A stretch of DNA of 64,000 bases from an uncultured Alphaproteobacteria bacterium (GCA_958431225.1 OY288107.1:434001-498000), one strand, 5' to 3'; shown: positions 1 to 64,000, numbered from the stretch's first letter. The notes: generated by a model not told the origin, from the sequence alone. Program-made: numbers and translations.

Positions 1-1999
1 AATTGATGTCGCTGATATTGCCGTCATGACGGCTGATTAAATTGGCGATGGATGCTAGCGTTCCCGGCTCATTCAACAGCACGACAATCAGCCGTCCGGT
101 TAAGCGTGTCGGGCCTTCGCGTTTCCATTCAATGTCTAGCCATAATTCGGGCATGGCGTTAAATTTTTCAAGCACCGAACAATCTACCCGATGCACGGTG
201 ATGCCTTTGCCGGTGGTAACAATGCCGACAATGCGCTCGCCGGGTAAGGGGTAGCAACAATGCCCGTGATGCACCGCCATGCCGGGAATCAGCCCCTTAA
301 TATCTAGTGCCTCCTCATCGGTAGATTTTTTATTGCGCGTTTTGCTTTTGCGCATGGGGCGCAAATCTGGGTCAATTTTTGCTAGCACGTCAATCGGTTT
401 GATTTTGCCCTCGCCGACTAGTGCATAAAGATGTTCCACCCCCTCGGCGTTGAAACTGATGAGGCAGGTTTCAAGCATTTCATCGCTGACCTCAAGCGAT
501 GCCTCGCGGGCGGATTTGGCGAGTAAGGCACGGCCAAGGCGTGAGAATTCTGCTTCTTTTTTGAGGCGCAAAAACCGCCTCAATGCCGAACGTGCGCGCC
601 CTGTTGCCATAAAATCTTCCCATTCGGCGTTGGGGATCGCATCGGGGCTGGTTAGGATTTCTACTTGGTCGCCATTGCTTAATTTGGTGGCGAGCTGGCG
701 GTTTTTGCCGTTTATACGCACGCCGACACAGGTATTGCCCACATCCGAATGCACCGCATAGGCAAAATCAATCGCCGTTGCTTCGGCAGGCAACACGATG
801 AGCCAACCTTTGGGCGTGAAACAAAACACGCGGTCGCTATACATTTCTAATTGTGTGTTTTCTAAAAATTCCTCGGGGGTTTCGGCGCGTTCCAAAATAT
901 CCACCAAATCGTTGATCCAATTGATGCGCGTGACTTCGTGGCTATTGACCGGGGCGTTGGAGGTTTTATAGCGCCAATGGGCGGCGACACCATCTTCGGC
1001 GGTGCGGTGCATGTCTTCGGTGCGGATTTGCACTTCAATCTTTTTCTTGAAAGGTCCGATTAAAGCCGTGTGGAGCGATTGATATTTATTGCGTTTGGGG
1101 GTGGAAATGTAATCCTTAAACCGCCCCATCACCGTGGGATAATGCCGATGGAGAAGCCCGAGCGCGCGATAGCAATCGGCTTCATCTTCAACGATAATGC
1201 GGAACGCCATGACATCGGATAATTCTTCCATATCCACGTTTTTGCTTTGGGTTTTGCGCCAGATGGAATAGAGGGTTTTGGTGCGTCCGGTCACCTGACA
1301 CGCGACGCCTGAGACTTCTAAATAGGAACGCAACTCGCCTATGATTTTTTCGATGATGTCTTTGGAGGCTTCGGTTAGGTATTCTAGGCGTGAGGCGATG
1401 GATTGGCGGGCTTCGGGGTATAATACCTCAAAGGCGCGGTCTTCCAATTCATTCTGCCAATTTGATAGCCCGATGCGTTCGGCGAGGGGGGCAAAGATGC
1501 TCAAAGTTTCAAGGGCGATGCGTTCGCGTTTTTCGGGGGATTCTATGGCAAAAATCGTCTGCATATTGTGGGTGCGGTCGGCTAATTTCACCAACAACAC
1601 GCGAATATCGTTGCTCATTGCCATGACGAGTTTGCGGAAATTTTCGGCTTGGCTGTTGTCGCTTTGCATTTCCACTTTGGTTAGTTTGGTGACGCCATTG
1701 ACTAAATCGGCAATTTCAGGCGAAAAATCGGTGCTGATTTCTTCCAATGTGACCGCTGTGTCTTCAACGACATCATGCAGGAGTGCGGTGATAATCGTTG
1801 AGGGGTCAAGGTGCATATCCGCCAAAATAGCCGCCACCGCCACCGGATGCGTATAGTAAGGCGCACCCGAAGAACGCAACTGCCCCTGATGGGCGTGTTG
1901 GCAGAAATCATAGGCGCGCATAATCATATCGGCATCAAGCCCGGGGTAAAATGGCTTAATGCGCGCGCTAAGCTCACAAGCAGAAATAACCGAATTCAT
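1..1999 (-). CDS. Bifunctional (p)ppGpp synthetase/hydrolase, Rel/SpoT family (C-terminus cut by window)
   Basis: Makes and degrades the stringent-response alarmone (p)ppGpp in the cytoplasm. The first 666 codons are visible and read MNSVISACEL at the start. The HD hydrolase motif HDVVED is at residues 75-80. The synthetase domain includes DVMAFRIIV (about 262-270), RFKDYIST (293-300), KYQSLHTAL and EVQIRTEDMHRTAEDGVAAHW. The RxKD form at 293-296 is the signature of bifunctional Rel/SpoT rather than synthetase-only RelA. A TGS domain follows, and an ACT domain begins near the window edge. Family members are about 720 residues, so roughly 60 residues lie outside. Neighbours rpoZ and folK fit the usual alphaproteobacterial arrangement. 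Confidence 0.95.
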   Translation of the reverse strand, partial: MNSVISACELSARIKPFYPGLDADMIMRAYDFCQHAHQGQLRSSGAPYYTHPVAVAAILADMHLDPSTIITALLHDVVEDTAVTLEEISTDFSPEIADLVNGVTKLTKVEMQSDNSQAENFRKLVMAMSNDIRVLLVKLADRTHNMQTIFAIESPEKRERIALETLSIFAPLAERIGLSNWQNELEDRAFEVLYPEARQSIASRLEYLTEASKDIIEKIIGELRSYLEVSGVACQVTGRTKTLYSIWRKTQSKNVDMEELSDVMAFRIIVEDEADCYRALGLLHRHYPTVMGRFKDYISTPKRNKYQSLHTALIGPFKKKIEVQIRTEDMHRTAEDGVAAHWRYKTSNAPVNSHEVTRINWINDLVDILERAETPEEFLENTQLEMYSDRVFCFTPKGWLIVLPAEATAIDFAYAVHSDVGNTCVGVRINGKNRQLATKLSNGDQVEILTSPDAIPNAEWEDFMATGRARSALRRFLRLKKEAEFSRLGRALLAKSAREASLEVSDEMLETCLISFNAEGVEHLYALVGEGKIKPIDVLAKIDPDLRPMRKSKTRNKKSTDEEALDIKGLIPGMAVHHGHCCYPLPGERIVGIVTTGKGITVHRVDCSVLEKFNAMPELWLDIEWKREGPTRLTGRLIVVLLNEPGTLASIANLISRHDGNISDIN

Positions 2000-2052
2000 A
2001 AGCATAGAATCGCACTAATTCACGCGCTATGCAAAGTAAAAATTCGGGGATG

Positions 2053-5000
2053 TTATCCTGCTTGGGGGTCGGCGTCTGGCATTGGGGTTAGCCCTAAGTC
2101 GTCTGGGTCGTAGGAGTCTTGGTGTGCGAAGGATTGGCGGTCTGGGATTATTGCTGGGGATTGTGGTGTATTTCCCATGATAACACTAACGGTAACCGAA
2201 CCATCGGTTGCCGCCGTGTTGTCACCATCGCTCACGGTATAGGTAAGTGCGATGTCCGTGCCTACTGTCTCCGTGACCGTTTTAGTTTCTATGAGGACTA
2301 AATTCCATGTGTTAGTAGTGCCGCGTTGGAATTCAAAGCGGTTGTCGGCATCGCCACTAACGCTAACGCTAATATCCGCATCGTCCGTGTCGGCATCGGT
2401 GACGGTGATGCTATATCCCGTCATAATGTCATTGGTATTGCCGTTAGGCATTCTCTCAACCGAGGCTGTGCCAGATGTAGTGTAGGTGGGCACGATATCA
2501 TTGACATCGGTGAGGTTGATGGTGAACGTCTCCATGGTGGACTTACGGACAGTCATATCAGGGTCGCTATCCGAAGCCGTAACCATTAGGCTATAGCTTT
2601 TGGTTGCCGAATCATAATTCAACTGAGTAGCGTCAGCCACATAAATTTCCCAATTATTATCGGTGCTACCCGCCACCTCACGAATAGCAAACGCACCGCC
2701 ACCACCAGCCAGCGTGTAGTCAACCACATTATTGGTGCCATCCGCATCTGTTGCACGGAATAGCCCAACCCTATCGTCATTTGCGGCATCCTCAGCAACT
2801 TCTATGGTGGTGTCAGCGAGGCTTGTATCATCCGTATTCGTGACAAATACCGGCGCATGTTCATTGACATCGCCCACATTGATGGTGATCATAGCGGTGG
2901 CTGTATCACCTTCTCCATCAGTGGCAGTGATTTCTAGCATGTAACTAGTGGCGTCATTTTCAAAATCCAAAGCCCCCTCAGCCGGATTGAGCGTGATGGC
3001 GCCGGTCGTGTCGTCAGTGGCGAATTTATCGTCTTCATTGCCGTCAATAATGGTATATCTTATCGCCCCGTTGCCAGTTGGCAGGGTTGAAAAATCGGGG
3101 CTGTCGTCATTTTCATCAATGCTGATGGTTTGGGCGGCAAGAGCGACATTTACCCGCACCGTGAGGGGGATGTCCAATGTGGTGGATTGGGGGGCGCTTG
3201 CAATCATGGCAAGTTCAATGGTGCCAATGCCAAGCTCTGCCGCTTCTGCACTAGTGCCAGTGAAGGTCAAATCGCCGACCTCGTCGCCGCCCTCGGTTTT
3301 CTCGGTTAAATCAAAGAGTGCGCGCAAATTCATAGGCACTGAATCAGCAAATTCTATGATTCTATCTTGGGTGGTGGGGTCGTTATCATCCAACCACTCC
3401 ATAAGGGTCACGCCGAAATCATCAAACACATTGCCCAAATCAAAACTGCCATCAAGGGCGGCGGCGCCGATTTGAATATCCATGGCATCAGGCACAGTCG
3501 CCACCGAAATGTCGCGCATCGTTGGATCATTCGCATCAGCAAAATGCACATCCTCATTGGCACCAATAATGGTGATGTAGATGTTTTTGGTGGTGGCGGG
3601 GGTGGAGGCTACGGATATTGTCGCCGTATCAACCAAAATCTCGCCTGTGCGCAGCTGTTGAATTTTAGTCATAGCAGCAGCATCAGCACCCTCGCCCAGC
3701 GTGTAAGTCCAAGTGCCACTATCATCTAAGACTAGTTCGCCATAAGTGCCAGAATCCGTGACGCTCACATCCGCATCGTCGCTATTATTATTCACGCTGA
3801 TAGACCCAGTTGCTACCAGACTATCCGCATCCGCATCCTCATCCGCATCCGCATCCGCATCCGCATCCTCAGTCACTACCCCGCCAAAATCACCGCTAAA
3901 GGTAATGTCCTCTCCGTTCATGACCCTGATGGTGAATTCTAACGGGTCGGAAAAAAGTGGGTTATTGGGGTCACTGGGGTTGGTCGTCTGGTATCGGACG
4001 TTTAGTTTGATTGCGCCCCTGACAATCGCCTGCTCGTCTAGGGCTTGGGTATCGCGCAATCGCAAATTGTCAATCGCCTCATAGTCTAGTGATTCGCGAT
4101 CTCTCAGCACCAGATTCCATGTAGTGCCGTCTTGGTTTTGAACAATATCAAACATAGCCGCATAACCGGGAGGGGAATCTGCGGCATCGCTAATTATGAA
4201 ATTCGCCTTGACAGCACTGCTACCAGCATCAATGCCCGTAACCACCGGGTCTGCATCAGAACCGAGCGTATTTTCCGCTATCTCCATCGTCCCGGAAGTA
4301 GTCGGGGCGGTTAGTGTAGTGACAGATTGAACGGTGACATCAATTTTGACGGTTTCGGTTTCACCGCCGCTAGTGACCTGAACATATACAGGAATCGCCG
4401 TATTGCTCGCCGTCAAATCCGCGCCTTGCCGCACCGAAATTACCCCTTGCGAATCAACGCTAAAAAGACTGTCAACATCAAGCGTCGTGCCGTCAGATTC
4501 AACAATGCTATAGCTCACCGTACCTGTTCCCACGGCATAAACCGTTGCGACATACGCACCAGCTTCTGCATTCGTGCCTATGGTTACGTCAGGTAAATCA
4601 ATCATATTCGCACTAGTCGTATCATCATCAACATGCAATACGATGAGCGTGGTGACATCAGCATCCGTTAACGTCGCTATCAGAGTCTGGGCATTACTCC
4701 GCACATCTGCAAGGGAAGGATTTGTTGCCAAATATGCCGACAAAGCTTCAATGACTGGATTGCCCGCATAACTTGCATGGTTAAGAATCGCCGCATATAG
4801 CAAATTAAAGGCGGTTAGTTCGTCACCCGCCAGCGTGGAGTAGGCTTCATGCCCTAAAAAATTGGCAATCACATCGTTGACTGCATCACGCACTTGGCTA
4901 GACGTACGCACCTGCGGCTCCTTGAATCCCGCCTGCCCCGCAATCCAATCCGTAATCGGCGTGGCTATGGTGTGCTGACCTGTCGCCTCGGGGGTGGAAT

Positions 5001-5526
5001 AATCGGGGATGGAAAACATCACGCCGCTTAATGGTGCGTCAGTGTCCGCATTAAATGCACCATCAAGAATCGCCACAAACGGCTTGCCGAAGAGATGGTC
5101 GGGGATATTTTCTGCCTCACCTGTTGCGTCAGTGGTGAAACCTTCAGGATACTGCCCGTCTTGCGTTCGCATATCTTCTTCAGCAATTCGCGGCATATCT
5201 TCGTCAGTAATACGCTTATCATTGTTCGTATCAAAATAGAGTCTTGCACCTCGAACGGGGCTACTTTGCACAAAATGCGATTCACCTTGGCTGGACTGGA
5301 CGTTAGGACCCCCGCCACCGCCGCAAGACACTAGCACCGCCGCGTCGAAATTTGGACATAGTGCATCTGTAATTTCCCCGGCACCGCCACAAGCCACTAG
5401 CACCACGCCCGAAAGCGTCCAAGTGCTTGCCGTAAAGCCCGATGAAGCAAGTTTCCGCCGCGATTCTAAACGTAGATCCTCGCGCGCGTCCAATAGATTG
5501 CGTTTTGTTGTAAGATCATTCGGCAT
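2053..5526 (-). CDS. Large cadherin/VCBS-repeat surface protein, putative lipoprotein or adhesin
   Basis: A 1157-residue acidic, Asp/Thr-rich protein. Near the N-terminus two lipobox-like segments occur in tandem, VVLVACGG and AVLVSCGG. An EF-hand-like stretch FDTNNDKRITDEDM follows. The middle has a VCBS-type unit (SGTYGELVLDDSGTWTYTL, then LRTGEI). The second half has cadherin-type repeats with the calcium-binding motifs IDENDDSP, DVNEHAPVF and DVNDIVP. This architecture is typical of secreted or surface-attached calcium-stabilised adhesins, but no anchor or secretion signal other than the lipobox-like segments was recognised. It sits between rel and rpoZ as a single gene. The cargo or partner is unknown. 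Confidence 0.8.
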   Translation of the reverse strand: MPNDLTTKRNLLDAREDLRLESRRKLASSGFTASTWTLSGVVLVACGGAGEITDALCPNFDAAVLVSCGGGGGPNVQSSQGESHFVQSSPVRGARLYFDTNNDKRITDEDMPRIAEEDMRTQDGQYPEGFTTDATGEAENIPDHLFGKPFVAILDGAFNADTDAPLSGVMFSIPDYSTPEATGQHTIATPITDWIAGQAGFKEPQVRTSSQVRDAVNDVIANFLGHEAYSTLAGDELTAFNLLYAAILNHASYAGNPVIEALSAYLATNPSLADVRSNAQTLIATLTDADVTTLIVLHVDDDTTSANMIDLPDVTIGTNAEAGAYVATVYAVGTGTVSYSIVESDGTTLDVDSLFSVDSQGVISVRQGADLTASNTAIPVYVQVTSGGETETVKIDVTVQSVTTLTAPTTSGTMEIAENTLGSDADPVVTGIDAGSSAVKANFIISDAADSPPGYAAMFDIVQNQDGTTWNLVLRDRESLDYEAIDNLRLRDTQALDEQAIVRGAIKLNVRYQTTNPSDPNNPLFSDPLEFTIRVMNGEDITFSGDFGGVVTEDADADADADEDADADSLVATGSISVNNNSDDADVSVTDSGTYGELVLDDSGTWTYTLGEGADAAAMTKIQQLRTGEILVDTATISVASTPATTKNIYITIIGANEDVHFADANDPTMRDISVATVPDAMDIQIGAAALDGSFDLGNVFDDFGVTLMEWLDDNDPTTQDRIIEFADSVPMNLRALFDLTEKTEGGDEVGDLTFTGTSAEAAELGIGTIELAMIASAPQSTTLDIPLTVRVNVALAAQTISIDENDDSPDFSTLPTGNGAIRYTIIDGNEDDKFATDDTTGAITLNPAEGALDFENDATSYMLEITATDGEGDTATAMITINVGDVNEHAPVFVTNTDDTSLADTTIEVAEDAANDDRVGLFRATDADGTNNVVDYTLAGGGGAFAIREVAGSTDNNWEIYVADATQLNYDSATKSYSLMVTASDSDPDMTVRKSTMETFTINLTDVNDIVPTYTTSGTASVERMPNGNTNDIMTGYSITVTDADTDDADISVSVSGDADNRFEFQRGTTNTWNLVLIETKTVTETVGTDIALTYTVSDGDNTAATDGSVTVSVIMGNTPQSPAIIPDRQSFAHQDSYDPDDLGLTPMPDADPQAG
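3822..3870. repeat. GCATCC hexanucleotide microsatellite inside the cadherin-protein gene
   Basis: Imperfect tandem repeats of the hexamer ATCCGC, with two ATCCTC variants. They encode an Asp-Ala run (DADADADADEDADAD) just before the VCBS-type unit. The unit is a multiple of three, so slippage would change linker length without breaking the frame. Confidence 0.8.
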
Positions 5527-5601
5527 AATTTAGTCCTCCACATTGTCAATAGTGCATTTCTTGCAAGTCTAAACCAACAAAAAATCGCTTGCAACAAGTT
5601 T

Positions 5602-6036
5602 TTATAGGTCTTCTTCCTCTGCCCCTTGGGCGGTGTCGGCGAAGGTGCCTTCTGGGCTTGTGTCGGTGGGGGGGATGAAGGCGGACATGGGGGGTTGGGA
5701 TTGTTTGCCGGTGTCAGGGTCGGTTGTGCCGTCGGTTGTGCCGAAAGCTGCCATGTCATCTTGGGCTAGGCTGGCGGCTTCGTCGCGGCTGATTTGTTCT
5801 TCTTCGCGGCGATTCATTTGTTGGAGGCTTTTTACCAATTCTTCTTGGACCGATTCCGGGGCGATGGTTTCATCGGCGATTTCGCGCAAGGCTACCACCG
5901 GGTCTTTATCCTTGTCGCGCTCAACGGTTAGCGGGTCGCCTGAGGCAATGCCCCGCGCCCGATGCGCCGCTACTAGCACAAGCTCAAAACGATTATTGAT
6001 TTTTTCGATGCAATCTTCAACGGTGACGCGCGCCAT
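5602..6036 (-). CDS. rpoZ: RNA polymerase omega subunit
   Basis: Small RNA polymerase subunit that helps assemble the beta-prime subunit. The start [12 protein letters not shown] is chosen because it matches the conserved omega N-terminus; an upstream in-frame ATG would add 17 unconserved residues. The core motif [19 protein letters not shown] is clear at about residues 13-31. The 144-residue product is longer than a minimal omega and has a low-complexity, Pro/Asp/Glu-rich C-terminal extension, as in many alphaproteobacteria. It lies upstream of the cadherin gene and near rel, a common alphaproteobacterial grouping. Confidence 0.93.
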
Positions 6037-6114
6037 AACTCTAACCCTTCCCACGAAAATGATGAACCTATGCCTTTCATAATGCAAGCGCGCATGAAAA
6101 GCAAGCCCCTAAAT

Positions 6115-6618
6115 TTAGGGGGCTAGTTCCATATTCTGCGGCGGTAATTTGGCTATCAGCGCGTCAATCCCCGCCCCGCTTATTGGATGCACCCAATCGG
6201 CTTTGAGGTCGCGCAAGGGATATAGCACGAAACCGCGCTCGTGCATTCTGGGGTGGGGGAGAATCGGCGCATCTTGTCGCACCACGCCGTCAAAATCTAT
6301 GATGTCCATGTCAATGATGCGGGCCTCATTGCGGTGCTGGCGCACCCGCCCCATGGCGCGTTCAATACTATGCAGACGTGCCAACAATGCTGGGGGGGTG
6401 AGATGCGTTTTGATCTGCACCACCGCGTTGAAAAACCACGGCTGGTCGGATACGGGTTGCGGTTCGGTGCGATACCATGGGGAGGTCGCAATACAGATAA
6501 TATCCCCCGCCGCCGCCAATTTTTCTAGTGCCGCTAGGCAAGTTTCCTTGGGGCTGGCATAGCCCTGCATCGGTAAATTCGCGCCGATTCCTAAAAACGC
6601 CTCATGTTCGTTTGACAT
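6115..6618 (-). CDS. folK: 2-amino-4-hydroxy-6-hydroxymethyldihydropteridine pyrophosphokinase
   Basis: Transfers pyrophosphate from ATP to 6-hydroxymethyl-dihydropterin in folate synthesis. The sequence shows the family pattern: FLGIGANL near the start, SPWYRTEPQPVSDQPWFFNA, and the ATP/Mg site ARIIDMDIIDFDGV followed by LPHPRMHERGFVLYPL. The length of 167 residues is normal. It is divergent from the NYN-domain gene and upstream of rpoZ. Confidence 0.95.
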   Translation of the reverse strand: MSNEHEAFLGIGANLPMQGYASPKETCLAALEKLAAAGDIICIATSPWYRTEPQPVSDQPWFFNAVVQIKTHLTPPALLARLHSIERAMGRVRQHRNEARIIDMDIIDFDGVVRQDAPILPHPRMHERGFVLYPLRDLKADWVHPISGAGIDALIAKLPPQNMELAP

Positions 6619-6685
6619 TGTGCATATCCCGCATTATAGACTCAAAGGGAGCAATCCAATACCAGAACCAACCCCATAATAGAAA

Positions 6686-7273
6686 GTGAAAAAAATGTTT
6701 AACATCCGACCCAATGAACGTTTTGCCGTATTTATTGATGGCGCCAATCTCTATGCTACCTACAAATCGTTGCAATTTGAATTGGATTTTGAACGTTTGC
6801 TAGCGAAATTGCAGGAAAGTGGGCAGCTGATTCGCGCCTATTACTATACCGCCCTGCCCGATAGCACCGAACATTCCCCCATCAAACGTGCCGCCGATTG
6901 GCTTGACTATAACGGCTATACGGTGGTTTCAAAACCGATTCGTGAATTTATCAATTCCGAAACCGGGCAACGGCGCATCAAGGGCAATATGGATATGGAA
7001 TTGGCGTTGGATATGGTTAAATTAGCCGACCATGTGAGCCATGTTTTACTCTTTTCGGGGGATGGCGATTTCTGCCGTCTCATCCGTGAGGTGCAGGATA
7101 AAGGCGTGCGTGTGACTGTGGTATCCTCCACGCAAACCCACCCGTCGCTCATCGCCGATAGTTTGCGCCGTCAAGCCGATAATTTCATTGACCTAGACGA
7201 TTTGCGCGAACAGCTGGAACGTCCGCATCTTCAACAAGCGCATTACGATATGGATAATGATGGTGAGGAATAA
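6686..7273 (+). CDS. NYN-domain protein, LabA/DUF88 type, putative RNase
   Basis: A PIN-like fold protein of 195 residues. The acidic metal-site residues are visible in FAVFIDGANLYATYKSL (about 13-29), in NMDMELALDM, and in LLFSGDGDFCRLIREVQDKG. NYN proteins of this type are predicted or shown RNases; the substrate here is unknown. The likely start is GTG at 6686, with an ATG three codons later as alternative. Its TAA overlaps the ATG of the following glycosylase gene (TAATG), which implies translational coupling. Confidence 0.85.
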   Translation: MKKMFNIRPNERFAVFIDGANLYATYKSLQFELDFERLLAKLQESGQLIRAYYYTALPDSTEHSPIKRAADWLDYNGYTVVSKPIREFINSETGQRRIKGNMDMELALDMVKLADHVSHVLLFSGDGDFCRLIREVQDKGVRVTVVSSTQTHPSLIADSLRRQADNFIDLDDLREQLERPHLQQAHYDMDNDGEE

Positions 7274-7917
7274 TGATGGCGGGGCATAATCCGCCGCAAA
7301 ATTGCCCCCTCTGCCCGCGCTTGGTGGATTTCCGCCATTTGCAACAGCAACGCTATCCCGATTGGTATAATGCGCCGGTGCATGGTTTCGGCAGTTTGGA
7401 TGCACCGATTGCCATCATCGGACTCGCCCCGGGATTAAAGGGCGCGAATCGCACCGGACGTCCTTTCACCGGGGATTTTGCCGGGAACTTGTTGTTTAAG
7501 ATGATGTTGAAACACGGCTGGGCAAGCGGGGTTTTTAAGGCGCGGGCGGATGATGGGCTGGTTCTGCACCAAGCGCGCATCATCAATGCCGTGCGCTGTC
7601 TGCCCCCGGAAAATAAACCCACCGCCGATGAGATCAAAACCTGCCGTCCGTTTTTGGAACGCGACCTCGCACGCATGCCACATATAAAAGTCTTTTTTAC
7701 TTTGGGGCAGATTGCCCACCACACGGTGCTTGATTTATTGGGCTTGCGGCGGCGCGATTATCCGTTTCAGCATCACGGGGAGTGGCAGTTGGGTGATGGC
7801 AAGCATCTTATCTCGTCGTATCATTGTTCGCGCTATAACACGCAGACGGGGCGGCTCACCGAATCTATGTTTGATGCGGTTTTTGATTCCGTGGATGCGC
7901 TTATTGGTCGCCCTTGA
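7273..7917 (+). CDS. Uracil-DNA glycosylase, family 5 (UDGb) type
   Basis: Removes uracil and related deaminated bases from DNA. Motif A is [19 protein letters not shown] and the second motif is [16 protein letters not shown], the form seen in family 5 rather than family 4 enzymes. Cysteines in CPLCPRL near the N-terminus fit the iron-sulfur cluster known in this family. The product is 214 residues. ATG at 7276 is an alternative start. The 3' end overlaps the convergent smpB by 17 bp. Confidence 0.88.
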
Positions 7918-8365
7918 GCAGGCGGGCTTTTTGGCGGTCCCAATCGCGTTGCTTGATGGCTTCGCGCTTATCGTGTTTTTTGCGCCCTGCCGCTAACCCT
8001 AGCAGTAATTTCGCCAAACCGCGCTTATTGAAATATAGTTTTAATGGCACCGCCGTCATGCCATCACGTTGAATTTGCCCGAGCAATTTGTTGCGTTCTT
8101 TCTTGCTCACCAACAAAGCGCGATGGCGTTTTGGGTCGTGATTTTCGCGCGCGCCCTCATAAATGGGGATGGTGGCGTTAATCAACATGAGCGCACCCGC
8201 AACCTCACCCGCATAAGATTCGGCAATACTAGCACGCCCTTGACGCAAGGATTTGACCTCACTGCCTGTCAGCACTAGCCCTGCTTCCAACGTTTCCAAA
8301 ATCTCATAATCATGGCGCGCCCGCCGATTTTCAGCAATCACCCCAACCGATATTAGCGATGCCAT
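7901..8365 (-). CDS. smpB: SsrA-binding protein SmpB
   Basis: Binds tmRNA and brings it to stalled ribosomes for trans-translation. Characteristic stretches are [52 protein letters not shown], and the basic tail [20 protein letters not shown]. The start MASLISVG gives 154 residues, the usual size; a longer upstream reading frame has no conserved sequence. It follows dapA by 14 bp in the same operon. Confidence 0.95.
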
Positions 8366-8379
8366 GACATGATCCTGAG

Positions 8380-9273
8380 TTAGTTGGCTAAACCGACCTC
8401 GGTCAAGGCGGTGCTGACTTGGCTTTGCGATGCGGCGGAAATATCCGTCAAGGGCAAGCGCAATTCTGCGCGGCAAAGCCCTAATAAATGTGCCGCGTAT
8501 TTGACTGGGCCGGGGCTGGATTCGCAGAACAGCGCGCGATGCAGGGGCATCAGTTGCGCATGAATCGCCAAGGCGGCGGCACTATCCCCCGCATCCCAAG
8601 CTGCATGCATTGCCGCCAATAAACGCGGGGCGACATTGGCGGTCACCGAAATGCACCCATGCCCCCCTGCCGCACGGAACGGCAATGCGGTGCCGTCTTC
8701 GCCCGATAGCATACTGAAACCAACGCCGATGCGCTTGGTTAATTCGGTGGGGCGGGTGAGGTCTTGCGAGCTGTCCTTGACGCCGGTGATGTTCGGATGT
8801 GCGGCGAGTTTTGCCATGGTATCCACATCCATGCTCACCACCGAACGCCCGGGGATGTCGTAAATGACGATGGGAATTTCAGACGCCTCGGCGATGGTTT
8901 CATAATGGCGGACGAGTCCCGCTTGCGTCGGTTTATTATAGTAAGGCGTCACCACCAAAGCCCCATCGGCACCGGCTTGGCTGGCATGGCGGACGAAATC
9001 TACGGCTTCGGCGGTGGAATTGGAACCCGCACCCGCGAGCACCGGCACCCGCCCTGCCGCAGATTCGATGCACCATTCCACCACGCGCTTATGTTCATCA
9101 TGGCTGAGGGTCGGCGATTCGCCCGTGGTGCCGACAGGAACGAGACCGCTAGTGCCTTCGCCTATCTGCCACGCCACCAATTTACGAAACGCCGATTCGT
9201 CCAACGCGCCGTCGTGAAATGGCGTCATCAGCGCAACCCATGAACCTTGAAATAGCGGCTTTCCTGTCATCAT
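8380..9273 (-). CDS. dapA: 4-hydroxy-tetrahydrodipicolinate synthase
   Basis: Condenses pyruvate with aspartate semialdehyde in lysine and diaminopimelate synthesis. The Schiff-base lysine is in [11 protein letters not shown], the catalytic Tyr in [11 protein letters not shown], and the Thr pair in [15 protein letters not shown]. The length of 297 residues is normal. The start [11 protein letters not shown] at 9273 is preceded by a GGAG ribosome-binding site. A further 35 in-frame codons upstream overlap the divergent neighbour and are not conserved. Confidence 0.95.
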
Positions 9274-9376
9274 CACGTTTTCTCCAAAGATAGATGCGAA
9301 ATAAAAGCAAGCATAAAGCCATAAGCGCGCGAGTTCAAGGTTTCGTTTTATGCCAAGAAAGGTTAGAGTCGCCCCC

Positions 9377-10342
9377 ATGGCAGTTCATTATAAAGATATA
9401 GTCGCGGCGGCAGAACGCATTAGCGGGCAAATCCGCCACACGCCTCTGTTGGAATCGTTGCAATTCAATGCGCGGATAGGCGGGCGCGTGTTGGTGAAAG
9501 CCGAGCCTTTGCAATATACGGGGGCGTTTAAATTTCGCGGGGCTTGTAATGCTGTGGCGTGTCTTGGTGACGTGAATCATGTAGTGGCGTATTCGTCTGG
9601 CAATCATGGTGCGGCGGTGGCGGCGGCGGCTACCGCGCAAGGGTTCAAGGCTAGTATCGTTATGCCTCAAGATGCGCCCGCCATGAAAATCAACAACACC
9701 AAAAATTTTGGCGGTGAGGTGGTGTTGTATGACCGCTATCAGCAATCGCGCGAGGACATCGCCGCCGCGCTAGCCAAAACACAAAATGCCGAAATCATCC
9801 CGCCCTATGACGATGCAAGGGTGATAGCCGGGCAAGGCACACTAGGTTTAGAAATCGCCGCAGACTTAAAGGCAAGGGACATCAAACCGCATCAGCTAAT
9901 CTGCCCAACAGGTGGCGGCGGATTGTTGGCAGGGACGGCGTTGGCACTGCATGAGAGCCTGCCAAGCCTAGATATTATAGCCGCCGAACCCGAAGGATTT
10001 GATGATTTCGCACGCTCATTAACAGCAGACAAAAGGCTGGCGAACCAAGCCGGCGCAAGCTCAATTTGCGATTCCATAGTAACCCCCACGCCCGGCAAAA
10101 TAACCTTCCCCATCAACCGCCAACACGTAAGCGGCGGGGTGGCGGTGCGCGAGGAGGCAGTGCTAGAAGCCATGGCAAGCGCGTGGCAGGATTTCAAATT
10201 AGTAGTAGAACCCGGCGGCGCAGTAGCATTAGCGGCACTACTAAGCGGGGCGGTTGAGGGCAAGGACAAGACCACCATCATCATAGCATCAGGCGGCAAT
10301 GTGGATGCGGGGTTGTTTAGGGACGCGCTAAAAAGGCTCTAA
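9377..10342 (+). CDS. PLP-dependent threonine/serine dehydratase-like enzyme
   Basis: A fold-type II pyridoxal-phosphate enzyme of about 321 residues. The PLP lysine is in YTGAFKFRGACNA, the substrate loop is SSGNHGAA, and the phosphate-binding glycine loop is CPTGGGGLLAG. There is no C-terminal ACT regulatory domain, so it is closer to catabolic threonine dehydratase, serine racemase or hydroxyaspartate/hydroxyectoine-type lyases than to biosynthetic IlvA. The start MAVHYKDI matches the family N-terminus; ATG at 9350 is possible. It is divergent from dapA. Exact substrate unknown. Confidence 0.85.
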   Translation: MAVHYKDIVAAAERISGQIRHTPLLESLQFNARIGGRVLVKAEPLQYTGAFKFRGACNAVACLGDVNHVVAYSSGNHGAAVAAAATAQGFKASIVMPQDAPAMKINNTKNFGGEVVLYDRYQQSREDIAAALAKTQNAEIIPPYDDARVIAGQGTLGLEIAADLKARDIKPHQLICPTGGGGLLAGTALALHESLPSLDIIAAEPEGFDDFARSLTADKRLANQAGASSICDSIVTPTPGKITFPINRQHVSGGVAVREEAVLEAMASAWQDFKLVVEPGGAVALAALLSGAVEGKDKTTIIIASGGNVDAGLFRDALKRL

Positions 10343-10374
10343 CCGCGCCCGCAGTAACCGCACGCCCTAACCGC

Positions 10375-10456
10375 GCCCCCTAACCGCACCCACAATAATC
10401 TAAATTAGCCCCGCCCCCTAACCGCGCCCACGATAATCTAAATTAGCCCCGCCCCC
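10375..10456. repeat. 38-bp tandem repeat at the queF 3' end
   Basis: GCCCCCTAACCGC followed by CCCAC, ATAATCTAAATTAGCCC recurs with a 38-bp period at 10375 and 10413, and starts a third time at 10451. The copies differ at two positions. The queF stop codon lies inside the second copy, so the repeat has replaced or abuts the gene end. Confidence 0.8.
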
Positions 10457-10898
10457 TATACCCGGCGACCCCCTGTTCAGGAATCCAAACCCCATCAGGC
10501 GCCGCCCCGCTAGACCAAAACACATCAATAGGCATCCCCCCTCGAGGATACCAATACCCCCCAATCCGCAACCATTGAGGCGCGAGTAAATCCACAAGAC
10601 GCTTACCAATATCCACCGTGCAAGCCTCATGAAAAGCCTGATGGTTGCGGAAACTATTCAAATAAATCTTAAGCGATTTAGATTCCACCAACCAATCCTG
10701 CGGAATATAATCCAAAACCAAATGCGCAAAATCAGGCTGCGAAGTAACCGGACAAAGCGAAGTAAACTCAGGCTGAACAAACCTTACAAGGTAAGGCGTG
10801 TCAGCATGCGGATTAGGAACACGATCAAGAACAGCATCCTCCGGCGCGGACGGAAGCGGGGTGGGGGTGGATTTGCCTAAGTGGGTTAGGTTTTTCAT
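10443..10898 (-). CDS. queF: NADPH-dependent 7-cyano-7-deazaguanine reductase
   Basis: Reduces preQ0 to preQ1 in queuosine tRNA modification. The catalytic Cys is in [16 protein letters not shown], followed by the NADPH motif [20 protein letters not shown]. At 151 residues it is the short, unimodular form of the family. The start [10 protein letters not shown] is chosen because conserved sequence begins there; a possible upstream extension enters the AT-rich neighbour. The last residues (GYRGRG) come from repeat DNA. No preQ1 riboswitch is visible in the short leader. Confidence 0.93.
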
Positions 10899-10914
10899 GG
10901 TTGGTTGCTCCTTT

Positions 10915-12453
10915 TTATATAAAATCAAATGGCGGTGGGTCGGGCATTTTTTCGGAGAGACCCTGATTTTTTTGGTATTTGTTAAGACGTTCTTTAGCAT
11001 CTTGCAATTCTTTTTTAGCATTTACTAATTCAGATTCTAGCTCAGTAGTATCTTCGCTCATTGCCTCCACTCGCATTAATCTCCATTCAGCAACTTCTAC
11101 TGCAACCCATTTATCTACAGGTTGTCCTGACCAAGATTTTTTTTCTGAATCTTCTTCAGGTATAACAAAAAACTTATCCCCATGTCCTCTCTCCTCATAT
11201 TCTCGACTAGCATCCATTTTAGATGATAGGCGCTGATTTTTTGGATAATAGCATGATCGGAAAAAAACCTTTGGCTCAAAATCATCAACAAAATTGAAAT
11301 TTTTTTCTCCAATATCCATAAACATAAAAAGCGGTAAAATTCTTCTTACTGGAGTAAATGGTATTAATGTGTCGAGAGGCACAGATGGAATTTTATTATC
11401 GTTTTTGAGTAAAAAAGTCTTTTCTAGAAACACCACTCTGTGAAAAGTAACGCTCTCAAAATCAATATCATTTTCATAAAAAAATGAATGCTCGATGACC
11501 ATTTCATAAAAAACTGTATTCTTAATTTGTGCGAACGCAAAAAAACAAGAACGAATTGTGCTATTTGGTATCCTGCCAGAAGCAATTGTATGTTTTGAAG
11601 CATCAGTATATCTCATGCCAAATGCCGTATTATTAAAATAAGATTTATTAAAACTAATGCGCTCTATTATTTTACTTTTAAATTCTAGATAACCAAAATC
11701 TAGATTACTAAAATCTAAGATACCATTAACAATCTGACCATCATCGTCAAACCGACCACCAAAACGCCCAGAATTGATAAGTCGACTTTGGAGCAGTTTG
11801 TCTCGCTCATCTAAAGGCAAGCCAGTAAGGTAATCCAAGGCGGCTTGCACATCTTGGCGGCTTTCCTTCGCTAATTTAGAAGAAAGGGGTTTGCCGTTCT
11901 TGCCACGTCGAATTCTCGTTTTTTCATGGAAAAAATCATAAATGATATTTGCAATAATAGGCTTTTGCTCCTCATTGGCATTATTAAATAAATCTTTTAA
12001 AACATGAATCCCAGCACTACGTGTGGATGTGTCTTCCTTTGCCAACAACTCAACGCCACGCCCCAATTTTTCATTAAAACTTTGATCTATTTGCACCTGC
12101 ACTTGATCTGAAAATGTTTTCTGTCTTTGGGTAGCAATCAACAAGCCAATAATCACACCGACACCACCGGAAGCATAAATTAAATTTCGTAAATTTTCAT
12201 GATTATCCTCTAAATTTGAGTTGTGCCACCATACTGAAGACGTATACACAACCAAAACCAACATACCACCTAAGCCAACAAGGAGGATAGAAATCAAAAT
12301 ATTGTTAAGGGTGCGCCATTGCCATAGCCATTGCCATAGCCTTTGCACAGTAGAACGTATCCACAAGGGTCTCCGCCTAATCCACATCCACAAACGCCAT
12401 ACAGCAGACCCATACCTTATTTTGTTGCGTTTTTTTTCTACTGATTTTTTCAT
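10915..12453 (-). CDS. Membrane-anchored protein with pentapeptide-like repeats, function unknown
   Basis: A 512-residue protein from AT-rich DNA unlike its core neighbours. The basic, Trp-rich N-terminus leads to two predicted membrane helices ([19 protein letters not shown] and a Gly/Ile-rich one near [15 protein letters not shown]). A helical cytoplasmic region follows ([27 protein letters not shown]). Beta-type repeats then resemble pentapeptide repeats ([37 protein letters not shown]). The C-terminus is a predicted coiled coil ([20 protein letters not shown]). It lies 19 bp downstream of the methyltransferase-HNH gene in the same orientation, so the two may form one module. Confidence 0.7.
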
Positions 12454-12472
12454 AGAACGTTACCCTCAAACC

Positions 12473-13714
12473 CTACCGACCAAACGTTATTTGTTGTGAT
12501 AACAGATTATCACGCTTGGCAATCTTGCTTCTAAGATATTCCATCGGTCTGTTGCCCTTGATCATGTTGCAATTACCGCACAGCAACTGATAATTCTCCC
12601 TTGTGTCGCTTCCCCCCTTGCTTACAGGGATGATATGGTCAATGTGAAAATCAACAATTCGCATCTCGTTTTCGCAAGCGTTGCACTTGCCACCTTGCTC
12701 ATCAAACATGGCTTGTTTCAACTCTGGCTTGCTAGGCGATTCGATTGGTAAATCTGTCCGTTCTGGAAAGTCAAACCTATGCACAAAATCCTTAAACATA
12801 CCCGCATCATCGCTAAGCCTTTCTACTAACAAATGCGCGGCTTGTTCTTCAATGTCAATGCCAATCCATTTACGATTGAGCTGTTGTGAGGCGACGCAAG
12901 TTGTGGCGCATCCGCAGAAGGGGTCAAGGACAACATCGCCCTCATTGCTGGAAGCCTTGATGATGCGCGTTAGCAAGTCTAGGGGTTTTTGGGTGGGGTA
13001 GCCTGTGCGCTCTTTCTTTAATCTTCCTACTGGTGAAAAATCAGGCCACCACGATTCTGGCATCTTGCCTCTGTGTAAATACTCATCCCTAACTTTAGAA
13101 GACAATGATACATCTGCGCCAAAATGAGACTGCCCTTTATTTGTGTTTAGTTTTTTATAAGGAATCCTTACTGCATCAGCATTAAAAGTCCATTCATCAG
13201 ATTTTGTATAGAAAAGAATAATGTCGTGTTTTTTAGGAAAACTTTTCACACTACCGCTTGGTGCAGTATAACACCAAACAATCTCATTCCTAAAATTATC
13301 CCGCCCAAAAACATCATCCATCACGATTTTGAGATAGTGGCTGGCGGTCGGGTCGCAATGCAGATAGATGCTTCCCGCTTCCTTCAACACGCGGCGCATT
13401 TCTTTAATGCGCTGTGCCATATAAAGCACGTAAGCCATCATGGGCTTGCCGTGGATGCCTTCTATACTTTTGATGAAATCAACAAGGCAGGGATGGGTGA
13501 TGAATAACGTTTCAAGTAGCTCCTCATCAATATCATCCCATGACCACATATCCTTGAACGAAGTTCCCGCCGCCTTACTCCCGATAGGGGCGGAATAGGT
13601 GCGCTTGCTGTTGAAGGGCGGGTCAAGGTATATTAGGTCAACGCTCTCGGAATCGAATCGGTGTAAAAAGTGGATATTGTCGCCTGTGTATAGATAATTG
13701 CTCGCTTTATTCAT
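12473..13714 (-). CDS. DNA methyltransferase fused to a C-terminal HNH nuclease domain
   Basis: A 413-residue fusion. The N-terminal part is an amino-methyltransferase of the beta order: catalytic motif DLIYLDPPFNSKRTY near residues 28-42, then the SAM-binding motif DVVLDPFCGCATTCVAS near 260. The last 70 residues are an HNH domain: CNAC, HIDHIIPVSKGGSDTRENYQL, CGNC, starting at residue 344. N6-adenine or N4-cytosine methylation is likely; specificity is unknown. It could modify and cut, or the HNH part could only bind DNA. Its lower GC and the unlinked core neighbours suggest horizontal transfer. Confidence 0.88.
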   Translation of the reverse strand: MNKASNYLYTGDNIHFLHRFDSESVDLIYLDPPFNSKRTYSAPIGSKAAGTSFKDMWSWDDIDEELLETLFITHPCLVDFIKSIEGIHGKPMMAYVLYMAQRIKEMRRVLKEAGSIYLHCDPTASHYLKIVMDDVFGRDNFRNEIVWCYTAPSGSVKSFPKKHDIILFYTKSDEWTFNADAVRIPYKKLNTNKGQSHFGADVSLSSKVRDEYLHRGKMPESWWPDFSPVGRLKKERTGYPTQKPLDLLTRIIKASSNEGDVVLDPFCGCATTCVASQQLNRKWIGIDIEEQAAHLLVERLSDDAGMFKDFVHRFDFPERTDLPIESPSKPELKQAMFDEQGGKCNACENEMRIVDFHIDHIIPVSKGGSDTRENYQLLCGNCNMIKGNRPMEYLRSKIAKRDNLLSQQITFGR

Positions 13715-13850
13715 AAAAAAATCCCCCCTTGTCCAAAGTTGTAAAATGACTATACCCCACTCCTAATCCAATTTCAATTTCCTTTCATCATGGCAATAAT
13801 ATTCCGCGCCCGCCACCGCACCGCGCCCGCCACCACGCACCGCAAGCCCA

Positions 13851-14900
13851 TCACCACCCCACGCGGTCGATGATGCGTTGTGCTGTTTCGGCGTTGTTTG
13901 CTATTTCGTCTATGGGCAGGTCATCCGCCTCAAATGCGCCCCATGAGCGCAGTTCTGCTGAGGGGGTTACTTGTGGATTTATTGGGTATTCGTAATTGAT
14001 GCCCGAATAAATGTTCTGACCTTCGGCGCCGGTTAGCCATTCTAAAAATGCTACTACCGCATCATATTTATCACTTGTCGCCAGCATCGCCGCGGTGGTT
14101 ATATTCACGTGCTGGCCGCGCCCTGCTTGATTCAAAAATACTAAGCGCACCGAATCCGCCCATTTTTGTTGTTCGGGGTCTTGTAAATTGTGGCGCATCA
14201 GCCCGTAATAATAGGTGTTAATCAGCGCCACATCACACCGCCCTGAATGGATGGCGCTGACTTGTGCGCGGTCGTTGCCTTGGGGTTTGCGCGCTAGATT
14301 CTTGACGAACCCCTCCGCCCATTTTGCCGCCGCGCCCGCGCCCGCATGCGCCACCACCGACGCCAGCAACGCGCGATTATATGGATGACTCCCGGCACGA
14401 CTGCAAATGCGCCCGCGCCATTTTGCATCGGCTAAATCTTCTAGGCGGGTCAGTGCGCCTGCCTCTACGCGCGCCCCCACACGCGCTTTAGAAACCGCCG
14501 CCACCCTTGCCCGTGCCGACAGACCGAACCAGCGCAAATCATCATCGCGCCATTTCGCCGGGATATTGGCGTTCAAAATTGGCGAGTCCAACGCCGCGAA
14601 AATGTTGAGCGCATCCATCTCCGCCATGCGGATAATATCCGCCGTCAGCACAATATCCGCCGGGGTCGCCGCACCCTCCGCCTCTAACCGTTGCGCCATG
14701 CCATCGGGCAGATACAGCACATTAAAATCCACCCCCGTCTTTGCCGTGTACGCATCCAACATCGGTTGCAACAACGCCGGGGCGCGCGCCGAATAAATGC
14801 TTATCACTGTCGTATCCGCCGCCGCTTGCATCGTAGGTAGCAGGGGTAGCGCGCAAAAACTCACCAACACCACAACATAACGCATCAGTGTATGAAACAT
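13851..14900 (-). CDS. Iron(III)-type ABC transporter periplasmic binding protein
   Basis: A 349-residue class of extracellular solute-binding protein. It has a cleavable signal peptide (MFHTLMRYVVVLVSFCALPL, then LPTMQAAA). The mature start ADTTVISIYSARAP and the Tyr motif INTYYYGLM are typical of the FbpA/FutA iron-binding group. The start is chosen for the GGAG site six bases upstream. No matching permease or ATPase genes are nearby, so it may work with components encoded elsewhere. Confidence 0.85.
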   Translation of the reverse strand: MFHTLMRYVVVLVSFCALPLLPTMQAAADTTVISIYSARAPALLQPMLDAYTAKTGVDFNVLYLPDGMAQRLEAEGAATPADIVLTADIIRMAEMDALNIFAALDSPILNANIPAKWRDDDLRWFGLSARARVAAVSKARVGARVEAGALTRLEDLADAKWRGRICSRAGSHPYNRALLASVVAHAGAGAAAKWAEGFVKNLARKPQGNDRAQVSAIHSGRCDVALINTYYYGLMRHNLQDPEQQKWADSVRLVFLNQAGRGQHVNITTAAMLATSDKYDAVVAFLEWLTGAEGQNIYSGINYEYPINPQVTPSAELRSWGAFEADDLPIDEIANNAETAQRIIDRVGW

Positions 14901-15019
14901 CGCTTTCTCCATTAAGATAGTAAGATAGCGCGCACCATAACGCGAATGCGAATGATTATCAATCACAATTTCAAAAGGGCGGTTTAGGCGGTGCGCGGGC
15001 GGTGCGCGGGATGGCGGAT

Positions 15020-15460
15020 TTATGAGGAAATTTTGGGGGCGAAATCGCTTGGTGCGAATTCAAATCCGGCGAAATCAAAACCCGGGGCGACAATACAACT
15101 CACCAATACAAAATCACTTTCTGCGCTTGCCGTCTGCCACGCCCCTGCCGGCACCACCAACTGAGGCACCGCGCCCGCCGCCAAATCCATGCCCAATCGC
15201 AACGGCTCGGCGCGCTTGCCATCAACACTGCGCGTGAACGATAATACGCCCCCGGCAATCCATGTCCAAACCTCATCAGCATCCTTGACGCGATGCCAAC
15301 GTGATGTTTCACCCGCGCGCAATAAATAATAAATTGCCGTCATCACGCACCGCCCCTCGCGCTCCATTTTTGAACGATAGGTCTCCTTATACCAACCGCC
15401 TTCAGGATGCGGTTTCAATTCTAAAAAAGAAACTAAATCATCTGCCGTCATTTTTATCAT
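15020..15460 (-). CDS. Cupin, DUF985 family
   Basis: A 146-residue single-domain cupin. Family marks are LELKPHPEGGWYKETYRS, AIYYLLRAGETSRWHRVKDADEVW and QLVVPAGAWQTA. The biochemical role of DUF985 cupins is not settled; some bind sugar-nucleotide or carbohydrate-like ligands. ATG at 15451 is an alternative start. It follows azlD closely on the same strand, so co-transcription is likely. Confidence 0.85.
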   Translation of the reverse strand: MIKMTADDLVSFLELKPHPEGGWYKETYRSKMEREGRCVMTAIYYLLRAGETSRWHRVKDADEVWTWIAGGVLSFTRSVDGKRAEPLRLGMDLAAGAVPQLVVPAGAWQTASAESDFVLVSCIVAPGFDFAGFEFAPSDFAPKISS

Positions 15461-15469
15461 TACCTCCCA

Positions 15470-15808
15470 TTATGAAACTATTAGCCAATCCAATAGCATA
15501 AAAACCGACGCCCCCGCAACCACCGATGCCAATGTATTTCCCGAGCGCACCATCAACCCCATGGTTACCAACAACGCCGCCAGCCGTGCCAGCAAATTGC
15601 TTGACGCCACCAAACCCGCCGGATGCACCACCACCGACACCATCACCCCACAAACCATAGCATAAGCCACCGCATTAATCCACTTCATCAACAGGCTCGT
15701 GGGCGCGATCCGATGCGCCAGCAAAACCCCCAACCAGCGCCACATATCCGTCGCCACAAACGCCAGCAAAATCAAAGCCCATAGATAAAGCGTGCTTTCC
15801 GAAATCAT
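15470..15808 (-). CDS. azlD: AzlD-type branched-chain amino acid exporter subunit
   Basis: A 112-residue inner-membrane protein with four predicted hydrophobic helices, including LYLWALILLAFVATDMWRWLG and AYAMVCGVMVSVVV. AzlD proteins work with AzlC as the small subunit of a LIV-E-type exporter. Its ATG overlaps the azlC stop codon (TGATG), which supports coupled translation of the pair. The sequence is divergent from well-studied AzlD, so the call relies partly on the neighbour. Confidence 0.8.
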   Translation of the reverse strand: MISESTLYLWALILLAFVATDMWRWLGVLLAHRIAPTSLLMKWINAVAYAMVCGVMVSVVVHPAGLVASSNLLARLAALLVTMGLMVRSGNTLASVVAGASVFMLLDWLIVS

Positions 15809-16569
15809 CAGCCCCTACCCCTTTCCCGCAGACGCGAACGCAAGCGGCGCGCCGATATAAAACGCGGCAACATCACCAACGACCCGCCAACAACCCCCGC
15901 CAGCAAAATTGACCACCCCCCAAGAAACGGATAAAGCAACGGCGCCACAATCCCGCCAACCAAACCCGCCTGCCGAAACAGCAAATCCCGCACCCGCGTA
16001 ACCATCATTAATATATAAAGCGGCGTCGTGAAAATAATCACCTTCAACAACCAAATTGAGGCTAAATCAACTAGAAAATAACCCAAAATCGTCCCGCATA
16101 AACCAACAATATAAAGCAACACAGAAAAGCTCAAAAAGTAAATATACATCGCCTCACGCGCAATCGCACCTCGCGCCACCGCCAGCTGAAGCCATGTCGT
16201 AATCGCCAATAAATGCACGCTCAATAATTGTTTAGCCAACCCCACACCATTGCGCCTGAACCCCAACAAATCCACCGTGCTCACCACCATCAACATCATC
16301 CGCATATTCGCTAGTGCCACCGCAATGAAAATCACCGCAACCGATGCACCCGCCAAATAAAGACTCGCCATCGCTACCTGCCCCGGCATCCCCCATACCA
16401 AAGCCGTGGTCGCTAAAGCCTCAAATAAACCAAACCCCGCCTCACGCGCAATCGCCGAAAAACCCGCCATGCTCAAAAACATCCCCAAACCCGGAATGCC
16501 AAAAACATCGCGAACAGCACGAAGCCGCACCGCGCGGGGATTGGATAGTAGTGGGCGCTCATCAAGCAT
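15808..16569 (-). CDS. azlC: AzlC-type branched-chain amino acid exporter subunit
   Basis: A 253-residue polytopic membrane protein. The family pattern is visible in PGLGMFLSMAGFSAIAREAGF, FEALATTALVWGMPGQVAMASLY and NMRMMLMVV. It is the large subunit of an AzlCD exporter, predicted to export branched-chain or related hydrophobic amino acids. It heads the azlC-azlD-cupin operon and is divergent from prpE across a 327-bp repeat-rich spacer. Confidence 0.85.
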   Translation of the reverse strand: MLDERPLLSNPRAVRLRAVRDVFGIPGLGMFLSMAGFSAIAREAGFGLFEALATTALVWGMPGQVAMASLYLAGASVAVIFIAVALANMRMMLMVVSTVDLLGFRRNGVGLAKQLLSVHLLAITTWLQLAVARGAIAREAMYIYFLSFSVLLYIVGLCGTILGYFLVDLASIWLLKVIIFTTPLYILMMVTRVRDLLFRQAGLVGGIVAPLLYPFLGGWSILLAGVVGGSLVMLPRFISARRLRSRLRERGRG

Positions 16570-16609
16570 AGAAAATTCTTACTCTCATAGAAACATTAGG
16601 TCAAGGCAT

Positions 16610-16658
16610 GGGGGATTTCATCCCCAAACCCCCTGACCGCCGAACGCGGCGGGGCGGA
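16610..16658 (+). repeat. REP-like hairpin element, copy A
   Basis: GGGGATTTCATCCCC hairpin, then AACCCCCTGACCGCC, then GAACGCGGCGG, a second hairpin. It is one of four related intergenic copies in the window. Confidence 0.7.
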
Positions 16659-16773
16659 TTTTTGGTTTATGCCACGACACTTTGCGCCTCTTTATGTTAA
16701 TGACGATGATCGCTAGCGCTCATCGGTTGTCAAAAAAAGGGGCGCGAACAGTTAAGGCACACGCCAAAAATTC

Positions 16774-16819
16774 GCAGCGCGGCGTTCCGCGCTCGGGGGC
16801 TTGGGGGTGAAACCCCCAT
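16774..16819 (-). repeat. REP-like hairpin element, copy B (inverted)
   Basis: The reverse complement reads GGGGGTTTCACCCCC, AAGCCCCCGAGCGCGG, then AACGCCGCGC. It is in opposite orientation to copy A, 116 bp away. Confidence 0.7.
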
Positions 16820-16838
16820 AAAAAAAATCAAACCATCC

Positions 16839-16867
16839 TTGCTCAATTAAAAAAAGAACACTACAAT
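16839..16867 (+). promoter_or_regulatory. Putative sigma-70 promoter of prpE
   Basis: TTGCTC at 16839-16844 and TACAAT at 16862-16867 are separated by exactly 17 bp. The prpE start codon is 29 bp downstream, after a GGAGG ribosome-binding site. Confidence 0.55.
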
Positions 16868-16896
16868 CACATATAAACCACAGGCGGAGGAACATA

Positions 16897-18795
16897 ATGC
16901 CATCACAATATCAGAACACTTATGAGAGCTGGAAAAACGACCCTTATAGTTTTTGGGATAAAGCAGCGGCGCGGATTGATTGGTTTAAGAAACCGAGTCA
17001 GGTTTTTGATAGCGACACTGGCGGTTGGTTTGTTGGTGGCGAGGCGAACACTTGCTATAATGCGGTTGATCGTCATGTTGAGGCGGGGCGAGGGGCGCAA
17101 ATTGCGCTCATTTATGATAGCCCGGTTACTGGCACTAAGCGCAAAATCACTTATGCGGAATTGTTGGATGAGGTGGAAACATTGGCGGCGGCACTGGCTG
17201 ATCTAGGTGTTGGTAAGGGCGATAGAATTATCATTTATATGCCTATGGTTCCAGAATCTGTGGTTGCTATGTTGGCATCGGCACGGCTTGGTGCGATTCA
17301 TTCGGTGGTGTTTGGGGGTTTTGCGCCCACGGAGCTGGCTATCCGCATCAATGACGCTAAACCGAAAGCCATTATTTCGGCGTCGTGCGGCATTGAACCT
17401 TCGGGGGTAATTGCCTATAAACCGCTATTGGATGAGGCGATTGCCATGGCGGCACATCAGCCGGATTTTTGTTTAATTTTGCAACGTGAACAACAAGATT
17501 GCGCGCTAATAGATGGGCGCGATTTTGACTATGCTGAGACCATGAACGCCACCCGCGCGACAGGGAAAAAACAGCCACCAGTTCCCGTGAAGGCGACCGA
17601 CCCTCTCTATATTCTTTATACTTCTGGCACGACCGGACAACCCAAGGGCGTGGTGCGTGATACGGGCGGACACATGGTGGCGCTGGCATGGACGATGGAT
17701 CATTTTTATGGATTGAAGGCGGGGGAAGTGTTTTGGGCGGCGTCCGATGTTGGCTGGGTGGTGGGGCATAGTTATATTTGTTATGCGCCGCTTTTGTTCG
17801 GTGCCACTAGCGTCATCTATGAAGGCAAGCCCATCGGCACACCTGATGCCGGGGCGTTTTGGCGTGTGATTGACGAATATAACATAGCGGTCATGTTCAC
17901 CGCCCCCACCGCTTTTCGCGCTATTCGCAAAGTTGATCCCGATGGCGCGCTCATGAATAATTATAATTTAGATAATTTTCGCGCATTGTTTTTAGCTGGC
18001 GAACGCACCGACCCTGACACCCTACATTGGGCGCGCGAGAAACTGCAAGTCCCGGTCATTGACCATTGGTGGCAAACCGAAACCGGCTGGGTCATAGCGG
18101 GGAATCCGCTAGGGTTAGGATTAGTAGAAGTGCCGCCGGGATCATCAGGGCGTCCGATGCCCGGTTATGACGTGCAAGTGCTAGATGATGACGGCAAACC
18201 CATCGCGCGCGGAAATCTAGGAAATATAGTAATCAAATTGCCGCTACCGCCATCATGCTTGCCAACATTATGGAATGCCGATGCACGATTCAAGGACGCT
18301 TACCTCACCGCCTTCCCCGGCTACTACACCACATCAGACGCCGGCATGATTGACGAAGACGGCAATGTGTTCATCATGGCGCGCACCGATGATATCATAA
18401 ATGTAGCAGGACACCGCCTTTCCACCGGCGCCATGGAAGAAATCATCACCAGCCACGCCGACATAGCCGAATGCGCCGTGATCGGTGCGGCAGACCAACT
18501 CAAAGGACAACTGCCAATCGGATTCTACGTACTAAATGACGGCGTAAAACGCCCCCCCGAAGAATTAGAAGCCGAACTAGTCGCCCTAGTCCGCGCAAAA
18601 ATAGGCGCAGTCGCCGCCTTCAAAACCGCCATAGAAGTCAAACGCCTCCCAAAAACACGCTCAGGAAAAATCCTACGCGGAACTATACAAAAGATAGCAA
18701 ACAACGAAGCCTACACCGCCCCTGCAACCATAGATGACCCTGCTATACTAGAAGAAATCACTGCCGCACTACGTGGGCGTGGGCTTTTAAAATAA
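16897..18795 (+). CDS. prpE: Propionyl-CoA synthetase
   Basis: Activates propionate to propionyl-CoA with ATP. The N-terminal signature GGWFVGGEANTCYNAVDRHV is characteristic of PrpE within the acetyl-CoA synthetase family. Other marks are the AMP-binding loop YTSGTTGQPKGVV, DHWWQTETGW, and the C-terminal catalytic lysine in KTRSGKILRGTIQK. The length of 632 residues is normal. The start follows GGAGG with 5-bp spacing. Propionyl-CoA carboxylase genes lie 25 kb downstream. A degraded copy of its 3' end occurs at 35599-35652. Confidence 0.93.
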   Translation: MPSQYQNTYESWKNDPYSFWDKAAARIDWFKKPSQVFDSDTGGWFVGGEANTCYNAVDRHVEAGRGAQIALIYDSPVTGTKRKITYAELLDEVETLAAALADLGVGKGDRIIIYMPMVPESVVAMLASARLGAIHSVVFGGFAPTELAIRINDAKPKAIISASCGIEPSGVIAYKPLLDEAIAMAAHQPDFCLILQREQQDCALIDGRDFDYAETMNATRATGKKQPPVPVKATDPLYILYTSGTTGQPKGVVRDTGGHMVALAWTMDHFYGLKAGEVFWAASDVGWVVGHSYICYAPLLFGATSVIYEGKPIGTPDAGAFWRVIDEYNIAVMFTAPTAFRAIRKVDPDGALMNNYNLDNFRALFLAGERTDPDTLHWAREKLQVPVIDHWWQTETGWVIAGNPLGLGLVEVPPGSSGRPMPGYDVQVLDDDGKPIARGNLGNIVIKLPLPPSCLPTLWNADARFKDAYLTAFPGYYTTSDAGMIDEDGNVFIMARTDDIINVAGHRLSTGAMEEIITSHADIAECAVIGAADQLKGQLPIGFYVLNDGVKRPPEELEAELVALVRAKIGAVAAFKTAIEVKRLPKTRSGKILRGTIQKIANNEAYTAPATIDDPAILEEITAALRGRGLLK

Positions 18796-18841
18796 TGGGG
18801 GTTTCACCCCCAAACCCCCGACCGCCGAGCGCGGCGGAGCG
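18796..18841 (+). repeat. REP-like hairpin element, copy C, after prpE
   Basis: GGGGGTTTCACCCCC immediately follows the prpE stop codon, then AAACCCCCGACCGCC and GAGCGCGGCGG. The first hairpin could act as a terminator, but there is no T-run directly after it. Confidence 0.7.
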
Positions 18842-18853
18842 ATTTATTGGCGG

Positions 18854-19513
18854 ATGTTTTTTGGGACACGGGCAATTTATGACAGGAGAACGGAGTTATG
18901 TCTGAGTTGGTTTGAGTTGGTTTCCTTTGCGGTTTTGTGGTTTTTTCTGGCGATTCCTTTGGGGCCTAATGCGGTGATTTCTATGGATGCGTCGCTTCGT
19001 TATGGTTGGCCTAGGGCGTTGCTTGTGCCTCTTGGGATTACTGGTGCGGCTATTATTTATAGTGTTATGTCTTTGACGGCGCTTGCTTATGTTTTGCGGG
19101 TTGCGCCGCAATTATTTGATGTTGTTATTGTCGTGGGGTCGCTTTATTTGCTTTATTTGGGCTATCGGATTCTGGTGCGTCCGGCACTTGGGGATGCGGG
19201 CGCACCGCAAGCCCTCAACAGCAATAGGCTATTTTGGCTCGGCTTTGCTACCTCGCTTTCTAATCCCAAGGCAGCGTTGGTGTATTTGTCGGTTTTACCA
19301 AGCCTCGCGCAAAGCAACACCATAAAGCCACTGGCAATTATTATCACGGTGTGTGCGATTGCCTTGGCAGTCTATTCGGCTTATAGCGGCTTTGCTAATC
19401 TGTTCCGCCGTTTCATCATCGGCTATCCGTATCGGCAAAAATTCATGGACGTGCTCGCGTGTTTATCCTTTGCCTTCATCGCCATAAGGAATCTCTATTT
19501 TATTGTTGGATAG
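18854..19513 (+). CDS. LysE-family amino acid exporter with a 10-bp duplication at its natural start
   Basis: An inner-membrane exporter with about six predicted helices. LysE marks are AIPLGPNAVISMDASLRYG, VGSLYLLYLGYRIL and ATSLSNPKAALVYLSVLP. The expected ATG at 18898, placed after AGGAG, reads only five codons and then TGA. Immediately after it GAGTTGGTTT occurs twice in tandem (18904-18913 and 18914-18923). Removing one copy puts this ATG in frame and gives MSELVSFAVLWFF. The long reading frame from 18854 begins with unconserved residues; TTG at 18917 is another possible start. The gene may be silenced, switched, or weakly translated by reinitiation. Confidence 0.75.
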   Translation: MFFGTRAIYDRRTELCLSWFELVSFAVLWFFLAIPLGPNAVISMDASLRYGWPRALLVPLGITGAAIIYSVMSLTALAYVLRVAPQLFDVVIVVGSLYLLYLGYRILVRPALGDAGAPQALNSNRLFWLGFATSLSNPKAALVYLSVLPSLAQSNTIKPLAIIITVCAIALAVYSAYSGFANLFRRFIIGYPYRQKFMDVLACLSFAFIAIRNLYFIVG

Positions 19514-19553
19514 CCCCGCGCGCGCCATGCTAATGGTACTACGCATACTAGGA

Positions 19554-19594
19554 GGCAAAATCAACGGAATCATCCCGTTCGGGTTTATTTTGCC
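19554..19594. terminator. Inverted repeat after the LysE gene, possible terminator
   Basis: GGCAAAAT at 19554-19561 pairs with ATTTTGCC at 19587-19594, with an inner AACGG/CCGTT pair. It lies 40 bp after the exporter stop codon. The T-run is weak, so function is uncertain. Confidence 0.4.
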
Positions 19595-19633
19595 GTTTTA
19601 AGCTTGTATCCGTAATTTTTTTTCAAAAAAAAT

Positions 19634-19649
19634 TTGACCTTTTGGTCAA
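19634..19649. promoter_or_regulatory. RutR-type operator in front of preT
   Basis: TTGACCTTTTGGTCAA is a near match to the known RutR consensus TTGACCANNTGGTCAA. TTGACC also fits a -35 box with TAGAAA 17 bp downstream, so binding would block RNA polymerase. It is 42 bp upstream of the preT start. Confidence 0.75.
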
Positions 19650-19691
19650 AAAATTGTAGAAATGAAGAAACGCACCAATTAGGGGATAAAA

Positions 19692-20999
19692 ATGACTAAT
19701 ACTGGAATCGCCGCAAATCGTCTCAACCGCGCGCAACTCAACGAATGTTTTGCGGATTTACACGCGCCTCTTGATGCGCATGAGGCGGCTGTTGCCGCGG
19801 ATAGATGCTATTTTTGTTATGATGCGCCGTGCGTGACGGCTTGTCCTACGGGGATTGATATTCCGCTTTTTATTCGTCAGATTTCTACGGGGATGGCGGA
19901 TGCGGCGGCGCGGACTATTTTTGATTCTAACATTTTAGGCGGGATGTGTGCGCGGGTTTGTCCGGTGGAAAATCTGTGCGAGGGCGCGTGTGTGCGTGAG
20001 GAAGCCGAGCGCGACCCGGTGCAGATTGGACGCTTGCAACGCCACGCCACCGATAGGCTGATGGCGCAAAAAACGCATCCCTATCAACGTGCGGAAAACA
20101 CCGGAAAAAATGTTGCTGTTGTTGGTGGCGGGGCGGCAGGATTAGCTGCCGCGCATCGCCTCGCGCTTTTGGGGATTGATGCGCATATTTTGGAATCGCG
20201 GGAAAAATTGGGGGGGTTGAATGAATACGGCATCGCTGCCTATAAAGTCGTCAATGATTTCGCACAAAAAGAGGTGGAATGGCTTTTGCAAATCGGCGGG
20301 ATTACGCATCAATGCGGGGTGATGCTGGGGCGGGATTTTACTTTGGAATCTCTGCTCGCGGAATTTGATGCGGTGTTTTTGGGCGTCGGTTTAGGCGATA
20401 CGCGCGATTTAGGCATTGATGGTGCGGATAGCCCGAACGTTACCCCCGCTACCGAATTCATCGCTGATTTACGCCAAGCGTCAGCCTTGGAAAAAGTCGC
20501 TATCGGACGGCGGGTGGTGGTGATTGGCGGCGGCATGACGGCGATTGATGCGGCGGTGCAGTCTAAATTGCTCGGGGCTTCGGAGGTCACGATTGCTTAT
20601 CGGCGGGGGGCTAGTGATATGCCGGCTTCGCAATATGAACAGGACCTTGCGCTTTCAAAAGGCGTGCAGATGCGTTTCCATGCGACGCCGCAGAAAATGG
20701 AAAAAACTAGCGCTGGCATCAAGGTACATTTTGCGGTTAAGGGCGATGATGATTTCGCCCTTGAAGCCGACCAAATTTTCACCGCTATCGGGCAGGTTCT
20801 TGACCCGCCTCCCCCTGACATTGCAGTAGAAAACGGCAAAATCAAAATTGATGCGCAACATAAAACTAGCATGGACGGTGTTTGGGCGGGGGGTGATTGC
20901 ACTGGCTTAGGCGATGACATCACGGTGACGGCGGTGGCGCATGGGCGTGATGCGGCGATAGAAATTCACAACAGCTTAACGGGAGGAAAACATGGCTGA
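19692..20999 (+). CDS. preT: NAD-dependent dihydropyrimidine dehydrogenase, PreT-type subunit
   Basis: The electron-input subunit of a PreTA enzyme that reduces uracil or thymine in the reductive pyrimidine pathway. The N-terminal iron-sulfur part has CYFCYDAPCVTACPTGIDIP and CARVCPVENLCEGAC. The FAD loop is VAVVGGGAAGLAAAHRLAL, and the NAD(P) loop is VVVIGGGMTAIDAA. It is 435 residues. Its 3' end overlaps preA by 8 bp. GltD-like proteins share this layout, but the preA partner and the RutR-type operator decide the call. Confidence 0.9.
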   Translation: MTNTGIAANRLNRAQLNECFADLHAPLDAHEAAVAADRCYFCYDAPCVTACPTGIDIPLFIRQISTGMADAAARTIFDSNILGGMCARVCPVENLCEGACVREEAERDPVQIGRLQRHATDRLMAQKTHPYQRAENTGKNVAVVGGGAAGLAAAHRLALLGIDAHILESREKLGGLNEYGIAAYKVVNDFAQKEVEWLLQIGGITHQCGVMLGRDFTLESLLAEFDAVFLGVGLGDTRDLGIDGADSPNVTPATEFIADLRQASALEKVAIGRRVVVIGGGMTAIDAAVQSKLLGASEVTIAYRRGASDMPASQYEQDLALSKGVQMRFHATPQKMEKTSAGIKVHFAVKGDDDFALEADQIFTAIGQVLDPPPPDIAVENGKIKIDAQHKTSMDGVWAGGDCTGLGDDITVTAVAHGRDAAIEIHNSLTGGKHG

Positions 21000-22287
21000 T
21001 CTTACTAGTAAATTTTGCGGGATATCTTCACCGAATCCGTTTTGGCTCGCTTCTGCCCCGCCCACGGATAAGGAATATAATGTGCGCCGTGCCTTTGACG
21101 CCGGCTGGGGCGGGGTGGTTTGGAAGACGCTTGGTATGGAGGGCGCGCCTATTGTTAATGTTAATGGTCCGCGTTATGGGGCGATTTGGGGTGCGGATAG
21201 GCGGTTGTTGGGGTTGAATAATATTGAGTTGATTACTGACCGCCCGCTTGAAATCAACCTAGAGGAAATGGCGCGGGTGAAAAAAGATTTCCCCGACCGC
21301 GCGCTGATTGCTTCGGTGATGGTGCCTTGTGAAGAGCCTTGTTGGAAAGAGATCATCCCGCGCATTGCTGAGACTGGTGTCGATGGGTTTGAGCTCAATT
21401 TTGGTTGTCCGCATGGTATGTCTGAACGCGGCATGGGGTCGGCGGTAGGACAGGTGCCTGACTATATTGAAATGGTCACCGCTTGGGTCAAAAATGCCAC
21501 CGCCCTGCCAGTGATTGTGAAACTCACCCCCAACATCACCAACATCATCCATCCAGCAACGGCGGCAAAAGCAGGCGGTGCCGATGCGGTGAGTTTAATC
21601 AACACCATCACCTCCATCACCTCGGTGGATTTGGAGACTATGGCACCCGAGCCGATGATTGACGGCAAAGGCACGGCAGGGGGGTATTGTGGCCCGGCCG
21701 TCAAGCCTATCGCATTGAATATGGTGGCGCAGATTGCGCGCACTGATGCCACGAAAGGCTTGCCGATTTCGGGGATTGGCGGGGTGACGACTTGGCGCGA
21801 TGCCGCCGAATTTATGGCACTAGGTGCGGGGAATGTGCAGGTCTGCACCGCCGCGATGACTTATGGTTTTGCCATTATTGATGAGTTGACTAGCGGATTG
21901 GCGCTTTGGATGGATGATAGAGGCTATAAGCGCGTTGATGATTTTATTGGCAACGCCGTGCCGAATGTCACTGATTGGCAATATCTAAATCTGAACTACA
22001 CCGCTAAAGCGCGTATTGACCAAGATTTATGTATCGGTTGCGGACGTTGCTATGCCGCGTGTGAGGACACTTCGCACCAAGCTATTTCAATGACGAAAGA
22101 CCGCATTTTTGAAGTCATTGATGCCGAATGCGTCGCGTGTAATTTATGCGTCAATGTCTGCCCCGTTGAGGATTGCATCACCATGGAAACGCTCGCCCCG
22201 GGCACCACCGACCCCCGCACCGGCGTGAAAATCCCCAAAGAACATGGCGATTGGACGAGCCATCCCAATAACCCTAACGCGAAATAA
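20992..22287 (+). CDS. preA: NAD-dependent dihydropyrimidine dehydrogenase, PreA-type catalytic subunit
   Basis: The catalytic FMN subunit (dihydroorotate dehydrogenase fold) with a C-terminal double 4Fe-4S ferredoxin domain. The active-site Cys is in FELNFGCPHGMSERGMGSAV. The clusters are bound by CIGCGRCYAAC and CVACNLCVNVC. It is 431 residues. The ATG follows GGAGG inside the end of preT. Dihydropyrimidinase and ureidopropionase genes of the same pathway are not in the window. Confidence 0.93.
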   Translation: MADLTSKFCGISSPNPFWLASAPPTDKEYNVRRAFDAGWGGVVWKTLGMEGAPIVNVNGPRYGAIWGADRRLLGLNNIELITDRPLEINLEEMARVKKDFPDRALIASVMVPCEEPCWKEIIPRIAETGVDGFELNFGCPHGMSERGMGSAVGQVPDYIEMVTAWVKNATALPVIVKLTPNITNIIHPATAAKAGGADAVSLINTITSITSVDLETMAPEPMIDGKGTAGGYCGPAVKPIALNMVAQIARTDATKGLPISGIGGVTTWRDAAEFMALGAGNVQVCTAAMTYGFAIIDELTSGLALWMDDRGYKRVDDFIGNAVPNVTDWQYLNLNYTAKARIDQDLCIGCGRCYAACEDTSHQAISMTKDRIFEVIDAECVACNLCVNVCPVEDCITMETLAPGTTDPRTGVKIPKEHGDWTSHPNNPNAK

Positions 22288-22292
22288 ATCTA

Positions 22293-22934
22293 TTATTTTG
22301 AGGGCGTTAGCAAGCGGGCGCATAATGTATCAAAAAACACCGAAGCCTCATCGGGCAAGCGTTTGGTTTTCTCCGCCCCTAAAATAGCCCGCACCTGCAC
22401 ATCAAAATCGGCATAATGTTGCGTCATAGCCCAGATGGAAAAAATCAAATGATAGGGGTCAATCGGTGCCAGCTGTCCCTGTTTAATCCAACGTTCAATC
22501 AGCGCGGCTTTTTCATCCACCAAATCTTTCAAATACCCGGACAAAGTGGCGGCGGTTAGGGGCGCGCCGTGCAGAATCTCCGTAGCAAAAAGTTTGCTCT
22601 CGCGGGGCTTTTCAATAGAAAGCCGCAGTTTCCGCCGCACGTAATTTTGGATTTCGGCTAATGGTTCGCCATCGGGGGAAATTTCCTTTAACGGCAACAA
22701 CCATTCTTCAAGTAAATTTTCCAAAAGGTCAGAATAAATCGCATCCTTGCTGGCATAATAATAAAGAATATTCGGCTTAGTCAGCCCAGCAACAAGCGCA
22801 ATTTTATCCAAAGTCACCCCACGCAAACCCCCGCACAAATCATGGCGCGTAAAAGCTTCCAACGCAGCCTCACGAATGCGCGCACGATTTTCACGCTGAA
22901 TGCGGGTAAGCGGTGGTTTAGGTGTTTCATCCAT
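22293..22934 (-). CDS. TetR-family regulator, RutR-like
   Basis: A 213-residue repressor. The N-terminal helix-turn-helix (GVTLDKIALVAGLTKPNILYYYASKDAIYSDLL) is TetR-type. The C-terminal region, including PYHLIFSIWAMTQHYADFD, matches the RutR ligand domain that senses uracil or thymine. It is convergent with preTA and separated from preA by 5 bp. Palindromes of the RutR type lie in front of preT and in front of this gene, which indicates control of the pathway and of itself. Confidence 0.88.
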   Translation of the reverse strand: MDETPKPPLTRIQRENRARIREAALEAFTRHDLCGGLRGVTLDKIALVAGLTKPNILYYYASKDAIYSDLLENLLEEWLLPLKEISPDGEPLAEIQNYVRRKLRLSIEKPRESKLFATEILHGAPLTAATLSGYLKDLVDEKAALIERWIKQGQLAPIDPYHLIFSIWAMTQHYADFDVQVRAILGAEKTKRLPDEASVFFDTLCARLLTPSK

Positions 22935-22977
22935 AAGGCGGATGGTTAGCAGGTTTTGCGCGCGTCAGCAAATAAAT

Positions 22978-22993
22978 TTGCCCAGATGGTCAA
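22978..22993. promoter_or_regulatory. RutR-type operator in front of the regulator gene
   Basis: TTGCCCAGATGGTCAA matches the RutR consensus TTGACCANNTGGTCAA with one mismatch. It lies 43 bp upstream of the regulator start and suggests autoregulation. Confidence 0.7.
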
Positions 22994-23098
22994 AAATTAT
23001 GATGGCGGGGGAGTTAGTTAAAATAAATTGCTTGATTTTGTTGATATTCTGATTACAATATCCTCTACTTGTATTACCGCAAACAATGGGAGGTCAAA

Positions 23099-23245
23099 TT
23101 GTCCAACATTAAGAAACCGTCGCCTCGGCAAGAGAGGCCCACTCGGAAGCCGCTCGCTGAGAACAAACAAACGCCGCGCCATAGAGACTCGGGGCGTCCG
23201 GCTAGCGCAACAAGAACGCCAGTACAACCACCCAAAAAAAAATGA
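23099..23245 (+). CDS. Small basic protein (48 aa) with TTG start, function unknown
   Basis: The frame starts at TTG 23099 after a perfect GGGAGG site (5-bp spacing) and ends at a TGA that overlaps the next gene's ATG (ATGA). It encodes 48 residues starting MSNIKKPSPRQERPTRKPLA and ending TPVQPPKKK. The product is rich in Pro, Arg and Lys and is probably disordered. Ribosome-binding site, overlap and co-orientation support a real gene. It may be a partner or antidote of the membrane protein that follows. Not recognised. Confidence 0.55.
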   Translation: MSNIKKPSPRQERPTRKPLAENKQTPRHRDSGRPASATRTPVQPPKKK

Positions 23246-23790
23246 GTGCTGAAAAACAACCAATGCGTGAGAAAAGTCGAAAAGATGAGTTGATTTGGCA
23301 ATGTCGATTATCTTCTCTCTATCATGAATATAGAGAGGGTTTCTTAGATTTTTGCCATCGTCTTGTTTTTTTCGCCATTATCACATCAAGTGCCTTATTG
23401 GTTTTGGGATTGTTTGGTAGTAGCCCTAAAATTGTCACGCTTTTAACATTATTGCCAGCGATTTCTGCCTCATTAGACTTGGTATTGAAGTTTTCAATAG
23501 GTGCCCAAACGCATAATTTTTTAAAACGGCGTTTTTACCATTTAGAGGCGCGCCTGACTGGTAATAAAATAAGTGATAAAACTCTTGAAGAAGTAGAAAA
23601 GGAAATGGTTCAACTTATGGCAGACGAGCCTCCTGGATATAGGGTGTTATTGTGTCATTGCAGTAATCTCATGGATATTGAAAACGATGAAGAACCACGA
23701 CTTCAAATTTCTAAGCCGAAAATGCTTTTGAGAAACGTGTATCGCTTTACTGGCACTCCTCCACCGCAAATTGAAAAGCAAAAAAATTAA
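23242..23790 (+). CDS. Two-helix membrane protein, possibly SLATT-like
   Basis: A 182-residue protein. A basic N-terminal helix (RLSSLYHEYREGFLDFCHRL) leads to two membrane segments, VFFAIITSSALLVLGLFG and VTLLTLLPAISASLDLVLKF. A soluble helical tail follows (FLKRRFYHLEARLTG, LEEVEKEMVQLMADEPP). This layout resembles SLATT-type two-helix effectors found in nucleotide-signal defence systems, but I see no cyclase or SLOG partner, so the link is tentative. It is convergent with the DUF262-HNH gene, 39 bp away. Confidence 0.6.
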   Translation: MSAEKQPMREKSRKDELIWQCRLSSLYHEYREGFLDFCHRLVFFAIITSSALLVLGLFGSSPKIVTLLTLLPAISASLDLVLKFSIGAQTHNFLKRRFYHLEARLTGNKISDKTLEEVEKEMVQLMADEPPGYRVLLCHCSNLMDIENDEEPRLQISKPKMLLRNVYRFTGTPPPQIEKQKN

Positions 23791-23829
23791 CCCTCCTCCA
23801 CCGCTTTTGGCGGGGTGCTGATTAAGGCG

Positions 23830-24927
23830 TTATCTTCCAGATTTCTTTTGATTATCTTCTCTGCAAAGCACTCGGCAGTTATCGGCGTCGGTTCTACCGC
23901 CCTTATGCCAAGGTATGGCATGGTCTGCATCCATTTCTTCAATTTCAAATTTTTTCTCGCAAATGGGGCATATACCGCCCTGCCTTTCATAGGCTTCACG
24001 CTTCAGAGCATCGGGAAAAACTCTGATATTCAGATGCTTTTCTTTACGGGTTAAAACATAAGAATATATACCTTTTTTATTGCTCACAGATTCATATTCC
24101 ATAAGCTTACTGATTTCATTTTCCAATTTAACTGGGTCAAGTTTCGCATCTTTGAAATCTTTGTAAAGATTGCCCCAATGAATACCTTTCATGTAGCTTC
24201 TATACTTTGGAAATGTGGTTTCAACCCAATTTATAACAGACTGAAAATGCGCCCACAGTTCATCTGCTTTCGGTTTATGCTGGTGCTTGCTCATATATGC
24301 TTCAATTTCGCCATCGCTCAGCCAACTAATAGCGGTTTCAAGGTATTCCTGACGAATAGCCGAACCCTTCAAATAGCGGTTTCCTATGCTGTATGCTGGA
24401 CAACCAGATTTGCTAAAATAACGTTTTGCATCGGTAACCCAAGAGCCAGAATATACCGCATTCCTTAGCTCTTGATCTGTTAATTTTTCGCTAGCGATAT
24501 TGATCGTTTTAAACCATTCCAATTTTTCGCTATCTGTTCCACTACACAGATAAACCATTAATTCGTAATTCAAAAGACGCTCTTGTTCATCTTTTTGCAA
24601 GTTATAAAAATATCGTTGCTCATCTGAGAAAACATTATGCGAAAAATCACCTTTAACATATTGGCAAATTGAAATTGTCCGCTGTTGTCCGTCTATAATC
24701 TCAAAACCACCTTCTTCACGAACCGCCCAATACATCACATTGAGAGGGTGTTCTTGAGAAATCGTCGTAATAACAGCATCTCTCTGAGCATCTTTATAGA
24801 CAAACTCACGCTGAAAAGGAGGTCTTATATCAAGTTGCCCTCCATAACCAACAACGCCATCATGCTTGTTATCCTCATAGCCATCAACAAGTTCGCGGAC
24901 AGTGATTTCTTTTAGTTCAATTTTCAT
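23830..24927 (-). CDS. DUF262 domain protein with C-terminal HNH nuclease
   Basis: A 365-residue protein. The DUF262 (ParB-like) part has PPFQREFVYKDAQRDAVI and FEIIDGQQRTISI, with DGQQR at 79-83, the motif that in GmrS-type proteins handles nucleotides. The HNH part starts at residue 320: CPIC, DADHAIPWHKGGRTDADNCR, LCREDNQ. DUF262 nucleases of the GmrSD group cut modified DNA. Here the gene overlaps the end of an EcoRI-type methyltransferase gene by 11 bp, which suggests a two-gene restriction-type system. Lower GC than neighbours. Confidence 0.85.
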   Translation of the reverse strand: MKIELKEITVRELVDGYEDNKHDGVVGYGGQLDIRPPFQREFVYKDAQRDAVITTISQEHPLNVMYWAVREEGGFEIIDGQQRTISICQYVKGDFSHNVFSDEQRYFYNLQKDEQERLLNYELMVYLCSGTDSEKLEWFKTINIASEKLTDQELRNAVYSGSWVTDAKRYFSKSGCPAYSIGNRYLKGSAIRQEYLETAISWLSDGEIEAYMSKHQHKPKADELWAHFQSVINWVETTFPKYRSYMKGIHWGNLYKDFKDAKLDPVKLENEISKLMEYESVSNKKGIYSYVLTRKEKHLNIRVFPDALKREAYERQGGICPICEKKFEIEEMDADHAIPWHKGGRTDADNCRVLCREDNQKKSGR

Positions 24928-26011
24928 TTGGATTAACCTTTTTAATTAAGAGGCGAGCATAAGTAGATTTGTATTTGCCGTCCACTTTTATAGCTCCACG
25001 CCTATTAAGATTACCATAATCTGGTGTATCATTTACCGTATATTCTCGTATTTTCAAGCCAGAATTATTATCACGGTCAGTTATGCCAAGTATTTCAAAC
25101 TGCTCTGGATTATACTTATCAAGGAATGTGATTGGCACACCCATAGCTCCATTGTAATCAAGAGGAATATCTTTTGTCTTACTAACCTCAATAGCATCAT
25201 AATTGTCATAAGTTGGATATTCTTCTGGTGAATATGTTTTGTAAAGAATCAATTCTTCATGACGCTCTCTAAAGTCCAAATTTGTGAACCAGCGCACCCC
25301 TTTTACTCTTATGAATTTACGCCCATCCGCATCTAAACGAAAGCTAGCAGCATTAAGTGGATATTCATCTGGCACACCAAATTCTCGGTCACCACTTTTT
25401 ATACTGGGACCAAACCAAATTTTATTTGCTTTAATAAGAGCAAAAATCTCTTTGTAAGAGGCTGCATTTAAGTTCCCTATAATAATAAATTTTTTATCAT
25501 AATCAATAAGTTGCTGAACATATTCTCTGAATAGTGAAAAAGGCGGATTGGTTACGACAATATCGGCTTGTTTTAATAATTCAATACTTTCTTCGCTCCG
25601 AAAATCACCGTCACCCTTAAGTTTTTTTATGCCAATCTCCTCAAGGTCAGGAATTTTGTTGCCGTTTTTGTCGCCATTATATTCAAGGGAAATGGCTTGC
25701 TCTACATCTGAGGCACTAAAGAGGTCAACTGATTGATTTTTATAGCAAGTTGCAATCAATTTTTTCAAGCCAAGATGTTCAAAACCATATGAAAAATAAT
25801 GGAAAAAATTACTCACCCTTGGATCATCGCAGTTGCAATAAACAGTCTTGCCTTTGAAGTGTTGCGCATAGTGCCTCAATTCTTTTTCAATATCGGAAAG
25901 TTGCGTATAGAATTCGTCTTTCTTGGCAGCTCGTGCGCTGTTCAAGCCAGTATTTTTGATTTCATCCTGATTTGCAGAATTATCAATGTTTTTCAAAGCC
26001 AGCTTATCCAT
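24917..26011 (-). CDS. EcoRI-type adenine-specific DNA methyltransferase
   Basis: Predicted N6-adenine methyltransferase of the EcoRI methylase family. Marks are AKKDEFYTQLSDIEKELRHY and the catalytic ADIVVTNPPFSLFREYVQQL, followed by KFIIIGNLNAASYKEIF. The start MDKLALKNID is preferred because GAGGG lies at good distance; ATG at 26059 would add 16 residues but has no well-spaced site. It is followed by the overlapping DUF262-HNH gene, its likely nuclease partner. Confidence 0.85.
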   Translation of the reverse strand: MDKLALKNIDNSANQDEIKNTGLNSARAAKKDEFYTQLSDIEKELRHYAQHFKGKTVYCNCDDPRVSNFFHYFSYGFEHLGLKKLIATCYKNQSVDLFSASDVEQAISLEYNGDKNGNKIPDLEEIGIKKLKGDGDFRSEESIELLKQADIVVTNPPFSLFREYVQQLIDYDKKFIIIGNLNAASYKEIFALIKANKIWFGPSIKSGDREFGVPDEYPLNAASFRLDADGRKFIRVKGVRWFTNLDFRERHEELILYKTYSPEEYPTYDNYDAIEVSKTKDIPLDYNGAMGVPITFLDKYNPEQFEILGITDRDNNSGLKIREYTVNDTPDYGNLNRRGAIKVDGKYKSTYARLLIKKVNPNEN

Positions 26012-26160
26012 GACGCCCTCGCATATTGTCTCATTCGCATTTATACCCTTGAAACTCATCCCTAGTCAAGTGCGTACTACCCCCACCCAACCCCAAACCC
26101 CCTCCGCAACATTAAACACCGCCATCCCCCCACTCCGCAACCGGCAGAGGTGGTGCGCTT

Positions 26161-26607
26161 CTATGCGAGCAAGCGGAGCGTCACGCCGCCCTCTTTGAGC
26201 ATGGTTTCGGCGACTTCAAAACTATAATCCAATTTGCCGTCATCGGTGGGGCGGGGGGGGCAGATTACTTTTGCTATGCCGCTTTGGATGATGGCGCGGG
26301 CGCAATCGGCGCATGGGAAGCGGTTTATGTAGATGCGTGTGCCGGTTAGTGCCACCCCTATGCGCGCGGCGTTGTAGATGGCGTTGCGTTCGGCGTGTTC
26401 TACCCAGAAAAATTTCTCGCCACTTGCGCGGTCAAAGCGTTTGTCTTCGCTGTCTTTGACACCTCTGCACAAGCCGTTATAGCCGGTGGCGTAGATTACA
26501 TTGCCCTCCCCTACAATCACCGCACCAACGCCGCGGTCGCGGTCTTCGCTCCACGCTGCTATGGTTTGGCTCAATTCCATGAACCTTTTATCCCATTGCT
26601 TGCCCAT
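26161..26607 (-). CDS. Deoxycytidylate (dCMP) deaminase family protein
   Basis: A zinc-dependent cytidine-deaminase-fold enzyme of 148 residues. The zinc and catalytic motif is VEHAERNAIYNAAR, with the Cys pair in RFPCADCARAII. The N-terminal WSEDRDRGVGAVIVG and ATGYNGLCRG are typical of dCMP deaminases, which supply dUMP for thymidylate synthesis. Its ATG overlaps the stop of the aldehyde dehydrogenase gene (TAATG), so it is probably translated from the same messenger. Confidence 0.87.
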   Translation of the reverse strand: MGKQWDKRFMELSQTIAAWSEDRDRGVGAVIVGEGNVIYATGYNGLCRGVKDSEDKRFDRASGEKFFWVEHAERNAIYNAARIGVALTGTRIYINRFPCADCARAIIQSGIAKVICPPRPTDDGKLDYSFEVAETMLKEGGVTLRLLA

Positions 26608-28043
26608 TATGCTTGTATATATGAAGTTTTTAAGGTTGTGTAGAATTCCGCCGCGTAACGTCCCTGTTCTCTCGGTCCAAAGGATGAGCCTTTACGCCCG
26701 CCGAATGCTACGTGATAATCCACCCCTGCTGTTGGCAGATTTACCATGACCATGCCCGCCTGTGCTTGCTTGCGGAATTGGCGGGCGTGGCTGAGGCTCT
26801 TGGTGCAAATCCCGGCGGAAAGTCCGAATTCGGTATCATTGGCAACCGCCACGGCTTCATCAAAATCCCCCACTTTTATCACCGACGCAAGGGGTCCAAA
26901 AATCTCCTCGCGGTTGATGCGCATCTGGTTTTTGGTATCCAACATCAAGCCGGGGTTTTGGAAATAGCCTTTATCGGCATGGTCTAGCGCCGCGCCGCCT
27001 ATGACCTCAATGCCTTCCTTTTTGGCTATGTCCAGATAGGCTAAATTGGATTGCAGTTGCTCGGGGCTGATGACCGGTCCGATTTGTGTTTCGGCATCTA
27101 GGGGGTTGCCGACTTTGAGTGCCTTGATGGTTTTGCGCGTCGCTTCAACGAAAGCATCGTAAATCGGCGCGTGCACAATCAATCTTGATGAGGCGGTGCA
27201 ACGTTGCCCTGTTGAGAAAAATGCGCCATTGACTGCCGCCGCGACCGCAATATCAAGGTCGGCATCATCCATGACGACTAGGGGATTTTTGCCGCCCATT
27301 TCCAGTTGTAGTTTGGTTTGCATGGCGGCACAAGCGGCGGCGATATGGCGTCCGGTGGCGACCGAGCCGGTGAAAGAAAACGCATCAATATCGGCGTTGG
27401 CTAACATCGCCTCGCCTAGCACGCCGCCGCTTCCCATGATTAAATTCACCGCCCCTTTCGGGCATCCACATGCATCCAAAATCTCAACCAAAACATGCGC
27501 CGATGCCGGGGTTAGGCTCGCCGGTTTCAGCACAACGCAATTCCCCCACGCTAGCGCCGGTGCCATTTTCCACGCTGGAATCGCAATGGGGAAGTTCCAC
27601 GGGGTAATCAGCCCCACCACCCCGACAGGCTCACGGCTGACTTCAATATCAATGTTCGGGCGCACGGATGGGATAAATTCCCCCGATTGCCGCAAGGCTT
27701 CGCCGGCAAAGAATTTGAACACCTGCCCGGCGCGCATGGTTTCGCCGATGGCTTCGGGGAGGGTTTTGCCTTCTTCGCGCGCGAGCGTTTTGCCGATTTC
27801 ATCAGCGCGCCCTAGAATCTGATTGCCGACGCTATCAAGCAAATCATGGCGCTGTTGCGGTGTGGTGTTGCTCCATTCGGGTAAGGCTTGGCGCGCCGCC
27901 GCCACCGCTTTATCCGCATCCGCCGCGCTTGCCATGGCGTATGTGCCGATGATCTCTGCTGGTTTCGCCGGGTTGGTATTGTCGCTTGCATCCGCGCCGG
28001 CAACCCACGCACCGCCAATATAGTTTTTATGAATTTCAGCCAT
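26607..28043 (-). CDS. NAD(P)-dependent aldehyde dehydrogenase
   Basis: A 478-residue aldehyde dehydrogenase. The catalytic Cys is in FFSTGQRCTASSRL and the general base Glu in LQLEMGGKNPLV; the cofactor region includes PWNFPIAIPAWKMAPALAWG. The C-terminal GVDYHVAFGGRKGSSFGPREQG resembles 2-oxoglutarate-semialdehyde dehydrogenases, but the substrate cannot be fixed. The start MAEIHKNYIGG has AGGAG upstream and overlaps the end of fdxA by 8 bp. Confidence 0.88.
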   Translation of the reverse strand: MAEIHKNYIGGAWVAGADASDNTNPAKPAEIIGTYAMASAADADKAVAAARQALPEWSNTTPQQRHDLLDSVGNQILGRADEIGKTLAREEGKTLPEAIGETMRAGQVFKFFAGEALRQSGEFIPSVRPNIDIEVSREPVGVVGLITPWNFPIAIPAWKMAPALAWGNCVVLKPASLTPASAHVLVEILDACGCPKGAVNLIMGSGGVLGEAMLANADIDAFSFTGSVATGRHIAAACAAMQTKLQLEMGGKNPLVVMDDADLDIAVAAAVNGAFFSTGQRCTASSRLIVHAPIYDAFVEATRKTIKALKVGNPLDAETQIGPVISPEQLQSNLAYLDIAKKEGIEVIGGAALDHADKGYFQNPGLMLDTKNQMRINREEIFGPLASVIKVGDFDEAVAVANDTEFGLSAGICTKSLSHARQFRKQAQAGMVMVNLPTAGVDYHVAFGGRKGSSFGPREQGRYAAEFYTTLKTSYIQA

Positions 28044-28395
28044 TTTCGTCTTCTCCTTTTTTGTCTTGTTTCCATGTTGCAATGGCTTTGGGGTCTTTGC
28101 CGGTTAGCCCATTGCGCCAACCGCCTTCTAGGGGGGCGGGGGCGTTGTTGCGCTCGCCCGCGCCGTCAAAAAATTGCCGATTTAGTGCGATAAATGCGGC
28201 TTCATCGGCTGGGATTTCATCATCAAACACAATCGCCGCCACCGGACAGATGCTCTCACAGACCGCACATTCAATGCACTCATCGGGGTGGATGTAGAAC
28301 ATCCTTTCGCCCTCATAGATGCAATCCACCGGACAGACTTTCGTGCAAGCCCCGTCCTTAACATCAATACATTCGGATTTAATGACTAAGGTCAT
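28036..28395 (-). CDS. fdxA: Seven-iron-type ferredoxin (FdxA)
   Basis: A 119-residue ferredoxin with the pattern CIDVKDGACTKVCPVDCIYEG and CIECAVCESICPVAAI, which binds a 3Fe-4S and a 4Fe-4S cluster. The start MTLVIKSECI matches the family exactly; an upstream frame overlaps the hydratase gene. It may carry electrons for the oxidoreductases in this run. Confidence 0.92.
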   Translation of the reverse strand: MTLVIKSECIDVKDGACTKVCPVDCIYEGERMFYIHPDECIECAVCESICPVAAIVFDDEIPADEAAFIALNRQFFDGAGERNNAPAPLEGGWRNGLTGKDPKAIATWKQDKKGEDENG

Positions 28396-28396
28396 G

Positions 28397-29203
28397 TTAT
28401 TTGCCTTTCCATTTTGGTGCGCGTTTTTCGCGGAATGCCGCAACGCCTTCAAGCGCATCTTCGGATGTTAGTGCGGCGATGAGTTCGGGGTGGCTGAAAT
28501 TCCGTGCCTCTTGAGGTGTCAGATGCGCGGTGGCGCGGATGGTTTTTTTAATCGCCCGACACGATAGCGGCGCGCACGATAAAATATCCTGCACCCAAGC
28601 ATCTACCGTTTCATCAAGTCTATCATCGCTGACGACTTCATTGACCAAGCCATAATGATGCGCCTCAGCCGCCCCCATCATGCGCCCGCTTAGCATCATG
28701 CCGGCGGCGATGTTTTGCGGGATACGGCGGGGCAACAACACCATGCCGCCATCAAGGGGTAGGTTGCCCACTTTAGCTTCGGGCAAGCCGAATTTAGCGC
28801 GTTCCGAGGCTATCAGAATATCACAGCCAAGCGCCAATTCTAACCCGCCCCCAAGTGCCAGCCCATTGATGCGCCCAATCACCGGAATGTTGAAATCTTG
28901 GCGCAACGACAACCCGCCAAAGCCGTTGGGGTTGCCATGCGCCCAGTAATCCAAGCCCCTTTTGTCGCCCCCTCCTTTGCCATCCCCTTTGCCATCATGG
29001 GCGGCTTTAAGATCGGCGCCGGCGCAAAACGCCTTATCCCCGGCGCCGCTTAAAATAACTACGCGCACGCTGGCATTGGCTTCTAGCTTCTGCCAGATGG
29101 CCTCGAGGCGGGCTTCGGTTTTGCTGTCAATCGCGTTCATACGTTCCGGGCGATTGATGACGACTTTTGCTATGCCTTTATTTAAGGTAAAGGTGACGCT
29201 CAT
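28397..29203 (-). CDS. Enoyl-CoA hydratase/isomerase family protein
   Basis: A crotonase-fold protein of 268 residues. The oxyanion-hole segments are AFCAGADLKAAHDG and INGLALGGGLELALGCD, with catalytic-region PEAKVGNLPLDGG. A Gly/Lys-rich insert (DGKGDGKGGGDKRG) after the first segment is unusual. The start overlaps the stop of the CoA-transferase gene (ATGA). The context suggests degradation of an acyl-CoA made by the CaiB-type enzyme. Confidence 0.9.
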   Translation of the reverse strand: MSVTFTLNKGIAKVVINRPERMNAIDSKTEARLEAIWQKLEANASVRVVILSGAGDKAFCAGADLKAAHDGKGDGKGGGDKRGLDYWAHGNPNGFGGLSLRQDFNIPVIGRINGLALGGGLELALGCDILIASERAKFGLPEAKVGNLPLDGGMVLLPRRIPQNIAAGMMLSGRMMGAAEAHHYGLVNEVVSDDRLDETVDAWVQDILSCAPLSCRAIKKTIRATAHLTPQEARNFSHPELIAALTSEDALEGVAAFREKRAPKWKGK

Positions 29204-30375
29204 GCTTTATTCCTTTTTTTATCAGCCAAGCCGAAATCATCCATGATTTCATCATTATGCTCGCCAAGTCTCGGCGGGGTGTGGCGTAATTTCACGGGCG
29301 CTGCGCTCAAATGCACGGGCGAGCTGAGTAAGGTTAGTGCGCCCAATAAAGGATGATCCACCTCAAGCAGCATATCGTTCATCGCCGTTTGCGGGTCGTC
29401 AAGGGCTTCGGGCAGGGAACGCACGGGCGCGCAAAGCAAATCTTTGGCTTCCAATTTTTCAAGCCAATAGGCAGTGGTGTTCGTGGCAAAATGCGTGCGG
29501 AAAGTCGTTTGCAAAAAAGATTTACTTTTGCGCTGGCTTGATAAATCGGGATAGGATTGCGACAAATCTTCAATCCCCAAAACGTCGCAAATATCGCGCA
29601 ACGGATTTTCTTTGAAAGCCCCCACCAATACGAGCGCGCCATCGGTGGTATCAAACACCCCGGTTAAGGGCATCGCCGCCCAATTTAGAATCTCCTTATG
29701 CTTGCTCCATTGTGCGGCTTCTTGCATTTGCATGGCGATGATGGAATCATAGAGCGAGACATTGACTTGCTGTCCTTCGCCGCTTTTTTCGCGCGCCAAT
29801 AACGCCGCCAACACCCCTTGAACTAGGTGCATCCCTGCCGTGTAATCGCAAAGCGTCGTCGGATAAATGGATTTCGGGATAGACGCATCCATAGTTTTTT
29901 CCATGACCCCCCCCATGGCTTGTGCCAACACATCTTGCCCGCCTTTATGCGCGTGGGGTCCTGCCGTGCCAAAGCCCGTGCCTGACGCGCAAATAATGCG
30001 GGGGTTTATGTCGCGCAATGCCCCGTAGCCAAAGCCTAGCCGTTCCATCACGCCGGCGCGGAAATTATCCACCACCACATCGGCTTGGCGCACGAGATCA
30101 TAGATCATCGCCTTGCCTTCGGGCGATTTCACGTCCAATTCCAGCGAGCGTTTATTGCGATTGAGCGAACAATAAACCGCATTATTTTGCTCCGCCTCGG
30201 TTGCGCCGCCAAAAAATTGCCGTGATAAATCGCCATATTTTGGGCGTTCAATTTTGATGATCTCAGCACCAAAATCCCCTAGCATTTGCGTGGCGCACGG
30301 CCCCATCATCACTTGCGTGAAGTCCAGAACGACAACGCCTTCAAGGGGATAAGCATGGGATGATTTTACACTCAT
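29200..30375 (-). CDS. CaiB/BaiF family (class III) CoA-transferase
   Basis: Transfers CoA between carboxylic acids. Family marks are VVLDFTQVMMGPCATQMLGD, EIIKIERPKYGDLSRQ, SLNRNKRSLELDVKSPEG and DVVVDNFRAGVMERLGFGY; the catalytic Asp lies in the last region's neighbourhood as usual. It is 391 residues. AAGGA precedes the ATG. It is coupled to the hydratase gene downstream and follows the FAD oxidoreductase. The acid activated is unknown. Confidence 0.9.
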   Translation of the reverse strand: MSVKSSHAYPLEGVVVLDFTQVMMGPCATQMLGDFGAEIIKIERPKYGDLSRQFFGGATEAEQNNAVYCSLNRNKRSLELDVKSPEGKAMIYDLVRQADVVVDNFRAGVMERLGFGYGALRDINPRIICASGTGFGTAGPHAHKGGQDVLAQAMGGVMEKTMDASIPKSIYPTTLCDYTAGMHLVQGVLAALLAREKSGEGQQVNVSLYDSIIAMQMQEAAQWSKHKEILNWAAMPLTGVFDTTDGALVLVGAFKENPLRDICDVLGIEDLSQSYPDLSSQRKSKSFLQTTFRTHFATNTTAYWLEKLEAKDLLCAPVRSLPEALDDPQTAMNDMLLEVDHPLLGALTLLSSPVHLSAAPVKLRHTPPRLGEHNDEIMDDFGLADKKRNKA

Positions 30376-30392
30376 AACGTCCTTCTTTCACT

Positions 30393-31757
30393 TTAGCCGG
30401 CAATATCCATTTCAAGTTTTGCCGAGGATGCGGGTTTATCGCCGGGGTCAGCCCCTTGGGCGCGCATTTGTTTTTGAATCGCACTAGCCTCAACATCGCG
30501 GAGCGCGCAATCGGCATTGAGCGCAAGACTGACGGCAATGCCCGCCGCTTCGCCTTGTGCCATACAAGGCGGAATCTCACGCGATAATTTCTGCGCTTCG
30601 CTTTCACACGAATAATGCCGTCCGGCGACAATTAGATTATCCACGCCTTTCGGCAATAACGCCCGATAAGGCGTGTAGTAATCGCGCCCACGGCAGACGC
30701 TGTCGGTGAAATATTGGCGGCCATGCACATCTTCGCGCGTCACCACATATTCGCCTTCAAGCTGGCGCGTCTGGCGAATCCCCATCTGTTCCGCCGCCCC
30801 CAGCATGCGCGCATTTTCAAAGCCCGGGATATTTGCGCGCGCAAAAGCGAACAGATTCATCATGCGCTCGCGCCCTTCTATTTCTGCTGCGATCATATCT
30901 TCGGGCGATAAGCCGTCATAATCGGGCATGTGCGGGCAATTACACCAAACAATCCCCGGCAGAGGCGTTTTCAGCCACCACATCCCCCAAGCCCCGCCGA
31001 TGAGACGCCGTGCCTCGCGGTCTAGTTTTTTGTATTCTTCGGGGTTGGCATATTCAAAACTTTCGGCTTTATCAATATCCACATTGCATAAGCGGAACAC
31101 CGTGGTGACAATATACTGCCCTTGAATAAATGGCGCGCCTGCCGCTACTGCCACATCTAAATCCCCTGACGCATCAATGATCATTTTGCCGCGCACGGCT
31201 TGGCGCCCGCGTTTCGTTTGGCAGACAACACCCGTCACGCGCCCGCCTTCCACGAGCGCATCCGAAAACCAACTATGCAAACGAATATGAATTTTCGCCT
31301 CAACCAATAGATCAAGACTCACGCGCTTCCACGCATCAGGGTCAAAGGCAACCGCGTGAATAATCGGTTGCGGCATCCCGGCTTTATGGAAATCAATACA
31401 CCCCCAACGCGCCCATTTCTGCCACATCTCCCAATTCTTAACGCAATCTTCCGGGGGCGGAAATACCGCCGCATCTTCACTATGCATGCGCGCAACAAAC
31501 TCATCAACAATCCCCGTGGTGACAATGCGCCCATCCTCATCCACCATATCATCCAGCACCAGCACCATACCCCCCGATGCCATGCCGCCTAGATGGTGAT
31601 AACGTTCAATCAGTGCCACCGAGGCGCCGTTGCGGGCGGCACTCACCGCCGCCGTCACCCCTGCCGCACCGCCGCCGACAACCACCACATCAACATCCGC
31701 CACCACCGGCACTTGTTCGCCTTGCATGGCTATTTTCTCTTTTATTTTATTGGTCAT
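30393..31757 (-). CDS. FAD-dependent oxidoreductase, FAD_oxidored family
   Basis: A 454-residue flavoprotein. The FAD loop is VDVVVVGGGAAGVTAAVSAARNG, with the second nucleotide contact ERYHHLGGMASGG and a C-terminal flavin segment GVDNLIVAGRHYSCE. Such proteins oxidise small organic acids or related substrates; the substrate here is unknown. The start follows AGGAG. It lies between the ABC permease gene and the CoA-transferase, so it likely acts on the imported compound. Confidence 0.88.
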   Translation of the reverse strand: MTNKIKEKIAMQGEQVPVVADVDVVVVGGGAAGVTAAVSAARNGASVALIERYHHLGGMASGGMVLVLDDMVDEDGRIVTTGIVDEFVARMHSEDAAVFPPPEDCVKNWEMWQKWARWGCIDFHKAGMPQPIIHAVAFDPDAWKRVSLDLLVEAKIHIRLHSWFSDALVEGGRVTGVVCQTKRGRQAVRGKMIIDASGDLDVAVAAGAPFIQGQYIVTTVFRLCNVDIDKAESFEYANPEEYKKLDREARRLIGGAWGMWWLKTPLPGIVWCNCPHMPDYDGLSPEDMIAAEIEGRERMMNLFAFARANIPGFENARMLGAAEQMGIRQTRQLEGEYVVTREDVHGRQYFTDSVCRGRDYYTPYRALLPKGVDNLIVAGRHYSCESEAQKLSREIPPCMAQGEAAGIAVSLALNADCALRDVEASAIQKQMRAQGADPGDKPASSAKLEMDIAG

Positions 31758-31775
31758 AGTTTTGCTCCTTTCATG

Positions 31776-32546
31776 TTAATTCTGCCATTTCACCAGCCAT
31801 TTTTCCGCCAATGTCACCGCCGTGAATAACGCCACCGATAGCCCCGAAGACAGAAAAATCGTGGCATATAAAAGTGGCGAGCGAAAATTAAAGGTCGCTT
31901 CAAGAATCAAAGCCCCAAGCCCTATATTTGCCCCTACCCATTCGCCAACAATCGCGCCAATCACACAAGTGGTCGCGGCAATTTTAAGCGCGGAAAACAG
32001 AAACGGAATTGATGAAGGAAACCTGATCTTCCAAAAAATTTCCGAATGGCTCGCCGATAGAATGCGCGCAAGTTCCATCATCTGCGGTGTCGGCGATTGC
32101 AATCCCCGCACCATATTCACCAGTGTCGGAAAGAAACAAATCAAAGCCGCAATCACCACTTTCGCCGTCAACCCGGGACCAAACAGCAACACCAACACCG
32201 GCGCAATCGCTAGAATCGGAATCGTATTGACAAAAACCGCAATGGGGAAAAATCCTTCCATCATAAAACGGCTATGGACGAACGCCACCGCAATCAGCAC
32301 CGCCGATAATGTGCCGACAGTAAAACCGAGCAGGCTTTCAATCAAGGTCGGCACGAAATTACGCATCAGATTATCAAAATCCGATATAAATACTTGCAAC
32401 ACCACCGAAGGGGCGGGGGCGATATATTCGGGCACTTGGAAAAACCGCACCCCGCCTTCCCACAAGGCAATCAACGCCGCCGCCACCGCCAACGGAATGG
32501 CAATTTGCATAAAGGTGCTGCGATGGGTTTTTGCGATATGCGCCAT
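31776..32546 (-). CDS. ABC transporter permease, nitrate/sulfonate/taurine (SsuC/TauC) type
   Basis: A 256-residue inner-membrane permease with about six helices. The EAA loop contacting the ATPase is MELARILSASHSEIFWKIRF. The start MAHIAKTH is just after the ATPase stop (TGAGTGATG); GTG at 32549 is an alternative. Together with the adjacent ATPase and binding protein it makes a complete importer. Confidence 0.9.
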   Translation of the reverse strand: MAHIAKTHRSTFMQIAIPLAVAAALIALWEGGVRFFQVPEYIAPAPSVVLQVFISDFDNLMRNFVPTLIESLLGFTVGTLSAVLIAVAFVHSRFMMEGFFPIAVFVNTIPILAIAPVLVLLFGPGLTAKVVIAALICFFPTLVNMVRGLQSPTPQMMELARILSASHSEIFWKIRFPSSIPFLFSALKIAATTCVIGAIVGEWVGANIGLGALILEATFNFRSPLLYATIFLSSGLSVALFTAVTLAEKWLVKWQN

Positions 32547-32549
32547 CAC

Positions 32550-33389
32550 TCAATGCGCTCCTAAAAGTTTGCGTAATTGTGCGGCGTATTTGTTGAATTT
32601 TGCCGTGTCGCGCATCTCTAATTTGCGCTTTGCTGGCAGGTCAATGGGGATTATTTTTTTGATTGCGCCGGGTTGCGATTTCATCATCACCACTTTTTGT
32701 GCCAATAGCACCGCCTCGGGAATGGAGTGCGTCACAAAAACAATCGTCACCCCGGTCTTTTTCCAAATATCCAGTAGCTGCAGATTGAGATGGTCGCGGG
32801 TCATTTCATCCAACGCACCAAAAGGCTCATCCATCAGAAGCAATTTCGGTTTGCAAATCAACGCCCGCGCGATGGCTACGCGCTGTTGCATCCCCCCTGA
32901 TAACTCATGCGGCCAAGCATTTTCGCGCCCCTTTAACCCGACAAATTCTAGTAATTCTTCAGGGGATTGTGCGCTCACCGGCAAGGCGCGTCCCTGCTTT
33001 TTTGCCATTTTCTTACCCATCTCCAAAGGCAAGCGCACATTCTGCACGGCAGTCCGCCACGGCAACAGTGCCGCACTTTGAAAAACAAAAGCAAATTGCC
33101 GTGCCAGCCGTGCCGCTTCGGTGCTGTCGCCAAAAATGGACATCGCCCCCGCACTCGGTGGCACGAGGTCAGAAATCAGCCGCAATAAAGTGGATTTACC
33201 GCAACCCGAAGGGCCGAGAATGGTGATGAACTCACCATCCTCAATACGCAAATCAATTTGGTTTAAGGCTTTGACCGCACCAAAATCAACCGAGGCACTA
33301 TAAAGCGCAACCGCAGGCGGGGGAAGCGCAATCGCGGGCGGTGCATCATCCCCGCCCGCTTTTGCTCGGCTTTTTTGCATAACCCTCAT
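32550..33389 (-). CDS. ABC transporter ATP-binding protein, SsuB/TauB type
   Basis: The ATPase of the importer. The Walker A loop is GPSGCGKSTLLRL, the signature is LSGGMQQRVAIARAL, and Walker B is LLLMDEPFGALDE. The start at 33389 (MRVMQKSRAK) is chosen because GAGG lies six bases upstream and it avoids overlap with the binding-protein gene; the frame is open further upstream. It has 279 residues. Confidence 0.9.
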   Translation of the reverse strand: MRVMQKSRAKAGGDDAPPAIALPPPAVALYSASVDFGAVKALNQIDLRIEDGEFITILGPSGCGKSTLLRLISDLVPPSAGAMSIFGDSTEAARLARQFAFVFQSAALLPWRTAVQNVRLPLEMGKKMAKKQGRALPVSAQSPEELLEFVGLKGRENAWPHELSGGMQQRVAIARALICKPKLLLMDEPFGALDEMTRDHLNLQLLDIWKKTGVTIVFVTHSIPEAVLLAQKVVMMKSQPGAIKKIIPIDLPAKRKLEMRDTAKFNKYAAQLRKLLGAH

Positions 33390-33423
33390 TCCAAGCCTCG
33401 TTGCGTTAAGTGCAATAACAACC

Positions 33424-34470
33424 TCAGCCGTATTTTGGTCGAGACGCACTAGTCGCGTCAAGCACATCAAGGGTCATAATATCCCCGAGCCGTGGCGCTG
33501 CGCCACTGAACTGCCCAAGATTGGCATAAGTATCAATCTGATTCTGCCAATTTGCCTTGGTCATCGTCCCCCAACCGCGCCGGCGTGTGCTTTCGTTGAA
33601 GGCAAAATTGACAATCAGATTCACTGCCTTTTTCTCCGAATCTAGGTCAAGATTAGGATAGCGATCAACCATAATCTCCACCGCCCGTTGCGGATTGTCA
33701 TGCACCCAACCCCAACCACGCGCAATCGCCTTCATCATACCGACGACTTTATCATTGTGATTATTATAGACGCTATCGGTGACATAATAAGGATTTGCAT
33801 AAAGCTGAATCCCGGCATCCCACAAGCTCAAATCGACGCGGTTATCGCCTAGAATTTCAAGCGCCTTAATGTTGGTGCTCCAACCGGTGACGACATCAAC
33901 CTGTCCGGTCATCAGCGCATCCATGGCTGAACCCATTACGATTACTTCCACATCGCTTTCCTTGATGCCGTTTTTGGCGAGGAGCGCTTTAAGCAGAATC
34001 TGTGCGGTGCCTTGGGTGGCGACTTTTTTGCCAACCAGATCTTTAGGCGTCCGCACAGGATTCCGCTTGTGGGAGAAATACGTAAAAGGATGCTTTTGAT
34101 AGCCGGCGGCGATGCACTTAATCGGAATGCCGTTAGAGCGCGCTAACATCAAAGACGGCGAAGACGAAATAGAACCCAAATTAGCCCGCCCCGATGCCAC
34201 CGATGCCACGCCATCAACATTAGGCCCGCCGGGAATGACGTTTAACTCTAAACCCTCATCGGCAAAATAGCCGTGATGGTCAGCCATAACCTCGCCCAGA
34301 ATCCCATTGGAAACCAGCCAGCCGAGTTGTAAATTGACCGTATAATCCGCCGCACGCCCAGGGGCAATGCTGATGAGCGACCCGCCCAACGTTCCCGCCA
34401 AAGCCGTCGCCCCGATACCGCCAAGCGCCGTGCGCCGTGTCATTGTGTTGTGTTTTTTCTCAAAAGTCAT
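33424..34470 (-). CDS. ABC transporter substrate-binding protein, NMT1/TauA type, Tat-exported
   Basis: A 348-residue periplasmic binding protein. The twin-arginine signal is MTRRTALGGIGATALAGTLG, ending near GRAADY. The mature part has VNLQLGWLVSNGILGEVMAD, typical of NMT1/THI5-like and sulfonate-binding proteins. GGAGG precedes the start at 34470. The ligand is unknown. It heads the minus-strand catabolic run and is divergent from the LysR regulator. Confidence 0.9.
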   Translation of the reverse strand: MTFEKKHNTMTRRTALGGIGATALAGTLGGSLISIAPGRAADYTVNLQLGWLVSNGILGEVMADHHGYFADEGLELNVIPGGPNVDGVASVASGRANLGSISSSPSLMLARSNGIPIKCIAAGYQKHPFTYFSHKRNPVRTPKDLVGKKVATQGTAQILLKALLAKNGIKESDVEVIVMGSAMDALMTGQVDVVTGWSTNIKALEILGDNRVDLSLWDAGIQLYANPYYVTDSVYNNHNDKVVGMMKAIARGWGWVHDNPQRAVEIMVDRYPNLDLDSEKKAVNLIVNFAFNESTRRRGWGTMTKANWQNQIDTYANLGQFSGAAPRLGDIMTLDVLDATSASRPKYG

Positions 34471-34555
34471 GCTGCCCTCCTCATTTGTTTTGTGTAGCAA
34501 GAAGTATAGCCTAGCACGAAAAAGGGTGATACAATTAAATCCGTTTTATCCCACA

Positions 34556-34576
34556 GTGGTGCAAAAAACGCACCAC
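34556..34576. promoter_or_regulatory. Inverted repeat in the lysR/binding-protein intergenic region, probable LysR operator
   Basis: GTGGTGC at 34556-34562 and GCACCAC at 34570-34576 are perfect inverted arms around a 7-bp spacer. It lies 32 bp upstream of the LysR gene in a 137-bp divergent promoter region, the usual place for a LysR-type site. Confidence 0.6.
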
Positions 34577-34607
34577 CTAAATCATAGGGCGAAAGGACAA
34601 AACCGCA

Positions 34608-35513
34608 ATGCACGCCTCAATTTTACGCTATCTTGATGAGATTGCCAATCAAGGCTCTATCCGCAAAGCCGCCAAGATTTTGAATATCAGTTCAACCTCC
34701 ATCAACCGCCAGTTGCTCAATATAGAAGCGCAGTTGGGGGTGAAATTATTTGACCGTTCACCCGAAGGGGCGGTGCTGACGCCGGCGGGGAATCTGATTT
34801 TAGAACACGCACGCAAAACCCTCCTAGACTATGACCACGTAAAAACCCTAATCCGCGAATTGCGCGATTTGGTCACCGGCGAATTAAGGGTGCATTTTAT
34901 AGATTCGATGCGCTTTGACATCATGCCCCGTATCGTTGAGGAATTCACCAAACATTACCCGGGAATTATGCTATCGGCTTTGACGGCGATGCCCGAAGAT
35001 ATCAACACGGCATTGCTCAAAGACGAATGCGATATCGGCATCAGTTTTGACCTAGATTTGCACCCAGATTTGCGGATTATGGGGCTTAAATCCGCCCCGA
35101 TGGGAGTCATCATGCGCATAGACCACCCCCTAGCAACGCGCCCCTATTTGACCCTTGAAGACCTCAAAGGCTACTCGCTAGTACGCACGGCAGATGCGCG
35201 GTTTCATCATTCCTATATTGACACGATCCTGGATGAACAATCATTTTCATTAAAAGCACAATTCTTCACCAACGATTTACACATAGCCAAAAGCCTAATA
35301 ACCAGCAATATGTTTTTAGGCATCTACACAAAAATAGGCTTCCGCAAAGAAATTGAAGAAGGCGCATTGACGTATGTAGCAATCTCCGAACACCCCCTAC
35401 TCCACACAAAAATAGGCTTCATCATGAGCGCCCACAAAAACATAGACCCAATAAAACGCCAATTCCTAACAGTAGCCGAACGCATCATCGCGCCCATGAA
35501 ATTCGGGGCGTAA
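34608..35513 (+). CDS. LysR-family transcriptional regulator
   Basis: A 301-residue regulator. The N-terminal winged helix is YLDEIANQGSIRKAAKILNI then SSTSINRQLLNIEAQLGVKL and FDRSPEGAVLTPAGNLIL. The C-terminal effector domain begins around GELRVHFIDSMRFDIMPRIV. It is divergent from the importer and oxidoreductase run and probably activates it in response to the imported compound. Confidence 0.9.
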   Translation: MHASILRYLDEIANQGSIRKAAKILNISSTSINRQLLNIEAQLGVKLFDRSPEGAVLTPAGNLILEHARKTLLDYDHVKTLIRELRDLVTGELRVHFIDSMRFDIMPRIVEEFTKHYPGIMLSALTAMPEDINTALLKDECDIGISFDLDLHPDLRIMGLKSAPMGVIMRIDHPLATRPYLTLEDLKGYSLVRTADARFHHSYIDTILDEQSFSLKAQFFTNDLHIAKSLITSNMFLGIYTKIGFRKEIEEGALTYVAISEHPLLHTKIGFIMSAHKNIDPIKRQFLTVAERIIAPMKFGA

Positions 35514-35527
35514 GAAGGCTGACTAGT

Positions 35528-35599
35528 TTAAGCTATCTGACCCATAATATGCTTTGCTGTTCGGCACGCCAACGCAAGCATAGTCAAGGTCGGATTCTG
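35528..35599 (-). pseudogene. 3' remnant of a GMC-type oxidoreductase gene
   Basis: The minus strand reads 23 codons, QNPTLTMLALACRTAKHIMG then QIA and stop. NPTLT followed by an Ala/Leu helix is the conserved C-terminus of glucose-methanol-choline oxidoreductases. Nothing upstream of it is left; the sequence switches abruptly to a prpE-like end. Confidence 0.6.
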
Positions 35600-35652
35600 C
35601 GATACTAGAAGAAATTACCACCGCACTACGCGCGCGCGAGCTTTTAAAATAA
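35599..35652 (+). pseudogene. Duplicated 3' end of prpE
   Basis: Reads AILEEITTALRARELLK and stop, against AILEEITAALRGRGLLK at the prpE end (18742-18795). The nucleotide match continues into the downstream hairpin element. Only the last 17 codons are present. The substitutions suggest a related but not identical donor copy. Confidence 0.8.
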
Positions 35653-35733
35653 TGGGGGTTTCACCCCCAAACCCCCGAGCGCAGAACGCGGCGGAGCGCC
35701 ACCGAACGCGGTGGAGCGAATTTTTGGCGGATG
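35653..35733 (+). repeat. REP-like hairpin element, copy D
   Basis: GGGGGTTTCACCCCC, AAACCCCCGAGCGC, then two tandem GAACGCGG-type hairpin units where other copies have one. It was carried along with the prpE 3' fragment. Confidence 0.7.
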
Positions 35734-35752
35734 CCTTTGGGGCGTGGGGGTG

Positions 35753-35797
35753 TTTTAGGACAGGACGCTTTTTTTTTTGGGGGGGATTTTGAGTGCC
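35753..35797 (+). repeat. Short direct repeat, left copy
   Basis: TTTTAGGACAGGACGCTT, a T-run, GGGGGGATTTT and AGTGCC recur at 38624-38663. The rest of 35798-36017 holds no gene; TTGACA at 35928 and TATATAA just upstream of the next gene's AAGGAGG site may be promoter parts. Confidence 0.65.
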
Positions 35798-36017
35798 TTG
35801 TGGAGATTGTAGATACATCCACCAATAAACCGCTGGGACGGTTGCCCCTGCTGGGGTTTGGGAGGCGCATAGCCCTCATTTCTTGATAATTTTTTGTTCA
35901 AAAAAATAATTTTTATTTTCTGAATACTTGACATTCTCAAAATGATGTCCATATGCAAAGATGACCACAATATCGTAGCAAGCATGCTTACTGTAGCACT
36001 TATATAAGGAGGTTTTT

Positions 36018-36329
36018 ATGACCAGATATACTGAAAGCGAAATCATGCATGAAGCACTCAAGCTATTAGCGAATGCGCCAAACGGTCGATTGAATACAAC
36101 CAAATTAATTGAACTGCTGGAGGAAGAACTTCGACCAGACGGTCATGATGTTGGCATAATTGAAGGTAGGAGCGATACTTATTTTTCCCAGAAAGTTAGA
36201 AATCTAGTATCTCACAGAAATGATGGTAGCGGAATGGTTTATCTAGGATATATCACTTACGACAACTCAACTAAGCCGGGCACTCTAACAATAACAGAAG
36301 AAGGTCGCCTAGCAATAAAAGGAAGGTAA
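36018..36329 (+). CDS. Small winged-helix-like protein, function unknown
   Basis: A 103-residue protein starting after a strong AAGGAGG site. The fold looks like a winged helix: helices ESEIMHEALKLLANAP and TTKLIELLEEELRPDG, then SQKVRNLVSHRNDG and a beta wing MVYLGYITYDNSTKPGTLTITEEGRLAIKG. Such domains occur in restriction-associated DNA-binding proteins. It is convergent with the small methyltransferase gene, 19 bp apart. It could bind DNA as a regulator or specificity partner. Confidence 0.6.
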   Translation: MTRYTESEIMHEALKLLANAPNGRLNTTKLIELLEEELRPDGHDVGIIEGRSDTYFSQKVRNLVSHRNDGSGMVYLGYITYDNSTKPGTLTITEEGRLAIKGR

Positions 36330-36348
36330 TAATTAGAGAAGCACCTGA

Positions 36349-36924
36349 TCATTTCTTCCTAAGTGGCAACCATGCTAATTCCGTGTTTCCAGTATGTGCT
36401 TTATCCCAAACAAACCACGCATATGCTGTAGTTCCGCTTCCTTTTCTTACCGCACCCTTGGGATAAAATGTAATACGTTCGCTAAATACCCAAATCCTTG
36501 CCGGCGGGGTGATATTAAAAATGTTGGTCTGTCGCCTACTGCTCTCAAGGAATGCTAAACGAAGAAGCAGTGCGACTTTCTTTGTGGTGTTAGCAATTCC
36601 AGACAGAACAAATTTTTCAGCACTATGGAAAGGAGGGTTTGTTATTACGTTGTCAAATTTCATGTTCGCAGTAGTGAAATCTACCCCGCTTTCCCCATAG
36701 CCCCTGTCGTATAAGTCGGAACTATAAACAGAGTATCCGTGACTTTCTATCACTTCAGACATTGACCCATCCCCACAAGCACACTCCCAGACTTTCCCTT
36801 CAAAACTTTCCTGTTCTAAGAGAGCTTGAGTTGCCCACTCTGGCGTTGGATAAAAATCATCACCAGCCAAATCGGCAATACGCTTAGTTGTGGGTTGGGG
36901 GGCGAGCAAGAGCTGTTCGTGCAT
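36349..36924 (-). CDS. Small phage-type DNA methyltransferase
   Basis: A 191-residue class I SAM-dependent methyltransferase. Marks are DDFYPTPEWATQALLE, the SAM loop VWECACGDGSMSEVI, and the catalytic DNVITNPPFHSAEKFV. The small size with no target-recognition domain is typical of phage and mobile-element enzymes. N6-adenine methylation is likely from NPPF. Base composition is lower in GC than the core. Confidence 0.8.
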   Translation of the reverse strand: MHEQLLLAPQPTTKRIADLAGDDFYPTPEWATQALLEQESFEGKVWECACGDGSMSEVIESHGYSVYSSDLYDRGYGESGVDFTTANMKFDNVITNPPFHSAEKFVLSGIANTTKKVALLLRLAFLESSRRQTNIFNITPPARIWVFSERITFYPKGAVRKGSGTTAYAWFVWDKAHTGNTELAWLPLRKK

Positions 36925-37080
36925 AATTACCTCTCAAATGAATTGATTAAATAGACGGGTTCATTATGCAATTATATCGCCATCCCTTTCAATAAACTTG
37001 TGAATCATTAGAAATTAAAGCATAATTTGGAAGTGAGGACACAAAACCAGCATAAAAATACGTAAAACCGTAGTTGAAAA

Positions 37081-37629
37081 TTAGCTGTTATTTTGCGTAT
37101 TTTCTTTCGCTAATTTCATACATTCGATTCGCGCACCATTCACTAGTAATGGATGGACACCCCACAGGTTGTGTTTAGTATTCAATGGTGGCTTGTGTTC
37201 TTTTATGAATTCTTTCTCTGCTTCCCCCGCATCAGATTTCATGATGCAAAAAGTGTAAGTGCAATATTTTTGTATCCAATGTGAAAGTTCTTTTTCTTTC
37301 TCAAATCTATATTGCTTTGCTTCGTCGCTAGAGTAGTAGGGTTTTAGTTCTAGCTGCTTGTACAACATAGCACCAATCGCCCGTCGAAAAGCGCTCGTCT
37401 TTGAATCTGTGCCAGCGAAATGTGTTTTCAATCTGCCCCTTAAACCCTTTTTAGATTTAGTCTGCCCAATATACAAAAGATTTTTTTCATTCCGCAAATC
37501 CGCTTGCCAATCTTTAGGGGCAACGCTGACATCGGGTAAAAAGATGGCGTATATGCCAGCATCGCGAGGAACGGCGTCCTCACCACTCCACCGCAACGGC
37601 TCTTTGTCAACAAGTGTGATTTCTGTCAT
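37081..37629 (-). CDS. GIY-YIG nuclease-like protein, copy 1 of a tandem pair
   Basis: A 182-residue protein with the GIY-YIG elements DAGIYAIFLPDV, LLYIGQTKSKKGLRGRLKTH and EKEFIKEHKPPLNTKHN. The start MTEITLVDKEP lies 8 bp after the stop of copy 2. ATG at 37641 overlapping that stop is also possible. It is paralogous to the upstream gene over its full length. The metal-binding Glu appears in the last motif. Confidence 0.75.
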   Translation of the reverse strand: MTEITLVDKEPLRWSGEDAVPRDAGIYAIFLPDVSVAPKDWQADLRNEKNLLYIGQTKSKKGLRGRLKTHFAGTDSKTSAFRRAIGAMLYKQLELKPYYSSDEAKQYRFEKEKELSHWIQKYCTYTFCIMKSDAGEAEKEFIKEHKPPLNTKHNLWGVHPLLVNGARIECMKLAKENTQNNS

Positions 37630-37637
37630 ACCTAACC

Positions 37638-38249
37638 TCATATTTGGATTATTTTTGCCAATTTTCTGCATTCGCTTCGTGCGCTTTTTAGCAATGGATG
37701 CGTGTATGGGTTGTCAGTGTCATTCAATGGCGGTTTGAAATGTCCTATGAGTCCTGCCTCTTTTTCCTCTATATATTCGGCTTCCATAGGGCAAAAAGTG
37801 AAGGCGCAATTTTCCTGTATCCAATTTGACAGCGGTTCTTCTCGCTGGAAACTATACCTGCCGTTTTTTTTGTAGTCGGCGGTGCGATATATGAGTTCTA
37901 GGTCTAGGCCTGTGTGCAATAACATGGCGCCGACCGATCTCCGAAAAGTGCTATTTGATGAATCGCCACTCGTGCCATGTTCTCTGGGTTTGCCATTCAA
38001 GCCAGATATGTCGCCAGTAAAATGCTTGCTCAATCTGCTCTTCAAACCATCTTCAGCTTTTCCAATATACAAAAGATTGCGTTCATTCTGCAAATCCCCT
38101 TTCCAATCTCTCTGCAAATCCGCTTGCCAAGTGTCAGGGGCTGCGTTGATATCGGGCAGGAAGATGGCGTATATGCCAGCCTCGCGGGGAACAGCGTCCG
38201 CACTGCCCCACTGCAACGGTTCTTCATCAAATAGCGATTTTTCTATCAT
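37638..38249 (-). CDS. GIY-YIG nuclease-like protein, copy 2 of a tandem pair
   Basis: A 203-residue paralogue of the downstream gene. Elements are EAGIYAIFLPDINAAPDTWQ, LLYIGKAEDGLKSRLSKHF, AFTFCPMEAEYIEEKEA and HFKPPLNDTDNPYTHPLL. It carries an extra segment (HFTGDISGLNGKPREHGTSG). The pair is transcribed towards the small methyltransferase gene and abuts tRNA-Leu. Confidence 0.75.
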   Translation of the reverse strand: MIEKSLFDEEPLQWGSADAVPREAGIYAIFLPDINAAPDTWQADLQRDWKGDLQNERNLLYIGKAEDGLKSRLSKHFTGDISGLNGKPREHGTSGDSSNSTFRRSVGAMLLHTGLDLELIYRTADYKKNGRYSFQREEPLSNWIQENCAFTFCPMEAEYIEEKEAGLIGHFKPPLNDTDNPYTHPLLKSARSECRKLAKIIQI

Positions 38250-38280
38250 GTCTACGCCTCCCCAAAAAAAGTAAAAAAAA

Positions 38281-38369
38281 TGGTGCGGCTGAGAAGACTC
38301 GAACTTCCACGGGCTGTTAAGCCCACAGCGACCTCAACGCTGCGCGTCTACCAGTTCCGCCACAGCCGC
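38281..38369 (-). tRNA. tRNA-Leu (anticodon GAG)
   Basis: Read on the minus strand it folds into a full type II tRNA. The acceptor stem is GCGGCTG/CAGCCGC with encoded CCA. The anticodon stem CAGCG/CGCTG holds the loop TTGAGGT, so the anticodon is GAG. There is a long variable arm (TGGGCTTAACAGCCC) and a GTTCGAG T-loop. It is the intact member of a duplicated block. Confidence 0.95.
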
Positions 38370-38604
38370 ACTTTATGACGCTCATTCTTGCGTCTTTGGT
38401 ATAACTATGCGATAACAGATAAATTGATTTAACGCAAGCCTGAAACTTATGCCTTCGCCTGTTGAACCATATTCTTTGCCTTTCTCGCGCCCTGCTTGCT
38501 TTCGTGGGTTTGGCGGGGTGACGGTTTGGGTTGGGGGGGTGCCTATTGGTTATGATGATGCGGTGGCGGCGATGGAAGCACGAGTTGCTGGGATTGCGGC
38601 GGCG
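38282..38604 (+). repeat. Left copy of duplicated tRNA-Leu/lipB block
   Basis: Matches 42284-42566. It contains the complete tRNA, the 79-bp spacer (nearly identical in both copies) and the first part of lipB. The copies differ by scattered substitutions within lipB and by a 37-bp deletion in the other tRNA. Confidence 0.85.
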
Positions 38605-38622
38605 TGGGCAGGATGTGCGCGC
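38449..38622 (+). pseudogene. Truncated lipB 5' fragment
   Basis: Starts MPSPVEPYSLPFSRPACFRG, like the intact gene (MSSPVEPYSLPFSRPACFRG). It follows lipB to the Gly-Ile-Ala-Ala stretch and then jumps to GGGCAGGATGTGCGCGC, which in the intact lipB lies about 200 bp further on. It then runs into an unrelated repeat. It lacks the catalytic core and cannot be functional. Confidence 0.85.
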
Positions 38623-38623
38623 G

Positions 38624-38663
38624 TTTTAGGACAGGACGCTTTTTGGGGGGATTTTAAAGTGCT
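38624..38663 (+). repeat. Short direct repeat, right copy
   Basis: TTTTAGGACAGGACGCTTTTT, then GGGGGGATTTTAAAGTGC, matching 35753-35797 with a shorter homopolymer run. Confidence 0.65.
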
Positions 38664-38715
38664 TCGCGGGGCGTGGATGTTTATCGATTGTCGGATAATG
38701 ATTGTGAAAATTCCC

Positions 38716-38744
38716 TTGACAATTTGAATTTTTTTAATTACACT
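38716..38744 (+). promoter_or_regulatory. Putative sigma-70 promoter of the Z1 operon
   Basis: TTGACA at 38716-38721 and TACACT at 38739-38744 are separated by 17 bp, a near-ideal promoter. The operon start is 54-66 bp downstream. Confidence 0.6.
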
Positions 38745-38809
38745 AGTGCTTTATCAGTTTCTTATTCTACGTATACTTGTCCATGTAACTAGAAAAAATG
38801 GGGATGGCG

Positions 38810-40663
38810 ATGACAGATTATAAAGCAATGGTTGGTAATGTTGGTGATAATCAATACGAAAAGCGTGTTGATTATCTTAAGGGTGCGGGTTTAGAAACCA
38901 CACAAATTGAAAGCACCGTCAAACAAATTGATTTAACAGCGAAGAGCAAATCCTTTGTCATTTTTGGCGAGCCACAAAGCGGCAAGACCGAGATGATGAT
39001 CGCTTTGAATGCTTATTTGATGGATAAAGGATATGCTGTAGTAATAAACCTAATGACTGATAATGTTGCTTTATTGAATCAGAGTATGACTAGATTTAAA
39101 GCTGCGGATTTAAGTCCCGCACCAAAACAATTTTCTGAGTTACCGGATGATGCTAGTGAAATACGAAAGCAACCAAAATGGATTATTTTTTCAAAAAAGA
39201 ACGCTCGAGACTTAGAAAAGCTTATAGAGCAACTTCGATTAGTTGAAAATGTTGTTATTATTGACGATGAAGCGGACTACGCTACTCCAAACGCCAAAAT
39301 TAATCGGGATGAAAAAACAAAAATAAATGAATTAATTGGCAAGCTTTTAGAAAAAAATAATAGCCACTATATTGGCGTTACTGCAACTCCGGCTCGACTG
39401 GATTTAAATAACACTTTTGACAATGTTGCAAAAGATTGGGTTAGATTTGATCCATACTCTGGCTATGTTGGGCAAGATTTTTTCTTCCCTGAAAATTCGG
39501 AAATGCTGCAATATAGAAGCCATTTTTTTGATCCTGACAAAAACGACTCAAACACGAAATTAGAACCAGCTATTTTCCATTTTTTGTGTGGCGTTGCGGA
39601 ACAACACCTTACCAGAAATAATAAAGAAAACTTTTCCATGATCATACATACTAGTGGTAAAATTGGTGAACACAAAGAGGATATTGAAAATGTCTCAAAG
39701 GTTGTTAGGAAATTGCAAGATCCCAACAATGCAAATTTTAATGCATCCTGTCGTAAAATATTGGAAATAGCTGAGAAAAAATATGATGGCGATGCAGAAG
39801 AAATTTTGGAATTTATATTGAATAATATCTGGAGAAAACAAATTGTTGAAGTTAATACTGAAGGGAAAAAGCAGCGGAAAACGCAAGATATAGATGATGC
39901 ATTGAAACCTACATGCTTATTTTCATTCGTAATAGGTGGAAATATTATATCTCGAGGCATAACATTCGATAATTTATTATCTATGTATTTTACTAGAACA
40001 GTCAAAGGTAAATTCACTCAAGATACATATATTCAGCGCGCTAGGATGTTTGGACACAGAGATAAATACAAGTGTGATTTTCAACTTTGGGCTCCCGAGC
40101 CTCTAATGCAAGAGTGGGCTAAATGCTTTTTATTTCACAAATTAGCAATCCAATCCATTATAAAAAATAATAACGTACCAACATGGATATCTGACAAAAC
40201 CGTATTCCCTACATCAAGCGCTTCAATCGATAGATCATCTGTCGACTTTGAAGGCGGTGAAATGTCATGGGCAGTTTTTAAATTTGATGAAAATCGCCAT
40301 GAAAGGTGTATGGTATCTGAAAAATCTACTGAGGAAATTTTGAAGGAAATGAAGCAAACTTTCAAGGCACATGAATTTCCTGAACACATCTTCGAATATT
40401 TACTTACAGAAGCTCGTGCTGATTCGAATAATATTTGTTTTCATAAAGCCTCTGAATTTGGCGGTTCTAGCTCAAAATATTCTGATGAAGAGGTGAAATC
40501 TATACAAAGAAAGAAGGGTATTTTTTCTACTAACGAATATAAACGAGGAAACAGGCCTGATGCATTGCACCACTTAAAGATATTCTATAATCATCACGGC
40601 GACGCAAGATTACTCTATAAGGTGCAAGGCAACAAAATAAGATTCATACAAAGAAATCAATGA
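38810..40663 (+). CDS. Z1-domain superfamily 2 helicase-like ATPase, restriction-associated
   Basis: A 617-residue protein (621 from an upstream ATG at 38798; 38810 is preferred for its GGGGA site). ATPase motifs counted from 38798 are Walker A FGEPQSGKTEMM at 56-67, Walker B VIIDDEADYATPN at 153-165 and GVTATPAR at 193-200. The Z1 part has GGNIISRGITFDNL and TYIQRARMFGHR. Z1 proteins are known from MORC/MutL-like restriction systems together with methyltransferases and nucleases. It overlaps the next gene by 4 bp. The gene is AT-rich, unlike the flanking core genes. Confidence 0.88.
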   Translation: MTDYKAMVGNVGDNQYEKRVDYLKGAGLETTQIESTVKQIDLTAKSKSFVIFGEPQSGKTEMMIALNAYLMDKGYAVVINLMTDNVALLNQSMTRFKAADLSPAPKQFSELPDDASEIRKQPKWIIFSKKNARDLEKLIEQLRLVENVVIIDDEADYATPNAKINRDEKTKINELIGKLLEKNNSHYIGVTATPARLDLNNTFDNVAKDWVRFDPYSGYVGQDFFFPENSEMLQYRSHFFDPDKNDSNTKLEPAIFHFLCGVAEQHLTRNNKENFSMIIHTSGKIGEHKEDIENVSKVVRKLQDPNNANFNASCRKILEIAEKKYDGDAEEILEFILNNIWRKQIVEVNTEGKKQRKTQDIDDALKPTCLFSFVIGGNIISRGITFDNLLSMYFTRTVKGKFTQDTYIQRARMFGHRDKYKCDFQLWAPEPLMQEWAKCFLFHKLAIQSIIKNNNVPTWISDKTVFPTSSASIDRSSVDFEGGEMSWAVFKFDENRHERCMVSEKSTEEILKEMKQTFKAHEFPEHIFEYLLTEARADSNNICFHKASEFGGSSSKYSDEEVKSIQRKKGIFSTNEYKRGNRPDALHHLKIFYNHHGDARLLYKVQGNKIRFIQRNQ

Positions 40664-41109
40664 TTAGTGATGCTTACAAATATCATGGTGCGGCGCTAGC
40701 ATTTTTGATTGATAGCCTGAATAAGCCGCTAATGATTGAAAAAGCCTATGATGACAAGCATGGCTTTTTTCTGATTTGTGGTCAGTGTCCGCTTTATCTA
40801 AAATTTTCAAGAACACGAAGAGGGTATTGGAGTTTTTCATTTAGCGATGAACAACAATTTTTATGCTCTGAACTTGCCGAAAAATACGGCGATTGCATTG
40901 TTGGACTGATTTGTGGAGCCGACGGCATAGTTGGTATTAAACACGAACAAATGAGGCAGTTAATCCATTTTTCGCTAGAAAAATCTGAGAATGTGTCTGT
41001 AAAGAGAAAATTAAGCGGGACATATTTGGTCAGCGGTAGTAAAGGTAAACTTAAGCACCAACTAAATCGCAATTCACTACCCACAGCAATCGGAGATTAT
41101 ATCAAATGA
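40660..41109 (+). CDS. Unknown 149-aa protein between the Z1 helicase and the methyltransferase
   Basis: Not recognised. It overlaps both neighbours by 4 bp (ATGA at 40660 and at 41106), so all three are translationally coupled. The predicted structure mixes strands and helices: FFLICGQCPLYLKFSRTRRG, YWSFSFSDEQQF, YGDCIVGLICGADGIVGIKH. The C-terminus is basic (KRKLSGTYLVSGSKGKLKHQ). I see no firm nuclease motif. By position it could be the cleaving or target-reading subunit, since no other nuclease is encoded in the operon. Confidence 0.7.
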   Translation: MISDAYKYHGAALAFLIDSLNKPLMIEKAYDDKHGFFLICGQCPLYLKFSRTRRGYWSFSFSDEQQFLCSELAEKYGDCIVGLICGADGIVGIKHEQMRQLIHFSLEKSENVSVKRKLSGTYLVSGSKGKLKHQLNRNSLPTAIGDYIK

Positions 41110-42278
41110 AGTATGTTCACCCCTTTCCAGCTAGAATGGCGCCTGAAATCATTTTAGAAGAAATTAAGAATCTACCCAAAAAGTCTGTTGTTCTTGACCC
41201 TATGTGTGGTTCAGGAATGACTTTAAGCCATTGCTCACAACACGGATTGAAATCCATTGGTTGTGATATTGATCCACTGGCTCAGCTTATTTCTAGTGTT
41301 GCATCAACCTCCATAGTTGTTGACGAAGTATGGAAGGAATATGAAAATTTAATGAAATTTATAAAATCAACGCCCAAAAACCAAATTTCACTAGATTGGA
41401 TTGACAATGACGATGAAACATCAAATTTCATAAATTATTGGTTCGCCCCAAAACAGCAAAAGCAGTTGCGAAAATTTGCGGCGTATTTTTCCGACTCGTC
41501 AATTGATTCGTCAGATAGGCACATTAAACTCCTTAAAGTGGCACTCAGTAGGTTAATCATTACAAGCAAGCCAAAAATTTCATTGGCAAGAGATACCGCA
41601 CATAGTCGCCCCCATAAAGTCATTACAGAAAATGACTTTGATATAATGGCGCATTATGAAAAATCAGTTCAGCACGTCATTACGTCATTGCAAAGAATTG
41701 ATCCAAAAACCGATGCTGAAATCCATCTTTCTTGCGCTAAAAATATGGTGTCTATTCCGGATAATACAATCGATGCAATCATCACATCGCCACCTTATTT
41801 GAATGCAATTGATTATTTAAGAGGGCATAAATTTTCTTTGGTTTGGTTTGGGTATAAAATATCAGAATTAAGAGCAATTCGGACAGATTCTGCTGGTTCA
41901 GCAAAATCATATAACTATGACGACGTGGAATTTAGCGCATTACTCAATTCAATTGGTTTAAAAGAAATCGACCATCAAACAAGTAGGCTATTAAGCAGAT
42001 ATTTAGTGGATCTTAGTGGAATTATCTCAGAAATGAAAAGAGTTCTGAAAAAAAACAAGCCTGCTTATGTTGTCATTGGAAATTCAAACATTAAAGGCAA
42101 CCATATACAGAACAACAAAATTCTACAATTTGCCGCAAAACGAATTGGTTTTACAGTCAAAGACGAAAAAACACGGGAAATACCCGATAGTAAAAGATAT
42201 TTACCAATTCAAGTTTCAAATAACAATGCACTGGCTTCACGTATGCGGACGGAGCATATAATTCAGTTGCAAGGATAA
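41106..42278 (+). CDS. DNA amino-methyltransferase of the Z1 operon
   Basis: A 390-residue methyltransferase. The N-terminal YVHPFPARMAPEI and SAM loop VVLDPMCGSGMTLSH (residues 28-42) precede the catalytic TSPPYLNAIDYLRGHK (SPPY at 228-231). SPPY is common in N4-cytosine enzymes, but adenine cannot be excluded. A conserved-looking helical insert between the motifs may read the target. It is the last gene of the coupled operon and probably protects host sites. Confidence 0.88.
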   Translation: MKYVHPFPARMAPEIILEEIKNLPKKSVVLDPMCGSGMTLSHCSQHGLKSIGCDIDPLAQLISSVASTSIVVDEVWKEYENLMKFIKSTPKNQISLDWIDNDDETSNFINYWFAPKQQKQLRKFAAYFSDSSIDSSDRHIKLLKVALSRLIITSKPKISLARDTAHSRPHKVITENDFDIMAHYEKSVQHVITSLQRIDPKTDAEIHLSCAKNMVSIPDNTIDAIITSPPYLNAIDYLRGHKFSLVWFGYKISELRAIRTDSAGSAKSYNYDDVEFSALLNSIGLKEIDHQTSRLLSRYLVDLSGIISEMKRVLKKNKPAYVVIGNSNIKGNHIQNNKILQFAAKRIGFTVKDEKTREIPDSKRYLPIQVSNNNALASRMRTEHIIQLQG

Positions 42279-42283
42279 AAAAA

Positions 42284-42334
42284 GGTGCGGATGAGAAGAC
42301 TCGAACTTCCACGAGTTATTAAGCCCACAGCCGC
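42284..42334 (-). pseudogene. Degenerate tRNA-Leu remnant
   Basis: Matches both ends of the intact tRNA-Leu at 38281-38369 but lacks the 37 bp between two CACAG repeats. That removes the D-arm and anticodon arm. The CCA end and acceptor stem also carry changes. It cannot fold as a tRNA. Confidence 0.85.
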
Positions 42335-42566
42335 ACTTTATGACGCTCATTCTTGCGTCTTTGGTATAACTATGCGATAACAGATAAACTGATTTAACGC
42401 AAGCCTGAAACTTATGTCTTCGCCTGTTGAACCATATTCTTTGCCTTTCTCGCGCCCTGCTTGCTTCCGCGGCTTTGGTGGGGTGGCGGTTTGGGTTGGG
42501 GTTGTGCCTATTGGTTATGATGATGCGGTGGCGGCGATGGAGGCGCGGGTTGCTGGGATTGCGGCG
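42284..42566 (+). repeat. Right copy of duplicated tRNA-Leu/lipB block
   Basis: Counterpart of 38282-38604. It holds the tRNA remnant, the same spacer (one substitution noticed) and the 5' end of the intact lipB. Confidence 0.85.
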
Positions 42567-43160
42567 GGTGCGGCGCGCGAGGCTCTGTGGTTTTTGGAAC
42601 ATGCGCCGGTCTATACTGGCGGCAGTTCGGTCGGCAGTTCGGGGGGGGCGGCGGATATTCGGTTGGATGCGGGCGCGGTACCTGTGCGTCATGTTGGGCG
42701 TGGGGGGCAATGGACTTACCATGCGCCGGGGCAGAGAATTATCTATATTATGCTTAATTTGCGTGAGCGCGGGCAGGATGTGCGCGCATTTATTCGCGGC
42801 ATTGAGGCATGGGTGATTGCCGCATTAAGCGAATTTGGCATCGCCGCAAGCCCACGTCAGGGCGCGCCCGGCGTCTGGTTAGCGCGCGCGGATGCAGTGC
42901 CGAATCAAAAAATAGCGGCGATTGGCGTGCGCCTAACCCGCTGGGTGAGCTGGCACGGCGTTGCTATCAATGTGGATGCAAAAATGTTGCAAGGATTTCA
43001 AAAAATCACCCCCTGCGGCATCGCCGACACCGAAACCGTTGCTATCAATTCGGAAATAAAAACCCCTGCGGAAACGCCAAAACTAATGCACCAATTAGAC
43101 ACCGCCCTAGAAACCCATTTCCCCACAACCCTCGGCAACTATATGCGCTTTAGTGGATGA
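42414..43160 (+). CDS. lipB: Octanoyl-[acyl-carrier-protein]:protein octanoyltransferase
   Basis: Moves octanoyl groups from acyl carrier protein to lipoyl domains, the first step of lipoate synthesis. Conserved parts are LWFLEHAPVYTGG, VPVRHVGRGGQWTYHAPGQ, GVWLARADAVPNQKIAAIGV and RWVSWHGVAINVD. It is 248 residues. The catalytic Cys is in ITPCGIADTE. The intact gene sits right after the tRNA remnant; its promoter must lie in the duplicated spacer or in the Z1 operon. Confidence 0.93.
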   Translation: MSSPVEPYSLPFSRPACFRGFGGVAVWVGVVPIGYDDAVAAMEARVAGIAAGAAREALWFLEHAPVYTGGSSVGSSGGAADIRLDAGAVPVRHVGRGGQWTYHAPGQRIIYIMLNLRERGQDVRAFIRGIEAWVIAALSEFGIAASPRQGAPGVWLARADAVPNQKIAAIGVRLTRWVSWHGVAINVDAKMLQGFQKITPCGIADTETVAINSEIKTPAETPKLMHQLDTALETHFPTTLGNYMRFSG

Positions 43161-43518
43161 GGGTGGTTAGGGCTTCGGCAAGCACATCCAACGCTTTTTC
43201 CGCGTCTTTTTCTAATATTTCTGCATCGTCTTTTGCGTCCATGAAGCCGCCTTGACCCCCTGCGTAATGGACTATTCCGTTGCGGCGAATCCTGAGCCAA
43301 TGGGATTGGCGATTTTTGTAAGCAATAGATTTGGCGAAGTTGTCTGCTTGTGCTGGCGCGCCGCTTGGCTCGTTTAGGGCTATGTCCAAAATTGCCGCCG
43401 CTAGGATGATTATTGTGGCGTGTTGGTTGGTTTGTTTTGCCGCCATTAACTCATCGCCTAGTTTTTTGGCGTGGGGTCCTAATGCGCCCAACAATGTCTC
43501 TAGTGATGTTGCGCTCAT
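43150..43518 (-). CDS. Hypothetical protein (122 aa) downstream of pccA
   Basis: Not recognised. It is mostly helical: LETLLGALGPHAKKLGDELM, ATIIILAAAILDIALNE, KDAEKALDVLAEALTTLI, with SHWLRIRRNGIVHYAGG in the middle. The Asn-Gly-Ile-Val-His motif resembles HEPN-like or DUF4145-like helical domains, but this is weak. The start overlaps the pccA stop by 4 bp, so it belongs to that operon. Its 3' end overlaps convergent lipB by 11 bp. Confidence 0.65.
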   Translation of the reverse strand: MSATSLETLLGALGPHAKKLGDELMAAKQTNQHATIIILAAAILDIALNEPSGAPAQADNFAKSIAYKNRQSHWLRIRRNGIVHYAGGQGGFMDAKDDAEILEKDAEKALDVLAEALTTLIH

Positions 43519-45485
43519 GCCTCGTCTTTCAGGCGGATTAGGGGTTGGTCTGCGGCTATGACCTCGCCGGCTTCGGCAAGGATTTCGGCGACGATTCCGC
43601 CTTCATCGGCTTTTAATAGGTTTTCCATTTTCATGGCTTCTATTACCGCTACATCGTCGCCGGCGCGGATTTTGTCGCCTGTTTTTACCAATATTTTTGT
43701 TAGTAATCCGGGCATGGGGGCGCGGATTTCTGCGGCGCCGCTTCCTGTTTCTGTCGCCGGCATTAACTCTTGTAAATGTTTTAAGCGTTCCGGGAGGATA
43801 TGCACTTCTAGCCTGTGCGCGCCTGCCATGATTTCTACTTTTGCTGCGTGGTGGCGGCATTGCATGACGGTCGCTTCGCCATTCATTGTGCCTTCAAATA
43901 ATCGGTTGTGGCGGTTGAAATTGCCTTTTATTTCTATGCGCTTGCCGTCTATTTCTACGGCTTGGGTGGTGCGATGCCAGATTGCTGTCGCCGCGCCTGC
44001 TTCATCTTTTAGAGTAAATTGCGTCTCGCCCTCCCCTCCGCTAATCAGCGCCATGCGGTCGCTATATTCGGCTAGCATCAGCACGGCTAATGCGCGCATT
44101 TTTGCGCATAGATTCGCATCATCGGGGGCGGCGGCGCGGTAGCCTTCGGGGTATTTCTCGGCGATGAAATTGGTGGTGAAATTGCCTTTTGCAAAATCTT
44201 TCTGCCCTAATACATGACGGAGGAATTGTCGGTTATGGGCTAGCCCCTCAATGACATAAGCATCAAGCCCTGCCCCAAGGCGCGCGCAAGCGTCAGCGCG
44301 GGTTTTGCCGTAGCCTATCAGTTTGGCAATCATCGGGTCGTAATAGATGGAAATCTCGCCGCCTTCATGGACACCGCTATCCACGCGGATGCCGTCGCCG
44401 CTTGGCGCACTATAGCGGGCTAGTTGACCTATGGCGGGTAGGAATCCTCGTGCCGGGTCTTCGGCGTAAAGCCGCACTTCTATCGCCCAGCCCTTTGGTT
44501 TTATTGCCCTTTGCTTGAACGGCAGTTTTTCATTGTTGGCGATGCGAAACATCCATTCCACTAAATCTACATTATATACCAATTCGGTGACGGGGTGTTC
44601 CACCTGCAAGCGCGTATTCATTTCTAAAAAATAAAAATCTTCATCCTTGCCGACAATAAATTCCACCGTCCCTGCCGAGTGATAGCCTACTGCTTTTGCT
44701 AGTGCCACCGCTTGTTTCCCCATGGCGTCGCGGGTTTTTGCGCTTAGGAATGGGCTAGGGGCTTCTTCAAAAACTTTCTGGTGGCGGCGTTGGAGCGAAC
44801 ATTCGCGCTCGCCGAGATAGACGATGTTGCCGTGCTGGTCGCCTAGAATTTGGATTTCAATATGGCGGGGTTCGGTGATGAATTTTTCAATAAATACGCG
44901 GTCATCGCCGAATGACGCGCGGGCTTCGTTTTGGGCTTGGGGCATGGCTTCGCGCAAAGTTTTGGCGTTTTCTGCTATCCGCATCCCCTTGCCGCCGCCG
45001 CCTGCCGAGGCTTTAATCATCACCGGATAGCCGATTTTTTCTGCCGCTTTTGCCGCCGCCTCCACATCGCCCACCGCACCATCAGTGCCGGGGACTACCG
45101 ATACGCCTGCCTTAATCGCCAAACTCTTTGAGGTGATTTTGTCGCCCATCAATTTGATCGCTTCCGCCCCGGGACCTATAAAAATGAGACCTGCTTTTTC
45201 CACCGCCTCAACAAAGCCCGCGTTCTCCGACAAGAAGCCAAAGCCCGGATGGATTGCCTCGGCGCCCGTGGATTTTGCCGCCTTGATGATGGCATCGGCT
45301 TTGAGATAACTTTCGGCTGAAGGCGGGGCGCCGATACATATAGATTGGTCGGCTTGTGCCACGTGGTTGCTATTGGCGTCGGCTTCGGAATAGACCGCCA
45401 CCGTGTTGATGCCCATGGCACGGGCGGTGCGGATGATGCGGCAGGCGATCTCGCCGCGATTGGCTATAAGGATTTTTTTGAACAT
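43515..45485 (-). CDS. pccA: Propionyl-CoA carboxylase, biotin-carrying alpha subunit
   Basis: Carboxylates biotin with ATP and bicarbonate, then passes CO2 to the beta subunit. Marks are KILIANRGEIACRIIRTARA, ASAGGGGKGMRIA, FLEMNTRLQVEHPVTEL, and the C-terminal biotinylation site EAMKMENLL. It is 656 residues. The start MFKKILIANRG is chosen as the conserved N-terminus with AAGGA upstream. Pairing with a PccB-type beta subunit favours propionyl-CoA over methylcrotonyl-CoA as substrate. Confidence 0.92.
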   Translation of the reverse strand: MFKKILIANRGEIACRIIRTARAMGINTVAVYSEADANSNHVAQADQSICIGAPPSAESYLKADAIIKAAKSTGAEAIHPGFGFLSENAGFVEAVEKAGLIFIGPGAEAIKLMGDKITSKSLAIKAGVSVVPGTDGAVGDVEAAAKAAEKIGYPVMIKASAGGGGKGMRIAENAKTLREAMPQAQNEARASFGDDRVFIEKFITEPRHIEIQILGDQHGNIVYLGERECSLQRRHQKVFEEAPSPFLSAKTRDAMGKQAVALAKAVGYHSAGTVEFIVGKDEDFYFLEMNTRLQVEHPVTELVYNVDLVEWMFRIANNEKLPFKQRAIKPKGWAIEVRLYAEDPARGFLPAIGQLARYSAPSGDGIRVDSGVHEGGEISIYYDPMIAKLIGYGKTRADACARLGAGLDAYVIEGLAHNRQFLRHVLGQKDFAKGNFTTNFIAEKYPEGYRAAAPDDANLCAKMRALAVLMLAEYSDRMALISGGEGETQFTLKDEAGAATAIWHRTTQAVEIDGKRIEIKGNFNRHNRLFEGTMNGEATVMQCRHHAAKVEIMAGAHRLEVHILPERLKHLQELMPATETGSGAAEIRAPMPGLLTKILVKTGDKIRAGDDVAVIEAMKMENLLKADEGGIVAEILAEAGEVIAADQPLIRLKDEA

Positions 45486-45499
45486 GGATTTTTCCTTCT

Positions 45500-47035
45500 T
45501 CAAAGCGGTAGGTTATTATGTTTGCGTGGCGGTTGGCTGACAGATTTATCGCGCAACATATTTAATGCGCGAATCATGCGAAAGCGCGAATTATGCGGCA
45601 TAATCACATCATCAATATAACCGCGTTTGGCGGCGATAAACGGATTGGCGAATTTATCCCGATATTCATCCGACCTTTGTTTGAGTTTATCCGCATCTTT
45701 ACTATCAGCACGAAAGATAATCCGCGCCGCACCTTCCGCGCCCATGACGGCAATTTCCGCACTCGGCCATGCGTAATTGACATCCCCGCGCAAATGTTTT
45801 GACGACATCACATCATACGCCCCGCCATAGGCTTTGCGCGTAATCAGCGTCACTTTCGGCACACTCGCCTCGGCATAAGCAAAAAGCAGTTTTGCTCCAT
45901 GATTGATAATACCGCCATATTCTTGGGCGGTGCCGGGCATGAATCCTGGCACATCTACCAACGTCACTAGCGGGATATTAAAGGCATCGGCGAAGCGGAC
46001 AAAACGTGCGGCTTTGCGGGCGGCGTTGATGTCTAAACATCCTGCCAACACCATCGGTTGATTGGCAATAATCGCCACACTCTGCCCGCCCATCCGTGCA
46101 AAGCCGGTGATAATGTTGCTGGCAAAATCCGGGTGAATTTCAAAGAAAATATCATCATCAATTATATGACTGATAATATGTTTCATATCATAAGGCTGGT
46201 TCGGATTGGCGGGGATGATGCGGTCTAGGGCGGGGCTTTGGCGGTTGATGGCATCTTGCGCCGGTAATTCGGGCGGTTTCTGTGCCGCCGATTGCGGCAG
46301 GTAGGACATCAACGCCCGCACCCCCATCAATGCGGCGATATCATCGGCATAGGTTTTATGCGCGACACCTGATTTGCGCGTGTGGGTCATGGCCCCGCCT
46401 AGATCACCGTGGCTGACTTCTTCGTGGGTGACGGTTTTGACGACATCGGGTCCGGTCACATACATATAGGATGAGCCTTCCACCATAAAAATAAAATCGG
46501 TCATGGCGGGGGAATAGACGGCACCCCCGGCGCACGGCCCCATGATTACCGATATTTGCGGCACCACGCCTGAAGCATCAACATTGCGTTGAAACACCTC
46601 GGCATAACCGCCCAAGGATGCCACGCCTTCTTGGATACGCGCCCCGCCTGAATCGTTGAGCCCGATGATGGGGATGCCTGATTTCATGGCTTGGTCCATA
46701 ATTTTGACGATTTTTGCCGCGTGGGTTTCTGAAAGCGAGCCGCCAAGCACGGTGAAATCTTGTGAGAACACAAATGCCGGGCGTCCGTGAATCGTGCCGT
46801 ATCCGGTGACCACACCATCGCCGGGGAAAGTCATATCGCCCATGCCGAAATCGGTGCAGCGGTGTTCCACGAACATATCCCATTCTTCAAAAGAATCTGC
46901 ATCAAACAGCACGGCGATGCGTTCGCGGGCGGTGAGTTTGCCTTGGGCGTGTTGTTTGGCGATGCGCGCGCTGCCGCCGCCGAGTCGTGCCGCCGCGCGC
47001 TTTTCTTCTAGCGTGGTGATGATGGATGATGTCAT
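45500..47035 (-). CDS. pccB: Propionyl-CoA carboxylase beta subunit
   Basis: The carboxyltransferase subunit, 511 residues. Typical segments are [76 protein letters not shown] and [16 protein letters not shown]. With prpE elsewhere in the window it completes propionate to methylmalonyl-CoA. Its start overlaps the atp12 stop by 4 bp. Confidence 0.93.
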
Positions 47036-47754
47036 GTTTGTTCTCCTTTCAACAGCGATAGATAGCGATGTGTTTCTATCATATCCTCTTTTATGCGTGC
47101 GCGTCTATCTTTGGCTTCGGCTTCGTGCCCCCATTGCTCAGCTTGCCAGCATTCTTCCAAAAATGCCACATCAAAGCCTTGTTCGGGGGTGCAATGCCCG
47201 AACGCAACCCCTAGCCCCACCACCATTGAACCGCTTGCGATGATGAGATTTGCCACCCCGCCTAGATGAAAATCATCCATCGCTTTTAGAATATCGCGCG
47301 TGATTTGCGCATTTTTGGGTGGTTGCTTAATGGGCATAATGCCGGCGCCTGTGGTGAAATTGAACCCGAAATTTGCCTGCGCCCAATCTAAACATGGTTG
47401 CCAGATTCTATGCTGTTCGGCTTGCAATGCGGGCGGGGTTTCCGCACGATAGCATAGCAATTCATTGTTGCCATAGCCGATGAGTTCATCCGTAATCTGT
47501 TGGCGATGGGGGGCGATGCGGTCTAGGGCGGTGACGGCTTGGCGAAACATCGGCATGGTATTTGCATTTATATAGTCGTGTTGGGCATCCCATTCTTGGC
47601 GGATGGCTTCGGCTAGTGCCTCCCTCGGCAACACCAAAACCGCACCGGCGGGGGTGTTGAGGGGGCGCGCATCCAAAAACACCTGCCATCCGGCATCGTG
47701 CGCTGTCAGTGTAGTTTCTTGCCAAAAACGTTCGGCTGGTTTGGCTTTCATCAC
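47032..47754 (-). CDS. ATP12-type F1-ATPase assembly chaperone
   Basis: A 240-residue protein of the ATP12 family, which in mitochondria helps assemble the F1 alpha subunit and is widespread in Alphaproteobacteria. Marks are [44 protein letters not shown] and [17 protein letters not shown]. It overlaps both neighbours by 4 bp, so it is coupled to the pseudouridine synthase and pccB. Confidence 0.92.
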
Positions 47755-48704
47755 GCATCCCCCGCTTTTATCATAGCCATGACCGCCCGGCTATCAAAGC
47801 CAAAACCCTGCATGACTTCGCAAAAATCGCTGGGGAGGGCGGCGACTAATGGCGGTGCGCCGACAATATCTAAACGCACCGCATGCAGGCAAAGCCGCTT
47901 CACCGCTTGATGGGGGAAGGCGGCGCGCCCGCCATATTTGCCATCGCCTAAAATCGGGCAACCGATGCTTAAACTGTGGGCGCGTAATTGGTGCGTGCGT
48001 CCCGTGCGTGGCTCTAACAACATCAGCGATACTTTGCCCTCAAAATTTTCAAGGCAGGTGTAAGCCGTCTCGGCAGGTTTGCCCGCCTCTGCATCCACCA
48101 CCATTTTTTCATGCCCGCGCCCGCCTGATTTGATAAGCGGGGCGGTGATGATGCCGTGCGTTTCGGGGGGCTTGCCTAGCACTAATGCTAGATAGGTTTT
48201 TTTATGCCCCCTACCAGCAAAACCTTGCGCCAATCGGCGGGCGGATGCTGTGGTTTTTGCCACCAACAGCACCCCTGAAGTATCGCGGTCAAGCCGATGC
48301 ACGAGGCGGAAATCCGCACCCCCGACAAAAGCCGTGCTTAATGCGCCGTCAATATGCTGATGCGTTTCCGCCCCGCCTTGCACGGCTAGACCTGACGGCT
48401 TGTTGAGGGCTAGGAAATCATTGTTTTCGTAAATCACCGCTTGGCGCAACATTGCAACGACTTCGGGGGCAGGGGGCGGGGCGGATTTAGGGCGCGGGGT
48501 AATCTCGGCGAATTCGTGCGGCACGCTAACTTCCTCGCCTGTCGCTAGGCGATGTGCGGCTTTGATGCGTTTGCCATTGACGCGAATTTTGCCTTGACGC
48601 AAATGTTTTTCAATCGCCCCTTGCGACAGCCCGGCAAAACGATTCCGCAGCATCCTATCAAGGCGCATGGTCGCTTCATCGGCGCTAATGGTGATGTGCG
48701 CCAT
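47751..48704 (-). CDS. RluC/RluD-family 23S rRNA pseudouridine synthase
   Basis: A 317-residue enzyme. An N-terminal S4 RNA-binding domain (RLDRMLRNRFAGLSQGAIEK, LRQGKIRVNGKRIKAAHRL) precedes the catalytic domain with the active-site Asp in FRLVHRLDRDTSGVLLVAKT. The motif EPRTGRTHQLRAHS is also present. RluC is the more likely match, but exact target uridines cannot be told from sequence. It is 3 bp from crcB. Confidence 0.9.
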   Translation of the reverse strand: MAHITISADEATMRLDRMLRNRFAGLSQGAIEKHLRQGKIRVNGKRIKAAHRLATGEEVSVPHEFAEITPRPKSAPPPAPEVVAMLRQAVIYENNDFLALNKPSGLAVQGGAETHQHIDGALSTAFVGGADFRLVHRLDRDTSGVLLVAKTTASARRLAQGFAGRGHKKTYLALVLGKPPETHGIITAPLIKSGGRGHEKMVVDAEAGKPAETAYTCLENFEGKVSLMLLEPRTGRTHQLRAHSLSIGCPILGDGKYGGRAAFPHQAVKRLCLHAVRLDIVGAPPLVAALPSDFCEVMQGFGFDSRAVMAMIKAGDA

Positions 48705-48707
48705 CGC

Positions 48708-49088
48708 CTAACCTGCCCCCCGCACTAACGCCGCACACAGCAAAAACACCCCTAGCGATAACGCCACCGAAGCCACCGCATAAAGCCCCGCCAACATAAT
48801 CTGGCGCGTGGCGGTTAGCGCGATGATGTCCAACGAAAACGTTGAAAATGTCGTCAAAGCCCCCAAAAATCCTACCCCCAAAAATAGCCGCAACGATTCG
48901 GGCATCGCCCCGCCCCCTGATAAAAATCCATACACCGCCCCCATGACCCCGGAGCCAACAACATTCACCAATAAAGTCGCCACCGGTGCGGCGGCACTCG
49001 TCCCCGCCACTGCCACCACCCCGACACTGACCCCATAGCGCGCCACTGCCCCCATTGCCCCGCCCAATGCTACCGCTAACCAAAGCAT
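48708..49088 (-). CDS. crcB: Fluoride exporter CrcB/Fluc
   Basis: A 126-residue membrane protein with four predicted helices. The family motif is GVGFLGALTTFSTFSLDI, with an Asn in LVNVVGSGVMGAVYGF. It works as a dual-topology dimeric fluoride channel. The start MLWLAVALGGAMGAV follows AGGA. No fluoride riboswitch is visible; it lies between rarA and the synthase with gaps of 2-3 bp. Confidence 0.92.
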   Translation of the reverse strand: MLWLAVALGGAMGAVARYGVSVGVVAVAGTSAAAPVATLLVNVVGSGVMGAVYGFLSGGGAMPESLRLFLGVGFLGALTTFSTFSLDIIALTATRQIMLAGLYAVASVALSLGVFLLCAALVRGAG

Positions 49089-49090
49089 GA

Positions 49091-50413
49091 TTATCCTTTC
49101 CGCCTTTTCGCCCACCAATCTAGGCGTTTTTTGATCTCGCGTTCAAAGCCGCGTTCGGGTGGAGTATAATATTGCTGGCGCGGGAAATCATCAGGAAACC
49201 CGCTTTGTCCGGCAAAGCCATCTGCGGTGTCGTGGTCATAGACATAACCGTCGCCATAGCCTAAATCTTTCATCAATTTTGTTGGCGCGTTGAGCATATG
49301 TTCAGGGGGTGCGAGCGAACCGCTTTCCCTTGCCCCGCGCAGTGCCGCTTTCAATGCCACATACGAAGCGTTGGATTTCGGGGCGGTTGCTAGATACAGC
49401 ACTAATTGGGCGATGGCTAATTCGCCTTCGGGGGAGCCTAGACGTTCATAACTTTGCCACGCGGCGATGGCACGGGGTAGGGCTTCGGGTTCGGCTAGCC
49501 CCACATCTTCGGTGGCAAAGCGCGTCAGCCGCCGCAACACATAATGCAAATCTTCACCCCCCACCACCATACGCGCAAACCAATATAATGCGGCATCGGC
49601 ATCAGAGGCGCGCAACGATTTATGCAGTGCCGAGATTAAATTGTAATGTTGGTCGCCATCGCGGTCAAACGCCACCGCCCGCTTTGATAGCATGCGCCCT
49701 AAATCTTCGGGGGTGAGGGGCGGGGCATCGGCTTTAACTTGCGCCATCACGGTTTCAATCGCATTGAGGCAATAACGCCCATCGCCATCGCAAAGCCCCC
49801 GCAACATCCCCCGCGCCGCATCATCCAACGGCAAGGGGGCATCATAATGCGCGGCGGCACGCATCATCAACGCATCAAGCGCCTCATCATTAAGCCGATT
49901 CAACACCAACACCTGACACCGCGACAACAACGCGCCATTGAGGGCGAAACTCGGGTTTTCTGTGGTCGCGCCGACTAGCGTGACTAGCCCATCTTCAACA
50001 TGCGGCAGTAGCCCATCTTGTTGGGCTTTATTGAAACGATGCACCTCATCAACGAAAAGTAGGGTTTTGCCGCCTTGTTCGCGGGTGGTGCGGGCTTCGG
50101 CGAAAATCTTGCGTAAATCTGCCACCCCATCAAAGACCGCGGACATGGGCGCGAATTCCATACCAATCGCCGCCGCCAACAGGCGTGCTATCGTTGTTTT
50201 GCCTGTGCCCGGTGCGCCCCAAAAAATCAGCGACGGGAACGCCTTACCTGCCGCCGCCGCCGCGACCATGCGCGTCAATGTGCCGTCCGCGCCCAATAGA
50301 TGCGCCTGCCCCTCCACCGCATCAAGGTTTTGTGGGCGCAATAGATCCGCCAAAGGGCGCGGGGCGCTATCCATAAATAATCCGTCTTGAGATGCTTTGC
50401 TCATAAGGGGCAT
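49091..50413 (-). CDS. rarA: Replication-associated recombination ATPase RarA
   Basis: An AAA+ ATPase (MgsA/WRNIP1 family) acting at stalled replication forks. The start region RPLADLLRPQNLDAVEGQAH, Walker A FWGAPGTGKTTIARLL, Walker B LLFVDEVHRFNKAQQDGLLP and sensor VGATTENPSFALN are clear. The C-terminal tetramerisation part has KSLRASDADAALYWFARMV. It is 440 residues; ATG four codons in is an alternative start. It follows rplQ. Confidence 0.93.
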   Translation of the reverse strand: MPLMSKASQDGLFMDSAPRPLADLLRPQNLDAVEGQAHLLGADGTLTRMVAAAAAGKAFPSLIFWGAPGTGKTTIARLLAAAIGMEFAPMSAVFDGVADLRKIFAEARTTREQGGKTLLFVDEVHRFNKAQQDGLLPHVEDGLVTLVGATTENPSFALNGALLSRCQVLVLNRLNDEALDALMMRAAAHYDAPLPLDDAARGMLRGLCDGDGRYCLNAIETVMAQVKADAPPLTPEDLGRMLSKRAVAFDRDGDQHYNLISALHKSLRASDADAALYWFARMVVGGEDLHYVLRRLTRFATEDVGLAEPEALPRAIAAWQSYERLGSPEGELAIAQLVLYLATAPKSNASYVALKAALRGARESGSLAPPEHMLNAPTKLMKDLGYGDGYVYDHDTADGFAGQSGFPDDFPRQQYYTPPERGFEREIKKRLDWWAKRRKG

Positions 50414-50452
50414 TATGCAACAGATTTGCCCCGCATGAAAACCCCCACACGA

Positions 50453-50878
50453 TTATTGAGCTTGCGCTTCTTCGGTGGTGGATTCTTCTTCCGGGCGGTC
50501 GCCTTTGCCGCGCGCATCTTCATCGCGGTCAACGAATTCAATCACCGCCATCGCCGCCGCATCGCCATAACGATACCCCGCTTTGATAATGCGAAGATAG
50601 CCACCTTTGCGCGCGGCATAGCGGGGGCTTAAAACGTCAAAAAGTTTTGTCGTCATCGCCTCATCACGCAGACGCGCATAGGCTTGACGGCGGGCGTGTA
50701 AATCCCCCCGCTTGCCTAGCGTAATCAGCCGTTCCACCACCGGACGCAATGCCCGTGCTTTTGCTAGGGTCGTTACGATTTGTTCGTGGCGCAATAGGGC
50801 TTGCGACATGTTGCGGAACAACATCTGCCGATGCTGTGAAGTGCGATTGAGTTTTTTACCCGAAATACGATGGCGCAT
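50453..50878 (-). CDS. rplQ: 50S ribosomal protein L17
   Basis: 141 residues; [20 protein letters not shown] at the start is diagnostic. The last 20 or so residues ([17 protein letters not shown]) are an acidic low-complexity tail. It is the last gene of the alpha operon, 12 bp after rpoA. Confidence 0.96.
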
Positions 50879-50890
50879 GACTAGTCTCCC

Positions 50891-51910
50891 TTAAAATGGC
50901 TCATCCAAAAGTTTCACCATTTCTTCAATATTTTCCGGCGGCCATTGCGGAATATCCATCCCCAATTCAAGCTCCATGCCTTTTAGCACTTCCCTAATCT
51001 CATTGAGGGACTTACGCCCAAAATTCGGCGTCCGCAACATTTCTTGTTCGCTCTTGAGGCATAAATCGCCAATATAAACAATGTTATCGTTCTTGAGGCA
51101 ATTCGCTGAACGCACCGACAATTCCAGCTCATCCACTTTGCGTAATAGGTTGCGGCTGAATGGAATCGCATCCGCATCTTCACGGCTTTTGGAGGTTTTT
51201 GGCTCTTCAAAATTGATGAAGAATTCCATCTGGTCTTGGATGATGCGCGCGGCATAAGCGACCGCATCTTCGGGATTGACCGAACCATCGGTTTCCACCG
51301 TCAGAATCAATTTATCAAAATCCGTGCGTTGCCCGACGCGGGTATTTTCCACCTTATATGCGACTTGGCGAATCGGCGCGTAAATCGCATCAATGGGAAT
51401 CAAGCCAATGGGCGGGTCATCGTGTTTGCTGGCACTGGCGGGAACATAGCCGCTGCCTGTGGTCACCGTCAATTCCATGCCCAAGGATGCCCCCGCATCA
51501 AGCGTGCAGATGACATGGTCCGGGTTCATAATCTCAACGCCATTGACCAGATTGATCATCCCCGCCGTCACCACGCAAGGGCCTTCCACATTGAGGCGCA
51601 GACGTTTCGGGCCTTCCACCGACATTTTGACCGCAACGCCTTTGAGATTCAGCACAATGTCCGTCACATCTTCATTGATGCCGGGGATGGATGAAAATTC
51701 ATGCAACACGCCTTGGATTTGCACCGAGGTAATCGCCGCACCTTGCAAAGATGACAGCAACACCCGCCGCAACGCATTACCCACGGTGACGCCAAAGCCA
51801 CGCTCAAACGGCTCAACCGTCATTGTCATTTTATTCGGGTTCGCCTCATCATATTTGGGGCTTGGGCGCCCGGGTTTTTTTAATTCTTGCCAGTTCAATT
51901 CAATCATCAT
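50891..51910 (-). CDS. rpoA: RNA polymerase alpha subunit
   Basis: 339 residues. The N-terminal domain has [20 protein letters not shown] and [20 protein letters not shown]; the C-terminal domain has [20 protein letters not shown] and [16 protein letters not shown]. The start [15 protein letters not shown] follows AAGGA; a longer frame upstream is not conserved. Confidence 0.97.
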
Positions 51911-51950
51911 GCGATTCCTTAGTTTAGAGTTGCGGGGGTGCGGGGGGTGA

Positions 51951-52343
51951 TTAGACGCGGCGACGCTTACGCGGGCGGCAACCATTATGCGGTATCGGCG
52001 TCACATCCCTGATAGAGCTGATGGTAAAGCCCACCGCTTGCAACGCCCGCAACGCCGATTCGCGTCCCGTCCCCGGTCCGCTTACCTGCACATCAATGTT
52101 TTTCATCCCGTGTTCAATGGCTTTTTTGCCGGCGTCCTCGGCGGCAATCTGTGCCGCATAAGGCGTGGATTTGCGCGAACCCTTAAACCCCATCCCCCCG
52201 GCAGATGACCACGAAATCGTATTCCCCTGCACATCGGTGATGGTGATTTTGGTGTTGTTGAACGACGAATTAACGTGCGCAACACCATTGGTAATGTTCT
52301 TTTTCTCGCGGCGTTTGACGCGGGTTTGGGGTGCTTTTGCCAT
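51951..52343 (-). CDS. rpsK: 30S ribosomal protein S11
   Basis: 130 residues. Typical segments are [39 protein letters not shown] and the C-terminal [18 protein letters not shown]. Confidence 0.97.
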
Positions 52344-52355
52344 CTGATGCGTCTC

Positions 52356-52724
52356 CTATTTCTTCTTGCCAGCGATTGCTTTTGCTGGCCCTTTGCGGGT
52401 GCGGGCGTTGGTGTGGGTGCGTTGCCCGCGCACGGGTAAATTGCGGCGATGACGCAACCCACGCAAACAGCCTAAATCCAAATACCGCTTGATGCTCATT
52501 GAGGTTTGGCGGCGCAAATCGCCTTCAACCAGATAATCCGCATCAATAATATCACGAATGCGCGTCAACTCATCTTCGGTCAGATCGCTGACCCGCCTTT
52601 CATCGCCAAGCCCGGCTTTCGCACAGATATGCGCCGCCGAAGTCGCACCTATGCCATGCACATAAGTCAAAGCGACTTTCACCCTTTTTTTGGTCGGTAT
52701 ATTGACACCAGCAATACGAGCCAC
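52356..52724 (-). CDS. rpsM: 30S ribosomal protein S13
   Basis: 122 residues. [20 protein letters not shown] and [20 protein letters not shown] are diagnostic. The 89-bp gap to adk upstream is the largest in this part of the operon and may hold an internal promoter. Confidence 0.97.
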
Positions 52725-52813
52725 TGCCTTTCTCCTTCTGTTCCTAAATGAGCCGAAATCTGCCTTAAAATCATTCTGCGCGCATTATAGCGATAAACGC
52801 GCATCCGTCAAGC

Positions 52814-53398
52814 CTAACTCCGTTCCTCTGTTGTTTTAAGAATCGCATCAATGGCACTTGCCACTGCGTCTATTGATTGCATCCCATCCACCACGCTCAA
52901 TTTGCCGCGATTTTGGTAGTAGGGGATAATCGGGGCGGTGCTTTCGTGATAGACTTTGAGCCGTTTTTGTAACACCTCAACGCTGTCATCATCGCGGGTT
53001 TCGTCCGACTCCTTGGCGCGCGTCATAATGCGGTCAGCCAGCACGTTTTCATCAACGCCAATCTCAATGACATGGTCTATACGCAGCCCCATTTCCTCCA
53101 ACATTTTATCCAGCCCCTCGGCTTGGGCAATGGTGCGGGGGAAGCCGTCCAGAATCACGCCATTTCCGCCCGTTGAGGCAGTGAGACGCTCCCTGATCAT
53201 CGCCAAAATAATATCATCCGCCACCAATTTTCCAGCATCCATAATGGCTTTGGCTTGTTTGCCTAATTCGGTGCCACGTGCCAGCGCATCGCGGAGCATA
53301 TCGCCGGTGGAAAGCTGCGTTAAACCGCGTTCCGCCACTAGCCTTGCGCTTTGTGTGCCTTTACCTGCGCCGGGTGCGCCTAATAGAATGATAATCAT
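52814..53398 (-). CDS. adk: Adenylate kinase
   Basis: Interconverts ATP plus AMP with two ADP. The P-loop is LLGAPGAGKGTQ; AMP-site LSTGDMLRDA and GVILDGFPRTIAQAEGL are clear. At 194 residues it is the short-lid form without the zinc-type lid. Its start overlaps the secY stop by 4 bp. Confidence 0.95.
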   Translation of the reverse strand: MIIILLGAPGAGKGTQSARLVAERGLTQLSTGDMLRDALARGTELGKQAKAIMDAGKLVADDIILAMIRERLTASTGGNGVILDGFPRTIAQAEGLDKMLEEMGLRIDHVIEIGVDENVLADRIMTRAKESDETRDDDSVEVLQKRLKVYHESTAPIIPYYQNRGKLSVVDGMQSIDAVASAIDAILKTTEERS

Positions 53399-54732
53399 CG
53401 CCTTGCCCCCCGCAGATTTGATTTACGGATCAGGCTTTCATATTGATGCGCCATCAGATGCGATTGCACTTGGCTCACAGTGTCTTGGGTCACGGTGACG
53501 ACAATCAACAGGCTGGTGCCACCGAAATAAAACGGCACGCTATAACGGCTAATCAAAATTTCGGGTAGCAAACACACCGCCGACAAATACGCCGCCCCCA
53601 ACACCGTCAGGCGCGTCAGCACATAATCCAGATAATCCGCCGTAGGCTTGCCCGGGCGCATCCCCGGCACCACCCCGCCATAACGCCGCAGATTTTCCGC
53701 CGTTTCCGCAGGATTGAACACAATCGCCGTATAGAAAAAGGCGAAAAACACAATTAGTGCCACATAGATTCCCAAGTAAAGCGGTTGCCCCCGCCCCAAC
53801 AGCGCATTGAGTGCCACCAGCCACCCCGCACCGCCATCGGCAGAATTGGTTAGGCTCAAAATAGATACCGGCATCAGCAACAATGACGAGGCAAAAATAG
53901 GCGGAATCACTCCGGGCACATTGACTTTCAAGGGCAGGTGCGATGATTCGCCGCCGAACATTTTATTGCCCATCTGACGTTTTGGATACTGCACCAGAAT
54001 GCGCCGTTGCGCGCGCTCAACAAAGACGATAAAGGCTATCACCCCAATCGCCATGGCTAAAAAGAACAGAATCAAAAACGACGATAAAGCCCCTGTCCGC
54101 CCCAATTCAAACGTCCCGGCCAACGCGCTCGGCAGGTTGGCGACAATGCCGGCGAAAATAATCAAAGAAATGCCGTTGCCGACCCCCCTTTCTGTAATCT
54201 GCTCGCCTAGCCACATCAAAAATAACGTGCCGCCGACCAAAGTCACCACGGTGGTGATACGGAAAAACATTCCCGGCTCAAACACCACCCCTTGGGCTTG
54301 TTCAAGCCCCACGGCAATGCCATAGCCCTGCACCGCCGCTAAAAACACCGTCAAATAGCGGGTATATTGGTTGATGATTTTGCGCCCTGCCTCGCCTTCT
54401 TTTTTCAACGCTTCAAAACTCGGGACGATGGATGTCATCAACTGCATAATGATGGAGGCGGTGATATACGGCATAATGGTCAGGGCAAAAATGGTCATGC
54501 GCCCCAACGAGCCGCCGCTAAACATATCAAACATGCCCAACACACCGCCGGCATGGCGGCTGAAAATATCGCTCAAAATATCGGGATTGATGCCGGGCAC
54601 GGGAATATAGGTGCCGAGGCGATAGATGATGAGCGCACCTAGCGTGAATAGAATCCGCTGGCGTAAATCGGTTGCCTTGCTAAACGCATTTAGGCTGGCG
54701 CTCACCGCCATTCTTTCGGGGGTGCGTGCCAT
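53395..54732 (-). CDS. secY: Preprotein translocase channel subunit SecY
   Basis: 445 residues with ten predicted helices. Marks are RILFTLGALIIYRLGTYIPV, PGINPD, VQGYGIAVGLE, and the cytoplasmic loop ERAQRRILVQYPKRQMG. The start overlaps the rplO stop by one base (TAATG). Confidence 0.96.
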   Translation of the reverse strand: MARTPERMAVSASLNAFSKATDLRQRILFTLGALIIYRLGTYIPVPGINPDILSDIFSRHAGGVLGMFDMFSGGSLGRMTIFALTIMPYITASIIMQLMTSIVPSFEALKKEGEAGRKIINQYTRYLTVFLAAVQGYGIAVGLEQAQGVVFEPGMFFRITTVVTLVGGTLFLMWLGEQITERGVGNGISLIIFAGIVANLPSALAGTFELGRTGALSSFLILFFLAMAIGVIAFIVFVERAQRRILVQYPKRQMGNKMFGGESSHLPLKVNVPGVIPPIFASSLLLMPVSILSLTNSADGGAGWLVALNALLGRGQPLYLGIYVALIVFFAFFYTAIVFNPAETAENLRRYGGVVPGMRPGKPTADYLDYVLTRLTVLGAAYLSAVCLLPEILISRYSVPFYFGGTSLLIVVTVTQDTVSQVQSHLMAHQYESLIRKSNLRGARR

Positions 54733-55286
54733 TATGATGCTTCATCCTTTTTAGCGGGTTTTTTTGTTTTTTCTGTGGATTTTTCGGCAGATTTTTCGGT
54801 GGCTTTTGCGGCAGATTTTTCGGGGGCTTTTGCGGCAATTTCCACCGAACCCCCCGCCTTTTTCACGGCTTCAACCGCGCTTGCCGAGGCACCTGCCACG
54901 AGGAAATTGACCTTGTCTTTGAGCGCGCCCTTAGCCAACAGCCGCACACCATCGCGCGGATGCGACACTAAACCTGATGCCATCAAAGCCGCCGTATCCA
55001 CGGGTTTTTTGCTGTCTAATTTACCCGCATCCAACGCTTTCTGCACCGCGCCCAAATTGACCACGGCAAAACGCCGGCGAAAAATGTTGGTGAAGCCACG
55101 TTTCGGCAGACGGCGGGTAATCGGCATCTGCCCGCCTTCAAAGCCGTTGATGGCAACGCCTGACCGCGCTTTCTGCCCCTTATGCCCGGAACCGCAAGTT
55201 TTGCCCTTGCCCGAACCAATGCCGCGCCCTAACCGTTTGCCGGTTTTGCGCGCGGCTAGATTGTCTCTGATTTCATTCAATTTCAT
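54732..55286 (-). CDS. rplO: 50S ribosomal protein L15 with Lys/Ala/Glu-rich tail
   Basis: 184 residues. [20 protein letters not shown] and [13 protein letters not shown] are diagnostic. About 30 residues longer than usual: the C-terminus repeats [18 protein letters not shown] and ends [10 protein letters not shown], a charged, probably disordered tail. Confidence 0.95.
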
Positions 55287-55303
55287 TTCCCGTCATCCTT
55301 CAT

Positions 55304-55492
55304 TCACGCTTCGTCAATCCGCACGAGGTGCGCGACTTTGTTAATCATACCACGAATGGCAGGCGTGTCCTCCAACACCCGACTGCGCCCGAGTTTATTC
55401 AACCCAAGCCCAACCAAAGTCTGGCGTTGGTCGCGTTTGCGCCCGATGGGGCTAGCGGTTTGGGTCACCCGCAAAGTTGCTTTTTCTGCCAT
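55304..55492 (-). CDS. rpmD: 50S ribosomal protein L30
   Basis: 62 residues, normal for L30. [20 protein letters not shown] and [20 protein letters not shown] are diagnostic. Confidence 0.96.
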
Positions 55493-55504
55493 GTTGCTCT
55501 CCCC

Positions 55505-56077
55505 TTATGCTTCTGCTGCTTCGCTAGTTTTGGCGGTGGATTTGCCGCGGCGTCTGCCCGTTAGAATCTCATTGGTGCGTTTGCCGCGTTTTGCCGCCAC
55601 CGCGCGCGGGGCTTGCACCGCCTTTAGAGCCACAAAAGTCGCCTTAATCATATTATGCGGGTTGGATGTGCCGATGGATTTCGCCACCACATCCTGCACC
55701 CCTAACGTTTCAAATACCGCGCGCATAGGACCGCCGGCGATAATCCCCGTCCCCGCCGGTGCCGAGCGCAACAACACATGCCCCGCACCAAAACGCCCTT
55801 CAATATCATGGTGCAAAGTCCGCCCATCACGCAACGGCACGCGAATCATATTGCGTTTGGCGGCTTCGGTGGCTTTGCGGATGGCTTCGGGGACTTCTTT
55901 GGCCTTGCCCGAGCCAAAGCCCACGCGCCCTTTGGTGTCGCCGACAACTACCAGTGCCGCGAAACCGAAACGCCGACCACCTTTGACCACTTTGGCAACG
56001 CGATTGATGCCAACGAGCTTATCAACTAACTCTTGTTCTTCGTGGGTGTTATCGCGCGATGCGTCATTACGAGCCAT
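55505..56077 (-). CDS. rpsE: 30S ribosomal protein S5
   Basis: 190 residues. Marks are [40 protein letters not shown] and [20 protein letters not shown]. Confidence 0.97.
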
Positions 56078-56086
56078 GCTTTCCTC

Positions 56087-56449
56087 CTAAAATTTCAAGC
56101 CAGCTTCACGCGCGGCAACCGCCAACGCCTTCACCCGACCATGATAAATAAAACCGCCACGGTCAAAAACCACCGTGTCTATACCGCTTTTTTGGGCGCG
56201 TTCTGCGACCAATTTGCCGACCTGCCCCGCCGCTTCGCAAGTCGCGCCGGTTTTGAGTTTGCCCTTCAAATCCTTATCCAAAGTTGATGCCGAAGCCAAC
56301 GTCACCCCCCGCACATCATCAATCACTTGTGCGTAAATATGGCGCGATGACCGATGCACCGAAAGGCGCGGACGACTGCCAGCAACTTTGCTCAAATGCG
56401 TGCGATTCCTAGCACGGCGACGTTGAAATAATTGGTGAAAATCTGTCAT
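56087..56449 (-). CDS. rplR: 50S ribosomal protein L18
   Basis: 120 residues. [20 protein letters not shown] and the C-terminal [20 protein letters not shown] are diagnostic. Confidence 0.96.
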
Positions 56450-56458
56450 GGTTAGCCT

Positions 56459-56992
56459 CTACTTCTTCTTGCCTTCTTTGCGTAAGATTTGTTCATTTTC
56501 ATAGCGCACGCCTTTACCTTTATAGGGTTCCGGCGGGCGTTTGCTCCGCACTTCTGATGCGAATTGACCAAGGGCTTCTTTATCATGGCTGGTGAGTTTA
56601 ATCAGCGTATTATTTTCCACCGAAGCCGAGATAGATTCGGGCACTTCCATTTCTACCGCATGGCTATAGCCAAGCGCCAAGATTAGTTTCTTCCCCTGCA
56701 TCTGCGCCCGATAACCGACGCCGTGGATGGTTAGGTTTTTGGAAAAACCTTCCGACACGCCGACCACCATATTATTGATGACCGCGCGCGCCGTCCCCCA
56801 AAGCGCACGGCTTTTCTGACTATCATTTTGCGGTTTAAGCATCGCTTTTCCATCGTTAATTTCAAGCTCCACCAGCGGCGGCAAAGCCATCTCTAACGCG
56901 CCTTTACTGCCCTTTGCTGAGACGATGCCGCCCTCTTGTGCGAGGGTGGTGCCTTCGGGTAAAGTGATGGGGCTACTACCAATACGAGACAT
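56459..56992 (-). CDS. rplF: 50S ribosomal protein L6
   Basis: 177 residues from the conserved start MSRIGSSPITLPEGT; an extension upstream overlaps rpsH and is unconserved. GVSEGFSKNLTIHGVGYRAQ and RPPEPYKGKGVRYENE are diagnostic. Confidence 0.96.
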   Translation of the reverse strand: MSRIGSSPITLPEGTTLAQEGGIVSAKGSKGALEMALPPLVELEINDGKAMLKPQNDSQKSRALWGTARAVINNMVVGVSEGFSKNLTIHGVGYRAQMQGKKLILALGYSHAVEMEVPESISASVENNTLIKLTSHDKEALGQFASEVRSKRPPEPYKGKGVRYENEQILRKEGKKK

Positions 56993-57020
56993 AATATCGT
57001 TCCTTCCTGCGCTTCCTTTG

Positions 57021-57419
57021 TTAGAACACGCGGCAGAGAATTTCTCCGCCGACATTGGCTTCGCGCGCTTCCGCATCCGACAGAACCCCGCGCGGGGTTG
57101 ATAGAATGGAAATCCCTAGCCCGTTATAGATCTGACTCAGATCTTTGATTTTAGAATAGACCCGCCGCCCCGGACGCGACACCCGCTTGATCTCCGAGAT
57201 TACGGGCAAGCCATCATGGTATTTGAGTTCAATTTGCAATTCAAATATGCCCGGACGCGCCTCAACGCTGGAAAAACCGCGAATATAGCCTTCGCGTTTT
57301 AGCACTTCAAGCACACCGCTACGGAAACGCGACGCCGGGCTATTGACCGTGTGCTTGCGCGCACTTTGCCCGTTGCGAATCCGCGTGAGCATATCACCGA
57401 GAGGATCACTCATTGTCAT
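57021..57419 (-). CDS. rpsH: 30S ribosomal protein S8
   Basis: 132 residues. MSDPLGDMLTRIRNGQ at the start and GLGISILSTPRGVLSDAEAR near the end are diagnostic. Starts at 57419 or two codons later. Confidence 0.96.
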   Translation of the reverse strand: MTMSDPLGDMLTRIRNGQSARKHTVNSPASRFRSGVLEVLKREGYIRGFSSVEARPGIFELQIELKYHDGLPVISEIKRVSRPGRRVYSKIKDLSQIYNGLGISILSTPRGVLSDAEAREANVGGEILCRVF

Positions 57420-57435
57420 CTTTTCGTCTCCCTCA

Positions 57436-57741
57436 TTACCAGCTTGATTTCACAACACCAGAAACCTGACCGACCGATGCCAGATCGCGCAAGGCAATCC
57501 GCGACATCCCCAGTTTCCGATAATATCCACGCGCACGGCCGGTCACCCGACAACGATTGCGTACGCGCACCCGCGCACTATTGCGTGGCAGTTCTGCCAA
57601 TTTTAGCGTCGCTTGAAAACGTTCTTCAATCGGCAAGGAACGATTATAGATAATCGCCTTAAGCCGTGCGCGCCGCGCCGCCATGCTTGCAGATTTCTTC
57701 TGCCTTTTGTGATTTTTATCAATCGCGCTTACTTTAGCCAT
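57436..57741 (-). CDS. rpsN: 30S ribosomal protein S14
   Basis: 101 residues from [36 protein letters not shown] is diagnostic. The zinc-binding CxxC pairs are absent, so it is the zinc-independent form. Confidence 0.96.
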
Positions 57742-57755
57742 GATACTTATCCTCC

Positions 57756-58298
57756 TTATGACTGAAACGGAAATGAGAACCCGCGCAATAACGCACAAGC
57801 CTCATCATCAGTCTTAGCCGTTGTCACCACAATCACATCCATGCCACGGATGCCATCAATTTTGTCATACTCAATTTCGGGGAAAACCAGTTGTTCTTTG
57901 ACCCCCAAAGCATAATTGCCATGCCCATCAAAACTCTTGACGCTCAAGCCCCGAAAATCACGCACACGCGGCAGGGCGATGGTCACTAAACGATCCAAGA
58001 ATTCAAACATTTTCGCGCGCCTTAACGTCACTTTACAGCCAATCGGCATACCATCGCGCAACTTAAATGCCGCCACCGATTTACGCGATTTGGTCACCAC
58101 CGATTTCTGTCCGGCAATGGCGGTGAGTTCATTGCTCGCCTGTTCAATTTTCTTCGAATCCCTGACCGCTTCGCCCACGCCCATATTGATGACGATTTTG
58201 TCTAACTTTGGAACTTCCAGCAGATTTTTATAGCCGAATTTTTCCATCATCTCTGGACGAATTGAATCCTCATAATGTGTTTGTAGTCGCGTTTTCAT
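57756..58298 (-). CDS. rplE: 50S ribosomal protein L5
   Basis: 180 residues. [47 protein letters not shown] and [20 protein letters not shown] are diagnostic. Confidence 0.97.
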
Positions 58299-58310
58299 AC
58301 CCTTGACTCC

Positions 58311-58628
58311 TTAACCAATTGCCTTACCCGAACGGCGGGCAATCCGTGTTTTCACCCCTTTTTTGACGTCATAACCAATGCGGGTTGGTTTTTTGCTGTC
58401 GGGGTCAATATGCGCCACATTGGAAATATGTAGCGGTGCTTCAATTTTTTCAATGCCGCCGGGGCTTGATTGGCTCGCGCGCCGATGCTTGGTGACCTGA
58501 TTGACCCCTTGCACGATGACGCGGCGTTGCGCGCGCAATACCGATGTGACCTCACCGGTTTTGCCTTTTTCGCGGCCGCTAATGACGATGACTTTATCGC
58601 CTTTTTTGATTTTAAATGTCTCAGCCAT
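58311..58628 (-). CDS. rplX: 50S ribosomal protein L24
   Basis: 105 residues. The KOW motif is KIKKGDKVIVISGREKGKTG, followed by the L24 pattern KHRRASQSSPGGIEKIEAPL. The start overlaps the rplN stop by one base. Confidence 0.96.
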   Translation of the reverse strand: MAETFKIKKGDKVIVISGREKGKTGEVTSVLRAQRRVIVQGVNQVTKHRRASQSSPGGIEKIEAPLHISNVAHIDPDSKKPTRIGYDVKKGVKTRIARRSGKAIG

Positions 58629-58996
58629 TACAAAACCTCCGGTGCCAGCGACACGATTTTCATAAACCGCCGCGCCCGCAACTCGCGGGTGACGGGGCCG
58701 AAAATGCGTGTGCCAATCGGCTCATTGGCGGCATTGATTAACACCGCCGCATTTTTATCAAAGCGAATCACCGAACCATCGGGACGCTTAATTTCACTCA
58801 CCGTGCGCACGATGACCGCCCGATGCACATCGCCTTTTTTGACACGTCCGCGCGGGATGGCTTCCTTGACCGACACGACAATGACATCGCCGACATTTGC
58901 CGTTTTGCGCCCAGAACCGCCCAGCACTTTAATGCACTGCACCCGCCGTGCGCCTGAATTATCGGCAACATCAAGATTTGATTGCATCTGAATCAT
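58628..58996 (-). CDS. rplN: 50S ribosomal protein L14
   Basis: 122 residues. [20 protein letters not shown] and [20 protein letters not shown] are diagnostic. The start overlaps the rpsQ stop by 4 bp. Confidence 0.97.
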
Positions 58997-59343
58997 GATT
59001 CTGTCCCTGTTGTTGCCTCGGTTGTTGCGTCAGTTGTCGTTTCGGCTGTCGCCTCACCTTTTGCCGCAGGTTTGCTAGTCGTTTTTTTCGCCGCCGCCCC
59101 CGCCGCCGCCGCCGCATCGTAAATCACCGCGTATTTTTTTGATTTAGAAATCGGCGGGCATTCTTCAATACGCACGCGGTCGCCGATTTTGCAACGGTTT
59201 TCCGCATCGTGCGCCGCATAACGTTTGGTGCGCGAGATAAACTTTTTATAAAGCGGGTGCATAATGCGGCGTTCCACATTGACGATGATGGTTTTATCGC
59301 CCTTGTCGCTGACCACTACACCTTGCAAAATCCGTTTTGGCAT
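58993..59343 (-). CDS. rpsQ: 30S ribosomal protein S17 with Ala/Thr-rich tail
   Basis: 116 residues from the conserved start [39 protein letters not shown] is diagnostic. After [10 protein letters not shown] the protein carries about 40 extra residues of Ala, Thr and Glu ([20 protein letters not shown] and onwards). Confidence 0.95.
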
Positions 59344-59356
59344 CGTCTTAATCTCC

Positions 59357-59566
59357 TTATTTCGCGCCTGCGGCTTTTTCTGTGAGGATGGTTTTGATGC
59401 GCGCAATTTCGCGGCGCACCAAGCGCATCCGCGCCGGGTTTTCCAACTGACCCGTAGCCCCTTGAAAGCGCAAATTAAAGGCTTCCTTTTTCAAACCTGT
59501 GAGCTGGGTTTTCAACTCATCAGGCGTTTTTGACCGCAATTCTTCAGCTTTTACCATTGCCATCAT
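59357..59566 (-). CDS. rpmC: 50S ribosomal protein L29
   Basis: 69 residues. [20 protein letters not shown] and the motif [14 protein letters not shown]-type sequence ([16 protein letters not shown]) identify L29. The start is placed after AGGAG; two ATGs follow closely. Confidence 0.95.
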
Positions 59567-59588
59567 CCTATCTCCTACTCGCTCTATC

Positions 59589-60002
59589 TCATTCACCTAA
59601 ACGACTAACCACACGGGTGCCGAGGGGCAGTTTCGCCGAAGCCAATTTCAGGGCTTCAACCGCCAATTCTTTCTGCACACCGTCAATTTCAAACATAATG
59701 CGCCCGGGCTTGACACGGCAGACCCAAAATTCGGGATTGCCCTTACCCTTACCCATCCGCACTTCCGCCGGCTTCGTCGATACCGGCACATCGGGAAAGA
59801 TGCGAATCCACACGCGCCCGGCCCGCCGTAGATGGCGGGTGATGGCGCGCCGTGCCGCCTCAATCTGCCGTGCTTTCACACGTGCGGGGCTAGTGGCTTT
59901 GAGTCCATAAGCACCGAAATTCAACTGCGTGCCGCCTTTGGCAAGCCCGTGAATCCGCCCCTTATGCGCTTTACGAAATTTTGTGCGTTTCGGTTGTAGC
60001 AT
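59589..60002 (-). CDS. rplP: 50S ribosomal protein L16
   Basis: 137 residues. [20 protein letters not shown] and [20 protein letters not shown] are diagnostic. Confidence 0.97.
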
Positions 60003-60008
60003 TGCTCT

Positions 60009-60716
60009 CTAGCCTCGTGTCTCCGGAATCGGTGGGGTTGCCCCGCTTGGCTGTTTTTCTGCCAAACGTTTATCTTGTGCCATCGGGTCGTGCGCCATGA
60101 CCTCGCCTTTGAACACCCAAACTTTGATGCCGCAAGCCCCGTAAGTTGTATGCGCCGTGCCTTCGCCATAATCCACCTCGGCGCGCAAAGTATGAAGCGG
60201 CACCCGCCCTTCACGATACCATTCGGTGCGCGCAATTTCTGCCCCGCCCAAACGCCCGGCGCAATTTATCCGCACCCCTAACGCGCCTAACCGCATCGCC
60301 GATTGCACCGCACGTTTCATGGCACGGCGAAACGCCACCCGCCGTTCAAGCTGTTGGGCGATGGATTCGGCAATCAGTTTCGCATCAATTTCAGGTTTCC
60401 GCACTTCAACGATATTGAGGCTCACCTCGGTGCCGACACGCTTGGTCAGTTCAACGCGCAATTCTTCAATATCTTGCCCTTTTTTGCCGATAATCAACCC
60501 CGGACGCCCGGCATAGATAGAAATCCGCGCACGCCCGGCTGGACGTTCAATGACCACGCGGCTAATGGCGGCGGGTTTGAGTTTATCCATCAGATAATTG
60601 CGTAAATTGATGTCCTCGTGAATCAAATCGGCATAGTTGCGATCCGCATACCAGCGCGAATCCCACGTGCGATTGATGCCAAGGCGCAAGCCTATTGGTT
60701 TTACTTTCTGTCCCAT
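60009..60716 (-). CDS. rpsC: 30S ribosomal protein S3
   Basis: 235 residues. [20 protein letters not shown], the KH loop [15 protein letters not shown], and the C-terminal half GAKG-like region [20 protein letters not shown] are clear. Its start overlaps the rplV stop by one base. Confidence 0.97.
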
Positions 60717-61093
60717 CAGACTTCCTCTTTTTCTGCTACGATGATGGTTAAATGCGAAAACGGCTTTAGAATCCGCGCCCCGCGCCCGCGCGCCCGTGCA
60801 TGAAACCGCTTCATGACTAAACCTTTGCCGACATGCGCCTCACGCACGACCAAGCGATCAACATCCAGATTATGGTTGTTCTCGGCATTGGCGATGGCGC
60901 TCATCAAAGTCTTTTTGACATCGCCAGCGATACGCCGCCGTGAAAAACTCAATAATGCCAGCGCCTTTGAAGCCGAGGTGCCACGAATCATCTGCGCCAC
61001 TTCGTTCAATTTCTGTGGGCTAACCCGCAGATTGCGTGCGACTGATTTTGCCTCATTATCGGCTTCGCGTCTTGATTTGCTCTGCTTTCCCAT
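60716..61093 (-). CDS. rplV: 50S ribosomal protein L22
   Basis: 125 residues from [30 protein letters not shown] and the C-terminal [20 protein letters not shown] are diagnostic. Confidence 0.96.
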
Positions 61094-61102
61094 CATTATA
61101 CC

Positions 61103-61378
61103 CTATCGTTTTGCTTTCTTATCCGCCGCGTGACCATAAAAAGTACGCGTCGGGGCGAATTCACCAAATTTATGCCCGACCATATCTTCGGTCACCGAAA
61201 CCGGAACGAATTTCTTGCCGTTATGGATGCCAAAAGTCAGCCCGACAAATTGCGGCATAATCGTTGAGCGCCGCGACCATGTTTTAATGACATCATTGCG
61301 CCCAGATTCGCGCGCCGTCTCCGCTTTTTTGAGCAGATAGCCATCAACAAAAGGACCTTTCCATACCGAACGTGCCAT
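61103..61378 (-). CDS. rpsS: 30S ribosomal protein S19
   Basis: 91 residues. [20 protein letters not shown] and [20 protein letters not shown] are diagnostic. Confidence 0.97.
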
Positions 61379-61387
61379 GGTGATTCC

Positions 61388-62212
61388 CTATTTCTTCCGC
61401 CGCCGCACAATGAGGCGGTCGGTCATTTTATTACTGCGTGTGCGTTTGCCTTTGGTGGGTTTGCCCCATGGCGACACCGGATGCCGCCCGCCCGAGGACT
61501 TACCCTCACCACCGCCATGCGGGTGGTCAATCGGATTCATGGCAACCCCCCGCACATGCGGACGCCGCCCAAGCCAACGGCTCCGCCCCGCTTTGCCAAG
61601 TTTGATGTTCTGTTGGTCAGAATTAGACACCGCACCAATCGTTGCCATACATTCCGAACGCACCATCCGCACCTCACTAGATGAAAGGCGCAGAATAGAA
61701 TAGGATTGGTCGCGCCCGATGAGCTGCACATAAGTGCCTGCCGAACGTGCCAACTGACCGCCCTTGCCGGGCTTCATTTCCACATTATGGATAATGCTCC
61801 CCACGGGGATGGACGATAATGGCATGGCGTTGCCGGGCTTAATATCTGCCTTTTCGGCGGCGATGACTTTATCGCCAATAGCGATGCGTTGGGGGGCTAG
61901 AATATAGGCTTGTTCGCCATCATCATATTTAATCAGCGCGATGAAAGCCGTGCGGTTTGGGTCATATTCAAGCCGTTCCACCACCGCCGCAATATCACGC
62001 TTGGTGCGTTTGAAATCCACCATGCGATAACGGCGTTTATGCCCTCCGCCCTTATGCCATGAGGTCGTATGCCCCGAATTATTGCGCCCCCCGGTTTGGG
62101 AAAGCCCTTGGGTGAGTTTCTTCACCGGCTTGCCCTTATAGAGCGCGCTGCGATCAACGGTGACCAAGCCCCTCTGCCCGGGAGAAGTCGGATTATATGT
62201 CTTCAATGCCAT
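61388..62212 (-). CDS. rplB: 50S ribosomal protein L2
   Basis: 274 residues from [37 protein letters not shown] and the peptidyl-transferase-proximal [20 protein letters not shown] are diagnostic. Confidence 0.97.
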
Positions 62213-62215
62213 CAC

Positions 62216-62545
62216 CTACACCCCTTGCATCATGTCAATGCTTTGTCCCTCAACGAGGGTGACAAAAGCCTTTTTCTGGTCAATGCGCCGTCCCAAAATG
62301 CCGCGAAACCGCTTGGTTTTGCCTTTGAGAATTGATGTGTTCACCGATTTCACCTGCACATTGTAAAGTGTTTCTATCGCCGCTTTAATCTCAGGCTTGG
62401 TCGCGTGTAGAGGCACGACAAAACCGATTTTATTTTGCTCGGATAGCATGGTTGATTTTTCCGTGATAATCGGGCGCAGAATGGTTGCATACGCCTTATT
62501 TTCACTCATGGAAATGGTGGTTTTTTTGCGCGGACGGATGCTCAT
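62216..62545 (-). CDS. rplW: 50S ribosomal protein L23
   Basis: 109 residues. [20 protein letters not shown] and [20 protein letters not shown] are diagnostic. The first ATG overlaps the rplD stop; the second, 12 codons later, would also fit the family. Confidence 0.95.
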
Positions 62546-63159
62546 GCTAAACGCTCCTCAAGATGCGCGATGCTGTCCTTGGTTAATACCAAAAGATCGC
62601 GCCGCAGAATGTCATAAACATTGATTCCCTGTTGCGGCAACACATCCAGCATGGGAATGTTGCGCGCTGCCCGCGCAAATAGCGCATCAATTTCCGCCCC
62701 GCCAATAATCAGCGCGTTATCTATGCCACATTTTTTGAGCCGCGCTTTGAGGCTCGCGGTTTTACCATCGGAGGTCAATTTATCAAGAATCAACAATTTC
62801 CCCGCCTGCGCCCGTGCGGAAAGCGCCGATTTCAACCCGAGTTGACGCACTTTCTTTTGCAAAGCATAGCCGTGGTCGCGTAATTGCGGTCCATGCACGA
62901 CACCGCCACCACGGAAAATATTGCTTGAAGCCGCGCCATGCCGTGCGCGCCCACTACCTTTTTGCCGTCCGAGTTTCGCGCCTGTTTTGGCGATTTCTGA
63001 ACGAATTTTTACCTTATGCGCACCACTACGACGCTTCGCCAACTGCCAATTGACCACGCGCGCCATAATGTCATCGCGGGGTTCAATGCCAAAAATGGCA
63101 CTATTCATTGACACATCGCCAGCGGTTTTATTATCAAGGGTTTTTACAGCGATTTTCAT
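62542..63159 (-). CDS. rplD: 50S ribosomal protein L4
   Basis: 205 residues. [28 protein letters not shown] and [20 protein letters not shown] are diagnostic. Starts on the last base of the rplC stop codon. Confidence 0.96.
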
Positions 63160-64000
63160 TATTCCTGCCCCTTCTTGTCATCATCAGCATCGGCTTCTGC
63201 GGGGGCATCCTCTGCGGGAGCGTCCTCTGCGGGTGCTTCGGCTTCCGTCTCGGCGGGTGCTTCCGTCTCGGCAGGTGCTTCGGCTTCTGCCTCTGCGGGT
63301 GCTTCCGCTTCCGCCTCCACAGGCACTTCCGCTTCAACAGGTGCTTCTTCCACTTCCTCGGGGGTTTCTGATGGCGGCACATAATCGGCGAATAATCCTG
63401 CAGGATAAGGCGCATCGGCGGGGCGTTCGGCTTTGATGGCATCGCTAATCATCACATAGCTATTTTTCGCCCCGGGCACCGCGCCTTTGAGCAAAATTAA
63501 GCCATCTTCCACCAGCACCTCAACGACTTCAAGATTCTGCGTGGTGACGCGCGCCGCCCCCATCTGCCCCGCCATTTTTTTGCCCTTCCAGACTTTGCCG
63601 GGGTCTTGATTAGCACCGGTGGAACCATGCGCGCGGTGCGATAGCGACACGCCGTGACTCGCCCGAAGCCCGGCGAAATTGTGGCGTTTCATGGCACCGG
63701 CGAAACCTTTACCATGGCTGATGCCGGCGACATCTACCAACTGCCCGGCGACATAGTGATTCGCGCCAATGACCGCACCTACTTCAAGCATCGCGTCTGC
63801 GCTGACGCGGAATTCGGCTAATTTTGCTTTGGGTTCAACTTTGGCTTTGGCGAATTGACCGCGTGAGGCTTTGCTGATGTTTTTGACTTTGCGCACCCCT
63901 GAGCCCACTTGAATCGCATCATAACCGTCACGCGCCGCCATGCGTGTCTCCGTCACCTGACATGCGTCAAGACTGAGCACCGTCACCGGGATATGCGTGC
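63159..64000 (-). CDS. rplC: 50S ribosomal protein L3 with long acidic tail (N-terminus cut by window)
   Basis: The visible part begins at ...[15 protein letters not shown], so about 20 N-terminal residues lie outside. [40 protein letters not shown] and [20 protein letters not shown] are diagnostic. After the normal end ([19 protein letters not shown]) there are about 60 residues of Ala/Glu/Pro repeats ([20 protein letters not shown]) ending [10 protein letters not shown]. Unusual for L3. Confidence 0.95.

What the first reader, a model, noticed from the sequence alone, without database searches (positions are those of the whole stretch)
38716..42278. Compact three-gene Z1 helicase / unknown protein / methyltransferase operon
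A near-ideal promoter is followed by three genes joined by two 4-bp ATGA overlaps. Seen: clear Walker and Z1 motifs in gene 1, SAM and SPPY motifs in gene 3, and nothing recognisable in the 149-aa middle gene. Known: Z1 helicases belong to restriction-type systems with a MORC/MutL-like ATPase, a PD-(D/E)XK nuclease, an AIPR protein and a methyltransferase. Here the ATPase, the nuclease and AIPR are all missing. Inference: this is either a minimal, possibly undescribed, anti-phage system or a cut-down remnant. The intact frames and tight coupling argue for a working unit.
Basis: partly seen in the sequence, partly recalled or inferred. Interest (0 to 1): 0.75.

Follow-up and report, generated by a model that had tools for sequence, protein, structure and literature searches.

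The report
Z1-motor restriction-modification trio
These three genes form a small, widely shared bacterial unit (a DNA motor, a nuclease-shaped protein of an unannotated family and a protective DNA methylase) that most likely destroys unmarked foreign DNA using ATP, although it is not known whether the nuclease-shaped protein really cuts.

Summary
The three genes and both 4-bp ATGA overlaps are real. The trio is neither a local oddity nor a MORC-Z1 remnant. About 80 genome loci from many phyla carry full-length relatives of the Z1 gene. Of 51 with enough flank, 40 also have the middle gene and 36 have the whole trio; 24 of those trios lack a GHKL ATPase and a BsaWI-like nuclease. Z1 and middle-gene distances correlate at r=0.79. 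Gene 1 matches the NgoAVII N-protein along its length, and its C-terminal model best matches the CglI H-subunit C-domain. That points to CglI-like ATP-dependent restriction-modification. The 149-aa protein has no Pfam, NCBIfam or PADLOC family. AlphaFold2 (pLDDT 95) gives a PD-(D/E)XK nuclease-type fold closest to I-Ssp6803I and Hjc, but the acidic catalytic residues are largely missing (one lysine is invariant; usually N and Y replace D and E). It sits where CglI has its PLD-B3 R-subunit. Whether it cuts or only binds DNA is open. The trio is low-GC and was inserted between tRNA-Leu(GAG) and lipB with a ~300-bp duplication; four congeners show the uninterrupted site. Verdict: a new variant of a known kind; the middle protein is the interesting part.

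The parts
38810..40663 (+). Gene 1: SF2 (DEAD-like) + Z1 helicase-like ATPase, 617 aa from the likely start (the longest ORF starts at 38798, 621 aa)
   Evidence: PF10593 91 bits; PADLOC Helicase_II 1e-47; full-length hhalign match to the NgoAVII N-protein, prob 100, E 2.4e-42; start inferred from relatives
40256..40630 (+). C-terminal domain of gene 1 (residues ~487-611), like the CglI H-subunit C-domain
   Evidence: AF2 model of residues 434-621, pLDDT 82.5; best structural match 6f1s Z 5.3, 106 aligned, next row Z 3.0
40660..41109 (+). Gene 2: 149-aa PD-(D/E)XK-fold protein of an unannotated family; invariant Lys48 at 40801-40803
   Evidence: No Pfam/NCBIfam/PADLOC family; AF2 pLDDT 95.2; I-Ssp6803I Z 10.8, Hjc Z 9.4-10.1; conservation
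41106..42278 (+). Gene 3: N6/N4 DNA methyltransferase, 390 aa, probably N4-cytosine; SAM motif DPMCGSG 41196-41216, catalytic TSPPY 41784-41798
   Evidence: PF01555; PADLOC MTase_II 1.8e-27; only PDB matches are DNA cytosine-N4 methyltransferases 8s9n/8s9m
38716..38744 (+). Candidate promoter TTGACA-17-TACACT
   Evidence: 10 of 12 matches, but the region is not enriched in such sites over shuffles
38269..38602 (.). Left copy of the duplicated segment: tRNA-Leu, spacer and lipB 5' end
   Evidence: D1 243 nt at 95% and D5 61 nt at 89%; alignment
42271..42567 (.). Right copy of the duplicated segment; its tRNA copy has lost 37 nt and is not recognised as a tRNA
38281..38369 (-). Intact tRNA-Leu(GAG) at the insertion site
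   Evidence: ARAGORN; Rfam RF00005 50.6 bits
38449..38610 (+). Truncated 5' copy of lipB left by the insertion (matches LipB residues 1-54, 91%)
42414..43160 (+). Intact lipB, the other border of the insertion
   Evidence: NCBIfam and Pfam lipoyl transferase matches; orthologue sits directly beside tRNA-Leu(GAG) in congeners

Best explanation
The trio is a compact ATP-dependent restriction-modification system of the CglI/NgoAVII working type, acquired by lateral transfer. Gene 3 methylates a short DNA motif (probably on cytosine N4) and so marks self. Gene 1 is the H/N-type motor: an SF2+Z1 ATPase with a CglI-like C-terminal domain that moves along unmarked DNA. Gene 2 is its dedicated small PD-(D/E)XK-fold partner and occupies the slot that the PLD-B3 R-subunit has in CglI. 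The motor/gene-2 complex engages unmethylated DNA and, after ATP-driven movement, disables it, most simply by gene 2 nicking each strand when two complexes meet. Shown here: the genes, their homology, the fold of gene 2, conservation, coupling, co-variation and recent insertion. Inferred: ATP-driven movement, self-marking and restriction. Uncertain: that gene 2 is the catalyst, about 50% given the rest.
For: Gene 1 aligns along its length with the NgoAVII N-protein, and its C-domain's only outstanding structural match is the CglI H-subunit C-domain. CglI/NgoAVII are M + R + Z1 ATPase systems with coupled ATPase and nuclease (PMC4267653) that are proposed to translocate on DNA (PMC5737866). Of 51 loci with flanks, 40 have gene 2, 46 a methylase, 36 both, and 24 the trio without GHKL or BsaWI. 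The larger neighbours scanned beside close-relative trios are non-nuclease or unrecognised. Z1-gene 2 coupling: 29 with 4-bp overlaps, 25 more within 30 bp. Distance correlation Z1-gene 2 is 0.79 (0 of 2000 permutations); with the same methylase family all three genes correlate (0.82/0.53/0.47). A separate profile search for gene 2 found it only beside Z1. Gene 2 fold.
Against: The canonical E-D-(D/E)xK site is absent in nearly all gene-2 members: the D position is mostly Asn, the E/D position mostly Tyr, and only one of 63 comes near. Loci with a BsaWI-type restriction enzyme still keep gene 2, so there it is not the only nuclease. A supported 11-member clade keeps Z1 and the methylase but has no gene 2. 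Across unrelated methylase subfamilies the methylase hardly tracks Z1 (r=0.14), whereas one would expect matched specificity in an R-M system. Marine SAR11/SAR116 relatives show Z1 + gene 2 with no adjacent methylase. No activity was measured.
Confidence: 0.65

Rival explanations
1. Gene 2 is a catalytically dead PD-(D/E)XK-fold DNA-binding subunit. It gives the Z1 motor its grip on DNA or its target, and cleavage comes from another nuclease (BsaWI-type, HNH or a host enzyme) or does not occur, the motor itself blocking or stripping phage DNA.
For: Missing acidic catalytic residues but strongly conserved K48, R53, W57, R116 and Y122. Gene 2 is kept beside BsaWI-type nucleases. L084 has an HNH gene next to Z1 and gene 2.
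Against: Where the genes next to a bare trio were scanned, no other nuclease was found, yet such trios are the commonest arrangement. PD-(D/E)XK active sites are known to vary (general knowledge).
Confidence: 0.4
2. The trio is a cut-down remnant of a MORC/GHKL-Z1 system.
For: 13 of 51 related loci carry a GHKL ATPase near Z1, including L021 in the window's own clade.
Against: Loci with GHKL are scattered over the Z1 tree, and the bare trio is the commonest state (24 of 51). Frames are intact and the genes co-vary.
Confidence: 0.07
3. An orphan methylase plus a modification-dependent (Type IV-like) Z1 + gene 2 pair that attacks foreign-methylated DNA rather than unmethylated DNA.
For: Marine relatives have Z1 and divergent gene 2 with no adjacent methylase (L084, L086, L087, L090). 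Methylases of unrelated subfamilies are exchanged between loci.
Against: 46 of 51 loci have a methylase close by, and within the window's clade the methylase co-varies with Z1 at r=0.88.
Confidence: 0.1

Closest known systems
CglI / NgoAVII ATP-dependent restriction-modification (PMC4267653, PMC5737866)
   Same: Three-gene logic: methylase + small partner + Z1 ATPase. The motor matches the NgoAVII N-protein over its full length, and its C-domain resembles that of H.CglI.
   Different: The R-subunit is a 149-aa PD-(D/E)XK-fold protein, not a PLD-B3 protein, and no similarity to R.NgoAVII was found. The methylase is of the N6/N4 type, not C5-cytosine. Gene order differs.
MORC-Z1 operons, third type of Iyer et al. 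2008 (PMC2292703)
   Same: Z1 helicase with a DTxxQxxRxFG motif (here DTYIQRARMFG), methylase, and a companion protein of restriction-enzyme fold.
   Different: No GHKL ATPase or AIPR here. The companion described there has E-D-ExK motifs; gene 2 does not.
MZA anti-phage system (MzaC)
   Same: Shares a Z1 domain; weak match to MzaC.
   Different: 37.7 bits against a cut-off of 1500; no GHKL ATPase or AIPR in the window.
Archaeal Hjc / I-Ssp6803I / RecU PD-(D/E)XK proteins
   Same: Fold of gene 2 over its whole length (Z 10.8 and 9.4-10.1).
   Different: About 7-16% sequence identity, and the metal-binding acidic residues are not conserved. No sign of a junction-resolving or homing role.

Membership tests
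Z1-domain SF2 helicase (PF10593) | Z1 profile match above the curated cut-off, with Walker and DEAD-type motifs | tested here: met
   91.4 bits against 25; PQSGKT and DDEAD invariant in 75 of 75 aligned sequences
CglI/NgoAVII-type R-M | H/N subunit: DEAD + Z1 + C-domain | tested here: met
   hhalign prob 100, E 2.4e-42 with the NgoAVII N-protein; C-domain 6f1s Z 5.3, next 3.0
CglI/NgoAVII-type R-M | R subunit with PLD nuclease and B3-like DNA-binding domain | tested here: not met
   No PLD gene in the operon; gene 2 unrelated to the R-proteins (hhalign prob 0.3) and of another fold. Hence 'works like', not 'is a member of'.
CglI/NgoAVII-type R-M | Companion DNA methyltransferase | tested here: met
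   N6_N4_Mtase PF01555; different class from M.CglI, which is C5
CglI/NgoAVII-type R-M | ATP-dependent cleavage of unmethylated DNA | not testable with these tools
   Needs biochemistry.
PD-(D/E)XK superfamily (fold) | alpha-beta-beta-beta-alpha-beta nuclease core | tested here: met
   AF2 pLDDT 95.2, pTM 0.90; most of the best structural rows are PD-(D/E)XK or related nucleases, top Z 10.8 over 121 residues; Foldseek Hjc E 1.8e-3, prob 1.00
Active canonical PD-(D/E)XK nuclease | Conserved E...D...(D/E)xK metal site | tested here: not met
   Columns 4/40/46/48 read mostly E-N-Y-K; one of 63 members comes near the canonical set. Positions assigned from secondary structure, not from coordinates.
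MORC-Z1 / MZA system | GHKL (MORC/MutL-like) ATPase in the operon | tested here: not met
   No HATPase_c_3 match in the window; own-genome matches lie 0.15 Mb or more away
MORC-Z1 / MZA system | AIPR protein | tested here: not met
   The only own-genome AIPR match is at 1.29 Mb, outside the window

The most novel reading that the evidence does not exclude
Gene 2 founds a family of small stand-alone PD-(D/E)XK-fold nucleases with a rebuilt active site (acid-N-Y-x-K in place of E-D-E-x-K), which cut only when coupled to a Z1 DNA motor. The trio would then be a distinct, widespread ATP-dependent restriction type that current defence catalogues do not recognise as a system.
Probability: 0.3. Interest if true: 0.7.

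Novelty: new variant of a known kind. Interest (0 to 1): 0.5.

Why it matters
Z1 ATPases are common in defence operons, but biochemistry was found here only for the CglI/NgoAVII kind. Here the same motor is paired, from Proteobacteria to Actinobacteria and candidate phyla, with a small nuclease-fold protein that Pfam, NCBIfam and PADLOC do not know. That gives a defined, testable partner for the motor and a clear question: does a PD-(D/E)XK fold without its acidic residues cut, or does it only load and steer the motor? It would also let annotation tools recognise this unit.

Tried and rejected
Gene 2 as a free-standing B3-like recognition domain (my first guess from CglI): rejected by hhalign against the NgoAVII-type R-proteins (prob 0.3) and by the fold. 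A nuclease hidden in the C-terminus of gene 1: not supported; the model matches the CglI H C-domain, and nothing else stood out. The two GIY-YIG proteins upstream (37081-38249) as the missing nuclease: rejected as a part, since they lie beyond the tRNA border, on the other strand, and no GIY-YIG match appeared among the neighbours of related trios that were scanned. Searches that led nowhere: PDB sequence search with gene 2, phage records, single-protein viral scan, the 2018 H.CglI paper (not held), alignment-based viral scan with gene 2. PF14390 in the own genome gave nothing, but its control rang nowhere either, so that test is empty.

Full report
Observation. Relatives start at query residue 5, so the true start of gene 1 is probably 38810. 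The promoter is moderate, and such sites are not above chance for the region. The trio has 34-38% GC against 50-55% to its right, which suggests recent acquisition.

Insertion. The trio lies between two copies of the tRNA-Leu(GAG)/lipB region: 243 nt at 95% and 61 nt at 89%. The left copy holds the intact tRNA and a truncated lipB; the right copy holds a tRNA with a 37-nt deletion and the intact lipB. In congeners G001, G002, G004 and G006, and in G007 of the same family, tRNA-Leu(GAG) sits directly beside lipB; in congener G005 the arrangement looks the same but the tRNA is cut by the contig end. None of the six congeners searched has the Z1 gene. This resembles the insertion with long target duplication described for restriction-modification genes; papers using that term were found, but I did not read them in detail. 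No integrase gene was seen between the repeats.

Relatives. A scan of genome contigs gave 80 loci with full-length Z1 relatives at 37-56% identity, in Proteobacteria, Bacteroidota, Acidobacteriota, Actinomycetota, Planctomycetota, several candidate phyla and Nanoarchaeota. Most have a gene-2 homologue next to Z1. Of 51 dereplicated loci with adequate flanks, 40 have gene 2, 46 a methylase and 36 both; 13 have a GHKL ATPase and 5 a BsaWI-like nuclease; 24 are the trio without either. The seed motifs came from the window and one relative, so these fractions describe this Z1 subfamily only. Scans that started from gene 2 alone had a low yield (3 of 385 alphaproteobacterial genomes including the own one, 1 of 398 in the phylum), but every hit was beside Z1. 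On plasmids the only gene-2 match, in Calothrix, is also beside Z1. Three viral-contig Z1 relatives all have gene 2, and one, L118, has the exact trio with both overlaps.

Unity of the trio. Where a homologue is present, gene 2 overlaps Z1 by 4 bp in 29 loci and lies within 30 bp in 25 more. Distances of Z1 and gene 2 correlate at 0.79 (0 of 2000 permutations reach it); Z1 and methylase at 0.14 over all methylases. When only methylases of the window's family are used (31 loci), the values for Z1-gene 2, Z1-methylase and gene 2-methylase are 0.82, 0.53 and 0.47, none reached in 2000 permutations. So Z1 and gene 2 are the fixed core, and the methylase is inherited with them in some lineages and replaced in others. 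On the Z1 tree, absence of gene 2 is concentrated in one fully supported clade of 11; one of these (L065) has an HNH gene in the place of gene 2. These correlations do not correct for organismal phylogeny, but the tree mixes phyla, so vertical inheritance alone is an unlikely cause.

Gene 1. It matches the NgoAVII N-protein over 529 aligned columns. An AlphaFold2 model of residues 434-621 (pLDDT 82.5; [quoted passage not shown] next 3.0). Z 5.3 is modest by itself; the agreement with the independent sequence match is what makes it persuasive. No nuclease turned up among the matches of this domain.

Gene 2. With 56 sequences AlphaFold2 gives pLDDT 95.2 and pTM 0.90. VIA-align ranks I-Ssp6803I first (Z 10.8, rmsd 3.0, 121 aligned), then archaeal Hjc (9.4-10.1), with RecU, SPARDA nuclease domains and PvuII lower; Foldseek's best is Hjc at E 1.8e-3. 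The first helix, strand 43-49 with invariant K48 and helix 63-76 fit the PD-(D/E)XK core. By position the metal-site residues would be 4 (E/D in 56 of 63), 40 (N in 44 of 63; D or E in 13) and 46 (Y in 42 of 63), so the canonical set is broken. K48, W57, G10, G89 and G126 are invariant; R53, P56, F59, C85, R116 and Y122 nearly so. Conserved basic and aromatic residues without a full set of conserved acids fit DNA binding, and a non-canonical active site cannot be excluded.

Mechanism. The best reading is that gene 3 marks self DNA, the Z1 motor with gene 2 engages unmarked DNA, and ATP-driven movement leads to its destruction, as in CglI, where R and H form a complex and cleavage needs ATP hydrolysis and communication along DNA (PMC4267653, PMC5737866). 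Membership in the CglI family proper fails on the R-subunit, so I say 'works like'. Whether gene 2 cuts is about even: for it, no other nuclease was recognised beside the bare trios scanned; against it, the broken metal site, its retention beside BsaWI-type nucleases, and its absence from a clade that keeps Z1 and methylase.

Known versus new. MORC-Z1 operons (PMC2292703) and MZA are more distant. In the open-access library searched I found no description of the Z1 + 149-aa + methylase unit; a paper on the H-subunit that could mention relatives was not held, and REBASE was not available, so prior notice cannot be excluded.

Noticed in passing
window 12473-13714 (-): An N6_N4 DNA methyltransferase fused to an HNH nuclease domain, followed by a 512-aa ORF (10915-12453) without any Pfam match: a possible second restriction-modification-like locus in the window.
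   Followed up: partly
window 37081-38249 (-): Two tandem paralogues with GIY_YIG_2 nuclease domains (78% DNA identity over 144 nt), in a low-GC stretch beside the tRNA-Leu; a 191-aa gene at 36349-36924 with a weak methyltransferase match lies next to them.
   Followed up: partly
whole genome G000 (2.33 Mb): Sixteen PF01555 DNA-methylase matches, about 15 genes, in a 2.3-Mb genome; apparently rich in DNA methylases.
   Followed up: no
L084, L086, L087, L090, L003/L088: Marine SAR11/SAR116-type variants carry gene 2 divergently from Z1 with no methylase next to them; L084 has an HNH gene downstream of Z1. A possible methylase-free, modification-dependent version.
   Followed up: partly
L064, L079, L034, L094, L093: Operons combining methylase, a BsaWI-family restriction enzyme, Z1 and gene 2 (gene 2 only weakly detected in L034): a Type II restriction enzyme joined to a Z1 motor.
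   Followed up: partly
L118 5953-9508: A viral-collection contig carries the whole trio in the same order with both 4-bp overlaps, so the unit may travel on phages or proviruses.
   Followed up: partly
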